A stretch of DNA of 64,000 nucleotides from Tricholoma matsutake (taxonomy: Eukaryota; Basidiomycota; Agaricomycetes; Agaricales; Tricholomataceae): the NCBI GenBank assembly GCA_026075535.2, contig AP026550.1:7626001-7690000 (forward strand), written 5' to 3'. Shown here in pieces: positions 1-64,000 of the stretch. A program made the translations under genes and the position numbers. Positions within the stretch are counted from its first letter, which is position 1, and each line of letters starts with the position of its first letter. The notes beneath the pieces are model-generated. The model did no database searches, was not told where the DNA came from, and saw only the letters and a list, made by a program, of their open reading frames with translations.

Positions 1-264
1 TACACAGTGAAAGAATTCACAGTAGATGAGGTGAGGTCTGTGGTGAGTGTAACAACCCTCACAATAAATGTCATCCAGAGTCTGGAGGCAGACCTTGAAT
101 GATGATGGACAGGTGAAACACAGGGAGATTTTTAAAGAGAGTTACAAGTCCTGAGGTACAACGGAGTTGTTCTTATAACCCCTGGTCTGGCAGAGGATTT
201 TGACCATACCAATCAATGTGGCATCTCAGCTGATGGTAATTTTAATCCCAATGATGTTTTGATG

Positions 265-537
265 TTTTGATGGTTGATGTATTGTATATGTTTGTTTATA
301 GCAGAAATTTCCAACAGGGCTCAAAATCTATATCCATTTGTAATCAAGATGTTGAGTAGTCTACTATTGGTCAGCAGGTTGGATGGAGCCCTCATCTATT
401 GTTTTGATGGTTGTTGTATTGTATTTGTTTGTTTATGGTGGAAATTTCTGACTGGGCTCAAAATCTATATCCATTTGTAATCAAGATGTTGCATAGTCTA
501 CTACTGGTCAGCAGGTTCGATGGAGCCCTTGTCTATT
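265..537. repeat. Tandem duplication, two 137-bp units
   Basis: Unit 1 begins at 265 and unit 2 at 402, both with TTTTGATGGTTG. The units stay near identical through TCAGCAGGTT and GATGGAGCCC. It is a simple two-copy duplication inside the decayed gypsy segment and encodes no recognisable domain. Confidence 0.85.
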
Positions 538-956
538 GCCATTCTACTCAGTTTGTGTCTGGCTTCTCTTTCTTCCTCATCAGAGTAGTTGACTTTTTGC
601 TTGAGTGTGGTCAATGACATGGATTCTCTGGGACAAATGGTGGATTAAGCAGTAATTGCTTTCTGTGGTTAAATTTGTATGTGAGCTTTTCTTCTTCTAT
701 GCCAACTTTGAGACTTACATGAGTATATGACCTGTCCAACAGCATTACTCCTCTGAGTACTATCATCATCCTGAATGTTCCACTTCTCAAGGGCACCACC
801 ATGAATGACAATTTGAGTTCTATGATGTTGCCAATCTGTAATTTTGTTGGATTAATAGGTGTGAATCTATTGCATCAATTTCAGTACACTGATTTTTATG
901 AATAACGGTGGAAGTCACTTGTATTCTCCTGTGCAGTTCTTTGTTCATTCCCATAT

Positions 957-1710
957 TTGAACTCTGTTCTCTTCACCATGGAAATATTCTCTGCCAGCCA
1001 TCTCAGTAATCAACAGAGCAATGGGATGGCCCCATTCGAGATCAACTATGGTTTCTTGCCTTGTATGATGCAAGAGCTTCCTTCCATGGAACACATTCCG
1101 CCAGGTGTGCATACTTTCGCAATGAATGCACTGCAAAACATGGCAGTGGCTCATGATAGTATCATTGCTGAATAAGTCTTTCAGTGACATTATGCTAATA
1201 AACATCAGCACAAAGATCCTGATATAAAACAAGGAGGCCTTGTCTACTTGTCCACAAAAAATATTGTGTTACCCAAGGGATGCACAAGTAAACTATTGCT
1301 GAAATTTGTAGGACCTTACAAGGTCCTACAAGCCTTCCCTGATACATCCAACCATGTGTTGGACCTTCCTATGGAGCTGAAATGCCGGCATTTACACCAG
1401 CATTTCCATGTTAGCCTCTTGAGGCCCACCTTCCTAACAACACCCTGCTTCCTAACAGGTGTTCCCCAGATGCATATGACTTTGGTGCACCTGATGACAC
1501 TGAATGGTACATTGAAGAGATTATGGCCCACAGATGGTGTGGCCATACTATCCAATTTGAAGTCAAGTGGAGTCTAGGTGACACCACTTGGGAACCATTA
1601 GTGAACTGCAATGATCTTGCAGCTCTAGATGCTTACTTGGCACTGATGGGTGCCAAGGATTGGCAGGAACTGCCAAGATGCACAGCTGGCACTGCACGTA
1701 CACAAAGTTG
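957..1710 (+). pseudogene. Gypsy integrase C-terminus with chromodomain (broken)
   Basis: The reading has the typical end of a basidiomycete Ty3/gypsy polyprotein. First comes an integrase tail with the block GMAPFEINYGFLP (about 1024-1062). Next is the GPY/F-like module with LSTKNIVLPKG, KFVGPYKVLQAF and HQHFHVSLLRP (1248-1440). Last is a chromodomain-like stretch with HRWCGHTIQFEVKW and GDTTWEPL followed by LDAYLALMG (1523-1660). The pieces lie in different frames: a stop follows the first block near 1173, and a shift occurs between about 1455 and 1520. In this family the chromodomain is thought to steer integration to heterochromatin. The catalytic DDE core is not visible upstream, so only the C-terminal third remains. 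Confidence 0.85.
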
Positions 1711-1831
1711 AGCAACTTGGAAAACTCCAAGTTGTCCAACACGGTGATGTGCAAATGTGTATTCAAACTCCGCTGCTGTATAGTACAGTGCATGGAGTTC
1801 CATTTTTTTTCTCTTCATCGCCTGGTGTTTA

Positions 1832-3170
1832 CCATGTCAAATCTAGCACCAGATGACAATGACCCCATGGGGGATGCCAATAAAAAATCACAACCTCACT
1901 GTGCACGTGAGACTGACCCTAGTGGCCAGTCTCAAAGGGGGAAGGAGAAGCAGAGAGAGCTTGAGCCAACAGGCTTGAGCAGCCAAACTCAGATCCACTG
2001 CTTGCCAAGTCCTGGTGAGATGGAAGAAGCTATCCGCTCTAGCAGATGTTCTGCTAGAGAAGGCCAAAACCAATGAGCTGGTGTTGGCACCAGTTCCTTG
2101 ACTGATGAAGGCTGGAGACTGATGGTGATTTCACTGAGGCACTTGCAATATTTGCAAGAGCTATGCATTACACGTGTACACCCACATGTATGACCATGAT
2201 AAACAATATCTCGATGTGAAGGATTGTCGAGATGCCAACATCAACTCTGGCTTCTTAGCCAGAGCCAAACACGAGTACAATGTATGAGAAAGACATCAAC
2301 ACCCTCCAGGAGACCATCCAGAACCTGGAGAATGAAAATGAGCAGCTGAAAGAGGAGCTCGAGGGCCAATCCTCTAAACGAGCTCATACTTGTGAGCCAT
2401 CCCCTTACCCTGAGAGGTCTCAGGGTAACTCTTATGCAAACATCATTTCCCAGCTGGCTCCACCTCCTGCTCCCCACCCCATCATTCCCAACAAGGACGT
2501 CAATATGAATGAGGTTTACCCACCTCTTCCCAATCCTCCTCCACCAAGGTATACTTTCTCGGTGCTTAATATCCCCAGGACAGCGAACTGGCAACCGGCT
2601 CCCAAGCTGCATGGTCAAGTCCCGACCTCAATTCCTCAGAACACTGAGGAATTTGATGCTTGGACCCAGTTGGCCCATACCACCAGGAACTATCCAATGC
2701 TGGAATGGATGTGCGAGTATATGCACATCATCAATGACACTCCTGCAGGGGCTTGAATGCCCCTGATGAGTTATGCCCTTGCCCACTGGCAGTTACCCAG
2801 TTGGCTCCCAGTTGAAATGCAGTCAGTGCAAGGATTGCGCTGACTCAACAATCCTAATCACCTGGATCAACCCTCGCTCCTGGACTCAGCCAAAACATGT
2901 GCGCAGTTCATGCACCAACATCTGTACCAGTGGAGACACCACCCTGGTACCCTTTTGGATGAACAGAGGGTTTTTCTCCATCATGTCAGGGGACAACTCC
3001 TGCTCCATCAACAGATTCCTTCAGGGCTCTCCCCTGAGGTCAAAACTCACCTGTACCTTTGTATTGCAGAGGTACTTGCTAAGCCAGGCTTGTACCAACA
3101 GATTTGAGAGTGGGACCCTCACTCTGTCCCCTGTGCATCATCGGCAGACTGCCAATAACTAACCATCAAG
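1832..3170 (+). pseudogene. Accessory ORF between pol and 3' LTR of element A (gag-like, broken)
   Basis: An ATG at 1832 opens a polar, charged N-terminus. After stops near 2090-2150 the reading continues in another frame. At 2280-2755 it gives a coiled-coil-like stretch (TLQETIQNLENENEQLKEEL) and then a Pro-rich segment (PPPAPHPIIPN, PLPNPPPPR). A further piece at about 2890-3107 contains HQHLYQWRHHPGTLLDEQR and GLSPEVKTHLYLCIAEVL. Coiled coil plus Pro-rich linker plus helical C-terminal block could be a structural (gag-like) or accessory protein. I recognise the style of such ORFs in mushroom gypsy elements but not a named family. Position after the chromodomain, not before protease, is unusual for gag. 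Confidence 0.5.
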
Positions 3171-3562
3171 CCTCCTTAGAGGATGTCATAAGACATCTCG
3201 CCTCTATGGGAGTCTTGGATGTGGAAGTTTGAGAAGGTTCCCACTATGCCATTGGCTGGCTCACAGTGATGGCCACTGCAAACTCCTCCCAGTCGGAATA
3301 GTCTACCACTGGTACAGACATCATGCGACATCTGCGGCAACTTCCAAACACTCATTCAGAGGATGCTCCTCTGATGACTGAACCCCAGTGGTGGGTCACT
3401 GGGCCCAGTAATGTGGCTCTTCAAGAGCCACAATGGAAAAGAAAAAGAGAGTTTACTGCTTCCACCAGGGGTGGAGTTCCTCCTCATTCAGGGTGACCCT
3501 GCCCCGAATCAATGATTTCAACTGCCCCCTCCTCTGGATTCTCCAGTGGACTCTCTGCTTAA

Positions 3563-4120
3563 ATGCACATGAGCACCTCTCACATGGATGACCCTAGCCA
3601 GGATTGGTTCAGCAACACCTTCTTCATCCAGAAGGTGACTCAAGGCCAGAAGAAGGCCTTGAAGAGGACGTGGTGTGTCGCTGCTGGAATACCCCCTAAG
3701 GGGCACAAGCCACCCATTAGCTCTGTTACCATTGTCCCATCTAACAAGGCATGAAAAGTTACAGTCCTGGACGACAACAGTCACCACTGACTCCATCTCC
3801 CCCTCCAACGGTGAAACACTCCCCATCGAGAAAACACATTTTCTGTCTGTCCCCTTTGATGAAGGGCAGATGACTGATACCTCTGCTCTGGGGAATTCCC
3901 TCTAACTCAATTGTCCTTGATGGTCCCCCATCACAAGACAACCCTACTGTCTTCTGCACCCAACTACGAGCACAAGATTCCCATGCCAATTATGCCCAAT
4001 TACATATGGGCTATGTTGGTGGATGTCAACCTACCTGCATCCTCATTGACCCTCGACGAGACCCACATTTCATTGTTGAAGCTTGATGATACCCACATCC
4101 CCAATGACCCTGCCAAATAG
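3563..4120 (+). pseudogene. Second small coding remnant upstream of 3' LTR of element A
   Basis: Open stretches at 3563-3754 (motifs DDPSQDWFSNTFFIQKVTQG and KRTWCVAAGIPPKGHKPP) and 3911-4120 (MPNYIWAMLVDVNLPAS) look protein-like in amino-acid use and lie in line with the ORF before them, but stops and shifts separate them. No domain is recognised. They are probably the C-terminal part of the accessory coding region of element A. Confidence 0.3.
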
Positions 4121-4232
4121 AGTCATCATGTGTTCTTCTAACTGTGTCATCACACCCTGATGATACCTACATACTCAATGGCCTGTCAAGGTCATCCTAT
4201 TACTCAAACGTATTATGCTTCTCCGATGGATG

Positions 4233-4249
4233 AAGCCTAAGGGGGAGGG
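4233..4249 (+). other. Polypurine tract of element A
   Basis: A purine-rich run (AAGCCTAAGGGGGAGGG) directly precedes the LTR start TGTGGTGACC, the expected place for plus-strand primer formation. Confidence 0.7.
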
Positions 4250-4445
4250 TGTGGTGACCTGGGGCTAGGCCCTGCATTTATATATATTATAATAACTTGC
4301 TATTGGCCTGACTGGTCCCTATATAGGGACCAGTCTTCTACTTACATAAGCAACTTTTCTACTATCACTACCATTACACAAAATATATATGTTATTCATG
4401 TTCTTGTGGTCTGTGATCTTAAGGAGTTCCCCCAGACTCACTACA
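4250..4445 (+). repeat. 3' LTR of element A (about 196 bp)
   Basis: The sequence begins TGTGGTGACC, ends CCAGACTCACTACA and directly follows a polypurine tract, giving TG...CA ends. It contains TATATAGGGACC as a possible TATA region. No second copy is present in the window, so the boundary rests on the TG/CA ends and the polypurine tract. Confidence 0.7.
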
Positions 4446-4502
4446 CCTGCAGTTCAACTGCTGATAATATTGCAGTGTGGGGGGGGTTTAACGAATGTAC
4501 AT
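4446..4502 (+). pseudogene. Left part of a copia fragment split by G2
   Basis: If G2 and one copy of its 4-bp target duplication are removed, these 57 bases join 26261 onward in one open frame that runs into a copia-type GAG-pre-integrase block. On its own this short piece has no diagnostic motif. The link is an inference from the joined frame. Confidence 0.3.
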
Positions 4503-5219
4503 TGATAGGTTGTCTCCTTGGCTCAAAGGCTGATTCACCATTTCAACCACATTCTAATCACATCAGATAACTCGCATGAGGTCCCAGAAGCAGCATGACC
4601 ACTCCCAACCAAGTCTACCGAGTGTGATATCTTATCAACCACGTCGAAACATCACCAGCAACATCAAGCATACCAAGAGACCACATTGCACAACTTTAGG
4701 ACTGCGTCGAAAGCCCCTAAGATCCCTCTAAATGACCATTGAACATTCCCGATCAACTTCAAACAGCCGCGACTGCGATCAAACATTGTCAACCATTGTC
4801 GAGCGCTATTGATTGATATCGAGAGACTGCGAGCGACATCGGGTGCCGCATTTGTTATCTATATGGTCAAATACCATGTGCCAGGAAGTATTCCAACTCG
4901 TGCTCAAACCTGCTGATAGTAGGTCAGCCTCGTTCCAACTCCCTATCGCGTACAGAAGGATTATTGTGAGACTTAGCATCGTTTATACACAAAGGACAGT
5001 CTCTTTTAGTTCTTTCCCTGTATTACTCCTTCATCATATGATATATCTCTTTCTTGTTCGGATTCCAGTCTCCTTTTTGGCCTTGTGCCTTAACTCATAT
5101 CTTTTGCCTCATGTTCTACACATGTTTCTTATACCATTTTAGGAAGTTTCTTTAAAACATATAAAACTCTGTAGTATCTACTTGAAAAGCCAAGAAATCG
5201 TCTGCACCTATCATCTCGT
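4503..5219 (+). repeat. 5' LTR of G2, first part
   Basis: It starts TGATAGGTTGTCTCC, the same as the 3' LTR at 25066, and stops in mid-LTR where G1 is inserted. Together with 15667-16133 it makes a 1184-bp LTR, matching the 1191-bp 3' LTR. The last four bases (5216-5219, TCGT) are the left copy of the G1 target duplication. Confidence 0.92.
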
Positions 5220-6407
5220 TGGTGATACTCAACCTGGGAAAACCACCTAAACTGCTGATGAGGCAATCGATGATATTTGCGATGAGTCCGAGGAAGGGTA
5301 CAAGTCTTTCCAAATGTTCGTGGTCCAACCGATGGGAAGATAACTAGTTGGTACTAGTCATGAAGGTAGTGCTATAGGAACTGAAGGTGTTTGGTGTGGT
5401 CCGATTGAGTATCGACCGATATCAAGGATAATCAATGAGATCGATGGCAAATGAGTTCTATCGTCGATGGTTGAAGTGTGAATTCCGAGGACCTTTCAAC
5501 AGGTTGAAAGTATATGAAGGCTATAGTCAATGGCTAGGACATGTTGAAATGGTTGCTAGTGATAATGATCAGAGGATCATAGGAAGATCGAGGACGATGA
5601 TGGTCGTAGAGGTTTCTCATCGATCAAGAAAACTCGTAGAGACTTAGATTGTTTTTAGAAGATTGATCGGATGCTTAGAACTGTATATGAGACGATAGGT
5701 GAAGACAATTTCCTCCTTTTTCAAGTAGATACTACAGAGTTTTATATGTTTTAAAGAAACTTCCTAAAATGGAATGAGAAACATGTGTAGAACATGAGGC
5801 AAAAGATATGAGTTAAGGCACAAGGCCAAAAAGGAGACTGGAATCCAAACAAGAAAGATATATATCATATGATGAAAGAGTAATAAAGGGTATAGAACTA
5901 AAAGGGGACTGTCCTCTGTGTATAAATCACGCTAAGTCTTGCAATAATTTGTCCAGCGGGTTCTGTGTGTGATAGGGACTTGGAACGAGGCTGACCTACT
6001 ATCAGCAGGTTTGGGCACGAGTTGGAATCCTTCCTGGTGCATGGTATTCCACCATATAGATAACAAATGCAGCGCCCAATGTCACTCGTAGTCTCTCGAT
6101 ATCGATTGATGACGCTTGATGATGGTCGACGATGTTCGATTACAGTCGCAGTTTGTTCGAAGATGATCAGGGATGTTCGATGGTCATTTAGAAGGGGTCT
6201 TAGGGGCTTTCGACATAGTCCTAAGGTTGTGTGATGTGGTCTCTTGGTACGATCAATGTCGCTGGTGATGTTTCAATGTGGTCAATATGATATCACAATC
6301 GATAGACTGGGTTGCGCTGCATCTGGGACCTCGTAGGAGTTAGCCGATGTGATTAGAATGTGTTTAGAATGACGTATCGGCCTTTGAGTTGAGGAGACAA
6401 CCTATCA
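5220..6407 (-). repeat. 3' LTR of G1 (1188 bp)
   Basis: Read on the - strand it begins TGATAGGTTGTCTCC at 6407 and ends GAGTATCACCA at 5220. It matches the 14486-15662 LTR throughout. The differences I compared are mostly CG versus TG or CA. Confidence 0.92.
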
Positions 6408-6426
6408 TCCTCCCCCTTACTGAAAT
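6406..6426 (-). other. 3' polypurine tract of G1
   Basis: The - strand reads ATTTCAGTAAGGGGGAGGATG. The tract itself (GTAAGGGGGAGGA, 6408-6420) abuts the LTR start. The same 21 bases occur inside pol at 9841-9861. Confidence 0.85.
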
Positions 6427-6555
6427 TCTGACCATCCCGGTCAGTTGAGCCAAAATAACCGGGTCATGTGACATTGTTGATCGTTGATTTAAGATGCATC
6501 GTAGTTCAAACTTCTCTCTTACCATTCGATCTCTTTCATCAATCTCCTCGACAAC

Positions 6556-8121
6556 ATGTCCATCCTCGACCAAGTGAAATCGATGCCCGAGGCTGGCAAA
6601 GCTGAAGACCTCGACTTCGAGGTGTGGGGTCAAAATTTTTGTGAGAAAATGGTATGTCTTTTTCTTTTTCTTCGTTTATCTGCTTCCTGACTTTGTTGAT
6701 AGGCTGAATACGATGATCTTATCAGATCGTTCGATGAGGCATGCAATGGCCATGTGCAGGCTATGTTGGACGAGGCGATCAGCCTCTTTGCACCTTTCGC
6801 TCATGAGGATTGGGTTTCATGGGGTGGGAAGTATATTTTTGAGGAGTATTCGAGGAAGAGAGAGGAAGAGAGGAAGAGAGAGGAGGAAAGGGAGGCTGTG
6901 GCCATCGAGGCCGAAGTGAAGAGGATCGAGGAACGACGAGATGCACTGGTTGAGGCACATCGATCATTCTTGGCCAAAGTCTGGGCCAAAACCGTTTTGA
7001 AGGAAGAATTTCGCGATCAGACCGCTGTGCTTGAGCTCATGCACCTCTTGATCGATCGGGACAAAGCTGCGGACGAAGAAGAACCTCTGGTCGATGACCT
7101 ACTGGTCATCAAGCAAATCGTTGAGAAGAGGAAGGTGGACGAGATGGACAAGGAGGAGGAAGGTGAGGACAAGTTGGATGAAGAGCCTGTGGTCATGAAG
7201 TGGGTGCAGCTAGAGGAAGGTGAGCTGATCACCTTCCATGGGCCAGTAAGTCCTCATTCTATGTTGATATCGTTCAGACTAATTACAATTGCTTTAGTGT
7301 GATCATTGCACCAGGCTGAGGACGTCTCCAGAATGCATCGTCGAGGAGGGCGCACCCAAGTGCAAGAGATGCACTCAAGGGCTGCAGGGGTGTTACTGGG
7401 AGGGAGTATCAAGGCGAGGACTCCGTCAGGGCAAGTTGAGGAAAACAGCAGGCTCTAAATGAGCTACAAGGGTTACTGAGGAGTCGACAGAGGTGTCGAC
7501 TCCTAGATGTAGTAAGCGAGTCTTCTCGATAACAAGTACAATTGCTAATTTGTATGATTACTTAGCGGTACGCATCCGGGCTATCCAGCCCATCCAAAAC
7601 GCGGAGGCCGGGCCCTCGAAAGTTGATGAGCGCTCAAGGCGAGAACTCCATCAGGGCGAGTCGAGGAAAACAGCAGGCTCTAAACGAGCTACAAGGGTTA
7701 CTGAGGAGTTGACAGAGGTGTCGACTCCTAGACGTAGTAAGCAAGTCTTCTCGATAACAAGTACAGTTGCTAATTTGTATGATTACTTAGCAGTATGCAT
7801 CCAGGCTATCCAGCCCATCCAAAATGCAGAGGCCAGGCCCTCAAAAGTTGACGAGTGCCTGAAATGAATGACAAAGGCAAAGGCAAAGTCCGCTCAGAAG
7901 GAGAAGGGCAAGGAAAAGCAAGGGAATGAGAAGTCAAACCCAAAGTCGTGGGTCTGGTTGAGGGGATGTCAATGGTGGTGGAGGACAAGATGATGCAGTT
8001 GGATGCAGCAAGACTCCGTCGTCAATATCTCGCGGAAGTGCTGGTGCACAAGAAGTTGGAAGTGGAAGTGCTGATGGAAGAGATCGAGGTCTTGGAGAGG
8101 AAGTGGGAGGAATCCCAGTAG
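6556..8121 (+). CDS. Spliced opposite-strand gene of G1: Cys-cluster and coiled-coil protein
   Basis: This gene runs against the pol gene of G1, between integrase and the 3' LTR. Proposed exons are 6556-6651, 6703-7245, 7298-7511 and from 7566, with GT-AG introns of 51, 52 and 54 nt. The protein starts MSILDQVKSMPEAGKAED. It has a Glu/Arg/Lys-rich helical region (EEYSRKREEERKREEER), an acidic stretch and then a cysteine cluster (CDHCTRLRTSPEC ... KCKRCTQGLQGC) resembling a zinc-binding module of the CX2C type. It ends in a coiled coil (ARLRRQYLAEVLVHKKLEVE). An in-frame TGA at about 7459 stands where the tandem copy has CGA, and a frameshift lies near 7930, so this copy is damaged. The G2 counterpart at 23534-24908 has the same start, introns and cysteines, which argues for a real gene. 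Function unknown; nucleic-acid binding is a guess from the cysteines. Confidence 0.7.
7410..7859 (+). repeat. In-frame tandem duplication, two 225-bp units
   Basis: Units 7410-7634 and 7635-7859 both begin CAAGGCGAG and include one exon part, one intron and the start of the next exon. 225 bp is 75 codons, so the frame is kept. G2 has a single copy, so the duplication is specific to G1. Confidence 0.85.
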
Positions 8122-8445
8122 TCATTTGTTTTATTGTTTTAATTTTGTTGTTTTCATTGTGTCTGAACAAGATATGTTTGAAATGAGAAAGATAGCATAC
8201 GATCAAGGCCAAGAAATGTAAGATATATGCGAAAAAACATAGGAGAGAAAAAGAAAAAGAAAGAAGGATGGACAATTGATCAAAACGAGACATAGGGGAA
8301 AGGCTCAGAACTCCTTCATAGCCAAAAACCCCATTGAGCTTGCATGAACATGTTTTGAACAATATCATGACTTGTAATAGTACACTGTTATAGATTTGAG
8401 AGTTTGTTTTAATATCGCAAGTAAGAAAAAGAAAAGGAAAATGCT

Positions 8446-9791
8446 CTATTCGTCTTCATCGAGGTCAGGAATGCCTTCGTCAATGTCTCCATCAACGTCC
8501 GATGTTGTTCAAAGTTGTTTGAGCCGATGATCGTCGATATCGAAGAGGTTCAGAGGAAGGGGAATTGATTTCCGTGCTAGATAGGGTAGAACTCAGAAAG
8601 CAGCTACTGGTCAATGCAGAACTGAACTGTTGAGCTTGCAAAGAATATAAGTGCCACTGTAGTTTCATGCAATGACAATGAGTGGGCCGAGATATCGAGC
8701 TCGCATTTTTCGATTAAGAGCTTTTTCGATCTGTGTGTTTTGCATGAGTATGAGGTCACCTTTTTCGAAATTGTAGTCTCGAATTGTTTGCTTGTGAACT
8801 TCTTCAAAGCGTTTCACAGCTTCTCGTCGGACTCTAGAGTAGAGTACTTCGAGATCAGTCAATCATTTCTGTAATGCGATAGCGCGTCGGGCAATGAGAT
8901 CGGTGGAGGAGAGTATCAAATTGGGTGGTGGTTGTAGGTATGTCACTTCTGAGATGTCGAGAGGGATGTGTGGATGAGAACCTGTGATCACAAAATAGGG
9001 CGAACAGCCCATTCATTTTTGAACTGTTACCCGTTCTGCCCAAAAGACCGAGTAGGTCCCAACCGACCATCGAGTTTGGTCACCATCGACAGCCTTGTAG
9101 AGTGATTGTCGTACATCGAAGTGGGCTCGTTCGAAGAGGCCATTGGCATGAGAATTGTACCCACTTATCTGAATGTGATTGATATGATATCATTTTGCCA
9201 AGTATTTGAGAGCAGCAAGAAATGCTGAGCCGTTGTCAGTAACGATCTTGTAAAGCGACAAATGATTTCTTTGAAGATCCAATTGCCAATGGTCTTTGCT
9301 GTTTCATTGCAAAGCATCCTGAATTCCGGCCAGTACGATATCGAACATTGACCTTGTACTATATAGCGATATCCGCCAGAAGGTGGCATGTGCACTGTGT
9401 CAATGTAGACCTTTCCGAATAGAGGGGCGGGGGTGGTGATGATTGGTGGAATAAGAAGATTTTGAGTTTGTCGCAACTGACAGTAGTGGCACATTCGGAT
9501 GTACCATGCAATATTGGCTTTCAGGTTGGGCCACCAGAATTGTAGTGCGACGTGAGACTTCATGGCAAAAATCATTTGTGGCTGATATGGTCATGCAACG
9601 ACTGGATTATATCGATGCAACAGTCTGGAATTGCAACAATCTTGTGTTCTCCGTGACAATCTTTTCGCCATAGTCTTCCAGAATCTATGAAGAACTCGGT
9701 GCAATATCGCATGAAGGTAGCGTACTTGGTGTCTGATAGATTTGGGGGTTGCACCATATTGTCTAACCATGTATGAATGAGCAGTAATCAT
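8446..9791 (-). pseudogene. Integrase region of G1 pol
   Basis: The - strand reading from about 9791 to the stop at 8446-8448 holds the integrase. The zinc-binding N-terminus is visible in FWWPNLKANIAWYIRMCHYC. The start of the catalytic core is KVYIDTVHMPPSGGYRYIV and a later part is GNWIFKEIICR. A frameshift follows, and the TDNGPAF block seen in G2 is scrambled here. The C-terminal part carries KQTIRDYNFEKGDLILMQNT. Several stops and shifts divide the region (about 9170, 9400 and 8860), so no functional integrase can be made. The end lies 325 bp from the end of the convergent opposite-strand gene. Confidence 0.85.
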
Positions 9792-9840
9792 TTGTCCTCT
9801 TTCTTTGCTTTGTCCAATCGAGGTATGTCTTCATATGAAA

Positions 9841-9861
9841 CATCCTCCCCCTTACTGAAAT
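9841..9861 (-). other. Internal polypurine tract copy in G1 pol
   Basis: The - strand reads ATTTCAGTAAGGGGGAGGATG, identical over 21 bases to the 3' polypurine tract at 6406-6426. It lies at the RNase H to integrase junction and encodes part of a DFSKGED-like stretch in G2. Confidence 0.7.
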
Positions 9862-9989
9862 CTGAAGCTTGGGCAAAAGTGGGATAAGTCGTGTGAGAGG
9901 GGAAAGGTTAAATCAAGATTGGGTTGATTTGGTGAATGAAACCATGTAGTTTGTCGATCCAGTTGCCAAATTCTTCTTCTACTTTGATA

Positions 9990-11290
9990 TCGTTGTCTTT
10001 GGTTCGTCGAGGACGTTGTGAAAGACCAGTGTGTACCTGCAACATGAACTAGCGTAAAGTGGAACGTTAGAATTGAAACTATCCATCGGTTGATGCTAGT
10101 GCTAGGCGCAATATCAGGATTTGAGAGCATGCCTTTGATATACCTCGCATCAACCTCGATGATAAGGTTTCATCCCCTATCAAATATAAATGAAGTGCCC
10201 CAAGGGTTCGATATAGACCATAAAGTTTGAGTTTCAGTTGCGAAAACTGGGATTCATGGTCATTGAGTGTGATCAAGCTGAATCGACTGTAGTATTGTCT
10301 TTGAGGGTTATCGTGGTCGCATTGCCCGAGTAAATAGTTGATGGCTCGAATCGCTGGCGAGTTTAGGAGTGCATGCTTGAGATCTTCTTGTGCTGCTACC
10401 TGAGATGGGCTGAATTCAAAGGGCACATCTTTTCCAGTAAGATTGATTAGCACAGCTGCTTGATGTGCGAAACTCTGAATGAAAATTTGACAAACTCCAA
10501 TCGCTCCTAAGAACACCTTAACTTCCGTGAGTGTACGACACAGACCCCACTTCTGAATCTTATCGATATGTGTTGGGTCAGCCATTCAGCCTTGAATATT
10601 ACATCGATGACCTAAAACAATTATTTCGGGGACACAAGCAAATAATTTTGGTCCTGAGAACGTCCCGCCACAATACTTCATGCGCTGGGCAATGCAATTT
10701 ATGTTCTCGAAATGCTCCCATATGAATCGTTGAATGCCTGAGTTGTCGGCAATCATTTTGTAAGACCCACTGATTGTTTGATATTCCGATTTTGAACCCT
10801 TCACTGGTGTGTCGTCGATATAAGGGATCATGATGTGAGGGACCTTGGGTTGTAGGATGAAAGTGACGTCGTCGTGTAGGATTGGAACCAAGTTCGTCCA
10901 ACCCATCAGTAGGGTGACGATTCGAAGTGCGCCGAATGGGGTCTGGAAAGTTGTTAGATCTCGAGAGGATTCAGATACAAGCCTTTTGTCAAATGCAACA
11001 TATAAATCTAACATTCCACCACAAGCGCGTCCTCCAAACTGTTCGGCTAAATGCTCGGGGATCAGGATGACACCTGAGTGCTGAATTGTAACTTGGTTTA
11101 GCAGCTTGAGACTGTGGACTATTCGGAGTGATTTTGCATCTTTCTTCACAACACAAAACCATCGTGATCGGTATGACAAGTTCAACGATTCGTAGACTCC
11201 TGCTGTAATCTTCTTTTTCAGCATCTCGCAAATCTGTTCATACAAACCAGGCAGTATGGGGATATTGTGTTCGACCCAAGGAGTGTGAGG
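9990..11290 (-). pseudogene. Reverse transcriptase and RNase H of G1 pol
   Basis: The RT (about 11290-10586) is open for more than 200 residues. It shows LPGLYEQICEMLKKKI at the start, a motif A region GGMLDLYVAFDKR, FQTPFGALRIVTLLMGW, the catalytic box IPYIDDTPVKG, and FSGPKLFACVPEIIVLGHRC. A TGA stop at the end of this block separates it from MADPTHIDKIQKWG and the RNase H connection (10585-10079). Compared with G2, an in-frame deletion of about 22 codons joins AIRAINY directly to a LLGQCDHDN-like sequence. This removes the first RNase H catalytic position (the AVDTS-type block). RT copies genomic RNA into cDNA and RNase H removes the RNA strand. The RT core looks nearly intact but RNase H is defective. 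Confidence 0.88.
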
Positions 11291-12050
11291 GACAACTGGG
11301 AACTTGATAGGGGGGAAGAAATCTGGTCAAAACCTTCCTCATTTGTTTTCCGTCCATGCGAACCCTGCTTGCTGGTTTTGAATGAAGTCATGCATGAGGT
11401 CTTGTTCTTGAGGCCATAAGAAATTGCCTGGATGATTTCGATCGACAATATTTTTGCATTCGAGGTTATATTGGGGAGTTGGTTTGAATATCGGAGGATG
11501 GGGATTTAGTGGAGGCATGTCTTTGAGGGGATCGCCCTCAATGTGTCGAATAATTCGAAATGATTGGGTAGTCTGGCCACGATTGGACGGACCTTCTGTG
11601 CGACTGGTTTATACTCTTTCTTCATTGATAAATAACTAGAATGTCGATTGTTGGAAATAACTGAGGAAGGGGAAACATATGATGAAGAAGTTTGCATAGG
11701 TATAAACACCATCGAGGCGTTTCAAGGAACGTGGAACTCATCGCATGCAGATAAATATAGGTCAGAAAGCGTCGCAGATAATTCTTTGGAGGAGTTGATT
11801 TTGGGGATATTTGCAGTGTGCTCGATAAATATAGAGGAGTCAGAAGAATCAAATGAGATGATGAAAGCACACTGTTCCAAAATTTCATTCTCTAATGCTG
11901 AAAATCCTCACAAACCACCTTTTGACAATGGTGCGATCGAGGTATTGAGGGAATGGTAGCAGTCTGAGTTGAGTTCAGATCACATATTGTAATAGTTTGG
12001 GCTTCGTTCTGGTAATTTTTAATGATGCTTTCTGTTAAGACGTCGAAAGG

Positions 12051-12420
12051 TCATACAAGTAGAATATCATAAGCTGGGTTGCGAATAACATGTATCTGCA
12101 TGTATAGAGTGATTCCACCAAGATTGCAAGGTACATTGCATGCTAAGCCGAGTGTTTCGTCCACAGTAGTGTTGGCAGACTGCATTGGAAGCTGAATCGA
12201 GGAGTCGTATGCTAGACCGAGTTCGTGACAGACATCTTTGGCCATCAATATGATCGAGGAACTGGGATCGACGACACTTTCTACCTGGTTGTTACCATGG
12301 ACATCCATAATAACTGATCTAATCGATGAAGTTTCTTCAGCGATGACAAAAGGCTGAGGGATTTCACCAGGTCAGAGACTGCTAATATAGGTCTCGTACG
12401 GGTCAGGCACGATGATCGCA
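12051..12420 (-). pseudogene. Retropepsin-like protease region of G1
   Basis: The reading has SIRSVIMDVHGNN-like sequence, then VESVVDPSSSI at the position of the aspartic protease active site (usually DPGS or DTG type), ELGLAYDSSIQLPMQSAN, and ends HVIRNPAYDILL. The active Asp is kept but the following Gly is Ser. It is adjacent to gag and in the usual gag-protease-RT order. Confidence 0.75.
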
Positions 12421-12497
12421 TCAGGACTAAACATGTTCATCGCATTGTTTCTGGATTGTGGGACTCGTTTCGGTGTGACCTGTTCTCTCCATTTTGT

Positions 12498-14153
12498 TCA
12501 AACCTCGGGTGAAAGCGAGAGTAGTTCTTCCAATATAAGCATGATGATCAGCATCTTCATTGAGCGTGAAAAGATATTGTGTGCAATTTTCTTGTTCTGT
12601 ACTGGTGCCTGTGTCGCATACGATAATCCGTCTTTTTCTTTACCCTTTGATGTGCCAGTGAAGTTCCTTTCATGTGGTGGAAAATAGGCATTCTCCCTGA
12701 CCGATGCATATGGGTGTACCAAGGTTTGCATTGGGGGTATGGTAGTCGATGGTGAAGTGGTCGATGCAGGAGAAGTCGATGTCGATGTAGGAGCCAGAGT
12801 TGAAGTCAAAGGGTTGACCATTGTTGATGAAGATGTCGAGGGTGCTGGGACTGGAGCAGTAGACATTGACGATGCACAGATGGGGGTTGTCATGGCCAGA
12901 ACCGAATTTCGAACCTCTTTGTTTGGACATGAAAATGGTCGACCACTTCGAAGTGTGAATATTTCGTGCTCGAGAGCTGCTATTCTATCTTTGGAGTCAG
13001 CGGTCAATGTTGAATTATGATAAATGCCTTTTGTTCCCGATCCCGATGTAGAAACGGCATTGTACTCTGTTATCGAAGTGATCACAGCTGAGGTTGAATT
13101 AGTCAAAGTCGAAGGTGCCATTGGTGCGATGCTGAATAAGAGTCTGGCTGCTGGGGTTGCGTCTGGGTTATGTTTCTACCATTCATCAATGCATTCCTGG
13201 ATAAACCTGCCAGGAATACTTTGAGTGGTAAATTGTCCATTTGGAAGTACAATCTTTCCTTCCGCGTTTCTCTTACACTTCCCTTCGTTCAAGTATGACT
13301 GACAAACCATACAGTCAGGAATAAAATGTCCCGATAAACCGCAAAATATGCAAAGGAGTGCATTGATGTGTGCCTGTCTGTCTGCCGAATTAGTGCGAGG
13401 GTTTTTAGTACCTGCGATATGTGTAGCGATGGTGCTAGCAAATCATTCAAACATTGCATTTAGATCTTTGGTTTTAATCATAATAGTTCTGGGTGATGAG
13501 GTGACCGTATTTCCAATGTTTGATGTCGAGGGCGATGAGGAAGTCGATTGGTGGATTACCAAGTTCGATGTGTTAGAGCCTGCTAGTACAAATTTTGCCG
13601 CATCTTGAATGTCATTGAGTGGATATGGATCGTCGGGATAATGGTTGGGGAATTTGAGTTTGAGTCGTTGAGCAATTTGAGTCCATAAGCCGGGTTGGAA
13701 TCCTCAAACAAAAGCTCTGCTTTGCTTGGCTTCCGAGATCCTATTCTTTGCTCGCAAAAAGTGAGTAATGTTGTAGAATGCGTGATAATACATTCCTAAG
13801 TCGTTCACATTGAATATCCCAATGCATAGCTGTTCTCCCACTAATTTGTCCATGTCCGATATGCTCCACTTATGATCGTCTTCCGAGCTGGGATAGAGTT
13901 TATGTACTGCTGTTTGAAATTCATTGAATGATGTGCCAGGCTGATACTCTGGAAGTGATTCCCAGAGTTTGGAAGAGTCGATGTCGAGGTAGCAACAAGC
14001 ATGTTTCTTCATCAGATTCAATTCAGTGATGCCGCAGGTCAGGAATAATAGTTCAAGCTCTTCAAAGTATTGTTGGAGCTCTCAAGGCTGAGTAGGGTCA
14101 AATTTCAGAGCAGTCAAATGCCCACAAGCTGGCATTGCAGTTTGGGTAGTCAT
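12498..14153 (-). pseudogene. Gag region of G1
   Basis: It starts at an ATG on the - strand (14151-14153, MTTQTAMPA). The capsid-like core is visible as HACCYLDIDSSKLWESLPEY and WSISDMDKLVGEQL (14021-13704). A CX2CX4HX4C zinc knuckle corresponds to the region near 13330. A Ser/Thr/Pro-rich linker follows, and the end (IAHNIFSRSMKM, LLSLSPEV) precedes the protease. Frames shift at about 13700 and 14030. The ORF on the opposite strand at 12739-13224 is a low-complexity shadow. Confidence 0.8.
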
Positions 14154-14463
14154 GAATGTGATGACTCTAGGGGTAGGGGTTAAGACTTGTGTAAAGGATG
14201 GTACAGGTGTCGAAGTTGTTGGAAGGATGAACAAAGAGGTTGATGATGATGACGAGGAAGTAGATGATGATGTGGAAGGCGATGATATAGGTGAAGGAAA
14301 TAGTCTATGATGAGTAGACTCTGCTTTGGAAACAGGAATTAGAATGTCTCCTGATTGTTCAAGAGATTCAAAGGCGTGGTGAGTATCAATACAAAGGTTT
14401 CTCGCTTGTGTTGGCCTAAGCTGAGGAAGTCAAGGTTGGTCCAATGATGAAATGATTCAGAAA

Positions 14464-14481
14464 CCCTCGCGGTGGGCTCCA
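14464..14481 (-). other. Primer binding site of G1
   Basis: On the - strand TGGAGCCCACCGCGAGGG follows the 5' LTR end by four bases. TGG fits the CCA end of a tRNA. The tRNA identity cannot be told without a tRNA list. Confidence 0.7.
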
Positions 14482-14485
14482 AAAA

Positions 14486-15662
14486 TGATGATACTCAACC
14501 TGGGAAAACCACCTAAACTGCTGATGAGGCAATCGATGATATTTGTGATGAGTCCAAGGAAGGGTACAAGTCGTTCTGAATGTTTGTTGTCCAACTGATG
14601 GCAAGATAACTAGTTGGTACTAGTCGTGAAGGTAGTGCTATAGGAACTGAAGGTGTTTGGCGCAGTCTGATCGAGTATCAATCAATATTGAGGACAATCG
14701 ATGAGATTGACGGCAAACGAGTTCTATTGTCGATGGTTGAAGTGTGAATTCTGAGGACCTTTTGACAGGTTGAAAGTATACGAAGGCTATAGTCGATGGC
14801 TAGGACGTGTTGAAATGGTTGCTAGTGATAATGATCAGAGGATCATAGGAAGATCAAGGACGACGATGGTCGTAGAGGTTTCTCGTCGATCAAGAAAACT
14901 CATAGAGACTTAGATTGTTGTTAGAAGATTGATCGGACACTTTGAGATGATAGGTGAAGACAATTTCCTCCTTTTTCAAGTAGATACTACAGAGTTTTAT
15001 ATGTTTTAAAGAAACTTCCTAAAATGGAATGAGAAACATGTGTAGAACATGAGGCAACAGATATGAGTTAAGGCACAAGGCCAAAAAGGAGACTGGAATC
15101 CGAACAAGAAAGATATATATCATATGATGAAAGAGTAATAAAGGGTATAGAACTAAAAGGGGACTGTCCTTTGTGTATAAATCACGCTAAGTCTTGCAAT
15201 AATTCATCCAGTGGGTTCTGTGCATGATAGGGACTTGGAACGAGGCTGACCTACTATCAGCAGGTTTGGGCACGAGTTGGAATCCTTCCTGGTGCATGGT
15301 ATTCCACCATATAGATAACAAATGCGGCGCCCGATGTTGCTCGTAGTCTCTCGATATTGATCAATGACGCTTGATGATGGTCAACAATGTTCAATTGCAG
15401 TCGCGGTTTGTTCGAAGATGATCGGGGATGTTCAATGGTTGTTTAGAAGGGGTCTTAGGGGCTTTCGACATAGTCCTAAGGTTGTGTGATGTGGTCTCTT
15501 GGTACGATCAATGTTGCTGGTGATGTTTCAACGCGGTCGATATGATATCGCGATCAATAGACTGGGTCACACTGCATCTGGGACCTTGTAGGAGTTAGCC
15601 GATGTGATTAGAATGCATTTAGAATGACGTATCAGCCTTTGAGCCGAGCAGACAACCTATCA
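14486..15662 (-). repeat. 5' LTR of G1 (1177 bp)
   Basis: Read on the - strand it begins ...TGATAGGTTGTC (15662) and ends GAGTATCATCA (14486), next to the primer binding site. It pairs with 5220-6407. The right target duplication TCGT is 15663-15666. Confidence 0.93.
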
Positions 15663-15666
15663 TCGT

Positions 15667-16133
15667 ATACAGTTCTAAGCATCCGATCAATCTTCTAAAA
15701 ACAATCTAAGTCTCTACGAGTTTTCTTGATCAACAAGAAACCTCTATGACCATCATTGTCCTCGATCTTCCTATGATCCTCTGATCATTATCACTAGCAA
15801 CCATTTCAACACGTCCTAGCCATCGACTATAGCCTTCGTATACTTTCAACCTGTTGAAAGGTCCTCAGAATTCACACTTCAACCATTGACAATAGAACTC
15901 GTTTGCCATCGATCTTGTTGATCGTCCTTGATATCAATTGATACTCGATCAGACCATGCCAAACACCTTCAGTTCCTATAGCACTACCTTCACGACTAGT
16001 ACCAACTAGTTATCTTCCCATCGGTTAGACCACAAACATTCGGAACAACTTGTACCCTTCCTTGGACTCATCGCAAATATCATTGATTGCCTCATCAGCA
16101 GTTTAGGTGGTTTTCCCAGGTTGAGTATCATCA
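15667..16133 (+). repeat. 5' LTR of G2, second part
   Basis: It continues the LTR sequence interrupted at 5219 (ATACAGTTCTAAGCATC) and ends GGTTGAGTATCATCA, followed by TTTT and the primer binding site. Confidence 0.92.
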
Positions 16134-16137
16134 TTTT

Positions 16138-16155
16138 TGGAGCCCACCACGAGAG
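16138..16155 (+). other. Primer binding site of G2
   Basis: TGGAGCCCACCACGAGAG lies four bases after the LTR end and matches the G1 site except for CpG-type changes. Confidence 0.7.
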
Positions 16156-16465
16156 TTTCTGAATCATTTCATTGTTGGACCAACCTCAACTTCCTTAGCT
16201 TAGGCCAACACAAGTGAGAAACCTTTGTATTGATACTCGCCACACCTTTGAATCTCTCGAACAATCAGGAGACATTCTAATTCCTGTTTCTGAAGCAGAG
16301 TCTACTCATCATAGACTATTTCCTTCACCTATTTCATCGCCTTCCACATAGTCATCTACTTCGTCGTCATCATTGTTGACCTCTTTGTTCATCCTTCCAA
16401 CAACTTCGACACCTCTACCATCCTTTACACAAGTCTTAACCCCTACCCCTAGAGTCATCACATTC

Positions 16466-18101
16466 ATGACTACCCAAACTGCGATGCCAGCTCATGGGCA
16501 TTCGACCCTACTCAGCCTTGAGAGCTCCAACAATACTTTGAAGAGCTTGAACTATTATTCCCGACCTGCGGCATCACTGAATCAAATCTGATGAAGACAC
16601 ACGCTTGTTGCTACCTTGACATCAACTCTTCCAAACTCTGGGAATCACTTCCAGAATATCAGCCCAGCACATCATTCAACAAATTTCGAACAGCAGTACA
16701 TAAACTCTATCCTGGCTCAGAAGACGATCGTAAGTGGAGCATATCAGACATGGACAAATTAGTGGGAGAACAGCTACGCGTTGGGATATTTGACGCGAGC
16801 GATCTAGGAATGTGTTCTACAACATTACTCACTTTTTGCAAGCAAAGAATAGGATCTCGGAAGCTGAGCAAAGCAGAGCTTATGTTCGAGGATTCCAACC
16901 TGGCTTATGGACTCAAATTGCTTGATGACTCAAACTCAAATTCCCCGACCATTATCCCGATGATCCATATCTGCTCAACAACATTCACGACGTGGCAAAA
17001 TTTGTACTAGCAGGCTCTAACACATCGAACTCAGTAATCCACCAATCAACTTCCTCTTCGCACTCAACATCGAATGTCAGAAATACGGTCACCTTGTCAC
17101 CTGGAACTATTACGATTAAAACCAAAGATCTCAATGCAATGTTCAAACGATTTGCTAGCACCATTGCTACACACATCGCAGGTACTAAAAATCCTTGCGC
17201 TAATTTGGCAGACAGACAGGCACATATTGATGCACTTCTCTGCATATTTTGTGGCTTATTGGGACATTTTATCCCTGACTGTATGGTTTGTCAGTCATAC
17301 TTGAACAAAGGGAAGTGTAAGCGAAATGCGGAAGGAAAGATCATACTTCCAAATGGACAATTCACCCCTCGAAGTATTCCTGGCAGGTTTATCAAGGAAC
17401 GCATCGACGAATGGTGGAAATGCAAGCCAGACACAACCCCAGCAGCCACACTTTTATTTAGCATCGCACCATTGGCACTTTTGACTTCGACCAATTCAAC
17501 CTCAGCTGCAATCACTTCGATAACAGAGTCTGACACAGTTGCTACATCGGGATCAGAAATGAAAGGCATTTATCATAACTCGACGTTGACCGCTGACTCC
17601 GAAGATAGAATAGCGGATCTCGAGTGAGAGATATTCATGCTGCGAAGTGGTCAACCATTTTCACATCCAAACAAAGAGGTTCGAAGTTCAGTTCCGGCCA
17701 CGACAATCCCTGTTCCTGCATCGTCGACATCTACTGCTCCAGTACCAGCACCCTTGACATCTTCATCAACAATGGTCAACCCTTCAACTTCAACTATGGC
17801 TCCAACATCGGCATTGACATCGACTTCTCCCACATCGACCACTTTGCCATCAACAACCATACCTCCAATGCAAACCTCGGTACACCCATATGCATCGGTC
17901 AGGGAAAATGCCTATTTGCCACCACATGAAAGGAACTTCGCTGGCGCATCAAAGGGTAAGGAAAAAGACGGACCATCATATGTGACACAGGCCCCAGTAC
18001 AGAACGAGAAAATTGCACACAATATCTTTTCATGCTTGATGAAGATGCCGATTGTTATGCTTACATCGGAAGAACTACTCTCACTATCACCTGAGGTTTG
18101 A
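16466..18101 (+). pseudogene. Gag region of G2
   Basis: An ATG at 16466 (MTTQTAMPA) opens gag. The capsid-like core (LDINSSKLWESLPEY, WSISDMDKLVGEQLRVGIFD) is at 16600-16810. The zinc knuckle CIFCGLLGHFIPDC (CX2CX4HX4C) is near 17241-17282, followed by the basic YLNKGKCKRN. A Ser/Thr/Pro-rich linker (17640-17920) leads to IAHNIFSCLMKMPIVML and LLSLSPEV. Gag packages the element RNA in virus-like particles. Frameshifts near 16500, 16820 and 17000 and a TGA at about 17627 break the frame. Confidence 0.85.
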
Positions 18102-18158
18102 ACGAAATGGAGAGAACAGGTCACACCAAAACGAGTACCACAAACCAGAAACAATGCG

Positions 18159-18548
18159 ATGAACATGTTTAGTCCTGACACGATTATCATGCCTGACCCG
18201 TACGAGACCTATATTAGCAGTCTCCAACCCAGTGAAATCCCTCAGCCTTTTGTTGTCGCTAAAGAAACTTCATCTATCAGATCAGTTATTATGGATGTCC
18301 ATGGTAACAACCAGGTAGAAAGTGTCATCAATCCCAGTTCCTCAATCATATCAATGCCCGAAGATGTCTGTCACAAACTCGGTCTGGCATACGATCCCTC
18401 GATTCAACTTCTGATGCAGTCTGCCAATGGTACTGTGGATGAAACCCTTGGTTTAGCACACAACATGCCCTGCGATCTCAGCGGAATCACCTTATGCATG
18501 CAGATACATATTATTCGGGACCCGGCTTACTATATTCTACTCGGATGA
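18159..18548 (+). pseudogene. Retropepsin-like protease region of G2
   Basis: A single open stretch with PDPYETYISSLQPSEIPQPF, AKETSSIRSVIMDVHGNN, VESVINPSSSI and MQSANGTVDETLGLA, ending IIRDPAYYILLG. The active-site Asp expected at VxDPSSS is Asn here, a G-to-A change, so the enzyme would be dead. The sequence otherwise matches the G1 copy closely. Confidence 0.8.
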
Positions 18549-19289
18549 CCTTTCAATGTCTTAACAGAAAGCGTCATTAGAAACTATCAGAACAAAGCTC
18601 AAACTGTTACAATATGTGATCCTAACTCAACTCGGACCGCTACCATTCCCTCAATACCTCGATCGCACCATTGTCACAAAGTAGTTCATGAGGATTTTCA
18701 GCATTAGAGAATGAAATTTCGGAACAGTGTGCTTTCATCATCTCGTTCGTCTCTTCTGACTCCTCTATATTTATCAAATGCACTGCAAATATCCCCAAAA
18801 TTGACTCCTCCAAAGAATTATCCTCAACACTTTCTGACCTATATTTATCTGCGTGCGACGAGTTCCACGTTCCTCGAAATGCCTCAATGGTGTTTATACC
18901 TACATGAACTTCTTCATTGTATGTTTCCCCTTCCTCCATTATTTCTGACAATTGCCAGTCTAGTTCTTTATTGATGAAGAAAAAGTATAAACCAGTCGCA
19001 CAGAAGGTCCATCCAATCATGGCTGGACTACCCGATCATTTTTGAATTATTTGACACATCATGGGTGATCCCCTCAAAGACATGTCTCCACTAAATCCCC
19101 ATCCTCTGATATTCAAACCAACTCCCTGATATAACCTCAAATGCAAAAACATCATCGATCAAAATCATCCAGGCAATTTTCTATGGCCTCAAGAATGAGA
19201 TCTCATGCATGACTGCATTCAAAACCAGCAAGTGGGGTTCGCATGGACAGAAAATGAGCGAGGAAGGTTTTGACCAGATTTCTTCCCCC

Positions 19290-20660
19290 CTATCAAGTTC
19301 CCAGTCATCCCTCACATGCCTTGGGTCGAACACAATATCCCCATACTGCCTGGTCTGTATGAACAGATTTGCGAAATGCTGAAAAAGAAGATTGAAGCAG
19401 GAGTCTACAAGTCGTTGAACTCATCATACTGATCATGATGGTTTTGCATTGCGAAGAAAAACGCAAAAATGCTCTGAATAGTCCAGTCTTGAGCCACTAA
19501 ACCAAGTTACAATTCAGCACTCAGGTGTCGTCCTGATCCCTGAGCATTTAGCCAAACAGTTTGGGGGATGCACTTGTGGAGGAATGTTGGATTTATATGT
19601 AGCATTCAACGAAAGGCTCGTATCTGAATCTTCTCAAGATCTAACGACTTTCCAGACCCCATTTGGTGCACTTCAAATTGTCACCCTACCGATGGGTTGG
19701 ATGAACTCAGTTCTGATCTTACATGACAATGTCACTTTCATTCTACAACCCGAACTCCCTCATATTACGATCCCTTATATCAATGACACACCAGTGAAGG
19801 GTCCAAAATCGGAATATCGAATGATTGGTGGGTCATACAAAATGATCGCTGACAACTCAGGCATTCGACGATTCATATGGGAGCATTTCGAGAACCTAAA
19901 TTGCATCGTCCAGCGCATGAAGTATTGTGGCGGGACATTCTCAGGACCAAAGTTATTTGCTTGCGTCCCCGAAATAATCATTTTAGGTCATCAATGCAAT
20001 ATTCAAAGTCAAATGGCTGACCCGACGCATATCGATAAGATTCAGAAGTGGGGTCCATGTCATATGCTCACAGAGGTTAAGGTGTTCTTAGGAATGATCG
20101 GAGTTTGTCAAATTTTTATTCAAAGTTTCACACATCAAGCAGCTGTGCTAATCAACCTTACTCGAAAAGATGTGCCCTTTGATTTCGCCCCATCTCAGGT
20201 AGCAGCGCAAGAAGATCTCAAGAGAGTGCTCCTGACCTTGCCAGCAATTCGAGCAATTGACTATACATCAAACGCCCCAGTCATCCTCGCAGTCAACACA
20301 TCGAGCATCATGATCAGCTATTTCCTAGTGCAATGCGACCATGATAACCCTCAAAAATGATACTACAGTCGATTCGGCTCGATCACACTCAACGACTGCG
20401 AATCCCAGTTCTCACAACCAAAACTAGAACTTTATGGTCTATATCAAGCTCTTGGTGCACTTTGTTTATATTTGATAGGGGTACAAAACCTTATCGTCGA
20501 GGTTGATGCGAGGTATATCAAAGGCATGCTCTCAAATCCCGATATTGTGCCTAGCGCTAGCATCAACCGATGGATCGTTTCAATTCTAACATTCCACTTC
20601 ACACTCATTCATGTTGCAGATATGCACCATGGGCCAGACAGTCTTTCGCGATGTCCTTGA
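19290..20660 (+). pseudogene. Reverse transcriptase and RNase H of G2 pol
   Basis: The RT begins near 19340 with PILPGLYEQICEMLKKKI. A long open piece (19584-20360) carries GGMLDLYVAFNERL, FQTPFGALQIVTLPMGW, and IPYINDTPVKG, where the YxDD box has become YIND, plus FSGPKLFACVPEIIILGHQC. The RNase H part (20250-20660) has ILAVNTSSIMISYFL with the first catalytic Asp changed to Asn, LNDCESQFSQPKLELYGLYQ, NLIVEVDARYIKGML and HHGPDSLSR. Both Asp-to-Asn changes are G to A transitions. The linker before RT (18560-19290) is decayed pol sequence without its own domain. Confidence 0.88.
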
Positions 20661-20805
20661 CAAACTGAAGACAACGATATCACAGTAGAAGAAGAATTTG
20701 GCAACTGGATCGACAAATTACATGGTTTCATTCACCAAATCAACCCAGTTTCGATTCAACCTTTCCCCACTCATGCGACATATCTGACTTTCACCCAAGC
20801 CTCAG

Positions 20806-20826
20806 ATTTCAGTAAGGGGGAGGATG
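20806..20826 (+). other. Internal polypurine tract copy in G2 pol
   Basis: ATTTCAGTAAGGGGGAGGATG, identical to the G1 tracts and differing at one base from the G2 3' tract (25047-25067). It lies between RNase H and integrase. Confidence 0.7.
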
Positions 20827-23206
20827 TTTCATATGAAGACGTACCTCGGTTGGACAAAGCAAAGAAAGAAGATGAACAATTACTGCTCGTTCATAAATGG
20901 TTAGATGATATGCCCCCAAATCTATCAGACACTGAGTATGCTACCTTCATGCGATATTGCACCAAGTTCTTCATAGATTCCGGAAGACTATGGCAAAAAG
21001 ATTGTCAGGGAGAACATAAGATCATCGCAATTCCAGAATGTCGCATCAACATTATCCAGTGATAGGTCCACTATGGCAGCAGAGCTCTGAAATCAAGATA
21101 TCACATTTGGACACCTCCTTCCTAAAGTTCTACAATTTCGTGAATGCTTATGAACGCCTACGAATGCATGAAACAACCAAACGACACTTCGGCCACCATA
21201 TTCCTAGTACCGAGCCTCAAACACATGCACCCACCATTACACAGACTAATGCATTGCGTTCCCGCCACCACAAACACAAAGAAACACAATGGCTAGCAAC
21301 TTAGCATGCATCGGGCGTTTTTCGACATATTCATGATTTATTGGAACCACAAGATAAGGAGATTTGATATATCATGTATATGGCATGTTTTTTTTTATCA
21401 TTTTCTCATTTACTTTGTGATTTCGACACCTTGTTCACTGCCTCACATTTACCACATGTTTAGCCTCATGGCCTTTTACCTTATTAGTACTATCTCTCTA
21501 AAACATATATAGTTTGGTGTATTTACTGTTGACAGGGCCAGAAAATCGTCTTCTCACATCACCTATCATCAGACTTAAGGTTTTAAACTCTTGAGTTTTA
21601 GCTCAGTCTTTGCCCGAACTCACTCAAAGTATTCTGTGAACTATGTCGTTTCGCCACATCGACTCTCGAAATTCTTGTCACATCGCCTATCTGTTGTGTC
21701 ATCGTCTCTTACTTCACTTTCAACTATTGTCACCACCATCTCCCGAATTCATGAGACCATTTCGGAGATTCTCGAACTTCTCTACATTGCTGCTAAACTT
21801 TTGTGTATTGTTTCAGAATGCTTCGTAGTGTTTTGCATTACTTTGGATGGCTTCGCGGAACTTTGCACAGTCTAATATGGCTTTGCAACATCATACAGTA
21901 CATTTACTGGCCTTTGGATAATGCAGTGATATTCAGTACCACCTCGTAGCCTTTTTCTGACTCGTGTAATATCTCCTAAGACCTGTTTAGGTGGTTTTAG
22001 TTGAGTTTCTGGGTTGAGCATCATCACCAGTCATCACATGACCATATCGGCCACAAAATGATCTTCGCCATGAAGTCTCACATCGCCCTACGATTCTGGT
22101 GGCCCAACCTGAAAGCCAATATCGCATGGTACATCCAAACGTGCCACTACTGTCAGTTGTGACAAACTCAAAATCTTCTTATTCCACCAATCATCGCCAC
22201 CCCTGTCCCTCTATTCAGAAAAGTCTACATTGACACAATGCACATGCTGCCTTCCAGCAGATATCACTATATAGTACAAGGTTGATGTTCGATATTGCAC
22301 TGGCTGGAGTTCAGGATGCTTCGCAATGAAACAGTGAAGACCATTGGTGATTGGATTTTTAAAGAAATCATTTGTCGATGGGGCTTGCTTTACAAGATCA
22401 TTACTGACAACGGCCCAGCATTCATTGCTGCTCTCGAATACTTGGTGAAGCACTATCACATCAATCACATTTGGATAAGTGGCTACAATTCTCATGCCAA
22501 TGGTCTCGTTGAACCAGCCCACTTTGACGTACAACAATCACTCTACAAGGCTGTCAATGGCAATCAAACTCGATGGTCAGTTGGGACCTACTCAGTCTTT
22601 TGGGCAGAACGGGTAACAGTTTGAAAATGAATGGGCTGTTTGCCCTATTTTGTGATCACAGGTTCTCATCCACTCATCCCTCTCAACATCTCAGAAGCAA
22701 CATATCTACAACTGCCACCCAATTTGATACTCTCCTCCACTGATCACATCGCCCAACACACTATCACACTACAGAAATGCTTGACCAATCTCAAAGTACT
22801 CTACTCTAAAGTCTACACTGCTCGACAAGAAGCTGCAAAATGCTTTGAAGAAGTTCACAAGCGAACAATTCGAGACTACAATTTCGAAAAAGGTGACCTC
22901 ATACTCATGCGAAACAAACAGATTGAGAAAGCTCTTAATCAAAAAATGCGAGCTTGATATCTCAGCCCACTCATTGTCATCGCATGAAACTATGGTGGCA
23001 CTTATATTCTTTGCAAGCTCAACGGTTCAGTTCTGCATCGACCAGTAGCTGCTTTCCAAGTTCTACCCTATCTAGCATGGAAATCGATTCCCCTTCCTCC
23101 AAACTTCTTCAATATCGACGATCATTGGCTCGAACAACTTTGAACAACATTGGACATCGACAGAGACATCGACGAAAACATTCCTGACCTCGATGAAGAC
23201 AAATAG
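20827..23206 (+). pseudogene. Integrase region of G2 pol, interrupted by a solo LTR
   Basis: The integrase is read at 20850-21059 (YATFMRYCTKFFIDSGRLW) and resumes at 22031. The zinc-binding part is FWWPNLKANIAWYIQTCHYC. The catalytic core shows KVYIDTMHMLPSSR with the first Asp, IITDNGPAFIAALEYLVKHY with the second, and NSHANGLVEPAH near the third acidic site. The C-terminus has KRTIRDYNFEKGDLILMRN and ends DRDIDENIPDLDEDK before TAG at 23204-23206. TGA stops follow CHYCQL and at 22964, TAG-type breaks occur elsewhere, and 971 bp of inserted LTR plus duplication split the domain. No chromodomain is visible. Confidence 0.87.
21060..22026 (+). repeat. Solo LTR of a sister gypsy family in G2 integrase (967 bp)
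   Basis: It begins TGATAGGTCCACTATGG and ends GGTTGAGCATCATCA. CCAG flanks it on both sides (21056-21059 and 22027-22030), and G1 has the uninterrupted site. Its ends resemble the G-family LTR but the body differs. No internal coding sequence is present, so it is a solo LTR left by LTR-LTR recombination. Confidence 0.9.
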
Positions 23207-23533
23207 ACCATTTTTCTTTGCTTTTTTTCTACTTGCAATATTGAAACCAACTCTTGATATTATAACAGTGTACTATTACAAGTCATGATATTGTTCAAAA
23301 TGTGTTTGCGCAAGCTCAATGGGGTTTTTTGGCTATGAAGGAGTTCTGAGCCTTTCCCCTATGTCTCATTTTGATAAATTGTCCATCTGACTTTCTTTTT
23401 CTTTTTCTCTCCTATGTTTTTTTCGCATATATCTTACATTTCCTGGCTTCGACCGCACACAATATTTCTCATTTCAAACTTATCTCGCTCAGACACAAGA
23501 AAAATGATAAAATTAAAACAATACAACAAAATT

Positions 23534-24908
23534 CTACTGGGATTCCTCCCACTTCCTCTCCAACACCTCAATTTCCTCCATCAAAACTTCCACCTCCAGC
23601 TTTTTCCGCACCAGGACTTCCACCAGATACCAACACCAGAGTCTTGCTGCATCCGACTGCATCATCTCGTCCTCCACCGCCATCGACATCCCCTCAACCA
23701 GACCTATGACCTCGGGTTCGACTTCTCATTCCTTCCCTTTTCCCTTCCCCTTCTCCTTCTGAGCGGACTTCGTCTTCACCTTCGTCATTCATTTTGGGCG
23801 CTCATTGACTTTTGAGGGCCTGGCCTCCGTGTTTTGGATGGGCTGGATAGCCCGGATGCATACCACTAAGTAATCATACAGGTTAGCAATGGAGCTCATT
23901 ATCAAAAAGAATCACTTACTATGTCTGGGAGTCGACACCTCCGTCAACTCCTCAGTAGCCTTTGTAGCTTGTTTAGAGCCCACCATTTTCCTTGACTCAC
24001 CTCATCAGAGTCCACACCTCGACACTCCCTCCCAGTAGCAGCCTTGCAACCCTTGAGTGCATCGCTTGCACTTGGGTGTGCCCTCCTCGACGACACATTC
24101 CGGAGATGTCCTCAGCCTGGCGCAACAATCACACTAAAGTGATCATAATTAGTCTTAACGATATTGATGTAGAACAACGGCTTACTGGCCCATGGAAGGT
24201 GATCAAGTCACCTTCCTCTAGCCACACCCATTTTGTGATCATGGTCTCCTGATCGAGTTCATCTTCGCCCTCCTCCTCCTCCTTGTCCATCTCATCAGCC
24301 TTCCTCTTCTCGATGATCTGTTTGATGACCTACTGGTCATCGACCAGAGTTTCTTCTTCTTCCTTGGCCTCATCCCGATTGATTGCGAGGTGCATCACCT
24401 CGAGTGCAGCAGTCCGATCACAGAATTCGTCCTTCGAAACGGTCTTGGCCCAGACTTCGGCCAAGAATGCACAATGAGCCTCGACCAGCACATTTCATCG
24501 CTCCTTGATCCTCTTCACTTTGGCCTCAATGGCCACCTCCTGAGCAACTCTCTCCTCCTCTCTTTGCCTCTCTCCCTCGACTCTCCTCGAGTACTCCTCA
24601 AAAAGATATTTTCCACCCCAAGAAACCTGAGCCTCACAAGCGAAAGGTGCAAAAAGGCCAATTGCCTCGTCCAATGTCGCCTGCACATGTTCGTCACGTG
24701 CCTCGTTGAATGACCCGATCAGGTCATCGTATTCAGCCTATCAAACGAGGTTAGGAAGCAGATAAACAAAGAAAAAGGAAAAACACACCATTTTCTCACA
24801 AAAACTTTGACCCCAGATTTCAAAGTCTACCTCTTTGGCTTTGCCAGCCTCGGGCATCAATTTTGTGTGATCGAGAATAGGAATGGCAAATTCAGCAAGG
24901 ATAGACAT
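23534..24908 (-). CDS. Spliced opposite-strand gene of G2: Cys-cluster and coiled-coil protein
   Basis: The - strand start MSILAEFAIPILDHTKL at 24908 leads to a first exon ending FCEKM, then a GT-AG intron of about 50 nt. The next exon runs through HVQATLDEAIGLFAPFA and SWGGKYLFEEYSRRVEGER to WLEEGDLITFHGP. After another intron comes the cysteine cluster region (about 24130-24010). The end (coiled coil, stop at 23534-23536) matches G1. One in-frame stop is visible after ETLVDD (about 24330) and the middle is partly decayed. Conservation of start, splice sites and product in both G copies, opposite to pol, supports a genuine element gene. Function unknown. Confidence 0.6.
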
Positions 24909-25052
24909 GTTGTCGAGGTTTAGAAGAGATTGATGAAGGAGATCAAATGAGAAGGAGAGAAGGTCGAACCACAACGTGTCTTAAATCAACGATCAACAAT
25001 GTCACATGACCCAGTTATTTTGGCTCGACTGACCAGGATGGTCAGAATTTCA

Positions 25053-25065
25053 CTAAGGGGGAGGA
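25053..25065 (+). other. 3' polypurine tract of G2
   Basis: CTAAGGGGGAGGA directly before the LTR start TGATAGG at 25066. Confidence 0.85.
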
Positions 25066-26256
25066 TGATAGGTTGTCTCCTTGGCTCAAAGGCCGATTCA
25101 CCATTTCAACCACATTCTAATCACATCGGATAACTTGCACGAGGTCCCAGAAGCAGCGCGACCACTCCCAACCAAGTCTACCGAGTGCAATATTGTATCG
25201 ACCACGTTGAAACATCACCAGTGACATTGAGCATACCAAGAGACACATTGCACAACTAGGGACTACATCGAAAGCCCCTAAGATCCCTCTAAATGACCAT
25301 TGAACATTCCTGATCAACTTCAAACAGCTGCGACCGTGATCGAACATTGTCGACCATTGTTGAGTGCTATCGATCGATATTGAGAGACTGTGAGCAACAT
25401 TGGGCACTGCATTTGTTATCTATATGGTCAAATACCATGCGCCAGGAAGTATTCCAACTTGTGCTCAAACCTGCTGATAGTAGGTCAGCCTCGTTCCAAC
25501 TCCCTATCACGTACAGAACCCACTGGACAGATTATTGCGAGACTTAGTGCGGTTTATACACAAAGGACAGTCTCTTTTAGTTCTTTCCCTTTATTACTCC
25601 TTCATCATATGATATATCTCTTTCTTGTTCAGATTCCAGTCTCCTTTTTGGCCTTGTGCCTTAACTCATATCTTTTGCCTCATGTTCTACACATGTTTCT
25701 TATACCATTTTAGGAAGTTTCTTTAAAACATATAAAACTCTGTAGTATCTACTTGAAAAGCCAAGAAATTGTCTTCACCTATCGTCTTGTATACAGTTCT
25801 AAGCATCTGATCAATCTTCTAAAAACAATCTAAGTCTCTACAAGTTTTCTCAATCAACGAGAAACCTCTGTGATCATCATGTCCTCGATCTTCCTTCAAT
25901 CCTCTTGTCATTAGCACTAGCAACCATTCCAACACATCCTAGCCATTGGCTAAAGCCTTCGTATATTATCGACCTATCAAAAGGTCCTCAGAATTCACAC
26001 TTTGACCATCAATGATAAACATTGTTCACCGTCGATCTCGTCGATCATCCTCAATATCAATCAATACTTGATCAGACCACGCCAAACACCTTCGCCTCCT
26101 ATAGCACTACCTTCATGACTAGTACCAACTAGTTATCTACCCATAGGTTGGACCACGAACATTCGGAATGCATCACACCCTTCCTCTGACTCATCGCAAA
26201 TATCATCAGTTGCCTCATCGGCTGTTTTGGTGGTTTTCCTGGGTTGAGTACCATCA
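25066..26256 (+). repeat. 3' LTR of G2 (1191 bp)
   Basis: It begins TGATAGGTTGTCTCC and ends GGGTTGAGTACCATCA. It aligns along its whole length with the split 5' LTR (4503-5219 plus 15667-16133) and, inverted, with both G1 LTRs. Confidence 0.93.
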
Positions 26257-26480
26257 ACGTGTTGAGAACGAACAAAGATGTAGCACTATTGTTGTGGACA
26301 CAAAAAACAGAGCACCAAGTGCAAGATACACACCAGCATAGACCATGACTGATGACCTCCCTCTATGGCATAGAATAGGCCATCACAGCCTCAAGCCAGC
26401 ACATGAGTGGGCGGCCAAAGGTCATCTAATGTTGATCACAAAGATACCAAGGCATTACCTGCAGTTGAACTGCAGGTAGC
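26257..26480 (+). pseudogene. Copia GAG-pre-integrase fragment (target of G2)
   Basis: One frame reads DTKNRAPSARYTPA, a stop, then DDLPLWHRIGHHSLKPAHEW. The LWHR.GH..L block is typical of the copia GAG-pre-integrase domain. The frame continues upstream into 4446-4502 when G2 is removed. It is short and contains a stop, so it is a remnant. Confidence 0.5.
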
Positions 26481-27540
26481 AAGCACCAAGGATAGTCGAT
26501 CACAATGTTATCAACAGTTGAACTGTCAATGCTGTTGGCAATGGACTTTAAGAATATTCTACCTCTTGAAATTTATGTAAGTTCAGATTGTAGAATAGCC
26601 CAAGGAATGTTCAAATAAAATAGAAAATACTGGTAATTAATCAGCATGCAGGCGAAGGTTGAATCTAGTCAATTGGTAGATGGTCCACACCAATGAAGCA
26701 TTATTAAACTTTTGGAGCACTTATAACTATGAATCAGAACACAAGTCATTGTAATGCATTAATTACAGTATTACAACTATTTGAATAAGACTACAAGTCA
26801 GTAATGGACTACCAGGAAGTCAACAACAGATTGAAATGATCACCAGTTACAAGTGTAGCCTGATTCTGGGAGTTGCCTTCTATATCCAAAATCCACATCT
26901 CGGCTAATTTTATGTCTCACGGTTTGAAAAGTCACTAATGGTTGCTTTGAATTACTGACCATGGGTAAAACAGCACTGATTTTTTCAACACGCTGAATTA
27001 TTTGGCAGATCCAGGATTGAAGAATGAATCTTACTTATGTAAACATAAGGACTTGTAATGGATGACACACAAGTCACACATACACTATCCATGGTCCAGC
27101 ACCACTTATTCCAGCGCACACAGTGCTTGAGGGCCACTAGCTGACCCCTCAAAGCAGATGATGAAGACGAGGCATTAGAAGGGTACATGAGACAAGCAGT
27201 ACAGTGGTTAACTTTTAGTATCTAACATATGGTACACCACAAAGGAGAATAAATGGATATAAAACTCAATAAATTCATCATATGAATATATTTAAGATGA
27301 GGCCAAGGACCACCTGCTGATGTCACCCAAGACATGACTGCAATAACTTCTTTATCCCTATCCTTTATGACATGAAAAGTAATGGAAATATGTATTTGTA
27401 TAATTTTTGAACAATCATCTGTTTGAACTTGACCAACTTGACTGCTGGTGGTCAAAAATGTTTCTGGGTTGTGGATGCACTTCATGGCTATTGCAAAGTT
27501 TGTGTGCACAAGAAAACAAATACCATGTATAACATGTCTG
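26481..27540. other. Unassigned AT-rich sequence
   Basis: No domain, long ORF or repeat edge recognised. The largest frame (27188-26985, - strand, with LRGQLVALKHCVRWNKWCW) is only 67 residues and cannot be assigned. A short motif CAGTTGAACTG recurs at about 26463 and 26510 and, in inverse form, at 4449. Confidence 0.4.
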
Positions 27541-27637
27541 ATTACAGCCATTCCAGAAAACCTTGACACTCTGTCAATTTTTTTCTCAGCTCTCGAGCAA
27601 TATAATAAATGAGTTGATATATGAGACTGGTGATAAC
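27541..27637 (+). repeat. Left arm of a 100-bp inverted repeat
   Basis: ATTACAGCCATTCCAGAAAACC through GAGACTGGTGATAAC recurs in inverse orientation at 29136-29232. The arms enclose about 1.5 kb of unassigned and repetitive sequence. Confidence 0.8.
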
Positions 27638-29135
27638 TGAATGATTGTAAGTCTGGCCCCACAGACTCACAACACTATGACAAGTTAATTTACCTATGCT
27701 GCCACTACACACTTCCATGGTGCCAGCACACCACACACATCGCCGACACAACCACCCTAGCCGCCGACACAGCCACTGGCAATAGCACAGCCAACTACAG
27801 TTACAACCACCCTATGCTGCCAACACACTCCCACGGTGCTGACACAGCCACACCCAATCACTGACACAATCATCCTCACCACCAGCACAGCCACCTATGG
27901 TGCATAAACAACTCACCAACATCAGACATACCAATGTCTATGTTACATAACTACACCACCATTACACACTTCCATGGCACTGGCACAGCCACAAAGATTG
28001 CCGACAAAACCACCATTGCCACTGACACAGCCACCTATGGTGCATAAACAATTCACCAACACCAGATATACCAATGTCTGTGTTACAGTGAGTTATGGCC
28101 ACCCAATGCTGCCAACACACTCCCATGGTGCCAACACAGCCACACACATCGCCAAAACAATCACCCTCGCCACCAGCACAGCCACTGGTGAATACAACAA
28201 TGACACACTGGCAACATGCATCCTGGCAACGGCACCATAGTCCTTATTACCCTTCCATCCACATCCAGCAGTGCTGACATTGTCCTATTGATGTGGTACC
28301 TTCCTATTATGTGACTATGCCTGATGTGGCCTTCCCAAATCACACACTACACTCGATGCAGCCTTTTACTTACACAGTCAATCTGTTTCTTATATATTAC
28401 TTATTTTTTATTCCTTAACCTTTGTTCCTACTTCCATGCAACGAAGGTATAGTAACTTCCTATTCTTTTAATTGTAGTAACTTATGGTTCCTACTTCCAT
28501 GCAATGAAGATAATTTGATCCTGTATTTTAGGAAACCTAAGTCTAGTGTAGGCTGCCAGACTCGGCATCCTTCCAATGATGGATTACCTAAAATGGATGG
28601 ATGAGATCATGTGTTGTCAGCCCATCAAAAAATGTTGTTCAGTGCACATGTCCTATGTTCACCCACACTGCTTGCTTCAAATTGCCAGGATCCTTGAAAA
28701 TATGATTTTGGTTCAACTCAGAGTATGTATGTTTGTAAGCCTTCTTTGACTTGTCCTTGGGGCTAAATACCACATCATGTGCCCAGATATGAACTATCTA
28801 CTTTCAATTTGTCCATCCATCCCTCAGTGATCAAATTCTGGTACCACTATAAAGGTGCCAGTGCAGGAATGGGTAGCACTGTCATCATCACTAGCAAACC
28901 CCATGCAACGATGTCCAACTGAGCCAAAAAAAAATGTGGCAACAAGGCAACAATAACAGAAGTGGTGCTTGAGTGGCGCACAACTCTGTGTTTAAAATGT
29001 CATGGAACGGAGAGCTGTGGCATGTCCTGGTGTCATGTGGAATACTTTGTTCTATGAACTTATGTAGTATATCTTATGACATGTTCAACATGTCTTATCT
29101 ATGCCATTTTGGGTAATCCATCAGTTGGTTATCAC
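27638..29135. other. Repeat-rich spacer between the inverted repeats
   Basis: It holds a degenerate CA/CC-rich minisatellite (27700-28215) and then AT-rich sequence without a recognised domain. Two near copies of TTCCTACTTCCATGCAA occur at about 28427 and 28489. No terminal target duplication was found for the inverted repeats. Confidence 0.4.
27700..28215. repeat. Degenerate ACAGCCAC-type minisatellite
   Basis: Phrases such as GCCAACACACTCCCA.GGTG, ACAGCCACACACATCGCC and ACCTATGGTGCATAAACAA repeat two to four times in a higher-order pattern. All frames would be Thr/Pro/Gln/Ala-rich. Looks like a low-complexity repeat, not a gene. Confidence 0.7.
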
Positions 29136-29232
29136 CAGTCTCATATATCAACTCATTTACTATATAGATTGAGAGCTGAGAAAAAAATTGATGGAGTGTC
29201 AAGGTTTTCTGGAATGGCTGTAATTTTCTTTA
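29136..29232 (-). repeat. Right arm of a 100-bp inverted repeat
   Basis: Reverse complement of 27541-27637 with small indels. It ends 20 bp before the hAT element starts at 29253. Confidence 0.8.
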
Positions 29233-29325
29233 CTAAATACATACTCAACATGTAGTGTGGGTGGCAGAATCAGGCAGATTATTTTTGAGGCTGGCATTGA
29301 TTAGAGACAATAAGTACTACACATG

Positions 29326-31163
29326 CTAGATACCTCCTGTTGACATCATTGTATCTACATCCCATTCATGCTCACCAGATGATCCAATCACATCCATCTC
29401 TTCAATAGAGCTTGCTGGCATTTCTTCCTTGTCAATTTTCTCCAACTCAGCAAAATCATAAACCTCCCTTTCGAGAACCTTGCCTCCATCAATATCTGCC
29501 ACTAGTTGATGCTCCTTCTTGATCTGCAGTTGCTTGTCAAGTTCGTCAAAAGCTTCATCAAGTTTGTCAAGTGTGACATCTTCTGGCTGTGCAAAAATAT
29601 CATCATTGTCATTGTCTTCGGGGGTTGTCATCGAGAATGGCGGCTTCCATGTAAAACTTGTATCGAGGTCATTCACAAAATTGGGATTGACACCAGCTTC
29701 ATCCCATGTGTGCATATGAGCATGCTGTTGATGAATAGGTTTGCCTGCAGCATGATCCCATTGATAAATCTGTTGAGCATAATTTGCATGAAGTTTGCCC
29801 AGTGTTTCAAATGTTGAGACTGATAGATTACATCGCTTCCATGACTGAGTGTTTCCCAGTGCAGAAAACAGGTGCTCAACCTCTCCTGCATGTGGGACAA
29901 TTGATAAAATAGTTATTGCAAGTGCTTTCAGTTGATTCTTGTCCACGGTTGTCAGAAGATTCTCCCACCAATCCAGCCTGTTCTTGCTTCCACCCACAAA
30001 TGGACCCTTGCACTGATAGTACTGCTTCAAATCCTCTCCAAGATGTGTCGCCCTTTCCTTCATCCACTTCCATTGTCTTGCAATGCCAAGAGCTGTCTCT
30101 GCCATGAGTTTGAATGACTGACCATTTGCTGCCTGAGAAATTGCGAGTTTTTGACAGAGAGGGTGAAGAAAGAGGGTGAGAGAGTAGATGTTGGTATCCA
30201 TGGAATAAAATCTTTGATTAAACACTGATCATGCATACATCATGAATCCCACATCATCATTGGGTTTGCTGGGAATGCGAATCATAGCTCAGGCACAGTG
30301 GATGAGTTCCAACATACAATCCGCAAGTGAAGCATCTCGAGCTTCAACATTTCTGATTGCATCAACAAGTGGCTTAATCACCCTTGTCAATTGCTTAAGA
30401 CACTGCCAAAACACTTCATCGCGAAGCACCATTGTGACAATGTCAGGTGCTACAGGTGATAGCCCATTTGTCTTCTTTTGGGCATCCAGACAAAGGCAGA
30501 TATGTGAGAGTGGTATCCTTATATGACATTCTTAGCAAGGCAAGCATAAATTAACAAGTTGTCATGTACTGATTCCCTATAACACTCTGACATTGCAAGG
30601 AGAGGGCATAGAACCTTGTCTCGCAATTTTTCTTCAAGGTACAATTGATCTTATGCTTCTTCACTTCTTCCTTTAACTGTCCTCCCCAGTAATGAGAACC
30701 GTTGAAGAAGGTTACAACACATGTTGACTTGGTGACAATCTTTTTCATAGCCAGATAACTACAAATCTCACCAATCAGCATGTTGAGCTGATGGAGGAAA
30801 CATGCAAATGTCTGTTGAAACCCAAGTTATATTAGCAAGCTTGACAGTTTGGTACATGATTCTAATGCCACAACAGAACCCAAAAATATTTTTCTTGAAA
30901 TTTGTTCCAGAATGACTGCATGACTGTAGGATTGTCCATTGTTACTGCAATAATGTTAGGCCCTCCCTTGAGCTCCATAGTCTTAAAACCATCAACAGCC
31001 ACCTTCAGGATGTTTTCGGCTGTTGCACGGTTCCCAGTCATATCAGTCAAGCTTAGAACAGATGGATATTGGCCGACTTCCACAGCAACTGAGCCATAAA
31101 GACTTCGTCTCAAAATATCCTCCCAACCATCAATTAACAAAGTAAGCCTTTTCCTATTATTCA
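29326..31163 (-). pseudogene. hAT transposase, middle and C-terminal part
   Basis: It continues the ORF broken at 43033. Blocks in order are NRKRLTLLIDGWEDILRR and AVTMDNPTVMQSF (DUF659-type catalytic region), FACFLHQLNMLIGEI, VVTFFNGSHYWGGQL, and the hAT C-terminal dimerisation block LDWWENLLTTV and TILSIVPHAGEVEHLFSALG. The tail is acidic. Small introns seem to lie near 30785-30860 and 30510-30560. TGA stops after LIHCA and MMYA stand where this family has Arg or other sense codons. A transposase cuts and pastes the element as a dimer in the nucleus. This copy is dead both by stops and by the CACTA insertion. Confidence 0.9.
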
Positions 31164-31399
31164 TGTCACTGTGGACCCAGCATGGTAGCGATTTCAGCCA
31201 TCTAAGTGCCAAAACATGAATTTTCTAATTTAAATGGCTGAATTCATGGTGGATGAATTTGGGATGAATTTTCAGCCCATATATTTAAGCTGTTTAGGGT
31301 ATGGAATTCATGTGTATTATTTTACAAAATTTCCATATGTCAATGGGATGAAATTTCATTTCACAAAAGAATGAAAAGTGGGGGATGTTTTTAATTCAA

Positions 31400-31650
31400 C
31401 AGGAAGGTATGAACTTCATCTGAAAGACAGGATGTTTTTGTATGTGATTTTCTGACGTCTAGGGGATGTTTTTAATCTAGGGGGGGTATGAATATCATCC
31501 AAAAGATTTGATGTTTCAGCTTGTGATTTTCTGACTTCTAGGGTTAGTTTTCAATCCGAAAGAATATTAATTTCATCTGAAAGACAGGATGTTTCTGTAT
31601 GTGATTTTCTGACATCTAGGGGATTAGTGGGGGGTTTGTTTTTTCACAAC
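31400..31650. repeat. Subterminal 78-bp repeats at the left CACTA end
   Basis: Three imperfect copies start at 31418, 31496 and 31574, each with CATCTGAAAGACAGGATGT or a variant and GTGATTTTCTGAC.TCTAGGG. Subterminal repeats are usual transposase-binding regions in CACTA elements; binding here is inferred only. Confidence 0.75.
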
Positions 31651-32418
31651 TCTAAAGGATGTTTCCCAAGTCAGCTTTTCATACTTTAACTCTCTGTGTG
31701 TAGGGCCATTGTTGCTGTTAGCCATTCACCACTGCTGCCACCTGTCATCGCCATCTGCTAGCACCTGCTATACATGCCACAAGCAGTGGCTCATGGCAGT
31801 GGGGGTGGGTGCTGGGGTCATTGCCATTGTTGTCATTGCTGCTGATGACGCGCAGGCCATGAACACCATGAGAGTTTTCAGTTGTGATGGAGGATAGGAG
31901 AATATCAAGAACTTTGAGGTGGAAAATGGCAGATGGTGAACTGCGAGCAAGGTCAGCATGCCCCAGAAATAATGCAGAGATGCTGGACTCACAGCGGCGA
32001 TTTTGACACGGAATGCAGAAGCAAGAAACAAGCTTGTCTTACGAGTACAAGCCAACTATCAGCTTCACCACTCCTTGCCAGCCCAAACAAAATATCTAAC
32101 CCAACGTCAGTCAACCTTCATTCAAAATAGAACAAAATGGACCCTCACCCTCGCACATTCTACCTGACCAAATTGCCAGCGCCTCCTCATCACTTCTCCC
32201 ACCATCCTCTCCTCCCTCAGCCCATGTCACCATGCTTGCAACTTCACCTCATTGTTGAGCCTCTTCTTCTTCCACTCACTTGTTCCACTGCACAAGGCAC
32301 CCATTCTGAAACTATTTAAATGGCACTCTCATGACTCTCATGACATAACAGAAATTTAATTGCCTTCAGCTACAGCCTGTGATAGTATTCTACTTCTGTC
32401 AATAATGGACCACCTCCC
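31651..32418. other. Non-coding stretch of the CACTA element
   Basis: Frames are short and low in complexity (CTGCCA-rich). One 60-codon frame at 32137 (MDPHPRTFYLTKLPAPP) is Pro/His-rich and might be the 5' part of the next small gene; nothing firm. Confidence 0.35.
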
Positions 32419-32673
32419 ATGGTCCTTAATGCACCCAACTACACATTTTATCTGATTGAGATCAACAAATTCCATAGGCCCCAAGTCTTCATAGTAGTTG
32501 ATCCCACATCAATTAGTGGCTGGCTCCAAAATTTTGACCTGATTGATGGACACATAGATGAAAGAATTGGCCTCGATGTTATGTATAGGGGAGTGAGGGA
32601 TATCAACAATGACAAAGCAGAGGATTTGCCCAAAGAAATCTTGCAGATCAAACTCTGGTGTTCAACGTGGTAG
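32419..32673 (+). CDS. Small hypothetical protein in CACTA element
   Basis: An 84-codon frame with protein-like composition (EINKFHRPQVFIVVDPTSI, WLQNFDLIDGHIDERIGLD) that converges on the Tnp2 gene and overlaps its end by 12 bases. A possible 5' exon lies at 32137. No family recognised. It could be a fragment of a larger lost gene. Confidence 0.3.
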   Translation: MVLNAPNYTFYLIEINKFHRPQVFIVVDPTSISGWLQNFDLIDGHIDERIGLDVMYRGVRDINNDKAEDLPKEILQIKLWCSTW

Positions 32674-35600
32674 ATGAGCAAATTTGTCAATGGCGAGTTG
32701 ATACTGGAGGACGAGTAAGTCAATATGCACAAAATAGTGTAGTAGGAGGCTTACCTGGACAAATGACATATCTTGACTGTCAGATCTGAGTGGAACAAAG
32801 TCACGAGCATACATAACATCACCACCCTCCAGCTGGCGCACACGGCCATATTGGGCAAATTGAGTATTCTGGGGTATAAGCTCCCAAATTATTGATGCAG
32901 ACTTGTTAAAGCAAGTGGCTAGGGTGGCAATGAGCTTCATCCTCAGAGGAGTGGGGAGGGTTTCCACAGGTCCCTTGGGGGGAGTAAGAACATATAATGG
33001 GTCTAGCTCACTATGATAAGGGAGCAGGTTCATCAACATGACTAGAGACTTACATGAAGGCAACTTGACATCTGTATCATGATGGACAGGAGGTAAGAGA
33101 ATAAGTTGTTCATGCAAGCCATAGAGGAGGGTTATGTGCGTCAACTGTGCACGAGAGGTAACATACTTGTTGATGTTTGCATAGGGAAACTGTTGGCTCC
33201 TGATGTTACAGAGGATGTCGCCACAATGGCACTCCATCAGAAATGCCCAATAAGCCCAGACTAGACCCATAGCCCTGATACTCGGCACAATGTGAAGCAG
33301 TGCATGGACGGTGATGGGACAACAGGCTATGCGCAGCAGATCATTTTGGTAGTATAGACTGTTCATCTATCAGACAGCATCCTGCTGGCAACAAGAAACA
33401 CATACCATTCATACTTCTGTACCCAGCTCTGTAAACCTCTCTCAAGGTCATTAACCTGATCTTGAGTGATTTCGAATTCTAGGCAGTGTTAGCAGTCAAA
33501 CTAATTCCATGAAGTGCTTGTAGTACTGTGGATGCACAAATCGGCCTTTGAGGAGAGTAGGGGCGATGTATAATGTCCAGATTGAATGAGTTTCGGTGAT
33601 CATCTGCACCTTCTCTGATGCTATATTCGGAACCCTAGCACCAAATGCCGCAGGGATAGTTTTTCCTGCCTTCATGGTGGCCTCTCCAATAGCCTCCCAT
33701 ACCGTTGGTCCCAACACATAGCCTTTGTTGTCATGGGAAATATTTTTAAACTCTCCAGTCCAGAAGCAAATCAAGTTGGGAATGAGATTAGCCCATATCA
33801 GATGCATGAAATCATAAGGGAAGGACACAGGAAAAGAGAGGGAGCTTAAGGTGCTGAGCAGCGGTAAACCTTTGATGCCATACTTGGTTGCAAGGCCTTC
33901 ATAATCCACATTGGTTGACGCGTACTGGACTTCCTTTGCTTGCTCCATGAATGATGTTGATAGGTCCACTGTGCACTCTAAGCTCTGGGAACATCTCCAG
34001 AGGCATTGACACATTAAAACACATGCTCCCAACCCCTACAAACCCCGCAACACTGCTCCAAAACTACTTCGATTGACTTCAAACGATCTCGAACAACTTT
34101 GAACAACTTTGAACGATATTGCAGCACTTCAAACGCCTTTGGCCACTGTACACCTATCGCACCACCCTTCGGATACATGCAGCACACCTTGTAAGAGTTA
34201 GTGCATTGCATATCGAGCACCACCGGACACGAGGAGATACAACGACATGATTTTAGGACGCGATTGTGGCGCTTTGACACCTCGATGATATATTAGATCA
34301 ATGGGGACAGGTACCAGTGATAAATCATGCCTCTAGATGTTTCCCTTCTTATCTTTTTTCATTTATTCTATGATTTGCAAAGATTCTCTATTGTTTTATA
34401 TCTTGCCTCATGTATTCCTCATGTTTTATTTCCTTTTTAGTATCACTTCTCCCAAACATATATAGCCTTGTACTAGCTACTTAGAAGAACAGAATACATT
34501 GTCCTCTCACACCAATCATCTGATTTAAGAGCTATTCTCTTGAGTCCAAGCATCTCGACTTAGTCTTGAAACTCAGTGTTTTACACTGAATTTCCTCAAA
34601 CTCCTCGTACTAGCTTCTCGAAACTATCACATATTGTCTATCCTCTCTAGACACCTTTCTACGTCCTCATAGTCTATCCTCAGCCACCATCGAAGGCATC
34701 TTCATCTTCTATAAAGGCCTTCAAACTTTATCGCACCTCTTCGAACTTCATCGCACCACATCACACCTCTTCGCACACCCTTTAGAGTCGTTTTCATACT
34801 CCTGGTTTACAGCAGTGATATTTAGTACCACCTTGCAACCTTCCTCTAACTAGTGTTATACCATTTGAGCCCTTATTGTGGGTTTTGTTTGGGTTTCCTG
34901 GTCGAGTATCATCAACGTGTGATTTCATAGTGGAAGTGCACATGGGTCATATTGCTCCTGTGAGCCTGGGAAGCCATCGCAACACAAAGGAACATAGTGC
35001 GTTGTCACTCGCAAGGATGGAATGCGGACTCCTTTGATTGTACACATGTGGCATGGAGAGATTGCATTGTGGCCCTTCATGCGCATAATCATTGAGACAG
35101 CCGGTATATCGCCAAAGACAATGATCAGATATGCATGTAAGAGGAAGACAACCTTGGTGATCACATCAAAAGCAGAAACTTAATCTCGAGCTGCAGCAGT
35201 TCCTGGACTAGGGGCCATAAAAATGAATCAAAATTGCAGGGTTTCTTTGGTCCAGGAACCACTCTGATCGAGATAATGTTCCACTTGAGAAACTGCTCTT
35301 CAGGAGGGAGGTTATAATTGAATAGAATAATTGGTCATGCAGTCTTGGTACGGAGCTTGAAGGGGCCAAAGCCATCTGTGGATAACCCAAGTGCGATGTC
35401 CCAAGGATCAGAAAAGAACCACGTTGGGAGCTCTTCAGTTCAATTGTGATGAGGGTCTCTCGGAGTGAATGATAATGAGTGCCATCAAAAATATCGGTTA
35501 ATTTTGTTGGGTCAGCTTCATGTTTGGACCGGTACTGCATTTTCGTTGCATAGGAAGTACTTGCAGCATTGCACAGAGATGGGGAATAATGGAAAGATAC

Positions 35601-36526
35601 TCAAAGATTGCTTGTGGTGTTGTCCCATCGGCTTTATAGCGGTCAGTGTTGCACTTTGGGCATTTCTTGAGGGTTTTGTATGGGCCAGTATAGCAGATGC
35701 ATGAGGAGGGGCAACAGTAATAGTGCACAGGCTGGAAACCAGAGAGAAACTGAACACATTTCTCTGTATTCTTCAGGGAGTCCATTGGAAACTGAGGGAA
35801 AATGAAGCGAAGTTTGTTGAATGCTTTGTTGGTGAGGCGTTCCTCAAGTTTGAGGGCATAGGCAGAGGAGGGTCAGGTCACTCTCATCCAGGATATTGCC
35901 CTCTGTAAGTACGTCTGTCAGACAACAGTAGAGGTATAATTTGACGTGGACTCACCTAATCATGAGGCTTCCTTCAAGAAGCTTTCACCGAGGAGGTCCC
36001 ATACTGAGACCCCTTCCTGTCCCAACTCTGTGCTTGGCATTGCATATTCACCCTCGCCTTCCTGGAAGTCTTCATTGCTGTTGAAATCCTCATCCTCCAT
36101 GACCTCATCTTCTTGCATGACCTGATTCTCTTCTGTGACCTCGTCTTCCTCATCTTCCTCATCACTCTCCTTGACAACAAACTGCTGCACATGGTTATGC
36201 CCCCATCATTGTAAGCCAACTTGCTCAACACAATGGGCAATGTGATGGGAGCAGCGTAAGTTGGTCAAACCATACTCATCACCAAGGGGTATGGGGTCCT
36301 CCGCTAACAAAAGGGCTTGTCGAGCAGGAGCTCGGCGTCCAATGACCTGTATCTTTGGTGAAGGGTGAGATCATTTCTTTTGTCCAGTCTTCCTTATTGA
36401 GGGCTGGTTCTGTGCAAGGATACTCAACATCAAAAGTGAAGGACCTTGCCCTGCCTCATGACACCTTTCAGTCTTCTGGATGACCAACTTGCCACAATTA
36501 CATGCACAGAGATGCTTAGGGGCCAT
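32662..36526 (-). pseudogene. Tnp2-type CACTA transposase
   Basis: Likely start MAPKHLCACNCGKLVIQKT at 36526. An acidic region (EDEEDEVTEENQVMQEDEV) follows. The Tnp2 core starts with YYCCPSSCICYTGPYKTLKK and CPKCNTDRYKADGTTPQA (35785-35500), then DPTKLTDIFDGTHYHSL, HAYLIIVFGDIPAVSMIMR and MKGHNAISPCHMCTIKGVRI (35160-34925). After the solo LTR at 33958-34914 it resumes with FMEQAKEVQYAS, YGIKGLPLLS, FPYDFMHLIWANLIPNLI and FGARVPNIASE. The DUF4218-like tail (33366-32662) has CPITVHALLHIVPSIRAMG and VWAYWAFLMECHCGDIL. Introns and some frameshifts divide it. The enzyme binds the CACTA ends for excision. The LTR insertion kills this copy, so movement would need another source. Confidence 0.9.
33958..34914 (+). 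repeat. Solo gypsy LTR inside the Tnp2 gene (957 bp)
   Basis: It begins TGATAGGTCCACTGTGC and ends GGTCGAGTATCATCA. The flanks ATGT (33954-33957) and ACGT (34915-34918) fit a 4-bp duplication with one CpG transition. The transposase reading resumes on both sides. Confidence 0.87.
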
Positions 36527-36589
36527 GACTGAGGAGCAGATGTTAGTGGGCATGCTCATAGGGACACAGGGATCAGCACACCAGAGTAT

Positions 36590-36688
36590 ACCTCTCCACA
36601 CCCATTATCGTCCTCCTCGTTGTCAACTTGAGCCTTGATATCAATGAAACAGTGGAACACTGTGTGTTGTGCCTTCAGCAACGTCCCT
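36590..36688 (-). pseudogene. Diverged inverted copy of the Spt5-like 5' exon
   Basis: On the - strand, beyond the palindrome core, the sequence still resembles the first coding exon of the Spt5-like gene: GTTGCTGAAG, then GGCTCAAGTTGACAACGAGGAGGAC versus GGCTCAAGTGGGCAACAAGGAGGAC at 37322. It has stops and reads toward the Tnp2 gene. It shows that the inverted duplication once included the coding start of that gene. Confidence 0.6.
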
Positions 36689-37274
36689 AAGTTTCCTATC
36701 AGTGGATATCAGCATTTTGTATTGATTTTTATTGGATTCTTAGGCTTATTTTTTGTATTATCATTCATTTGGCATGTACTATGTATCTACTTTACTGACT
36801 AGCAAAATGAATTAAAAGGAACTTACTCAAGGGGGGCAATGAGGAGGATGGCGGACCAAAAAAAGTTGAAGGTGGTGGTTGGGATGAAAGCAAGAAAGCG
36901 TGTGAAACCTGGCAAACAAATGTTGATATTGTTTGGAATGTTCAGTCCTCGGCTATCCGGTTATGTCTTCTTACCCTAAGAAATAACCGGATAGCTGAGG
37001 ATTGAACATTCTGAACAACATCAACATTTGTTTGCCAGGTTTTGCATGCTTTCTTGCTTTCATCCCAACCACCACCTTCAACTTTTCTTGGTCCGCCGTC
37101 CTCCTCGTTGCCCACCTTGAGTAAGTTCCTTGTGATTCATTTTGCTAGTCAGTAAAGTAGATACATAGTACATGCCAAATGAATGATAATACAAGAAATA
37201 AGCCTAAGAATCCAATAAAAATCAATACAAAATGCTGATATCCACTCATAGGAAACTTAGGAATGTTGCTGAAG
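36673..37274. repeat. 602-bp palindrome between Tnp2 and the Spt5-like gene
   Basis: Arms 36673-36964 and 36983-37274 are nearly perfect reverse complements around an 18-base spacer. The innermost pairs are CTATCCGGTTAT and ATAACCGGATAG. The arms hold the upstream region of the Spt5-like gene, and outside them the two sides diverge. Confidence 0.92.
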
Positions 37275-39910
37275 CCATGAGGAACAATGTCCCAGATGCA
37301 GTCCACCATTTCCTCAACATTGAGGCTCAAGTGGGCAACAAGGAGGACAGTGATGGGTCTGGAGATGGACCTCCTGGTAAGTTGACTCCAGCACTCACTA
37401 CGAGTGCTGTTAATCTGTTTACATTCTAGACAACTTCATTGACGATCAGGTTGGACAACTGAAAGACACGCCAGGGCTCCTGGGGAGCAAGCTGCCTGAC
37501 CGAGGCAAGGAGGATCTGAATGACTTCTTGTTGGGAATCTTGGAATGGTCACATAACCTCAATGCACAGCGGCCAAGATATGATGACGATGTCGATTCCA
37601 ACGACTCAGACACCCCAGCTGCCATCACTTCACACATGCCAACTAATGCAGACTATCCATTACTGAGGGTTTGCTGCGCTGTGAGCCTCAATCATTACAA
37701 TTTTGTGATAGCCTACTGACTTATTATATCTAGCTAGGGAAGGAGAGCAATGCCGTAGCCTACCTGTTTAGGGTTGTGCAACCAGAACACAAGTTGCGGT
37801 CTGCATTCTCATGGGATTCAGTTCGCGGGTGGTTTTATATCAAAGCCTTCATGAACCCTGTGCTGTCTAAGCTGCTACATTCTAACCCACAACTTATTCA
37901 TCCACAAGAGGGTTTTGGGGCAATTGACATGGAAGAGTGGACTATGCTATTGGATATGGATGATGAAAGGTACCCCTCTGTTGGAGATTGGGTTACCATC
38001 TGCTGTGGGTTGTACAAAGGGGATGTAGGCTACATTCAGTCTGTCAAGAACTGGGGTCAAATCACCCTTCTTTTAGTTCCTTGCCTCCCTTCCCCTCCCA
38101 TGGTTGGTTCTTCTTCCGGGAAAAGGAAACAATCTGGTACCCATGCTGACCCCCACCTGTTTACCAAGGACATGGTGATGAACTTTGCAAGGAACCACGG
38201 CATCACACAATTCCAGAAAGGGGAGGACGATTTGTGGTGGACCATCTTGGGTCATAAGTTTGAGCATGCTCTCAAAGTTAGGACATTCCACCACCATTCA
38301 GTCTCGTCTACCTCTGTCTCCATGCCTAGTAGTACATTTTACGAGTTTAAAAAGGCCCCTCACCCAGACATCATGAATGTGACATTCCCTTGCCCTTCAG
38401 AATGGAAATTTTCTGAAGGTGAACGTGTGGTAGCCATTAAGCCCTCAGAAAAGTGAAGCATTATTAAAGCTGTGCATCCTCATTCAGTGGAGGTGGATCT
38501 TGAGGATGGCAAGGGCATAGCGAATGTCCCTTGGTCCAATTTGAGAAAGTATGTTGCTGTCGGTGACTTTGCTGAAGTGATAAGTGGAGCTCTCTGTGGA
38601 GAAAAAGGATGGGTAGTAGAAATTAGTGGTGATGAATTTGAAAGTGTTTGGATCGCTGAATGGTCCAAATGCCAAGAGATAAGTGGTGGCATAACAGCTG
38701 TTGGAAGGGGTGGCATACATGGCAGAGTGCTTCACAACATCCTAATGGTAAGGTACACGGCCAAACTTTTGCAACCAACCACTAATCAACCTTTACCAGG
38801 GACACCATGTCCATATAAATTGGGTCAAGGTTATCGACCTGCCACTCACATTTATGAAGCAACAGTCTACGTCAAGCAGTACATTAGCAGATTCACTCAT
38901 TGCCCACCCAACCTATCCATTCGCATCGGATCCATCAGAGGGCGTGCCATGGATCAAAATGGAAGTCGTTGTCTGCAAGGTCAAGTATCCAATGAAGGGT
39001 TATCATGCAATCGTCAAGGATATTCTGCCTCTGCAGGACAATTTAAGTGGCCTCAGAATAACCACTCAGTTCACCCACATTGACCCTGCCCATCCATTCA
39101 GAACTGAGGTTTTGGACTATGACGACATTGTGGAAGTATCGTATGTTACTCTAATTTCTGTTGGCGGGCATTGTGACTAATTTCCTTTGAGTTCCGGTCT
39201 CCACTTATACAATTTTGCCCCGTCTTTGAGTGACCTCTTCAAACCTCTTCTGAGACATCCTGTGAGGGCTCCAGCACCCCGGCAAACCCCAGCTGATGGT
39301 GGTAGTTGTACCCCCATGCTGAATTACATTTTCTCATTGCCCACTTGGAATCCATCATCATGGACTCCATGGACTCCCCTCCCTGATTTCCCAGAGATCA
39401 AGTTGGCTTCCTCTTCTCATCAGCTGCCTATCTCCCCACAGCAGCAACGTCCAGCACACCCTCTACTAGACTCACGACTTACTGGTGCAAAAATGAAGGT
39501 ATTGGTTATGGGTGGAGAACATAAAGATAAGGAAGTGGCTGTTACAATTATGCAAGTATCTGGGCAACTATCCATCTGGTTCTCGCACTACAAGACATCA
39601 GGATTCTTGCCTCCAGAACAGGTTTCTCCCAAGCACCCTCACCCGACATGCGACAATGGGCCACTTGTTGTGATTGACAGTGAGCACTGTGGCAAAAATG
39701 TTCACCGAATCCACCATCGATACGAAGATGGTCAACCAATTGTCATGGTGGCTGTTATCCATCGGATGGAGGAGTCTCTTGGAGGAATGCTTGGAGTTCA
39801 GTCCTGATGAACTGTGTGTTGGCCATGAGACAAAGGAGGAAAAACAATGGAACAATGGACTGATGTCTGGTCTTTGCAAGGAGGTGAGGAAGACACATGC
39901 AGATAAGTGA
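37252..39910 (+). pseudogene. Spt5-like NGN/KOW protein gene carried by the CACTA element
   Basis: Proposed exons: 37252-37376, 37430-37680, 37734-38747, 38800-39140 and 39192 to about 39910, with GT-AG introns of 51-53 nt whose phases fit. After an acidic start comes an NGN-like domain (YPLLRVCCA, AYLFRVVQPEHKLRSAFS, DSVRGWFYIKAFMN). A KOW motif follows (PSVGDWVTICCGLYKGDVGY). Later modules are PSEWKFSEGERVVAI, VAVGDFAEVISGALCGEKGW, VPWIKMEVVVCKVK and GYHAIVKDILPL. Spt5 is a transcription elongation factor that contacts RNA polymerase II; whether this relative acts there is unknown. The first exon may lie farther upstream in the palindrome. A TGA at 38454-38456 interrupts the frame where CGA would give Arg, and the last 45 residues (CLEFSPDELCVGHETKEEK) are in another frame from about 39770. 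Thus this copy is probably inactive. Confidence 0.8.
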
Positions 39911-39957
39911 TCAAGTTTTTACGAAGCATAGAATATTTAGATACTCTATAATTTATC

Positions 39958-40597
39958 CTATGTGCCTGTTATAATTACTTTCCACCGCTTATTCTGCCCA
40001 CCATTGTCATCTTTCTTTCTCTCATCGTCTTTCTTTCTCTCGTCCCCTTGCTTTCTGCCCCGCTTCTTTACTCGTTGGACATTCATGTTGAAGACCGGGT
40101 TCACTAGGTGGCTATTATCAATGTATATCTGGATTGTGATGTTCTCCTGTATTTCTGATGGTATGTTATCAAGTAAGTATCTTTGCATATCTTTTGTTCT
40201 GATGGTTGGGTACTGACATCTACATCCCCATTAGGGACTGGGCTGGCTTGTCTGGTATCTATGTGGAGTCTTCAGCTTCCATTTGCCTGCAGACAAACCA
40301 GTGCTTACCTGAGACATTGGAGACATCAGGATGGTCAACCCACACCCTATTCTCCAGTAGGCCAAGTTGGTTCTCCACCATATAACTTTCAAGCTCTGTG
40401 TCTGGTTCCATCAGACTTTCCTCAACATCGGAGGTGCCATCGCTGATGCTAATAATGCTCCCAACACGATGGTGAATAGCAGGGCAAATGTGGGGGGATT
40501 TCTGGTTTGTGGACATTCTATTGCGCTGTGGATTTCCTGACTTGTAACCTACTTTATATATTGCAGGTTTTGTTAGTCTACCCACGCGACCACCCAC
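39958..40597 (-). CDS. Hypothetical spliced gene, basic C-terminus, in CACTA element
   Basis: Exon-like frames on the - strand: 40597 down to about 40310 (LTKPAIYKVGYKSGNPQRN, HRVGSIISISDGTSDVEES) and about 40188 to 39958 (RYLLDNIPSEIQENITIQIY, VKKRGRKQGDERKKDDERKK). A donor GTAAGCAC at about 40310 and an acceptor in 40180-40225 could join them. The lysine-rich tail suggests a nuclear protein. It converges with the Spt5-like gene, with 47 bp between them. No family recognised. Confidence 0.4.
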
Positions 40598-40689
40598 ACC
40601 AAGTTGAAGATGCGGAATGCTAGCAATGTAACATCTCCCTGTGCATTTACATTATTTGCATCCGTTAGCTTCTGATACCATCAACTAAC

Positions 40690-41290
40690 ATTGTTTGCCC
40701 AAGGTCCAGCCTAGAGCAATGAGAGTCACCGCATACTTTGAGCCCAAATCCAGTCTAGCGAAATGCATCCCCTGAACATGTTAATTGCATCCCTGGCTTT
40801 GCGCCCACTCCCTTACCCAATGCCCAAGCTCTGGCCTAGAGCAATGAGAGTCACCATGTACTTTGAGCCCAAATCCAGTCTAGCAAAATGCATCTCCTGA
40901 ACGTGTTAATTGCATCCCTGGCTTTGCGCCCACTCCCTTACCCAATGCCCAAGCTCCAGCCTAGAGCAATGAGAGTTGCCGCATACTTTGAGCCCAAATC
41001 CAGTCTAGCAAAATGCATCTCCTGAACATGTTAATTGCATCCCTGGCTTTGTGCCCACTCCCTTACCCAATGCCCAAGCTCTGGCCCCAAGCAATGAGCA
41101 CAATTTCCACCCATATGTTAAGTCTAGTCTATAGAAATTCATTGCCCTGAATGTGTTAATTGCATCCCTGTCTTTGCAGTGCCTCCTGCTCCCAACACAC
41201 AAGCTCTGGCCTTGAGCAATGAGCTGCTGCATACGTTAAGTCCAGTCTACATGAAATGTGTCCCCCTGAATGCGTTGATCACATCCTGTC
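40690..41290. repeat. Satellite, five 125-bp units
   Basis: The phrase CTAGAGCAAT or its variants recurs at 40711, 40836, 40961, 41086 and 41211, exactly 125 bp apart. Units 1-3 are nearly identical; units 4 and 5 are more diverged. Each contains GTTAATTGCATCCCTGGCTT and CCCAATGCCCAAGCTC. Confidence 0.93.
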
Positions 41291-41469
41291 ATTATTTCCA
41301 GGAACATTCAAGTTGTCCTCTGCGCAAAATGTGGTCCTCAACTTCTAGTTTTTCTGACCCTTGCACCAGAAGACTTATCTTGTGGTTTGCCTCTGCAGTG
41401 CATAGACTATACACGGATCTTATCCTTTGTTGAGTCCTTAAGAGCATGTTGTTACCTACCAATCCTCAT

Positions 41470-42300
41470 GGTGAAAACTTCAGTGTCTAAGAAATCCAAG
41501 CAAGGTGGTAAGGTGAAGTCAGCATTGACCTCTCTTGCAAAGAAAGTGGGAGGTTAGTGTTTCACTATTTTGCATTGAGATGTTATCGCTTACTGTGCTA
41601 CACTTGACTAGGGACAGCAGCAAAAACCTTGGAGGCTCAGTTGAAGGAACTAAAGGGTGCAGTCACCATTTTTCTCCTTCATACATTCCTGACAACCATC
41701 ATCAGCTGAGAACGATGTCTTGCGCAAGGCTGCAGCTGCTAAAGAAAACACTGCGATGATGGTACCATGGCCACCCAGAGGAAGTGGCATCGCCGGTAAC
41801 AGATTCAACTTACAAACCGCAATGCGCCTTGAGGATGATACTGATTTGTACACTGCCCTTCACATAAGTTGATCCCTTGTGCACATAGCCTTTCTGAGGA
41901 TTAGTAGTGTTGTGTCCAGGACTTAACCACCACAGCCGGGCTTGACTGTTCTGTTACATGGCACTGCCAACCAAAGCCGGTCGTTGCCAAAATCATTGCA
42001 ATGGTACGTTCTTATCTGCTTTCTTACCTCATTCTTAGATGGATCTCCTAGGCTTGAGAGCGCCACCACTACTTCAAGCATTTCCTGCACAGTTGGGTGG
42101 TTGAAGAATTTATCAAGTCCAGTCTGAAGAACAAGTGTGCCTATGCCCATAAATGTGGATATTTTGCTGTAATGACAAACTTGGATGATGTAGTGGATGA
42201 GGATGAGAAAGATAGGGACAACACAGAGGATACAGACAATGCGGAGGACAATGCGGGGGACAATGCGGGGGATGCAGGGGATGTGGAGGATGCGGAGTAA
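41470..42300 (+). CDS. Hypothetical spliced coiled-coil protein in CACTA element
   Basis: The ATG at 41470 starts MVKTSVSKKSKQGGKVKSAL. An intron (about 41551-41611) is followed by AAKTLEAQLKELKGAV, then ENDVLRKAAAAKENTAMMV and NRFNLQTAMRLEDDTDLYT. A later exon (from about 42050) reads HSWVVEEFIKSSLKNKCAY and HKCGYFAVMTNLDDVVDEDE, ending in an acidic repeat (about 42190-42300). Coiled coil, FNLQ.AM block and acidic tail resemble hypothetical proteins I remember from agaric genomes near transposons; this is memory, not a search. The middle exon borders (41870-42050) are uncertain and the gene may be damaged there. Confidence 0.5.
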
Positions 42301-42539
42301 GACATGGAGGATGAAGGTGACAAGGGCAAGGGACTCGAAGAGGATAGGGGTAGCTCAGATGATGATGCTTGAAATGTGATCATGCTCTGTATGTATGGCC
42401 TGAATTTTGGCCAATAACAAATGATTTCCAATTGGGGGGACCACTACCCATAACAGTTGAAAAGTCACTGCTAGCAGTATGAAACCTGTTGATAAAACTA
42501 CTACATAAAGTGGATGAATTCTTCCACTCTCAAAGAACC

Positions 42540-42975
42540 TGGAAAGTTGATGAGATTCAACCTGGGTAGAGGTTGTTATTCTTGCCCATATAAAGATGAA
42601 AACAACCCATGGGATGGTATGAATTAGGACAAATTCTGTAAGGAATTCATCCCTTTGACACCCTTAAATGGGGGGGGGGGGGAAATTCCTTCTTTCATTC
42701 CCCTTACAGTTGATGAAATTCAGCCCATGTAGAGGAGTGTTATTTTTGCCCATATAAAGATGAAAACCATCCCATGGGATGAATTTGGTGTAGGATGAAC
42801 TGGGGACAAAATTCAGGAGGTTTTCATCCCATTGACTCATCCCTTGCATATAGAAAAAAACCTCCTTTTTCACTCCTCTTAGGGGTAGATTTTCAGTCCA
42901 ACTCCTGATGAAACTTATTCCATTCTGGGGTTTATCAATACATGAAAACTATACCATAAATATATCAATTTACAC
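42540..42975. repeat. Subterminal repeats at the right CACTA end
   Basis: Two copies 163 bp apart (42546 and 42709) share GTTGATGA.ATTCA.CC and GCCCATATAAAGATGAAAAC. A run of 14 G lies at 42668. TCAATGGGATGAAA appears in inverse form relative to the left end (about 31338). Confidence 0.75.
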
Positions 42976-43032
42976 TATTTAAAGGTGTGAAATGTGGGAT
43001 GGGTTTCCTACTCTGCAGGCCCCATAGTGTGT

Positions 43033-43680
43033 ATACAATCTCCTCCAATTCCACTCTTGCAGCTTCAGCATCCATAATTGAATGTGACAGCACATATCGG
43101 CTCGGTGCTTCGTAAAGCAGCTGGAGCTCATTCAGGAAATCAAGGAAAAACCAATTCTCAGATACAGAGAATGCGACATTGGCGTGAACAATAAAGCTTT
43201 AATTGGCCATGGTGAGTACAGGCATCATAAATACATGACTTGATTAACTCACTGAAACAATTTAACATCAACCTGAGCTTTCTGTACTTCTGAAAGCGGA
43301 TAATCCACCATCCCTGCTAATGTTCCCAACTTCCGCTTCTTTACAGGAACCAGAGCTGTTGTCATGTCAACAGTTGACATCACATCATTCCTCATTCCAG
43401 CAGGTGTTGTTGTGTGAGATGCCAAAACAAAAATAGTGTCACTTGCATTTTTCCCTGCTAAATAGATCAGGGCTTGCTTGTGTACTTCAGCAGGAGCATT
43501 GGGACATTGTTTAGGATCTGCGAGGTGTTTGATATGTTTGTTGTCTCGGTTTTGCAGGCGGTTGCTGTCATTGGGACAATGGTTACATTGCAGCCAGTAG
43601 CAGTTGGATTTGTCATTTTTCTTCTCAATAACCGAGAAGTTCGAGGAGACAATTGCTGGGTGTTTTCTGCCACCAGCCAT
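43033..43680 (-). pseudogene. hAT transposase, N-terminal part
   Basis: The start is MAGGRKHPAIVSSNFSVIEK at 43680. A BED-type zinc finger follows (CYWLQCNHCPNDSNRLQNRD, then HIKHLADPKQC). A basic stretch VPVKKRKLGTLAG and the block DVKLFHFIVHANVAFSVSEN lead to ARVELEEIVY at the CACTA insertion. One GT-AG intron (43197-43252) fits the frame. The BED finger would bind the hAT ends. Confidence 0.9.
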
Positions 43681-43787
43681 TACAATGGAAATGGAAGTGG
43701 TTACAAATATTTCTAACCGAAGTTGTATGATATATTGTATGTCTTTTTCAGGCACACATTAGTTCTGCCAACAACACTATCGACATG

Positions 43788-44807
43788 CTGGCTAGAATTA
43801 TCCGTTACAGAATTACTAGGCGCGCTACACGTTTCGGAAGGTCCCGAGAAATTAATCATTTTTCGTAGCTTACAAAGCGAAGGTGCAGTCGGTGCCAACG
43901 CGCATCAATAGAGAATGGAGTCAAGGAAGCCAGATCTACAAATGCATGCTGTAACCATTGTTGTTAATCTTTAGCCAAAAACCAGACTTGGTGGTCTCCA
44001 TTCCCAGGTACTGTCATTGAGCAGCTGGGCTGCGCCCTGTCCAACTTCTGGAGGGTGGTTATGAGTTCAGCTTCATCCGTTAGTGTCAGTTTCGTCAGCG
44101 CTGTTCATGGGTAGTTCGACGTGCATCCGTGTAGCAAAGTGGTTTGAGAAAATATTCTGGGGTAGGGAGCGGAATACAATCAAGTAGATGAAGCTTTACC
44201 GTCGCAGACTCTAAGGCCAGAAATGGCAGGGAGTGAGACTCTGCACCACAAGGGCTAAAGCGGGTACACGGGTCCTACATGGTCCCTCCAAGTATGAAGC
44301 CAATAACGTACATCACTCTGACTCGGCTGAGAGCGATGTAACGGTCGAAGTTCCAGCCCTTTCTGCAAGGAGCGTCTAAACCAATTCCATGTGAGTGATG
44401 CAAACAGCCACGAGCCATCCCGGATTCAGACACAGCAATCAATGTTCCTTCCTTTTGAGACCCTGCAGCATAAAGAAGTGCCCAGTATGGGCTCGCTCAA
44501 CTGCCTGAGTAGCACACCGTCCTCAGAAGGAATATGTTTCCTTTGGTGTCGGGCTGAGTAGTGACCAACGTGAACGAGGACGACGACGTCGATAACGTGC
44601 AGGATTGCCTGGAGAGACGTTCTTAACAAGCAAAAAGTGGGATGTCAGAAGTTCGATCAGAAGCCAGGTTCCTGATGAAAGAAGTCCTAACGCTGATGGG
44701 CGCTCTACAAACTTGAAGCAAGATATGGTGAGCCCGTTGCGAGGCCCGACTAGGTTCATTGCCATCGTAGTCGAAGCTGCCTGTCATGGTCTTCAAGTAA
44801 TGCACGA
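43788..44807. other. Unassigned GC-richer sequence
   Basis: It has more CpG than the transposons to the left and may be original host sequence. Short - strand frames (for example 44765-44523 with PARYRRRRPRSRWSLLSP) give no recognised domain. It may contain the edge of a lost host gene. Confidence 0.4.
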
Positions 44808-45063
44808 ATATGCACTCTTTGGGGGCGGCGAAAAAGGGACTCGGAGGACAGAGACCCTTTACGGCATCACATGTTAAGCACGTGTTGCATCAACCAACAC
44901 GCGACGCCTTATCGTCTGCTTACCCCCGCATTGCAATGATCGCAGTAATTAATAGTAATCGTATCATAGATCATCAGTTACTTGACTACCGACAATCTCC
45001 CTGCGCAGCACCGGACAGGTACTAATATCTCTTCGACTTCAGAATTCCCATAGTCATCGGCTC

Positions 45064-48000
45064 ATGGCCAACCGCAAGTCAGCATCACAGAAAGCAGCAG
45101 GAGGAGGAGCATCACGGTCTGCTAACCTCAAACCTGCAAATAAGAATAGTACAGGAAATCGTGCTCTTTCACTTCCGTTGCACTAACGTACTCTCAGTAT
45201 CGTCGAATCAACCATCAGCCCCCAAGGCCCAGACCCGTAAATTTGATATCCCTACCCGCGAAAACACAGCGGACTAATGCGTGTCGCCAGATACTTCACC
45301 CAAACAACAACCACCTTCGGCTGCCAATCGTCCAACAAACGGAACGAAACGTGAGCCTCTAAGCCTCAACACTTTCAACCACCACTCATGTTCTTCATTT
45401 CAGCTCAAGGTACCGGTAATGGGCCTCCCAAATCCCAAGGTTCTGCTGGGGCATCTTGGTTTTTTGGAGGAGGTGAGCATCAGGGAATTGGCACTTGCCC
45501 ACATGAACTTTGTCGGCCTACGTGGTCTACACTGATCCTGTAGGCAAGGCCCAAATTCCTGATGAGCATATTAGGGCATACGCCTTCTTATCCCTTGTAT
45601 TCCAATCACTAGCGGAAGCAACATCTGGACATAAGACATCTCAAGATCGATCAATGTCCCAGGCTGCGCGTAAGTCCTCCAGAGTATACTCTTCCTTTCC
45701 AGGAACCGAATATCCACAGCTAAACATACTGGAAACGGATCAAACAATCTCCAGAAAGCGCAAGGACAGCTCCTGCATACAGCCAACCTTTCTTCGAAAC
45801 CCAAGACACCGAAACCCAAACATCCTCACCCTCTCACTGGAGGTAAGTCTTATCGCCTTGTCATCTTTACCATCCTTATACAATCCATTAGGTCATTCCC
45901 CAGCCCAGAACCCAGTATTGTAGATGTTAACCTGCGAGTCGTCTTTTACCTCGGACTGATGGTATCAATACCAGATCTTCACCACCCCGTCCTGGAAATG
46001 TTCAACCTTCGCCATCTTCCGGAGGTGATCTTATTATACATTCTCGTACTTCTTTGTATGTGCTAAAATCCCCGTGACTAGTACATGGAAACAAAGTTGG
46101 GCAGAATGTATTCCAGGACCAAACTTTGACATGTAAGACCCTTCGCCATCCACTATCTTCCAGTAATTGAATCTGCGTTGCAGCTAAACAAAATGGGCAT
46201 CCTCGTCCTGATGCTCAGAAAGCACAGAACCATGCTCCAACCCCACAAAGTGAGTTAGTTCCAGCAGACTCTTGTTATTTGTGTTCAAGCATTTAATGCA
46301 ACATCCTTTTTTTCAGTATTCCCAACCCATCAGCAACCGACAAATTCGGGAAAAAGTAAAGCTACTTGTTCGCTTCTCATTTGTACTGAAGGATCTACAT
46401 AGATACTACTAATGGCAAGGTTCAGACGACAACACAACATACCCGACCCGGAGGTAAGGTTGTGTCACGTCTGTCTCTGCTCACACCGTTCAACCTCCAA
46501 ACCCGACGTGCTAGGCCAATCCACTAAAGGCTCCGAGAATCTATCACATAACCACAAGGGTAAGCATAGACACTATTCCACCTATACTAGGATAACTGAC
46601 CTTCTGTTTCGTTGGTAGTATCCTCGCATTCTCATTTTGCACAAGAGACCTCTAACAAAGGCCTAACTCGCCACAATGACAAGGGTACTCTTCGCTTTGG
46701 TGGCTAGCAATATTTGTTTACTTATTTCTTTTTTTGCAGTACGCGAACAGTCTCGGCATGTACTAGAGACATCTCCGGCATCCAAAGAAGGCAAGTCTTC
46801 CTATTCTACAATGTCAGGTCTGTTGATGCTGATGCCCAATAAGGTGTTAATAATAATGGAGGATGGAGCAAACCTCTTGTGCTGCCCAAGAAAGAATCGA
46901 CTCCCACCAATAACAAGGGTACGCTTCGCTGGCTGGATATATTCGATTACTCATTTCTGTATTCGCACCCCACACAGAGTCTCGTCATGGACGAGAAACA
47001 TCTCCGATGTCCAATAAAGATAAAGGCAGGCCTTTCACAATTCATAATGACAGGATGCCTAATTAACATGGCAAGGCAATAACAATGTCTCCTCGACAAA
47101 TCAAGTTCTGGGACGGGGCGAACCTCCTATCCCGTCCAAGAAAGACTCACATCATGCCAATAACAATGGTACGTTTCAGTGCCTAGATATATTGCTTGTT
47201 TACTTATTTCCACTTTGGCAGCACGCGCACACTTTCGGCATGAGACACTGTCTCCGACATCTAACAAAGGCAAGTTTTTCGGTTCTATAATATCATGTCT
47301 GTTGATGCTGCTTAATTATCACGATAAGGTGACAATAATGTCGGTTCGAAGCTCTCAAGTTTGGCTGAGGATCGATCTCGGGGACGGGGCGAACCATTCC
47401 CTAGCCCGCCCAAGAAAGACCCGACTCCTGCGAGTAACAAGGGTACGCTTCAATGGCTAGATATGCTTGTTTTCTTATTTCTGTTTTTGCAGCACAAGAG
47501 GCGTTTTCAGCCTCTACTAAAGGCAAGCCTTGTACATCTTATAATGTCACGTCTGCTGGTGCTAAATCATCACGATAAGGCAACAATCACAAGTTCCCTT
47601 CGAAACCTTGTGCTGACGATGGACGGGGCGAACCTTCTCCCCTCAAGAGGATGCCTCTGCCTCACGCAGTGAAATCGTCACTGTCAATTTTGGCTGAAGC
47701 GCCGCAGCTGCCGTCGGTTTACGCTGGATGTGAGAGTGCCATCTTCAATGTCCCTCTACTTAATCAAATCTGTATCTTTCAGCAAAAGGTACTGGGAACC
47801 GACCTTCTGACTCGACGAATATGAAAACGTCCGGATGTATGTCCCTCCATTGTCATTGTCTTATGCATACATGGTCAAATCTGCCTCTCAGCTAAACATA
47901 ACTCTTCAAATGGGTCCCATCACGAATCTTCGAGTTCAAGTGCTAAGAAGATGTCTACGAGGTCTCCGGCGCTGCCGGAGGGGTCGGGTGCATTCAGTCA

Positions 48001-49560
48001 GCTTTTATCTTGGTTCACGTCACCGGCATCAGACATAAGCAAAGAGGTCCAAGCTACGAAGAAACCTCCTCCAAGTCCGAACAAAGGTAGGGATACACAC
48101 CATCCGTCTCCTAGAGAGAAGTTAGCAATGATTAGATGTCACTTTATCAGCCAAAGGTCTTGAGAATCTCCCAAACGGGTCTCAGACTCATCAAATTCGG
48201 GTGTCAGATTCTTCAAAGTGTAAACTTTTTTGTTCGTTATCTATGCTTGGATAATCACAACCATTTTAATAGCAGAAGGCACCGGAAACGCTGTCATTAT
48301 TCCACTAAAGGACAGACCAAGTCCCAACGACAAGGGTATGCTCCGGTCATGAATCAGATTTCTATACTTGTACTGATTTCAGTCTCGGTTGCAGCACACC
48401 CACAGTCTTTGCATGCACATGAGACCTCTCTGGCGTCTAGGAAAGGCAAGCCCTTTTAATCTCGTGATGGCACGCCTGCTAGTACTGAACTTTCACGATA
48501 AGGTAACGGTAACAACGTCTCTTCGAAACCTCGGGTTGAGGATCGATCTCTGGGATGCAACGTCAAGTCTGCGATGGACTGTTCAAGTTCACCAAAGTCA
48601 TCTGACAAATGTGCGTTACTCTGTCATCAGTATGCACATGTCCCAATTCTTATGTGGAGTCCTTGCAGCGAAACACCTTCCAAGTCACTCTTCGACCTCA
48701 GATGGGTCGTCGCACCAAGCACTACCGATCGTCGCTCAGAAACAACAATTTGTTCCGTCAGCACGGGGCATTCTTACTCCACAGCTTCCATTGACGCAGT
48801 GTAAATATTTTCTTTGTCGCATCAAATTCATGGCTTACGGTACATTCCCAGCGTCTCCCCACTCTCAAGCTGCAAAGAACAAGCAAGGTAAATGTTATTG
48901 AGGTTATCGACATCACATGGACTCAAACTTGTTTCTACTACAGGCGTCATGGGTGCGTCCCAAAAGCCCCAGGCAGTGACGGTGCCACCCTCGAGCCTTG
49001 GAGGACTGATGAACAACATCTCATCTTTCTTCCGTTGGACTAAGTCGGCACCCCCCATTGGTAGGCAGGTTCAAGCTACAAACGAACCAAGGCAAGGTGG
49101 GTGTACCCCTTCACCCTCTCGTTTCGCATATTTGATATTGACCATTAGCAGGGGACTCCTCCCCCAAACCATTGGCTTCCACTCATCAAGCGCCAAAGTC
49201 GAGCAAAGGTAAAACCTTCTTGTCAAATCCGGTTAGTATGAGCTGAAGGGCCTTCACTTGTCAGGTGATGGTAGCTCGTCGAAATCTCACCATGCACAGA
49301 TCTTGTCCTTGACGTCGCCCGGACACAAGCGCACTGAACTATCGGAGAAGGAAGTTGTCTTGTCGACGGAGCGCGTAAAGAATGGACCACGCGATGCGCG
49401 AGATGTGTCGGACAAAACGAATACATGTAAGCTGTTGCGATCGCTTCCACTCATGTAGCTGAACCGAAGCACCAGCGAGCGGTAAGATGAAGGCCGGCGA
49501 AATGGCCACGAAACTGACATGTAAATAAGCCGAGCACTCCATTTACCATCGGACTAACTT
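45064..49560 (+). CDS. Multi-exon Ser/Pro/Lys-rich 5' region of RT gene, copy A
   Basis: Start MANRKSASQKAAGGGASRSA at 45064. Exons 45064-45160, 45198-45236, 45291-45350, 45404-45472 and from 45544 join in one frame. Internal exons are 39, 60 and 69 nt, and all introns (37, 54, 53 and 71 nt) are phase 1. The product reads HTSPKQQPPSAANRPTNGTK, then GTGNGPPKSQGSAGASWFFG, then KAQIPDEHIRAYAFL. Downstream, similar short exons continue to the RT, including a tandemly amplified unit encoding PKKDPTPASNKG-like peptides. The protein would be disordered and basic, perhaps a gag-like nucleic-acid binder. Exact borders after 45660 are not solved, so this is a region call. Confidence 0.5.
46660..47660 (+). 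repeat. Tandem exon-intron units in copy A
   Basis: Four units of about 230-270 bp share ACAAGGGTACGCTTC.GTGGCTAGATAT, a T-rich stretch ending TTTGCAG, ACTAAAGGCAAG, CACGATAAGG and GACGGGGCGAACC. Their GGTACG sites lie near 46685, 46918, 47168 and 47441, and a fifth, more diverged unit is at 48333-48560. Each unit contains a donor, an acceptor and coding sequence. Confidence 0.8.
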
Positions 49561-49563
49561 AAA

Positions 49564-51141
49564 TTGCTAGTCATCTCGAGTCATGCCACGGGCTCTGCCG
49601 AGAAGTCGAACGAGCGTCAGTCAGTTCGAGGCTCGTCCACGGAAGCTACCAAGTCCACTGTACGGCGCAAGAAAGAATTTAAAGTCCGATCAAGCAGTAG
49701 CAATGGTAAATTTTTTGACCGCTATTGTGATCGTTGCAGTGACACATTTCCTGTAGTCTTATCTCAACCTCCTAGAAAGACAAGTATTCTTCGAAAAGGC
49801 CTACTCCGACAATACTCCCCGACTCTAGTCTGGCAAAAATCCGATAGTCCCAAAGTCATATCGGCATATTCTACATTAACGGCCGCGCCACTCCCGTCAC
49901 CCCCCAAAAACGAGCTCCAGAACACAGTTGCTCGTCGAACAATTGCCCGGAACCCAGATATGTTCAAGCATACAACACCAATCAAGGTTGATGCCTTGGA
50001 AAAGAATCTGAAGGACCACCCAAACCAACCGTTTGTCCAGTCCGTTGTCCGTTCGCTCAGGAATGGATTTTGGTCATGGGCAGATACAGCCAATCATCCT
50101 CTTCCTACTACGCATGACGGTTCGCATCAGCGTCAACCCAGTACCAGCAAAGTCAAAACAGACTTTATTCGACAGCAGCGCGACGAAGAAGTGGAACTCG
50201 AGCGTTGGTCAAAACCCTTTGGCAAGAAATTGCTACCTGGGATGCATGCTTCCCCCATCACTGCCGTTCCAAAAAGCACCCCAGGCAAGTACAGATTGAT
50301 CATCGACCAGAGCCGTGGGCCACACGCCCTTAACTCGACAATTCCGAAATCTCAAGTCAAAGTCAAGCTTGACACAATCCATGATCTCGGTACAACACTT
50401 ATACCTGTTCGAAAGAAACATCCCAATCGAAAGATTGTCTTATTCAAATCGGATGTCAAGAGCGCATATCGCCTGCTCCCGATGCACCCATTATGGCAGA
50501 TTAAACAGGCCGTCTCCGTAGATGGTCAATTCCATATTGACAGGTGTAATACCTTTGGAAATCGAGGCGGAGGATGGAACTGGGACTCGGTCATATCCTT
50601 AGTCAACTGGATTGGCACCGAGAAAAAGAAAATAACTGATCTCCTGGGTTACGTCGACGACAACTTTGGCTGGGAATTTGCAGGAAACATGAAGTACTAC
50701 AAGCCATACAAGAAATATATGCCTGCCAAGCAAACCCGACTCCTCCAACTTTGGGATGAGCTCGGTATTCCGCACGATGAAAACAAACAACTCTCTGGCC
50801 CATCTCTCCCTATACTTGGTTATGAGGTGGATGCTAATGCGATGACAGTTAAAGTGCCGGATGAGAAGAAAGCTAAGATTATCCAATCACTTCGAAATTA
50901 CGCTCACGAAGGGACATCCTACACGCTCAAAGAGCTACAGAGTGTTGCCGGGTCTACCAGCGCAGTGCTTAATCTATATCCGCAACTTCGCCCGGGTCTG
51001 CGTGGACTGTTTGATGAGATGGCAGGGAAGGAGGAGCCCAGTACCAAGCTAATGGTAACCAAGCCCGTTGCTCGCAGCTTGTCGAAGCTGGCGGACTATC
51101 TTGAGCGCGCTCAGCCTGTACAAATTCAGCAGAAGAAATAA
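49564..51141 (+). CDS. Reverse transcriptase (YVDD), copy A
   Basis: A 525-codon open frame that begins after an acceptor (TTGCTAG), so the first ATG need not be the start. It is probably spliced to the upstream exons. N-terminal 110 residues are basic and Ser-rich. RT blocks are LLPGMHASPITAVPKSTPGK, YRLIIDQSRGPHALNSTIPK, motif A LFKSDVKSAYRLLPMHPLW (Asp about residue 296), RCNTFGNRGGGWNW in place of motif B, motif C LLGYVDDNFGWEF (YVDD about 363-366), and the thumb-like LWDELGIPHDENKQLSG. All key Asp residues are present and there is no stop, so this is the only intact polymerase in the window. The end lacks an RNase H domain and may be truncated. Confidence 0.8.
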   Translation: MLVISSHATGSAEKSNERQSVRGSSTEATKSTVRRKKEFKVRSSSSNGKFFDRYCDRCSDTFPVVLSQPPRKTSILRKGLLRQYSPTLVWQKSDSPKVISAYSTLTAAPLPSPPKNELQNTVARRTIARNPDMFKHTTPIKVDALEKNLKDHPNQPFVQSVVRSLRNGFWSWADTANHPLPTTHDGSHQRQPSTSKVKTDFIRQQRDEEVELERWSKPFGKKLLPGMHASPITAVPKSTPGKYRLIIDQSRGPHALNSTIPKSQVKVKLDTIHDLGTTLIPVRKKHPNRKIVLFKSDVKSAYRLLPMHPLWQIKQAVSVDGQFHIDRCNTFGNRGGGWNWDSVISLVNWIGTEKKKITDLLGYVDDNFGWEFAGNMKYYKPYKKYMPAKQTRLLQLWDELGIPHDENKQLSGPSLPILGYEVDANAMTVKVPDEKKAKIIQSLRNYAHEGTSYTLKELQSVAGSTSAVLNLYPQLRPGLRGLFDEMAGKEEPSTKLMVTKPVARSLSKLADYLERAQPVQIQQKK

Positions 51142-51754
51142 TATGTGCGTGGACTCAGGGCAAGGACGAGGTGCTGGATTGGCAAGGCTAGATCCGAGTT
51201 CTAGCTCGCCCACTCGCACTAGCGGCGCTACGTCATAGCGCTATTGTTCAAGCCGTCCCGACTATTGCTGCGCTTGTACTACTACGCGTACCTATGCTTT
51301 CCCTATTTCTTGCTCCTCTCGTGCAGAACTTGGCTTTTTGTTCACATATCTGTAGTGAAGCTGATCTTCGTACCATTTGCCATTTGTACATTACTAGTCT
51401 CGTCGACTCGACACCAACTCCCCTCAGTCGTTTGGCTTCCCGCAAACACTGAGGTGAGATTCCCACCTACTATGCCCATATACTTGATACTCACCGTGTA
51501 CTCGTAGTCTATTTATCTCTTAGGTGATTTAATATGGTTGTTTGGTTTTGCGCAAACACTGATGATGGATAAGAACAGCTACATACTTGTACGTGCAAGC
51601 AGCGTGTTTAACAGAACAGATTTATGACAACTCCCAGTCAGTCACCACCATCGACCACTGTCATCCCTCCTTCGTGTGGATGGTGATTCTTCTTCTTGAG
51701 GGTCTCAGTGTAATTGTTGAGATGTACACCGGGAACGTATCATCGTATCCGATG

Positions 51755-53054
51755 TAGTGATGTTCCGGCCCGGCTTGGCCCAAAATCCCCGGCTTTGGCT
51801 TGGCCTGAGGCGGCTTTGGCCCGCTGAGATCCTGGGCCGAGCCAAAGCCGCCACTCACGGCTTGCCTTTGGCCTGGCCCGGCCCAGCGCGGCTTTTAGCA
51901 CACAAAGTCGATCTTGATAGTGTAGGGGCTGGGGGCGATGGGTTTGGCGGGTTTTTTTTTGAGGCACCATTAATATTCATTGATTGCATCTGGTATATCA
52001 AATTTACTTGTAAAATCACTATATTGAAAGATCACGGCTGCGTTTTCCTCTCACCTCATCAGATCTTAAATACATTTGAAAACTGGTTAGGATAAATCCA
52101 AAATTCAGCCTGAACGATGCACAACTCACCTATATCTTGCTTTGATCTTGCTATATCTAGCTTTCTCATAAAATCACTATATTGAGAGAACGCGGTGGCG
52201 CGTTCCTCTCGTCTCATCAGATCTGAAATATGCGAGAAAAACTGGTTAGGATCAATCCAAAGTTCACCCTGAGCGATGCACAACTCACCCAATAGCATTA
52301 CCTATCCTGCTATATTTAGCTTTCTCATAAAATCACCATATCGAGAGAACGCGGTGGCGCGTTCCTCTCGTCTCATCAGATCTTAAGTCTGCGAGAAAAA
52401 CTGGTCAGGATCAATCCAAAGTTCAGCCTGAACGGTGCCCAACTCACCTAGTAGCATTATCTATCCTGCTATATCTAATTTGCTCGTAAAATCACCATAT
52501 CAAAAGAACGTGGCGACGTGTTCCTCTCGTCTCATCAGATCTAAAATCCGTGATTAAAATAGGTTAGGATAGATCCAACATTCAGCCTGAACAATGCAAG
52601 ACTCACCCAGTAGCCTTAGCTGTTATTCTGCCACTATCATGATATCGGAGTCAGGCCAAAAAATCTGAATGCACTTCAAGGTAACAAGCTTATGATCAGT
52701 ATGATAGTCATAAAAATGAGTGAGATACTTCAAACTTTGTGCAGTAGACTTGGGTAGACGGTAGAAGAAGCAGTTGGCGGTTTCGTTGCGATATCACTTA
52801 TGTGCATATGGTTGTTACTACGTAGTACGCGTTTGATTGATGCTCGGCCATTTCCGGAACTTGTAGGCATGCCACAAGCTTGCCACAAGCTACATGTAAT
52901 GAACAGAGTACATTTCAAGAAAGTCGAGTTGATACAAGCTTTACAAAGTCATGATTTACAAGAAGTTTCAGTAAAATTTAGTACGACTAAAGCCGCGGCC
53001 TGAGCCGGCGGCTTTGGCTTTCAGCTACTCTGAGCCGGGCCAGGCACATCACTA
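51755..53054. mobile_element. Non-autonomous hAT-like element (1.3 kb)
   Basis: Ends TAGTGATGTTCCGGCCCGGC (51755) and, inverted, TAGTGATGTGCCTGGCCCGG (53054) with 8-bp duplications ATCCGATG at 51747-51754 and 53055-53062. GC-rich subterminal sequence (GGCTTTGGC) marks both ends. No transposase is encoded. Length of duplication and TAGTG ends fit the hAT superfamily. Confidence 0.92.
51990..52630. repeat. Tandem repeat, four 158-169-bp units
   Basis: AAATCAC(T/C) recurs at 52013, 52171, 52329 and 52498. Each unit has GTTCCTCTCGTCTCATCAGATCT (or variant), CTGGTTAGGATCAATCCAAA and TTCAGCCTGAACGATGC. Differences are largely transitions. Confidence 0.92.
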
Positions 53055-53069
53055 ATCCGATGATACATT

Positions 53070-53167
53070 GATCCCATCACCGACATCCCATTATGGCATG
53101 TCGGCATTCCGACATCCCTTTATGGCGTGTCGGCATTCCGACATCCCTTTATGGCATGTCGGCATTA
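53070..53167. repeat. Three 29-bp units at the copia LTR edge
   Basis: GACATCCC.TTATGGC.TGTCGGCATT repeats with a period of 29 (TGTCGG at 53099, 53128 and 53157). TGTCGGCATTCCGACA is a small palindrome within each join. Confidence 0.88.
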
Positions 53168-53426
53168 TTAGTAACAAGTCTTTTGGAACGTTTCCTTTAC
53201 ACTCACTCTCTGCTGGTTACCTTTATGACTTCTAGTATATATACCCTACGATATTAGTTAGACACCTCAATCAATTATACATTGACTGAGGTGAGTAACA
53301 TTCCATAGAACCTTACATGCTAGATTACTAATAGTACCGTAGTCTATTCTTATCTAGGTACTATTTGCTCATATATAGTCAATTACATCGACTGAGTCTA
53401 TTCTTATCTAGGATTGATTCTCTACA
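53099..53426 (+). repeat. 5' LTR of the copia element
   Basis: The LTR runs from TGTCGGCATTCC to GATTCTCTACA before GGTTATGGGCC. The start could also be 53128 or 53157, because the 29-bp unit ending in TGTCGGCATT is repeated. CTCATATATAG gives a possible TATA region. Confidence 0.75.
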
Positions 53427-53438
53427 GGTTATGGGCCA
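53427..53438 (+). other. Copia primer binding site (half-tRNA type)
   Basis: GGTTATGGGCCA directly follows the LTR. It resembles the copia site that pairs with the anticodon region of a cleaved initiator tRNA-Met, known from Drosophila copia. Confidence 0.65.
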
Positions 53439-53842
53439 CTCCCGTCTCTTTTGAGCGATGGTAGATAATCTCCTAGCCACTCGACGCTTTACTACGTCAT
53501 TTTTTTTTGATCGAAAATCCAATCACTATCCCGTTTCGGATCATGGATTACCCTTTGTACAATCAAACCCCTAGACGGCCTCTTTGAATCTCAATTTTTT
53601 CCTATACCCAACATGACAGAATCTAGCCCTCCCTTGGTTACCCCATTTAAACTCTCAGTTCAGTATTCTGGCAAGAAACTCAACAAACTTAAATCAAATT
53701 ACAAAGAATGGTGCAAGGAGATTACCATCGCCCTTTCATTAAATGGTCTCTATGACTAGCACAATCACTGCACCTGCTACTTCTGAAACTCGTGCATTAA
53801 TCAACTGGAAGGCCAACTCCTGTCTTGTTTCTAGCTTCTAGC

Positions 53843-54678
53843 TAGTGTTTAATGGTCCAGTCCATAGGACCGAAAAAAAGACCGAAATTGGACTGAATTG
53901 GACCGGAAAACACTGGACCAGTGGTCTATTTATGGACTGGTCTTTTGCAGTTCAGTTAGCAGTCTTTCCATTTTGAAAAATGTTGTAAAACTGAAGAAAA
54001 CTGGTCTAAACTGGTTAGGACTGGTTTTATTGTGGGAACATATATTGGACCATGTTCCCACATGAAATCTGGAGAATTCAACCTCTGGTTCATAACAAAA
54101 GGTTAAGAATTGAGCAAGATATAACCAAATCTATTTCTGTATGAGTATTTTGTTGTATCAGATTGATTTTCATTTCACCTTACTCATATGTTGATCATTT
54201 GCTTGATTCTATTAATGATCATAGGACTAACATGTATAATAATACTCCCACCATTTGTCAATGCATGCTATGCATCACATAATTTATGGTTGTCACATTA
54301 CATTTCTTGGTGTTCAGCACGAGTCATTCAGTAGATGTATTTTTATATTGATCATAGCCAAGTCAAATCTTGATGAAATGTCTTAAAAGTTAGACCGAAT
54401 GATGGGGAATTACAATGTCTATCCATCTGTACAGTGGTTATAAGGTCCTGGTAATATCTAAGATACATATGGGTTATATTAATACGACAAACTTCACGAC
54501 AAAACATTGGTCTGAACCAGTCTTAACTGGTCTTTTTCGGTCTTTTAATGGGAAAGGACTGGTCCTAGGTGGTCCAGTTTGGCTCTAGCAGTATCTGGGT
54601 CAGTCCTGGACTGGTTTAGGTTGCGGTCTTTACATTTTTGGGTCAAAAAACCAAACTGGACTGGACCCTTAAACACTA
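53843..54678. mobile_element. hAT MITE (836 bp) in copia gag
   Basis: Terminal inverted repeats TAGTGTTTAATGGTCCAGTC and TAGTGTTTAAGGGTCCAGTC (- strand) with 8-bp duplications CTTCTAGC (53835-53842 and 54679-54686). Motifs ACTGGTC, GGTCCAGT and GGACTGG recur near both ends. It has no coding region. Confidence 0.94.
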
Positions 54679-57159
54679 CTTCTAGCATTGTTCCATCCAA
54701 ACACCCTTTTATAGATATGGAAAAGGACACCACTGCAAATTGGGAGGTGCTTCATAAATGACACCAGAATGAGGGTCCAGTTTGTCAAGTCCAGCTATTA
54801 CAACAGGCCCTCACCATTCAATGCACCACTGAGACCCCCCTTCCTGAGACGGCTGACAAAATTTTGACCGTGCGTTTGCTATGGGGATATTAAACCTGAC
54901 CTCCTTTGTTGTATTGCTCTTCTAAACTCCCTCAGCGACAATTTCCCTCATGCACGTTCCATCATTTCTTGCGATATTGCTGCATCTACAAAGGAATCCC
55001 CTTACACATCAAGGATATCTGCTCATTTTTGGAGAATGAACAATCCCTCCTTGAGAATGACCACTGTATGGACTCCTGGCCATCTGTGGCTCTCACCACA
55101 CATATTAAATCAACAAAGCCGTTCAATGCACCTGTTTGTGGGAACCCCACCTGCAAGAAAATGGGACACTCAACCAAATACTGCATTAAAACAGGGGGAG
55201 GAATGGCTGGGAAAATGATTGAAGAGTCTGTGGCAGCACGGAGAGCAGCTCAAGACAAAGGGAAGAAGGTCAGTAATTCGTCCAACCTTAATCCAAGGGT
55301 CCCAATTACTGTGAAAGACGTTAATGGATGTGCCTTTACTGTTATGGTGGATTCTGACTCTGCAAAACCCCAACCCGACATTTATACTCCATTCACTGGA
55401 CTTGCTAGTGATCCACTTCCCACAGCTTCAATTGAGGAGGTGGAATATGAGGGTTGGCTTGTCATTGAGGAGGAGTTAACCACAACTGTTGACTGGACCA
55501 ACAACACCTTAACCCCTGGAGAAGAGGCATTCACTGTCAAACCACTTAATCAAACTCAATGCTCACAAGTTTTGCTTGCCAATTTCCCTTTTATCATTGA
55601 TACAGGCATGACAGTCCACATCTCACCAGACAAGGCTGACTTCCTTACCCTTTGACCAATCTCGCCCTGCCCTGTGAAAGGTGTTGGGGGATCCTCCATT
55701 ATTGCGATTGGAGTCGGTGACATAAAACTGCGCATTGCTCAGGGCACATCAATCATATTACATAATGTGCTTTACATCCCAAATGTGGCAGTCCGACTTA
55801 TCTCAGTCAGTTCCCTCACCAATGACTTGAATGCTGTGGCTCATTTTGATAATTCCTCATGCTGGGTCACAGATAAATCTATGGGAGCACTTATTGCCTG
55901 TGGAACTCTACTTCCCAATAAGAAACTATATTCACTCAATCTGTACTCAGCCGCTGCCAACCATGCATTCACTGTCCACAAGTCCCCCGATCTGGAAACC
56001 TGGCACCGCTGTCTTGGCCATGCAAATTATCAATCCCTTTGGGATATGGCCAACAAGGGCACACTCACAGGTGTGCCCATCGTCTCCACATCTAGACTGA
56101 CCAAATGTGAATCTTGTGTCCTTGGCAAACAGACAAAGACACCAGTTCCAAAGAAGTGTGAGGAGGGGATTGGTCATAAGGTGACACGGAAGTTGGAAAA
56201 AGTTTGGGTGGATTTATTGGGTCCGCATGCGGTCAAATCTCATACTGGAAATTCTTATGTTATGGATATCGTCAACAATTATACATCTTTTCTGTGGTCG
56301 ATACCACTTTGTAACAAAGATGACTTGTTTCCCAAACTGAAAGCTTGGGAATTAGCCTGGGAAAATGAAACAGGACTTAAAGTTGAAATCTACATCACAG
56401 ACAACATTTTACGGCCCCATACACTTCAGCTCATATTGGGCAAGTTGAATGCATGCATTGTACCCTTATGGCTAAGGCCCACACTATGTAAATTTATTTG
56501 GGTTTACCAACTAACCTTTGGGATGAATTTTATCTAGTGGCTTCTCATTTACATGCCAAAACCACTACATGATCACTTCAAGGGTGCACACCTTGGGAAC
56601 TCTGGCATGGACACAAGCCTGATTATTCATATATGCATGAGATCAGTTGTCGCACCTTTTTTCTCATCCCAAAGAAGGATAACCCAAAGATTTTTGAATG
56701 ATCTATTGAATGTGTGCTTATTGGATATGACCCAAAGTCCAAGTCTTACCAATGCTATAATAGGGCCACAAGAAAAGTCCACAGTTCTTATCATGTTCGT
56801 TTCCTTGAAAGCCACAATGGACATGTCCCACCCACCCCGCTACCATTGGAGAATACCATTAAGGAACCTATTTGGAATGAACCCACCTTCACCCTTTTAC
56901 CCACAAACAACGACAAGGACAATAAATCCTTCCACCTGTCAAACACTGCCAAGTCAAATGATTCCATCAGAGAGGAACAAGGTATAATTACTACTGACCC
57001 CCTTCCACGCTGCTCATCTTGGGTACCTATCCCCACTGAGAAACATCCAAATGGAGGACCAACCATCACCAGAACAATAGCAGCTGTTCAAGAATCTCGA
57101 AACAGTGCCATGCAAATCAAAGAAGCCTGCTGTGAATGCAGAGCCACAACTATTGCCGC

Positions 57160-58497
57160 TGATAGGTCCACCTTGTTGTTCAAGCTCGGAAAACACATCT
57201 GCAATCGTTGTCAAAGCTCTATGAACCCATACAAACCCCTCTGAAGCTCTACAAACCCCTCCGAAGCCCTACGAACCTCTATGAACCTCTACAAAGTCAC
57301 GAGAATGCTTCAAAATTCTTTGCAATACTTCGAAATTCTTCGTATGCCTTTGGCTGCCATAGTACAATTCCCCCGACCTTCATACAGTTCAGGATATACA
57401 CTTGGAACATCGTCGATGAGTTCCAAACCAGTTTCGAGCAATATCACAGCAATATCGGCCTTTGAACAAGTCCAATATTTCCTCGACTGACTTCGAAAAT
57501 CAACGAACATCAAAAATTGACATTGGACACTATATTGCTATCCAAATGGTCATTGCAAACATGCCAGACATATCCCCTACCATTGTCAAACAATATTGCA
57601 CCAATTTCGGGCCACTAACAAAGTCCGAAGAATCTTTGAAAATCTTCAAAAAACATCGAACCTTGAAAAACATCTTTGGACACAGTATTTCCTATTCGAA
57701 TGATCTTTGGATGCATGCTGGACACATGGGACACTATCTTGAGTATATCAAACACATTTCGACTGCATGTGCATGCATACAATCCACTCGAAGCAGTTTC
57801 TGATGTTTTATTCAATTTATAACAAGGACAGTCTGCTTTTAGCTATTCTTTTTTATTATTTCTTCATCATGTGTTATATTCACCCTTTCTAGGCTCGCTT
57901 TATTGTTCTGATATACTTATATTGTCTTTTGCCTCATGTTCTCTAGCCTTTTTAGGTACTTTCTTTATTTTATATAAAAAGATGTACTAGATACAAAGAA
58001 AAACAAGAAAGTCATCATCTTCCTCCTAGATCACAGTGATTTGAGAGTTCAGTTTAGTCTTATTCAGTCCGAAGTTTGGTATTTTATGCTAAACTTCCTC
58101 GAAATTCCTTGAAATTCCTCGAGATTTCTTGCATTACACTATTTTTGCTCTCATTTCCCTCGATTAACTGTTGCTTTGCTTCTACTACTCGTTTAGTCCC
58201 CTGTTCTTGCATCCAAACATATTTGCGCACTCGAAATTCCTTGAGACTTCTTCGAAAAAACCTCGAAAAATATCGCAACACCTTGAAAATCATCGCAACA
58301 CCTCGAAAAATATTGCAAGTCCTCGAAACACATTCTTTTAGCTTCGAACTGCTTCGACAAGCAGTTGTTTTATGACTATTTGATGGTCGGTCTGACAGGT
58401 GACATCTAGAGGGCCTTGCATCCTTCCTCTGACTTGTGTTATACCATCCAAAGCCATTTAGTAGGTTTTGTTTGGGTTTCTGGGTTGAGCATCATCA
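57160..58497 (+). repeat. Solo gypsy LTR in copia pol (1338 bp)
   Basis: Begins TGATAGGTCCACCTTGTTG and ends GGGTTGAGCATCATCA. Flanks CCGC (57156-57159) and CTGC (58498-58501) fit a 4-bp duplication with a CpG transition. Repeated CTACAAACCCCT and CCTCGAAA phrases occur inside. Confidence 0.85.
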
Positions 58498-58720
58498 CTG
58501 CCCAATCAGGAAATCATGATCATATACTGACCATTGATCATGATCGTGATGTCAATCATTCAACAACCTTAACCTGGGTGATCAGGCACATCAACTCCAA
58601 GCCTTAATTTCAGAGATGATGGATTTTGATCCTGAGTCGCTTCAATTTGAGGATGAACCCAAAACTTGGGAAGAGGCAAAGAATTCAAGGGATGCAGAAC
58701 AATGGCGGGCAGGGTATCTA

Positions 58721-59000
58721 CAAATTGTCCACATCATACCACCCACAAACAGATGGTTCCTCAGAGTGGTCGAACAAAATGGTCGTCCAATGCCTGCATT
58801 TTCATGTTGAACACAACCAAAAAGGATGGGCAAAGGCATTGCCTAAGGTTTGATTTGATATCATGAACTCCATCAATGCATCAACAGGTGTATCTCCATT
58901 TGAAATGAAGACTGGATGATCACCATGACTCATCCCACTGCTTATTGCACCAACGACCTCTGGCTACCTTGGTCTGAACTGCTGGAAACCAAAGCATTGG
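58721..59000 (+). pseudogene. Gypsy integrase fragment fused to copia
   Basis: KLSTSYHPQTDGSSEWSNK, VVQCLHFHVEHNQKGWAKAL and FDIMNSINASTGVSPFEMK follow the copia reading without a gap. YHPQTDG is the classical block near the third catalytic acid of gypsy integrases. A stop lies before FDIMNS. No LTR or duplication marks the junction. Confidence 0.82.
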
Positions 59001-60129
59001 CAACTTACAAAGCGGACAACTGATTCACACACACACCTCACCGCATCTCATTTGGGAACAATTTTTCCTTTTTTTTTTCAAGAGGGTATAGGCAAGGGTA
59101 AGATAATTCTCTACTTATCTTACCATTAGTCTGGATTAATTGGCACGCATCCGAAGGGTGCTCTTTTCAGATCACATGTTGGCACATGTTGATTTCCCTT
59201 TTATGGTCATCTGGCTGGGCACATCTCTACCAAAACCTCTTGAACGGCACTGCAATCATATATGAACTGTATTATTGGCAGGCAGATGTTTTCCAAGGTC
59301 TAGATAGCAGTAAATATCCTCGCAATCACACAAAACAGTAAGAATTCATAGGAGGCTCCATCACATGACTGAGGTTCAGGTATCAGTGACTGGATTGTAT
59401 CTTGAGCTCTAATGGGGCTGAATATTACAGGGTGGCATATTACCAGAGGGTCTTAGTGCGAAATGCAGAGAACAGTGTGGAATTTGTCCTTTCAACCCAT
59501 CAATTGTAGGGATGTGGCTGAAAAAGGAAATTCAACACGTGCCTTCACGTGCATCGGAAAGAGCAGGCTTCCGGCCGTGCCAATTATGTAAGTCAGACTA
59601 CAATTGAAGTAGATCGACTGTCATCGACATCATTGTTGTCTGACTATGGGAGACTATCTTACCATTTCCTTCTCTTCCGGACACCTTACACATTCATACG
59701 ATTACAAATACACGCGATCACGTGCCTTCTTGTTGACCTCGCGATTCATGTCTTCGATAGCCCTCAGTTTCTTACAATCATAACAGATTCCTATTTATCT
59801 CGCTGCGTTCCCCTAAGTAACGGAAACACCAGAGTGTTTCCGTTACAGTCACACAATGTTATGTGTTGCTTTTAACTAGTTTTTAACGACCATGTTGACT
59901 TTTGATTTTGCTTCACTTTTTTCAATGGCTTCTGGGGTTAATCGTAGCAGACATATGTGTAGTAAACATGCATATCAGTGATACCCAAGATAATCCGTAG
60001 AGAAATGAGCATTGTGGAAAGTCACTAAAAATATTTTTCATATCTGGTCATTTTTCATATCTGGGCCAATGATAGTAGTACCTAACGAAAACTAACCATC
60101 AATACGAAAATAATGAGAAGCTAAGCTTT
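59001..60129. other. Unassigned sequence with a hairpin
   Basis: No recognised gene. A frame at 59549-59875 has no known motif. A 30-base hairpin lies at 59817-59846. The first 400 bases may be more decayed gypsy sequence. Confidence 0.4.
59817..59846. other. Perfect hairpin, 13-bp stem
   Basis: GTAACGGAAACAC, loop CAGA, GTGTTTCCGTTAC. It could be a terminator-like stem, a transposon end junction or a recombination site; context does not decide. Confidence 0.7.
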
Positions 60130-60941
60130 TCAGCCCTTCTTCTTCTTCTTCACCTCTACCTCATTATCATTTGCCCCGTCCATCTCGTCATTCCTCCTCT
60201 TTGGCACGAGACGCTGAATCAAATTAACAAGGAAGTTTCCCCTGTCCATCTTTTCCTTACAATGATCCATGTTTAAATTAACGACCGGACTTTTTTGTTT
60301 ATGTGGTTTGGCTGGAAACGTTGCCAAAACGCGTAAAAAAGGAAGTCCATCTGGGAACCATCTTTCATCATCATTGATCCGGCCGAGTTTACTAACAATT
60401 TCAATAATCTCTTGACGGAAAAAAAGGCCAGTCCATTTTCTGTTAGGAATGGTTACAAATGTGAGAGACCACACCTTGAAGTGAGCTCACCTTCGTATAA
60501 AAATTGGAGGCTATCAAGGTAGAGGCGGCTTTATCCTGTTGTTCTTCGGATAGGCTCCGCTGAGATCAGAATTTGGCCTGAACGATAACACAAAGGACCC
60601 TTCCATCGGGCAACCGGATGAAAAAAAACAAGATCGGGACCTAATAAATTGTCGGGGACGCACATCAGCGTATACGGCTTGCAGAACCAATCGACAGTCT
60701 CCTCGGCATTCTTTGGATCGCAGCTGAGGCTACTTGATCTCCCACTCTTTCTTTATCACTTTCTGCAGGTGACCCACTGTCTTACTTTTTCGGATGTCGA
60801 CGGGGAAGGGCTTATCGGATTTGTTGGGAATCCAACAGAAGAGTTTGAACTCGTCATCTGAACCAATGATTGAGCAATTTTTACTCGTCTGACTGCTGAT
60901 TGCTTACCGGTCTTTGATCGCTCAGGCAGATTGGAATCCAT
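60130..60941 (-). CDS. Crinkler (CRN)-like effector gene, probably damaged or truncated
   Basis: Exon 1 (60941 down to about 60908) encodes MDSNLPERSKT. After a 50-nt GT-AG intron comes DEFKLFCWIPNKSDKPFPVD and IRKSKTVGHLQKVIKKEWEI. The KLFCW...FPVDI..SKTVG.L...IKKE pattern is that of the Crinkler N-terminal ubiquitin-like header domain. After a TAG at about 60739 the reading continues in another frame (CDPKNAEETVDWFCKPYTLM). Later exon pieces are SEEQQDKAASTLIASNFYTK (with an intron donor GTGAGC at about 60485) and 60439-60130: KWTGLFFRQEIIEIVSKLGR, GLPFLRVLATFPAKP and a basic end KKKKKG. CRN proteins are modular and many act in the nucleus. The usual effector C-terminal domain is not recognised. 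Exon borders are approximate and a frameshift is likely. Confidence 0.6.
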
Positions 60942-61211
60942 TGACCAAGTGGAAGTGGGGCTGATTGAGGAGTGATGAATTCAATAAGGGCAAGTAGGCA
61001 GCAAGTTATGACGGTGATGGCAGGTGTGAGCGAATAAGCCACTGGAGGAGTTGATCACATGTACATGTTGTGTATATGTTGACAATGGATGACTTTCCGT
61101 AACGCTAACTTGAATATCTAACTCCAAATTCACGTTGCTAAGGAGTATACGAGACACTCTCTTTGACTCTCACTGCACTCACTAAGACCCCCCTCACGGT
61201 GAATAACCCAA
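60942..61211. other. Short spacer between the Crinkler-like gene and RT element copy B
   Basis: 270 bases upstream of the Crinkler-like start, without a recognised motif; it would contain that gene's promoter. Confidence 0.4.
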
Positions 61212-64000
61212 TATATGCACTCTTGGGGACTCGGAGGACAGATAGTTGAGAAGACCCCTTTACGGCATCACATGTTAAGCACGTGTTGCATCACATCCAA
61301 CACGCGACGCCTTATCGTCTGCTTACTCCCGCATTGCAATGATCGCAGTAATTAATAGTAATCGTATCAGCAAGCTAGACCATCAGTTACTTGACTACCG
61401 ACAATCTCCCTGCGCAGCACCGGACAGGTACTTATATTTCTTCGACTTTAGAATTCCCATACTGTCATCGGCTCATGGCCAACCGCAAGTCTGCGTCCCA
61501 GAAAACAGCAGGAGGAGGAGCATCACGGTCTGCTAACCTCAAACCTGCAAATAAGAATAGTACAGGAAATCGTGCTCTTTCACTTCCATTGCACTAACGT
61601 ACTCTCAGTATCGTCGAATCAACCATCAGCCCCCAAGGCCCAGACCCGTAGATCTGATATCCCTGCCCGCGAAAACACAGCGGACTAATGCGTGTCGCCA
61701 GATACTTCACCCAAACCCCAACAACCACCTCCGGCTGCCAATCGTCCAACAAACGGAACGAAACGTGAGCCTCTAAGCCTCAACACTTTCAACCACCACT
61801 CATGTTCTTCATTTCAGCTCAAGGTACCGGTAATGGGCCTCCCAAATCCCAAGGTTCTGCTGGGGCATCTTGGTTTTTTGGAGGAGGTGAGCATCAGGGA
61901 ATTGGCACTTGCCCACATGAACTTTGTCGGCCTACGTGGTCTACACTGATCCTGTAGGCAAGGCCCAAATTCCTGATGAGCATATTAGGGCATACGCCTT
62001 CTTATCCCTTGTATTCCAATCACTAGCGGAAGCAACGTCTGGACATAAGACATCTCAAGATCGATCAACGTCCCAGGCTGCGCGTAAGTCCTCCAGAGTA
62101 TTCTCTTCCTTTCCAGGAACCGAATATCCACAGCTAAGCATACTGGAAACGGATCAAACAACCTTCAGAAAGTGCAAGGACAGCTGCTGCATACAGACAA
62201 TCTTTCTTTGAAACCCAAGACACGGAAACCTAAAGATCCTCACCCCCTCACTGGAGGTAAGTCTTATCGCCTTGTCATGCTTATACAATCCATTAGGTCA
62301 TTCCCCAGCCCAGAACCCAGATGGTACGTTTCAGTGGCTAGATATATCGCTTGTTTAGTTATTTCCACTCTGGCAGCACGCGCACACTTTCGGCATGAGA
62401 CACTGTCTCCGACATCTAACAAAGGCAAGTTTTCGGTTTTATAACATCATGTCTGTTGATGCTTAATTATCACGATAAGGTGACAATAACGTCGGTTCGA
62501 AGCTCTCAAGTTTGGCTGAGGATCGATCTCGGGGACGGGGCGAACCATTCCCTAGCCCGCCCAAGAAAGACCCGACTCCTGCAAGTAACAAGGGTACGCT
62601 TCAATGGCTAGATATACTTGTTTTCATATTTCTGTTTTTGCAGCACAAGAGACGTTTTCAGCCTCTACTAAAGGCAAGCCTTGTACATCTTATAATGTCA
62701 CGTCTGCTGGTGCTAAATCATCACGATAAGGCAACAATCACAAGGTCCCTTCGAAACCTTGTGCTGACGATGGACGGGGCGAACCTTCTCTTCTCAAGAG
62801 GATGCCTCTGCCTCACGCAGTGAAAACGTCACTGTCAATTTTGGCTGAAGCGCCGCAGCTGCTGTCGGTTTACGCTGGATGTAAGGGTGCCATCTTCAAT
62901 GTCCCTCTACTTAGTCAAATCTGTATCATTCAGCAAAAGGTACTGGGAACCGACCTTCTGACTCGACGAATATGAAAACGTCTGGATGTATGTCCCTCCA
63001 TTGTCATTGTCTTATGCATACATGGTCAAATCTACCTCTCAGCTAAACATAACTCTTCAAATGGGTCCCATCACAAATCTTCGAGTTCAAGTGCTAAGAA
63101 TATGTCTACAAGCAAACAGGTCCAAGCTACGAAGAAACCTCCTCCAAGTCCGAACAAAGGTAGGGATATACACCATCCATCTCCTAGAGAGAAGTTAGCA
63201 ATGATTAGATGTCACTTTATCAGCCAAAGGTCTTGAGAATCTCCCAAACGGGTCTCAGACTCATCAAATTCGGGTGTCAGATTCTTCAAAGTGTAAACTT
63301 TTTTGTTCGTTATCTATGCTTGGATAATCACAACCATTTTAATAGCAAAAGGCACCGGAAACGCTGTCATTATTCCAGCAAAGAACAAGCAAGGTAAATG
63401 TTATTGAGGTTATCGACATCACATGGACTCAAACTTGTTTCTACTATAGGCGTCATGGGTGCGTCCCAAAAGCCCCAGGCAGCGACGGTGCCAGCCCTGA
63501 GCCTTAGAGGACTGCTGAACAACGTTTCATCTTTCTCCCGTTGGACTAAGTCGGCACCCCCCATTGATAGGCATGTTCAAGCTACAAACGAACCAAGGCA
63601 AGGTGAGTGTACCCCTTCACCCTCTCGTTTCGCATATTTGATCCTGACCATTAGCAGGGGACTCCCGAAAACCATTGGCTTCCACTCATCAAGCGCCAAA
63701 GTCGAGCAAAGGTAAAACCTTCTTGTCAAATCCGGTTAGTATGAGCTGAAGGGCCTTCACTTGTCAGGTGATGGTAGCTCGTCGAAATCTCACCATGCAC
63801 AGATCTTGTCCTTGACGTCGCCCGGACACAAGCGCACTGAACTATCGGAGAAGGAAGTTGTCTTGTCGACGGAGCGCGTAAAGAATGGACCACGCGATGC
63901 GCGAGATGTGTCGGACAAAACGAATACATGTAAGCTGTTGCGATCGCTTCCACTCATGTAGCTGAACCGAAGCACCAGCGAGTGGTAAGATGAAGGCCGG
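61212..64000 (+). mobile_element. Retroelement with multi-exon 5' region, copy B (partial)
   Basis: Collinear with 44808 to about 49500. It lacks about 1.25 kb (copy A 45915-47166), about 80 bp (copy A near 47965-48048) and about 0.57 kb (copy A 48304-48870). Elsewhere it is nearly identical. The RT should lie beyond the window edge. Confidence 0.85.
61475..64000 (+). CDS. Multi-exon 5' region of RT gene, copy B (partial)
   Basis: Start MANRKSASQKTAGGGASRSA at 61475. The first introns and the phase-1 exon pattern are the same as in copy A, with an extra codon pair in the exon at 61704 (SPKPQQPPPAANRP). Only one full tandem exon-intron unit plus part of another is present, at 62320-62800. Runs off the right edge, so completeness cannot be judged. 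Confidence 0.5.

Follow-up and report, generated by a model that had tools for sequence, protein, structure and literature searches.

An old Spt5 homolog in the gene set of a CACTA transposon family of Tricholoma matsutake

The window analyzed here is a 64,000-nucleotide stretch of Tricholoma matsutake DNA, within which lies one CACTA/EnSpm element bearing a transposase gene and three further genes (Table 1). Its left terminus reads CACTGTGG from 31167 and its right terminus CCATAGTG up to 43029, with TGT flanking each. These ends are of the CACT(A/G) type in inverted orientation, CACTG..CAGTG-like in this copy. An earlier note on this DNA had described a single CACTA unit with matched ends and a TGT duplication, and the recurrence of the same two ends as pairs across the genome confirmed it. 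The termini together with Tnp2 assign the element to CACTA/EnSpm and not to Plavaka. In the sections of PMC12730594 available to us, Plavaka termini are defined as TGT..ACA (PlavakaA) or CATCA..TGATG (PlavakaB), which ruled out Plavaka membership by the termini; the CACTA/EnSpm Tnp2 motif is given there as DDE catalytic residues with C(2)C and H(3-4)H.

Table 1. Features of the element, in positions of the window
Feature	Position	Strand	Remarks
CACTA/EnSpm element, whole	31167..43029	.	11,863 bp; delimited by ends and TGT duplication
TGT target-site duplication, left	31164..31166	.	from sequence
Left terminal inverted repeat	31167..31188	+	16/22 positions equal to right end (counted from letters)
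Left subterminal direct repeats	31381..31628	.	60 bp at 93%; 170 bp at 75%; self-comparison
Tnp2 transposase gene (PF02992)	32371..36577	-	spliced, broken; extent deduced from the open stretches in sister copy C3
Copy-specific insertion within Tnp2	33955..34914 (about)	.	~960 bp; missing from 10/10 fetched copies
Inverted repeat	36593..37365	.	87% over 787 aligned columns; between divergent Tnp2 and Spt5-like genes
Spt5-like gene	37244..39910	+	inferred introns 37377-37429, 37681-37733, 39141-39191
Basic-tail gene	39958..40519	-	two exons inferred
Tandem ~125-bp repeats	40696..41293	.	self-comparison
FNLQ-block gene	41468..42372	+	begins lysine-rich and ends acidic; several inferred exons
Right subterminal direct repeats	42545..42781	.	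74 bp at 86%, two copies; self-comparison
Right terminal inverted repeat	43008..43029	-	from sequence
TGT target-site duplication, right	43030..43032	.	from sequence

A 156-aa minus-strand frame opens through the site when the flanks are rejoined with a single TGT, and keeping both TGT copies makes it 157 aa. This reopening is support for the boundaries and not proof, since any cut offset by a multiple of three keeps the frame too. The exact restoration of a hAT ORF had been proposed earlier; we read the interrupted ORF as a putative hAT transposase from our own judgment and from a DUF659 match below threshold (E 0.02; 15 bits vs a cut-off of 34.7).

The transposase assignment was secured by PF02992, which scored 76.7 bits in one sister copy and 81.2 in another, and the broken fragment in the window itself reached 48.9 bits against a cut-off of 28.6. 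For the Spt5-like gene, the splice at 37681-37733 is consistent with the annotated proteins P0048 and P0049. The long exon of the basic-tail gene had no Pfam match; this gene gave 31 matches in the genome, part of them pieces of one gene, and a 55-aa piece of the FNLQ gene gave 75. TET/JBP, Spt4 or any further known domain was absent from the subset of element ORFs scanned with Pfam. The tandem repeats that separate the basic-tail gene from FNLQ vary in number across copies. The inverted repeat spans the 5' parts of the Tnp2 and Spt5-like genes and was found at this position in 8 of 11 copies compared, being absent from C13a, C5b, and C5a. Each of its arms appears to encode a similar first-exon stretch.

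The window copy is dead, a fossil. The copy-specific insertion splits Tnp2 and leaves its frame fragmented, and the Spt5-like frame contains a TGA at 38454-38456 and is lost near 39790, toward the 3' end. The assumption that this copy is intact therefore failed. Nested insertions are abundant in the window.

The genome (161,040,721 bases in 13 contigs) was searched for the ends and the genes, and at least 40 left-end and 41 right-end matches were scored. Among the end matches listed, 17 left-right pairs lay less than 60 kb apart, window copy included, with spacings of 7.1-53.5 kb. Ten further copies were fetched; nine had both ends, and C10b had no right end in the stretch examined. Matching 3-bp duplications flanked seven of the nine two-ended copies, C13a and C8 being without one. 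Among these listed pairs, the Spt5-like gene lay inside 15 of the 17 in the same orientation, the basic-tail gene inside 15 on the opposite strand, and the FNLQ gene inside 16. Loci for these counts were compiled by hand, with pieces of one gene merged manually. The co-occurrence of ends and genes raised in the earlier note was therefore borne out in 15 of 17 pairs, the exceptions being C5b and L067; since copies within a family are not independent of one another, this association rests on two families and two far loci. The standard gene set of the family is shown to comprise a leftward Tnp2, a divergent, rightward Spt5 homolog, the basic-tail gene, and the FNLQ gene. The three genes had been described earlier as cargo beside Tnp2, and all of them recur between matched ends.

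The two exceptions are same ends without cargo, the case that had been named as contrary to this reading. C5b (C5:1427284-1439600) has neither the Spt5-like nor the basic-tail gene but keeps FNLQ, and its middle is mostly missing or replaced; it looks like decay. L067 (C12:2664633-2671772, minus strand) spans 7,140 bp, has ends 84% and 90% similar and a GAG duplication, and contains none of Tnp2, Spt5-like, basic-tail, and FNLQ genes; it looks like a non-autonomous derivative. The ORFs of L067 are hAT-like to the eye and have no Pfam match. Nine right-end matches have one and the same score, 339 bits, and L067-like derivatives may therefore have arisen in a young burst.

A second family carries Spt5-like loci that are 39-42% identical to that of the window over most of the 240-aa query, and the Tnp2 genes beside them are 66-77% identical. 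From this difference, about 40% vs 66-77% between families, the Spt5-like gene evolves faster than Tnp2. Tnp2 was found within 10 kb of 22 of the 34 close Spt5-like loci and 11 of the 21 mid loci, on the opposite strand in all 33 cases. Random placement (500 draws, with approximate sizes for C6 and C9) gave means of 0.72 and 0.45 and maxima of 5 and 3 for the close and mid sets, respectively. In 13 of the 21 mid loci, FNLQ followed on the same strand, no more than 12 kb downstream. Because both families have the same order, a leftward Tnp2, a divergent Spt5-like gene, and FNLQ beyond it, this order predates their split. It also bears on whether the Spt5-like gene came from some other element that inserted once into a CACTA transposon and was then co-amplified. 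The richness of the window in nested insertions would suit such an event. However, a far-diverged second family with the same arrangement argues against it, as does self-comparison, which finds no separate flanking ends around the Spt5-like gene, the inverted repeat aside; we consider this origin highly improbable.

The association has limits in the rest of the genome. Far Spt5-like loci, a third and looser set of 24 that includes C11:8793261, C6:1929610, C4:1329933, and C12:741815, had Tnp2 within 10 kb in 2 cases vs 0.49 expected, and both were diverged Tnp2 genes. With far loci mostly lacking a nearby Tnp2 match, transposon membership is established for only some of the genomic Spt5-like genes. 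Among the matches listed, from scoring of only part of the candidates, no Plavaka (PF18759) or KDZ (PF18758) neighbors of these 24 loci were seen by eye. C1:2953281 has a KDZ match at a distance of 7 kb, and Tnp2 is nearer to the same locus.

In one Tnp2 clade, with about 67-70% identity to the query, the Spt5-like gene seems to be missing. None of 12 picked loci had an Spt5-like match within 10 kb, and in nine of the 12 FNLQ lay no more than 30 kb away on the side expected. At C1:15745701, a weak Spt5-like match lies 17 kb off on the other side. In a single sample from the middle of one element of this clade, 1.3 kb at C12:2658000 gave no match with the Spt5-like profile. The spacing between Tnp2 and FNLQ was 7.1-7.5 kb in five loci of the clade (among its members C1:14784373, C12:2654565, C2:6336071, and C11:7899307), and other content may occupy this space. 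The clade pattern marks the Spt5-like gene as an accessory, kept in some Tnp2 lineages and lost, replaced, or unseen in another.

The Spt5-like protein has, in order, an NGN domain, a KOW1-linker, KOW2/3, a later KOW, and a C-terminal part not seen in cellular Spt5. NGN and KOW modules like those of Spt5 had been noticed from the letters, and profile searches upheld them: the Spt5-like profile matched Spt5 chains at E 2e-26, and NGN scored just over its cut-off (22.6 vs 22.4 bits) in P0048, a family member from T. matsutake annotated as a partial protein. Among 27 aligned relatives, NGN was found at E <= 0.01 in 6 and a KOW motif in 23. The predicted NGN fold matches that of Spt5, and bacterial NusG matched equally well. 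The KOW1-Linker1 domain of eukaryotic Spt5 is present, the Spt5 alignment extends through KOW2/3, and the later KOW comes from the predicted fold. Ribosomal KOW proteins and Kin17 also matched by fold; these single-KOW likenesses ranked below Spt5 and were set aside. No C-terminal repeat region was seen by eye in a 246-aa C-terminal reading. Based on these results, the family almost certainly consists of CACTA transposons whose standard set includes a genuine, old Spt5 homolog.

This homolog shares the domains of cellular Spt5, the DSIF large subunit, in the same order. It differs in having another C-terminal part, in being multicopy and mobile, and in its identity to the host's own Spt5, which is about 26%. 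When 24 rows were placed in a tree, the cellular Spt5 proteins fell on one side of a 100/100 branch; they are three rows only, the host's own and 8qsz and 5xon, which we take to be fission yeast and Komagataella Spt5, respectively. Fifteen element-type proteins formed one group with a support of only 86/79, the genome setting being seen for L018 and the remaining 14 being database proteins placed by similarity. Six Armillaria proteins formed another (100/99), and the tree program warned of possible attraction between the long branches of the Armillaria and the cellular proteins. Of the earlier suggestion that the cargo genes are captured host copies, a recent capture of host Spt5 is ruled out by the low identity and by the grouping of host Spt5 with the two yeast proteins. 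The proposed tree comparison thus places the element proteins apart from all three cellular rows. The Spt5 homolog is shown to be an old, fast-diverging lineage separate from host Spt5.

Protein searches listed 30, 59, and 11 relatives, many of them from JGI/ENA contigs and those with an organism name from T. matsutake, Armillaria, and Desarmillaria. In the list of 30, the named proteins closest to the Spt5-like query belong to T. matsutake. Among 14 pattern matches in IMG/VR contigs, none was a relative of the Spt5-like protein. The UniRef names of P0061-P0064 and P0068 (Armillaria/Desarmillaria) start with 'Chromatin elongation', which we read as 'Chromatin elongation factor SPT5'. Like the element protein, the Armillaria/Desarmillaria proteins have an acidic start, NGN, KOWs, and a C-terminal part of the same type, and they are open over their full length (504-1112 aa). 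They are known from protein sequences alone, whereas the element protein is known in its transposon setting. Eight of nine Armillaria-type proteins matched the C-terminal part of the element's Spt5 homolog at E <= 0.002, P0065 giving 0.54, so the unusual C-terminus is common to these relatives. P0065 and P0066 (Armillaria novae-zelandiae) are about 1,100 aa long, with long extra C-terminal parts that have no Pfam match.

Selection was assessed relative to copy L018. Between subfamilies, dN/dS was 0.40 for L046 and 0.45 for L043, and without CpG codons it was 0.41 (p 1.3e-6) and 0.44 (p 0.006), respectively, which shows purifying selection on the Spt5 homolog between subfamilies. Within the close family, values of 0.29-0.63, or 0.36-0.93 without CpG codons, fit copies drifting after insertion, as expected. 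These ratios bear on the possibility that the gene is an old host copy carried as a passenger without use. Most genomic copies are indeed broken, that of the window included, and two of the 17 end pairs are without the Spt5-like gene. However, a dN/dS of about 0.4 between subfamilies, a position and orientation common to two families, and full-length open relatives in Armillaria speak for use, and this possibility, already disfavored, is improbable.

The copies bear heavy CpG decay. With polarity set by the base that most copies share, CpG sites held 781 of the 1104 C:G to T:A changes among 26 copies, and at 46 majority CpG sites the same 26 copies had TpG or CpA in 776 of 1167 cells. Such a trace would be expected from 5mC deamination or a RIP-like process. 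In a 20-row set, 18 of 20 stop codons had a CGA origin (17 to TGA and one to TAA); the direction of individual stops is not claimed, because the 26-row majority at those codons is TGA itself (25 cells).

Fungal EnSpm elements, as described in the available parts of PMC12730594, share with the window element 5'-CAC...GTG-3' termini, 3-bp duplications, Tnp2, and subterminal repeats. The cargo described there is TET/JBP, whereas the window element has a regular set of an Spt5 homolog and two small genes. Searches of an open-access library listed no paper describing a transposon that carries an Spt5 or KOW gene. A word search found Spt5 and KOW absent from the main texts of PMC12730594, PMC10799480, and PMC9674265, and the accessible text of PMC12730594 does not mention NusG either. 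Our results suggest that a eukaryotic transposon can carry its own transcription-elongation factor.

Spt5 normally travels with RNA polymerase II. The idea of a private elongation factor, raised in the earlier note, has in our estimate about an even chance of being right, with Pol II as the enzyme that the Spt5-like protein would serve. The protein would raise processive transcription of the long, intron-containing, methylated genes of the element during host silencing. Its NGN would dock onto the Pol II clamp in the manner of cellular Spt5, and the KOW1-linker and later KOWs would contact upstream DNA, RNA, or partners. The element-specific C-terminal part may stand in for the usual Spt5 tail and select partners or targets. 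Since both genes start in arms of the inverted repeat, Tnp2 and the Spt5-like gene may share a promoter there, which makes this repeat a candidate recruiting site. A reading in terms of elongation or anti-silencing is the simplest given the NGN and KOW1-linker, the transposase neighbor, the distinct C-terminus, and the heavy CpG decay.

Two other roles were weighed against the private elongation factor. Plant CACTA elements have a second protein alongside the transposase, and the Spt5-like protein could be such a transposition accessory, its KOW surfaces binding the ends or subterminal repeats and its transcription role gone. TnpA of Spm, mentioned in the part of PMC10398659 that we consulted, would be the model. 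The subterminal repeats of the window element are in keeping with such a role, and the faster divergence of the Spt5-like protein than of Tnp2 suits a partner of family-specific ends. However, the polymerase-docking NGN is kept in sequence and predicted fold, which would be superfluous for a pure end-binder, and one Tnp2 clade appears to manage without the gene, so we regard this role as unlikely. The protein could instead act as a decoy or antagonist that competes with host Spt5 or Spt5-linked silencing and weakens co-transcriptional or small-RNA silencing. Its profile matches plant RDM3 (by its PDB name, the Spt5 paralog of RNA-directed DNA methylation) at E 1.1e-12, but host cellular Spt5 scores higher against RDM3 (3.3e-26), and the match reflects common Spt5 ancestry only. 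Fungal transposons carry anti-silencing TET/JBP cargo (PMC12730594), and a ciliate meiosis-specific Spt5 paralog acts in a small-RNA pathway (PMC12203969), as far as the consulted parts of both papers go. Against this, no link leads from the Spt5-like protein to any silencing partner, and we consider a decoy unlikely.

Element genes that may counter silencing are known from the accessible portions of PMC10398659 and PMC12730594: VANC of Arabidopsis VANDAL, TnpA of maize Spm, and TET/JBP. These proteins are unrelated to the Spt5-like protein, and none is an elongation factor. A private elongation factor would have its nearest likeness of role in RfaH/ActX-type NusG paralogs, which are specialized NusG/Spt5-family paralogs tied to mobile or acquired operons. 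They are bacterial and small (NGN and one KOW), and the likeness is one of role only, with no common ancestry at that level. RfaH is recruited by a hairpin in the non-template strand, according to the section of PMC5995543 available. By analogy, we tentatively propose, as a possibility we would rate below even, that mushroom CACTA elements hold an ancient, self-contained Spt5 lineage that is a eukaryotic counterpart of RfaH/ActX, loaded on Pol II at the inverted-repeat promoter region and carrying it through methylated, otherwise silencing chromatin.

Bacterial NusG/Spt5-family paralogs serve mobile operons. If our proposal is true, the same solution, a paralog for mobile operons, would have evolved likewise in the Pol II world. 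It would account for the multicopy 'Chromatin elongation factor SPT5' proteins of mushroom genomes. The element protein would also be a natural separation-of-function Spt5, with which the needs for NGN and KOW in action on chosen genes and silenced chromatin could be probed.
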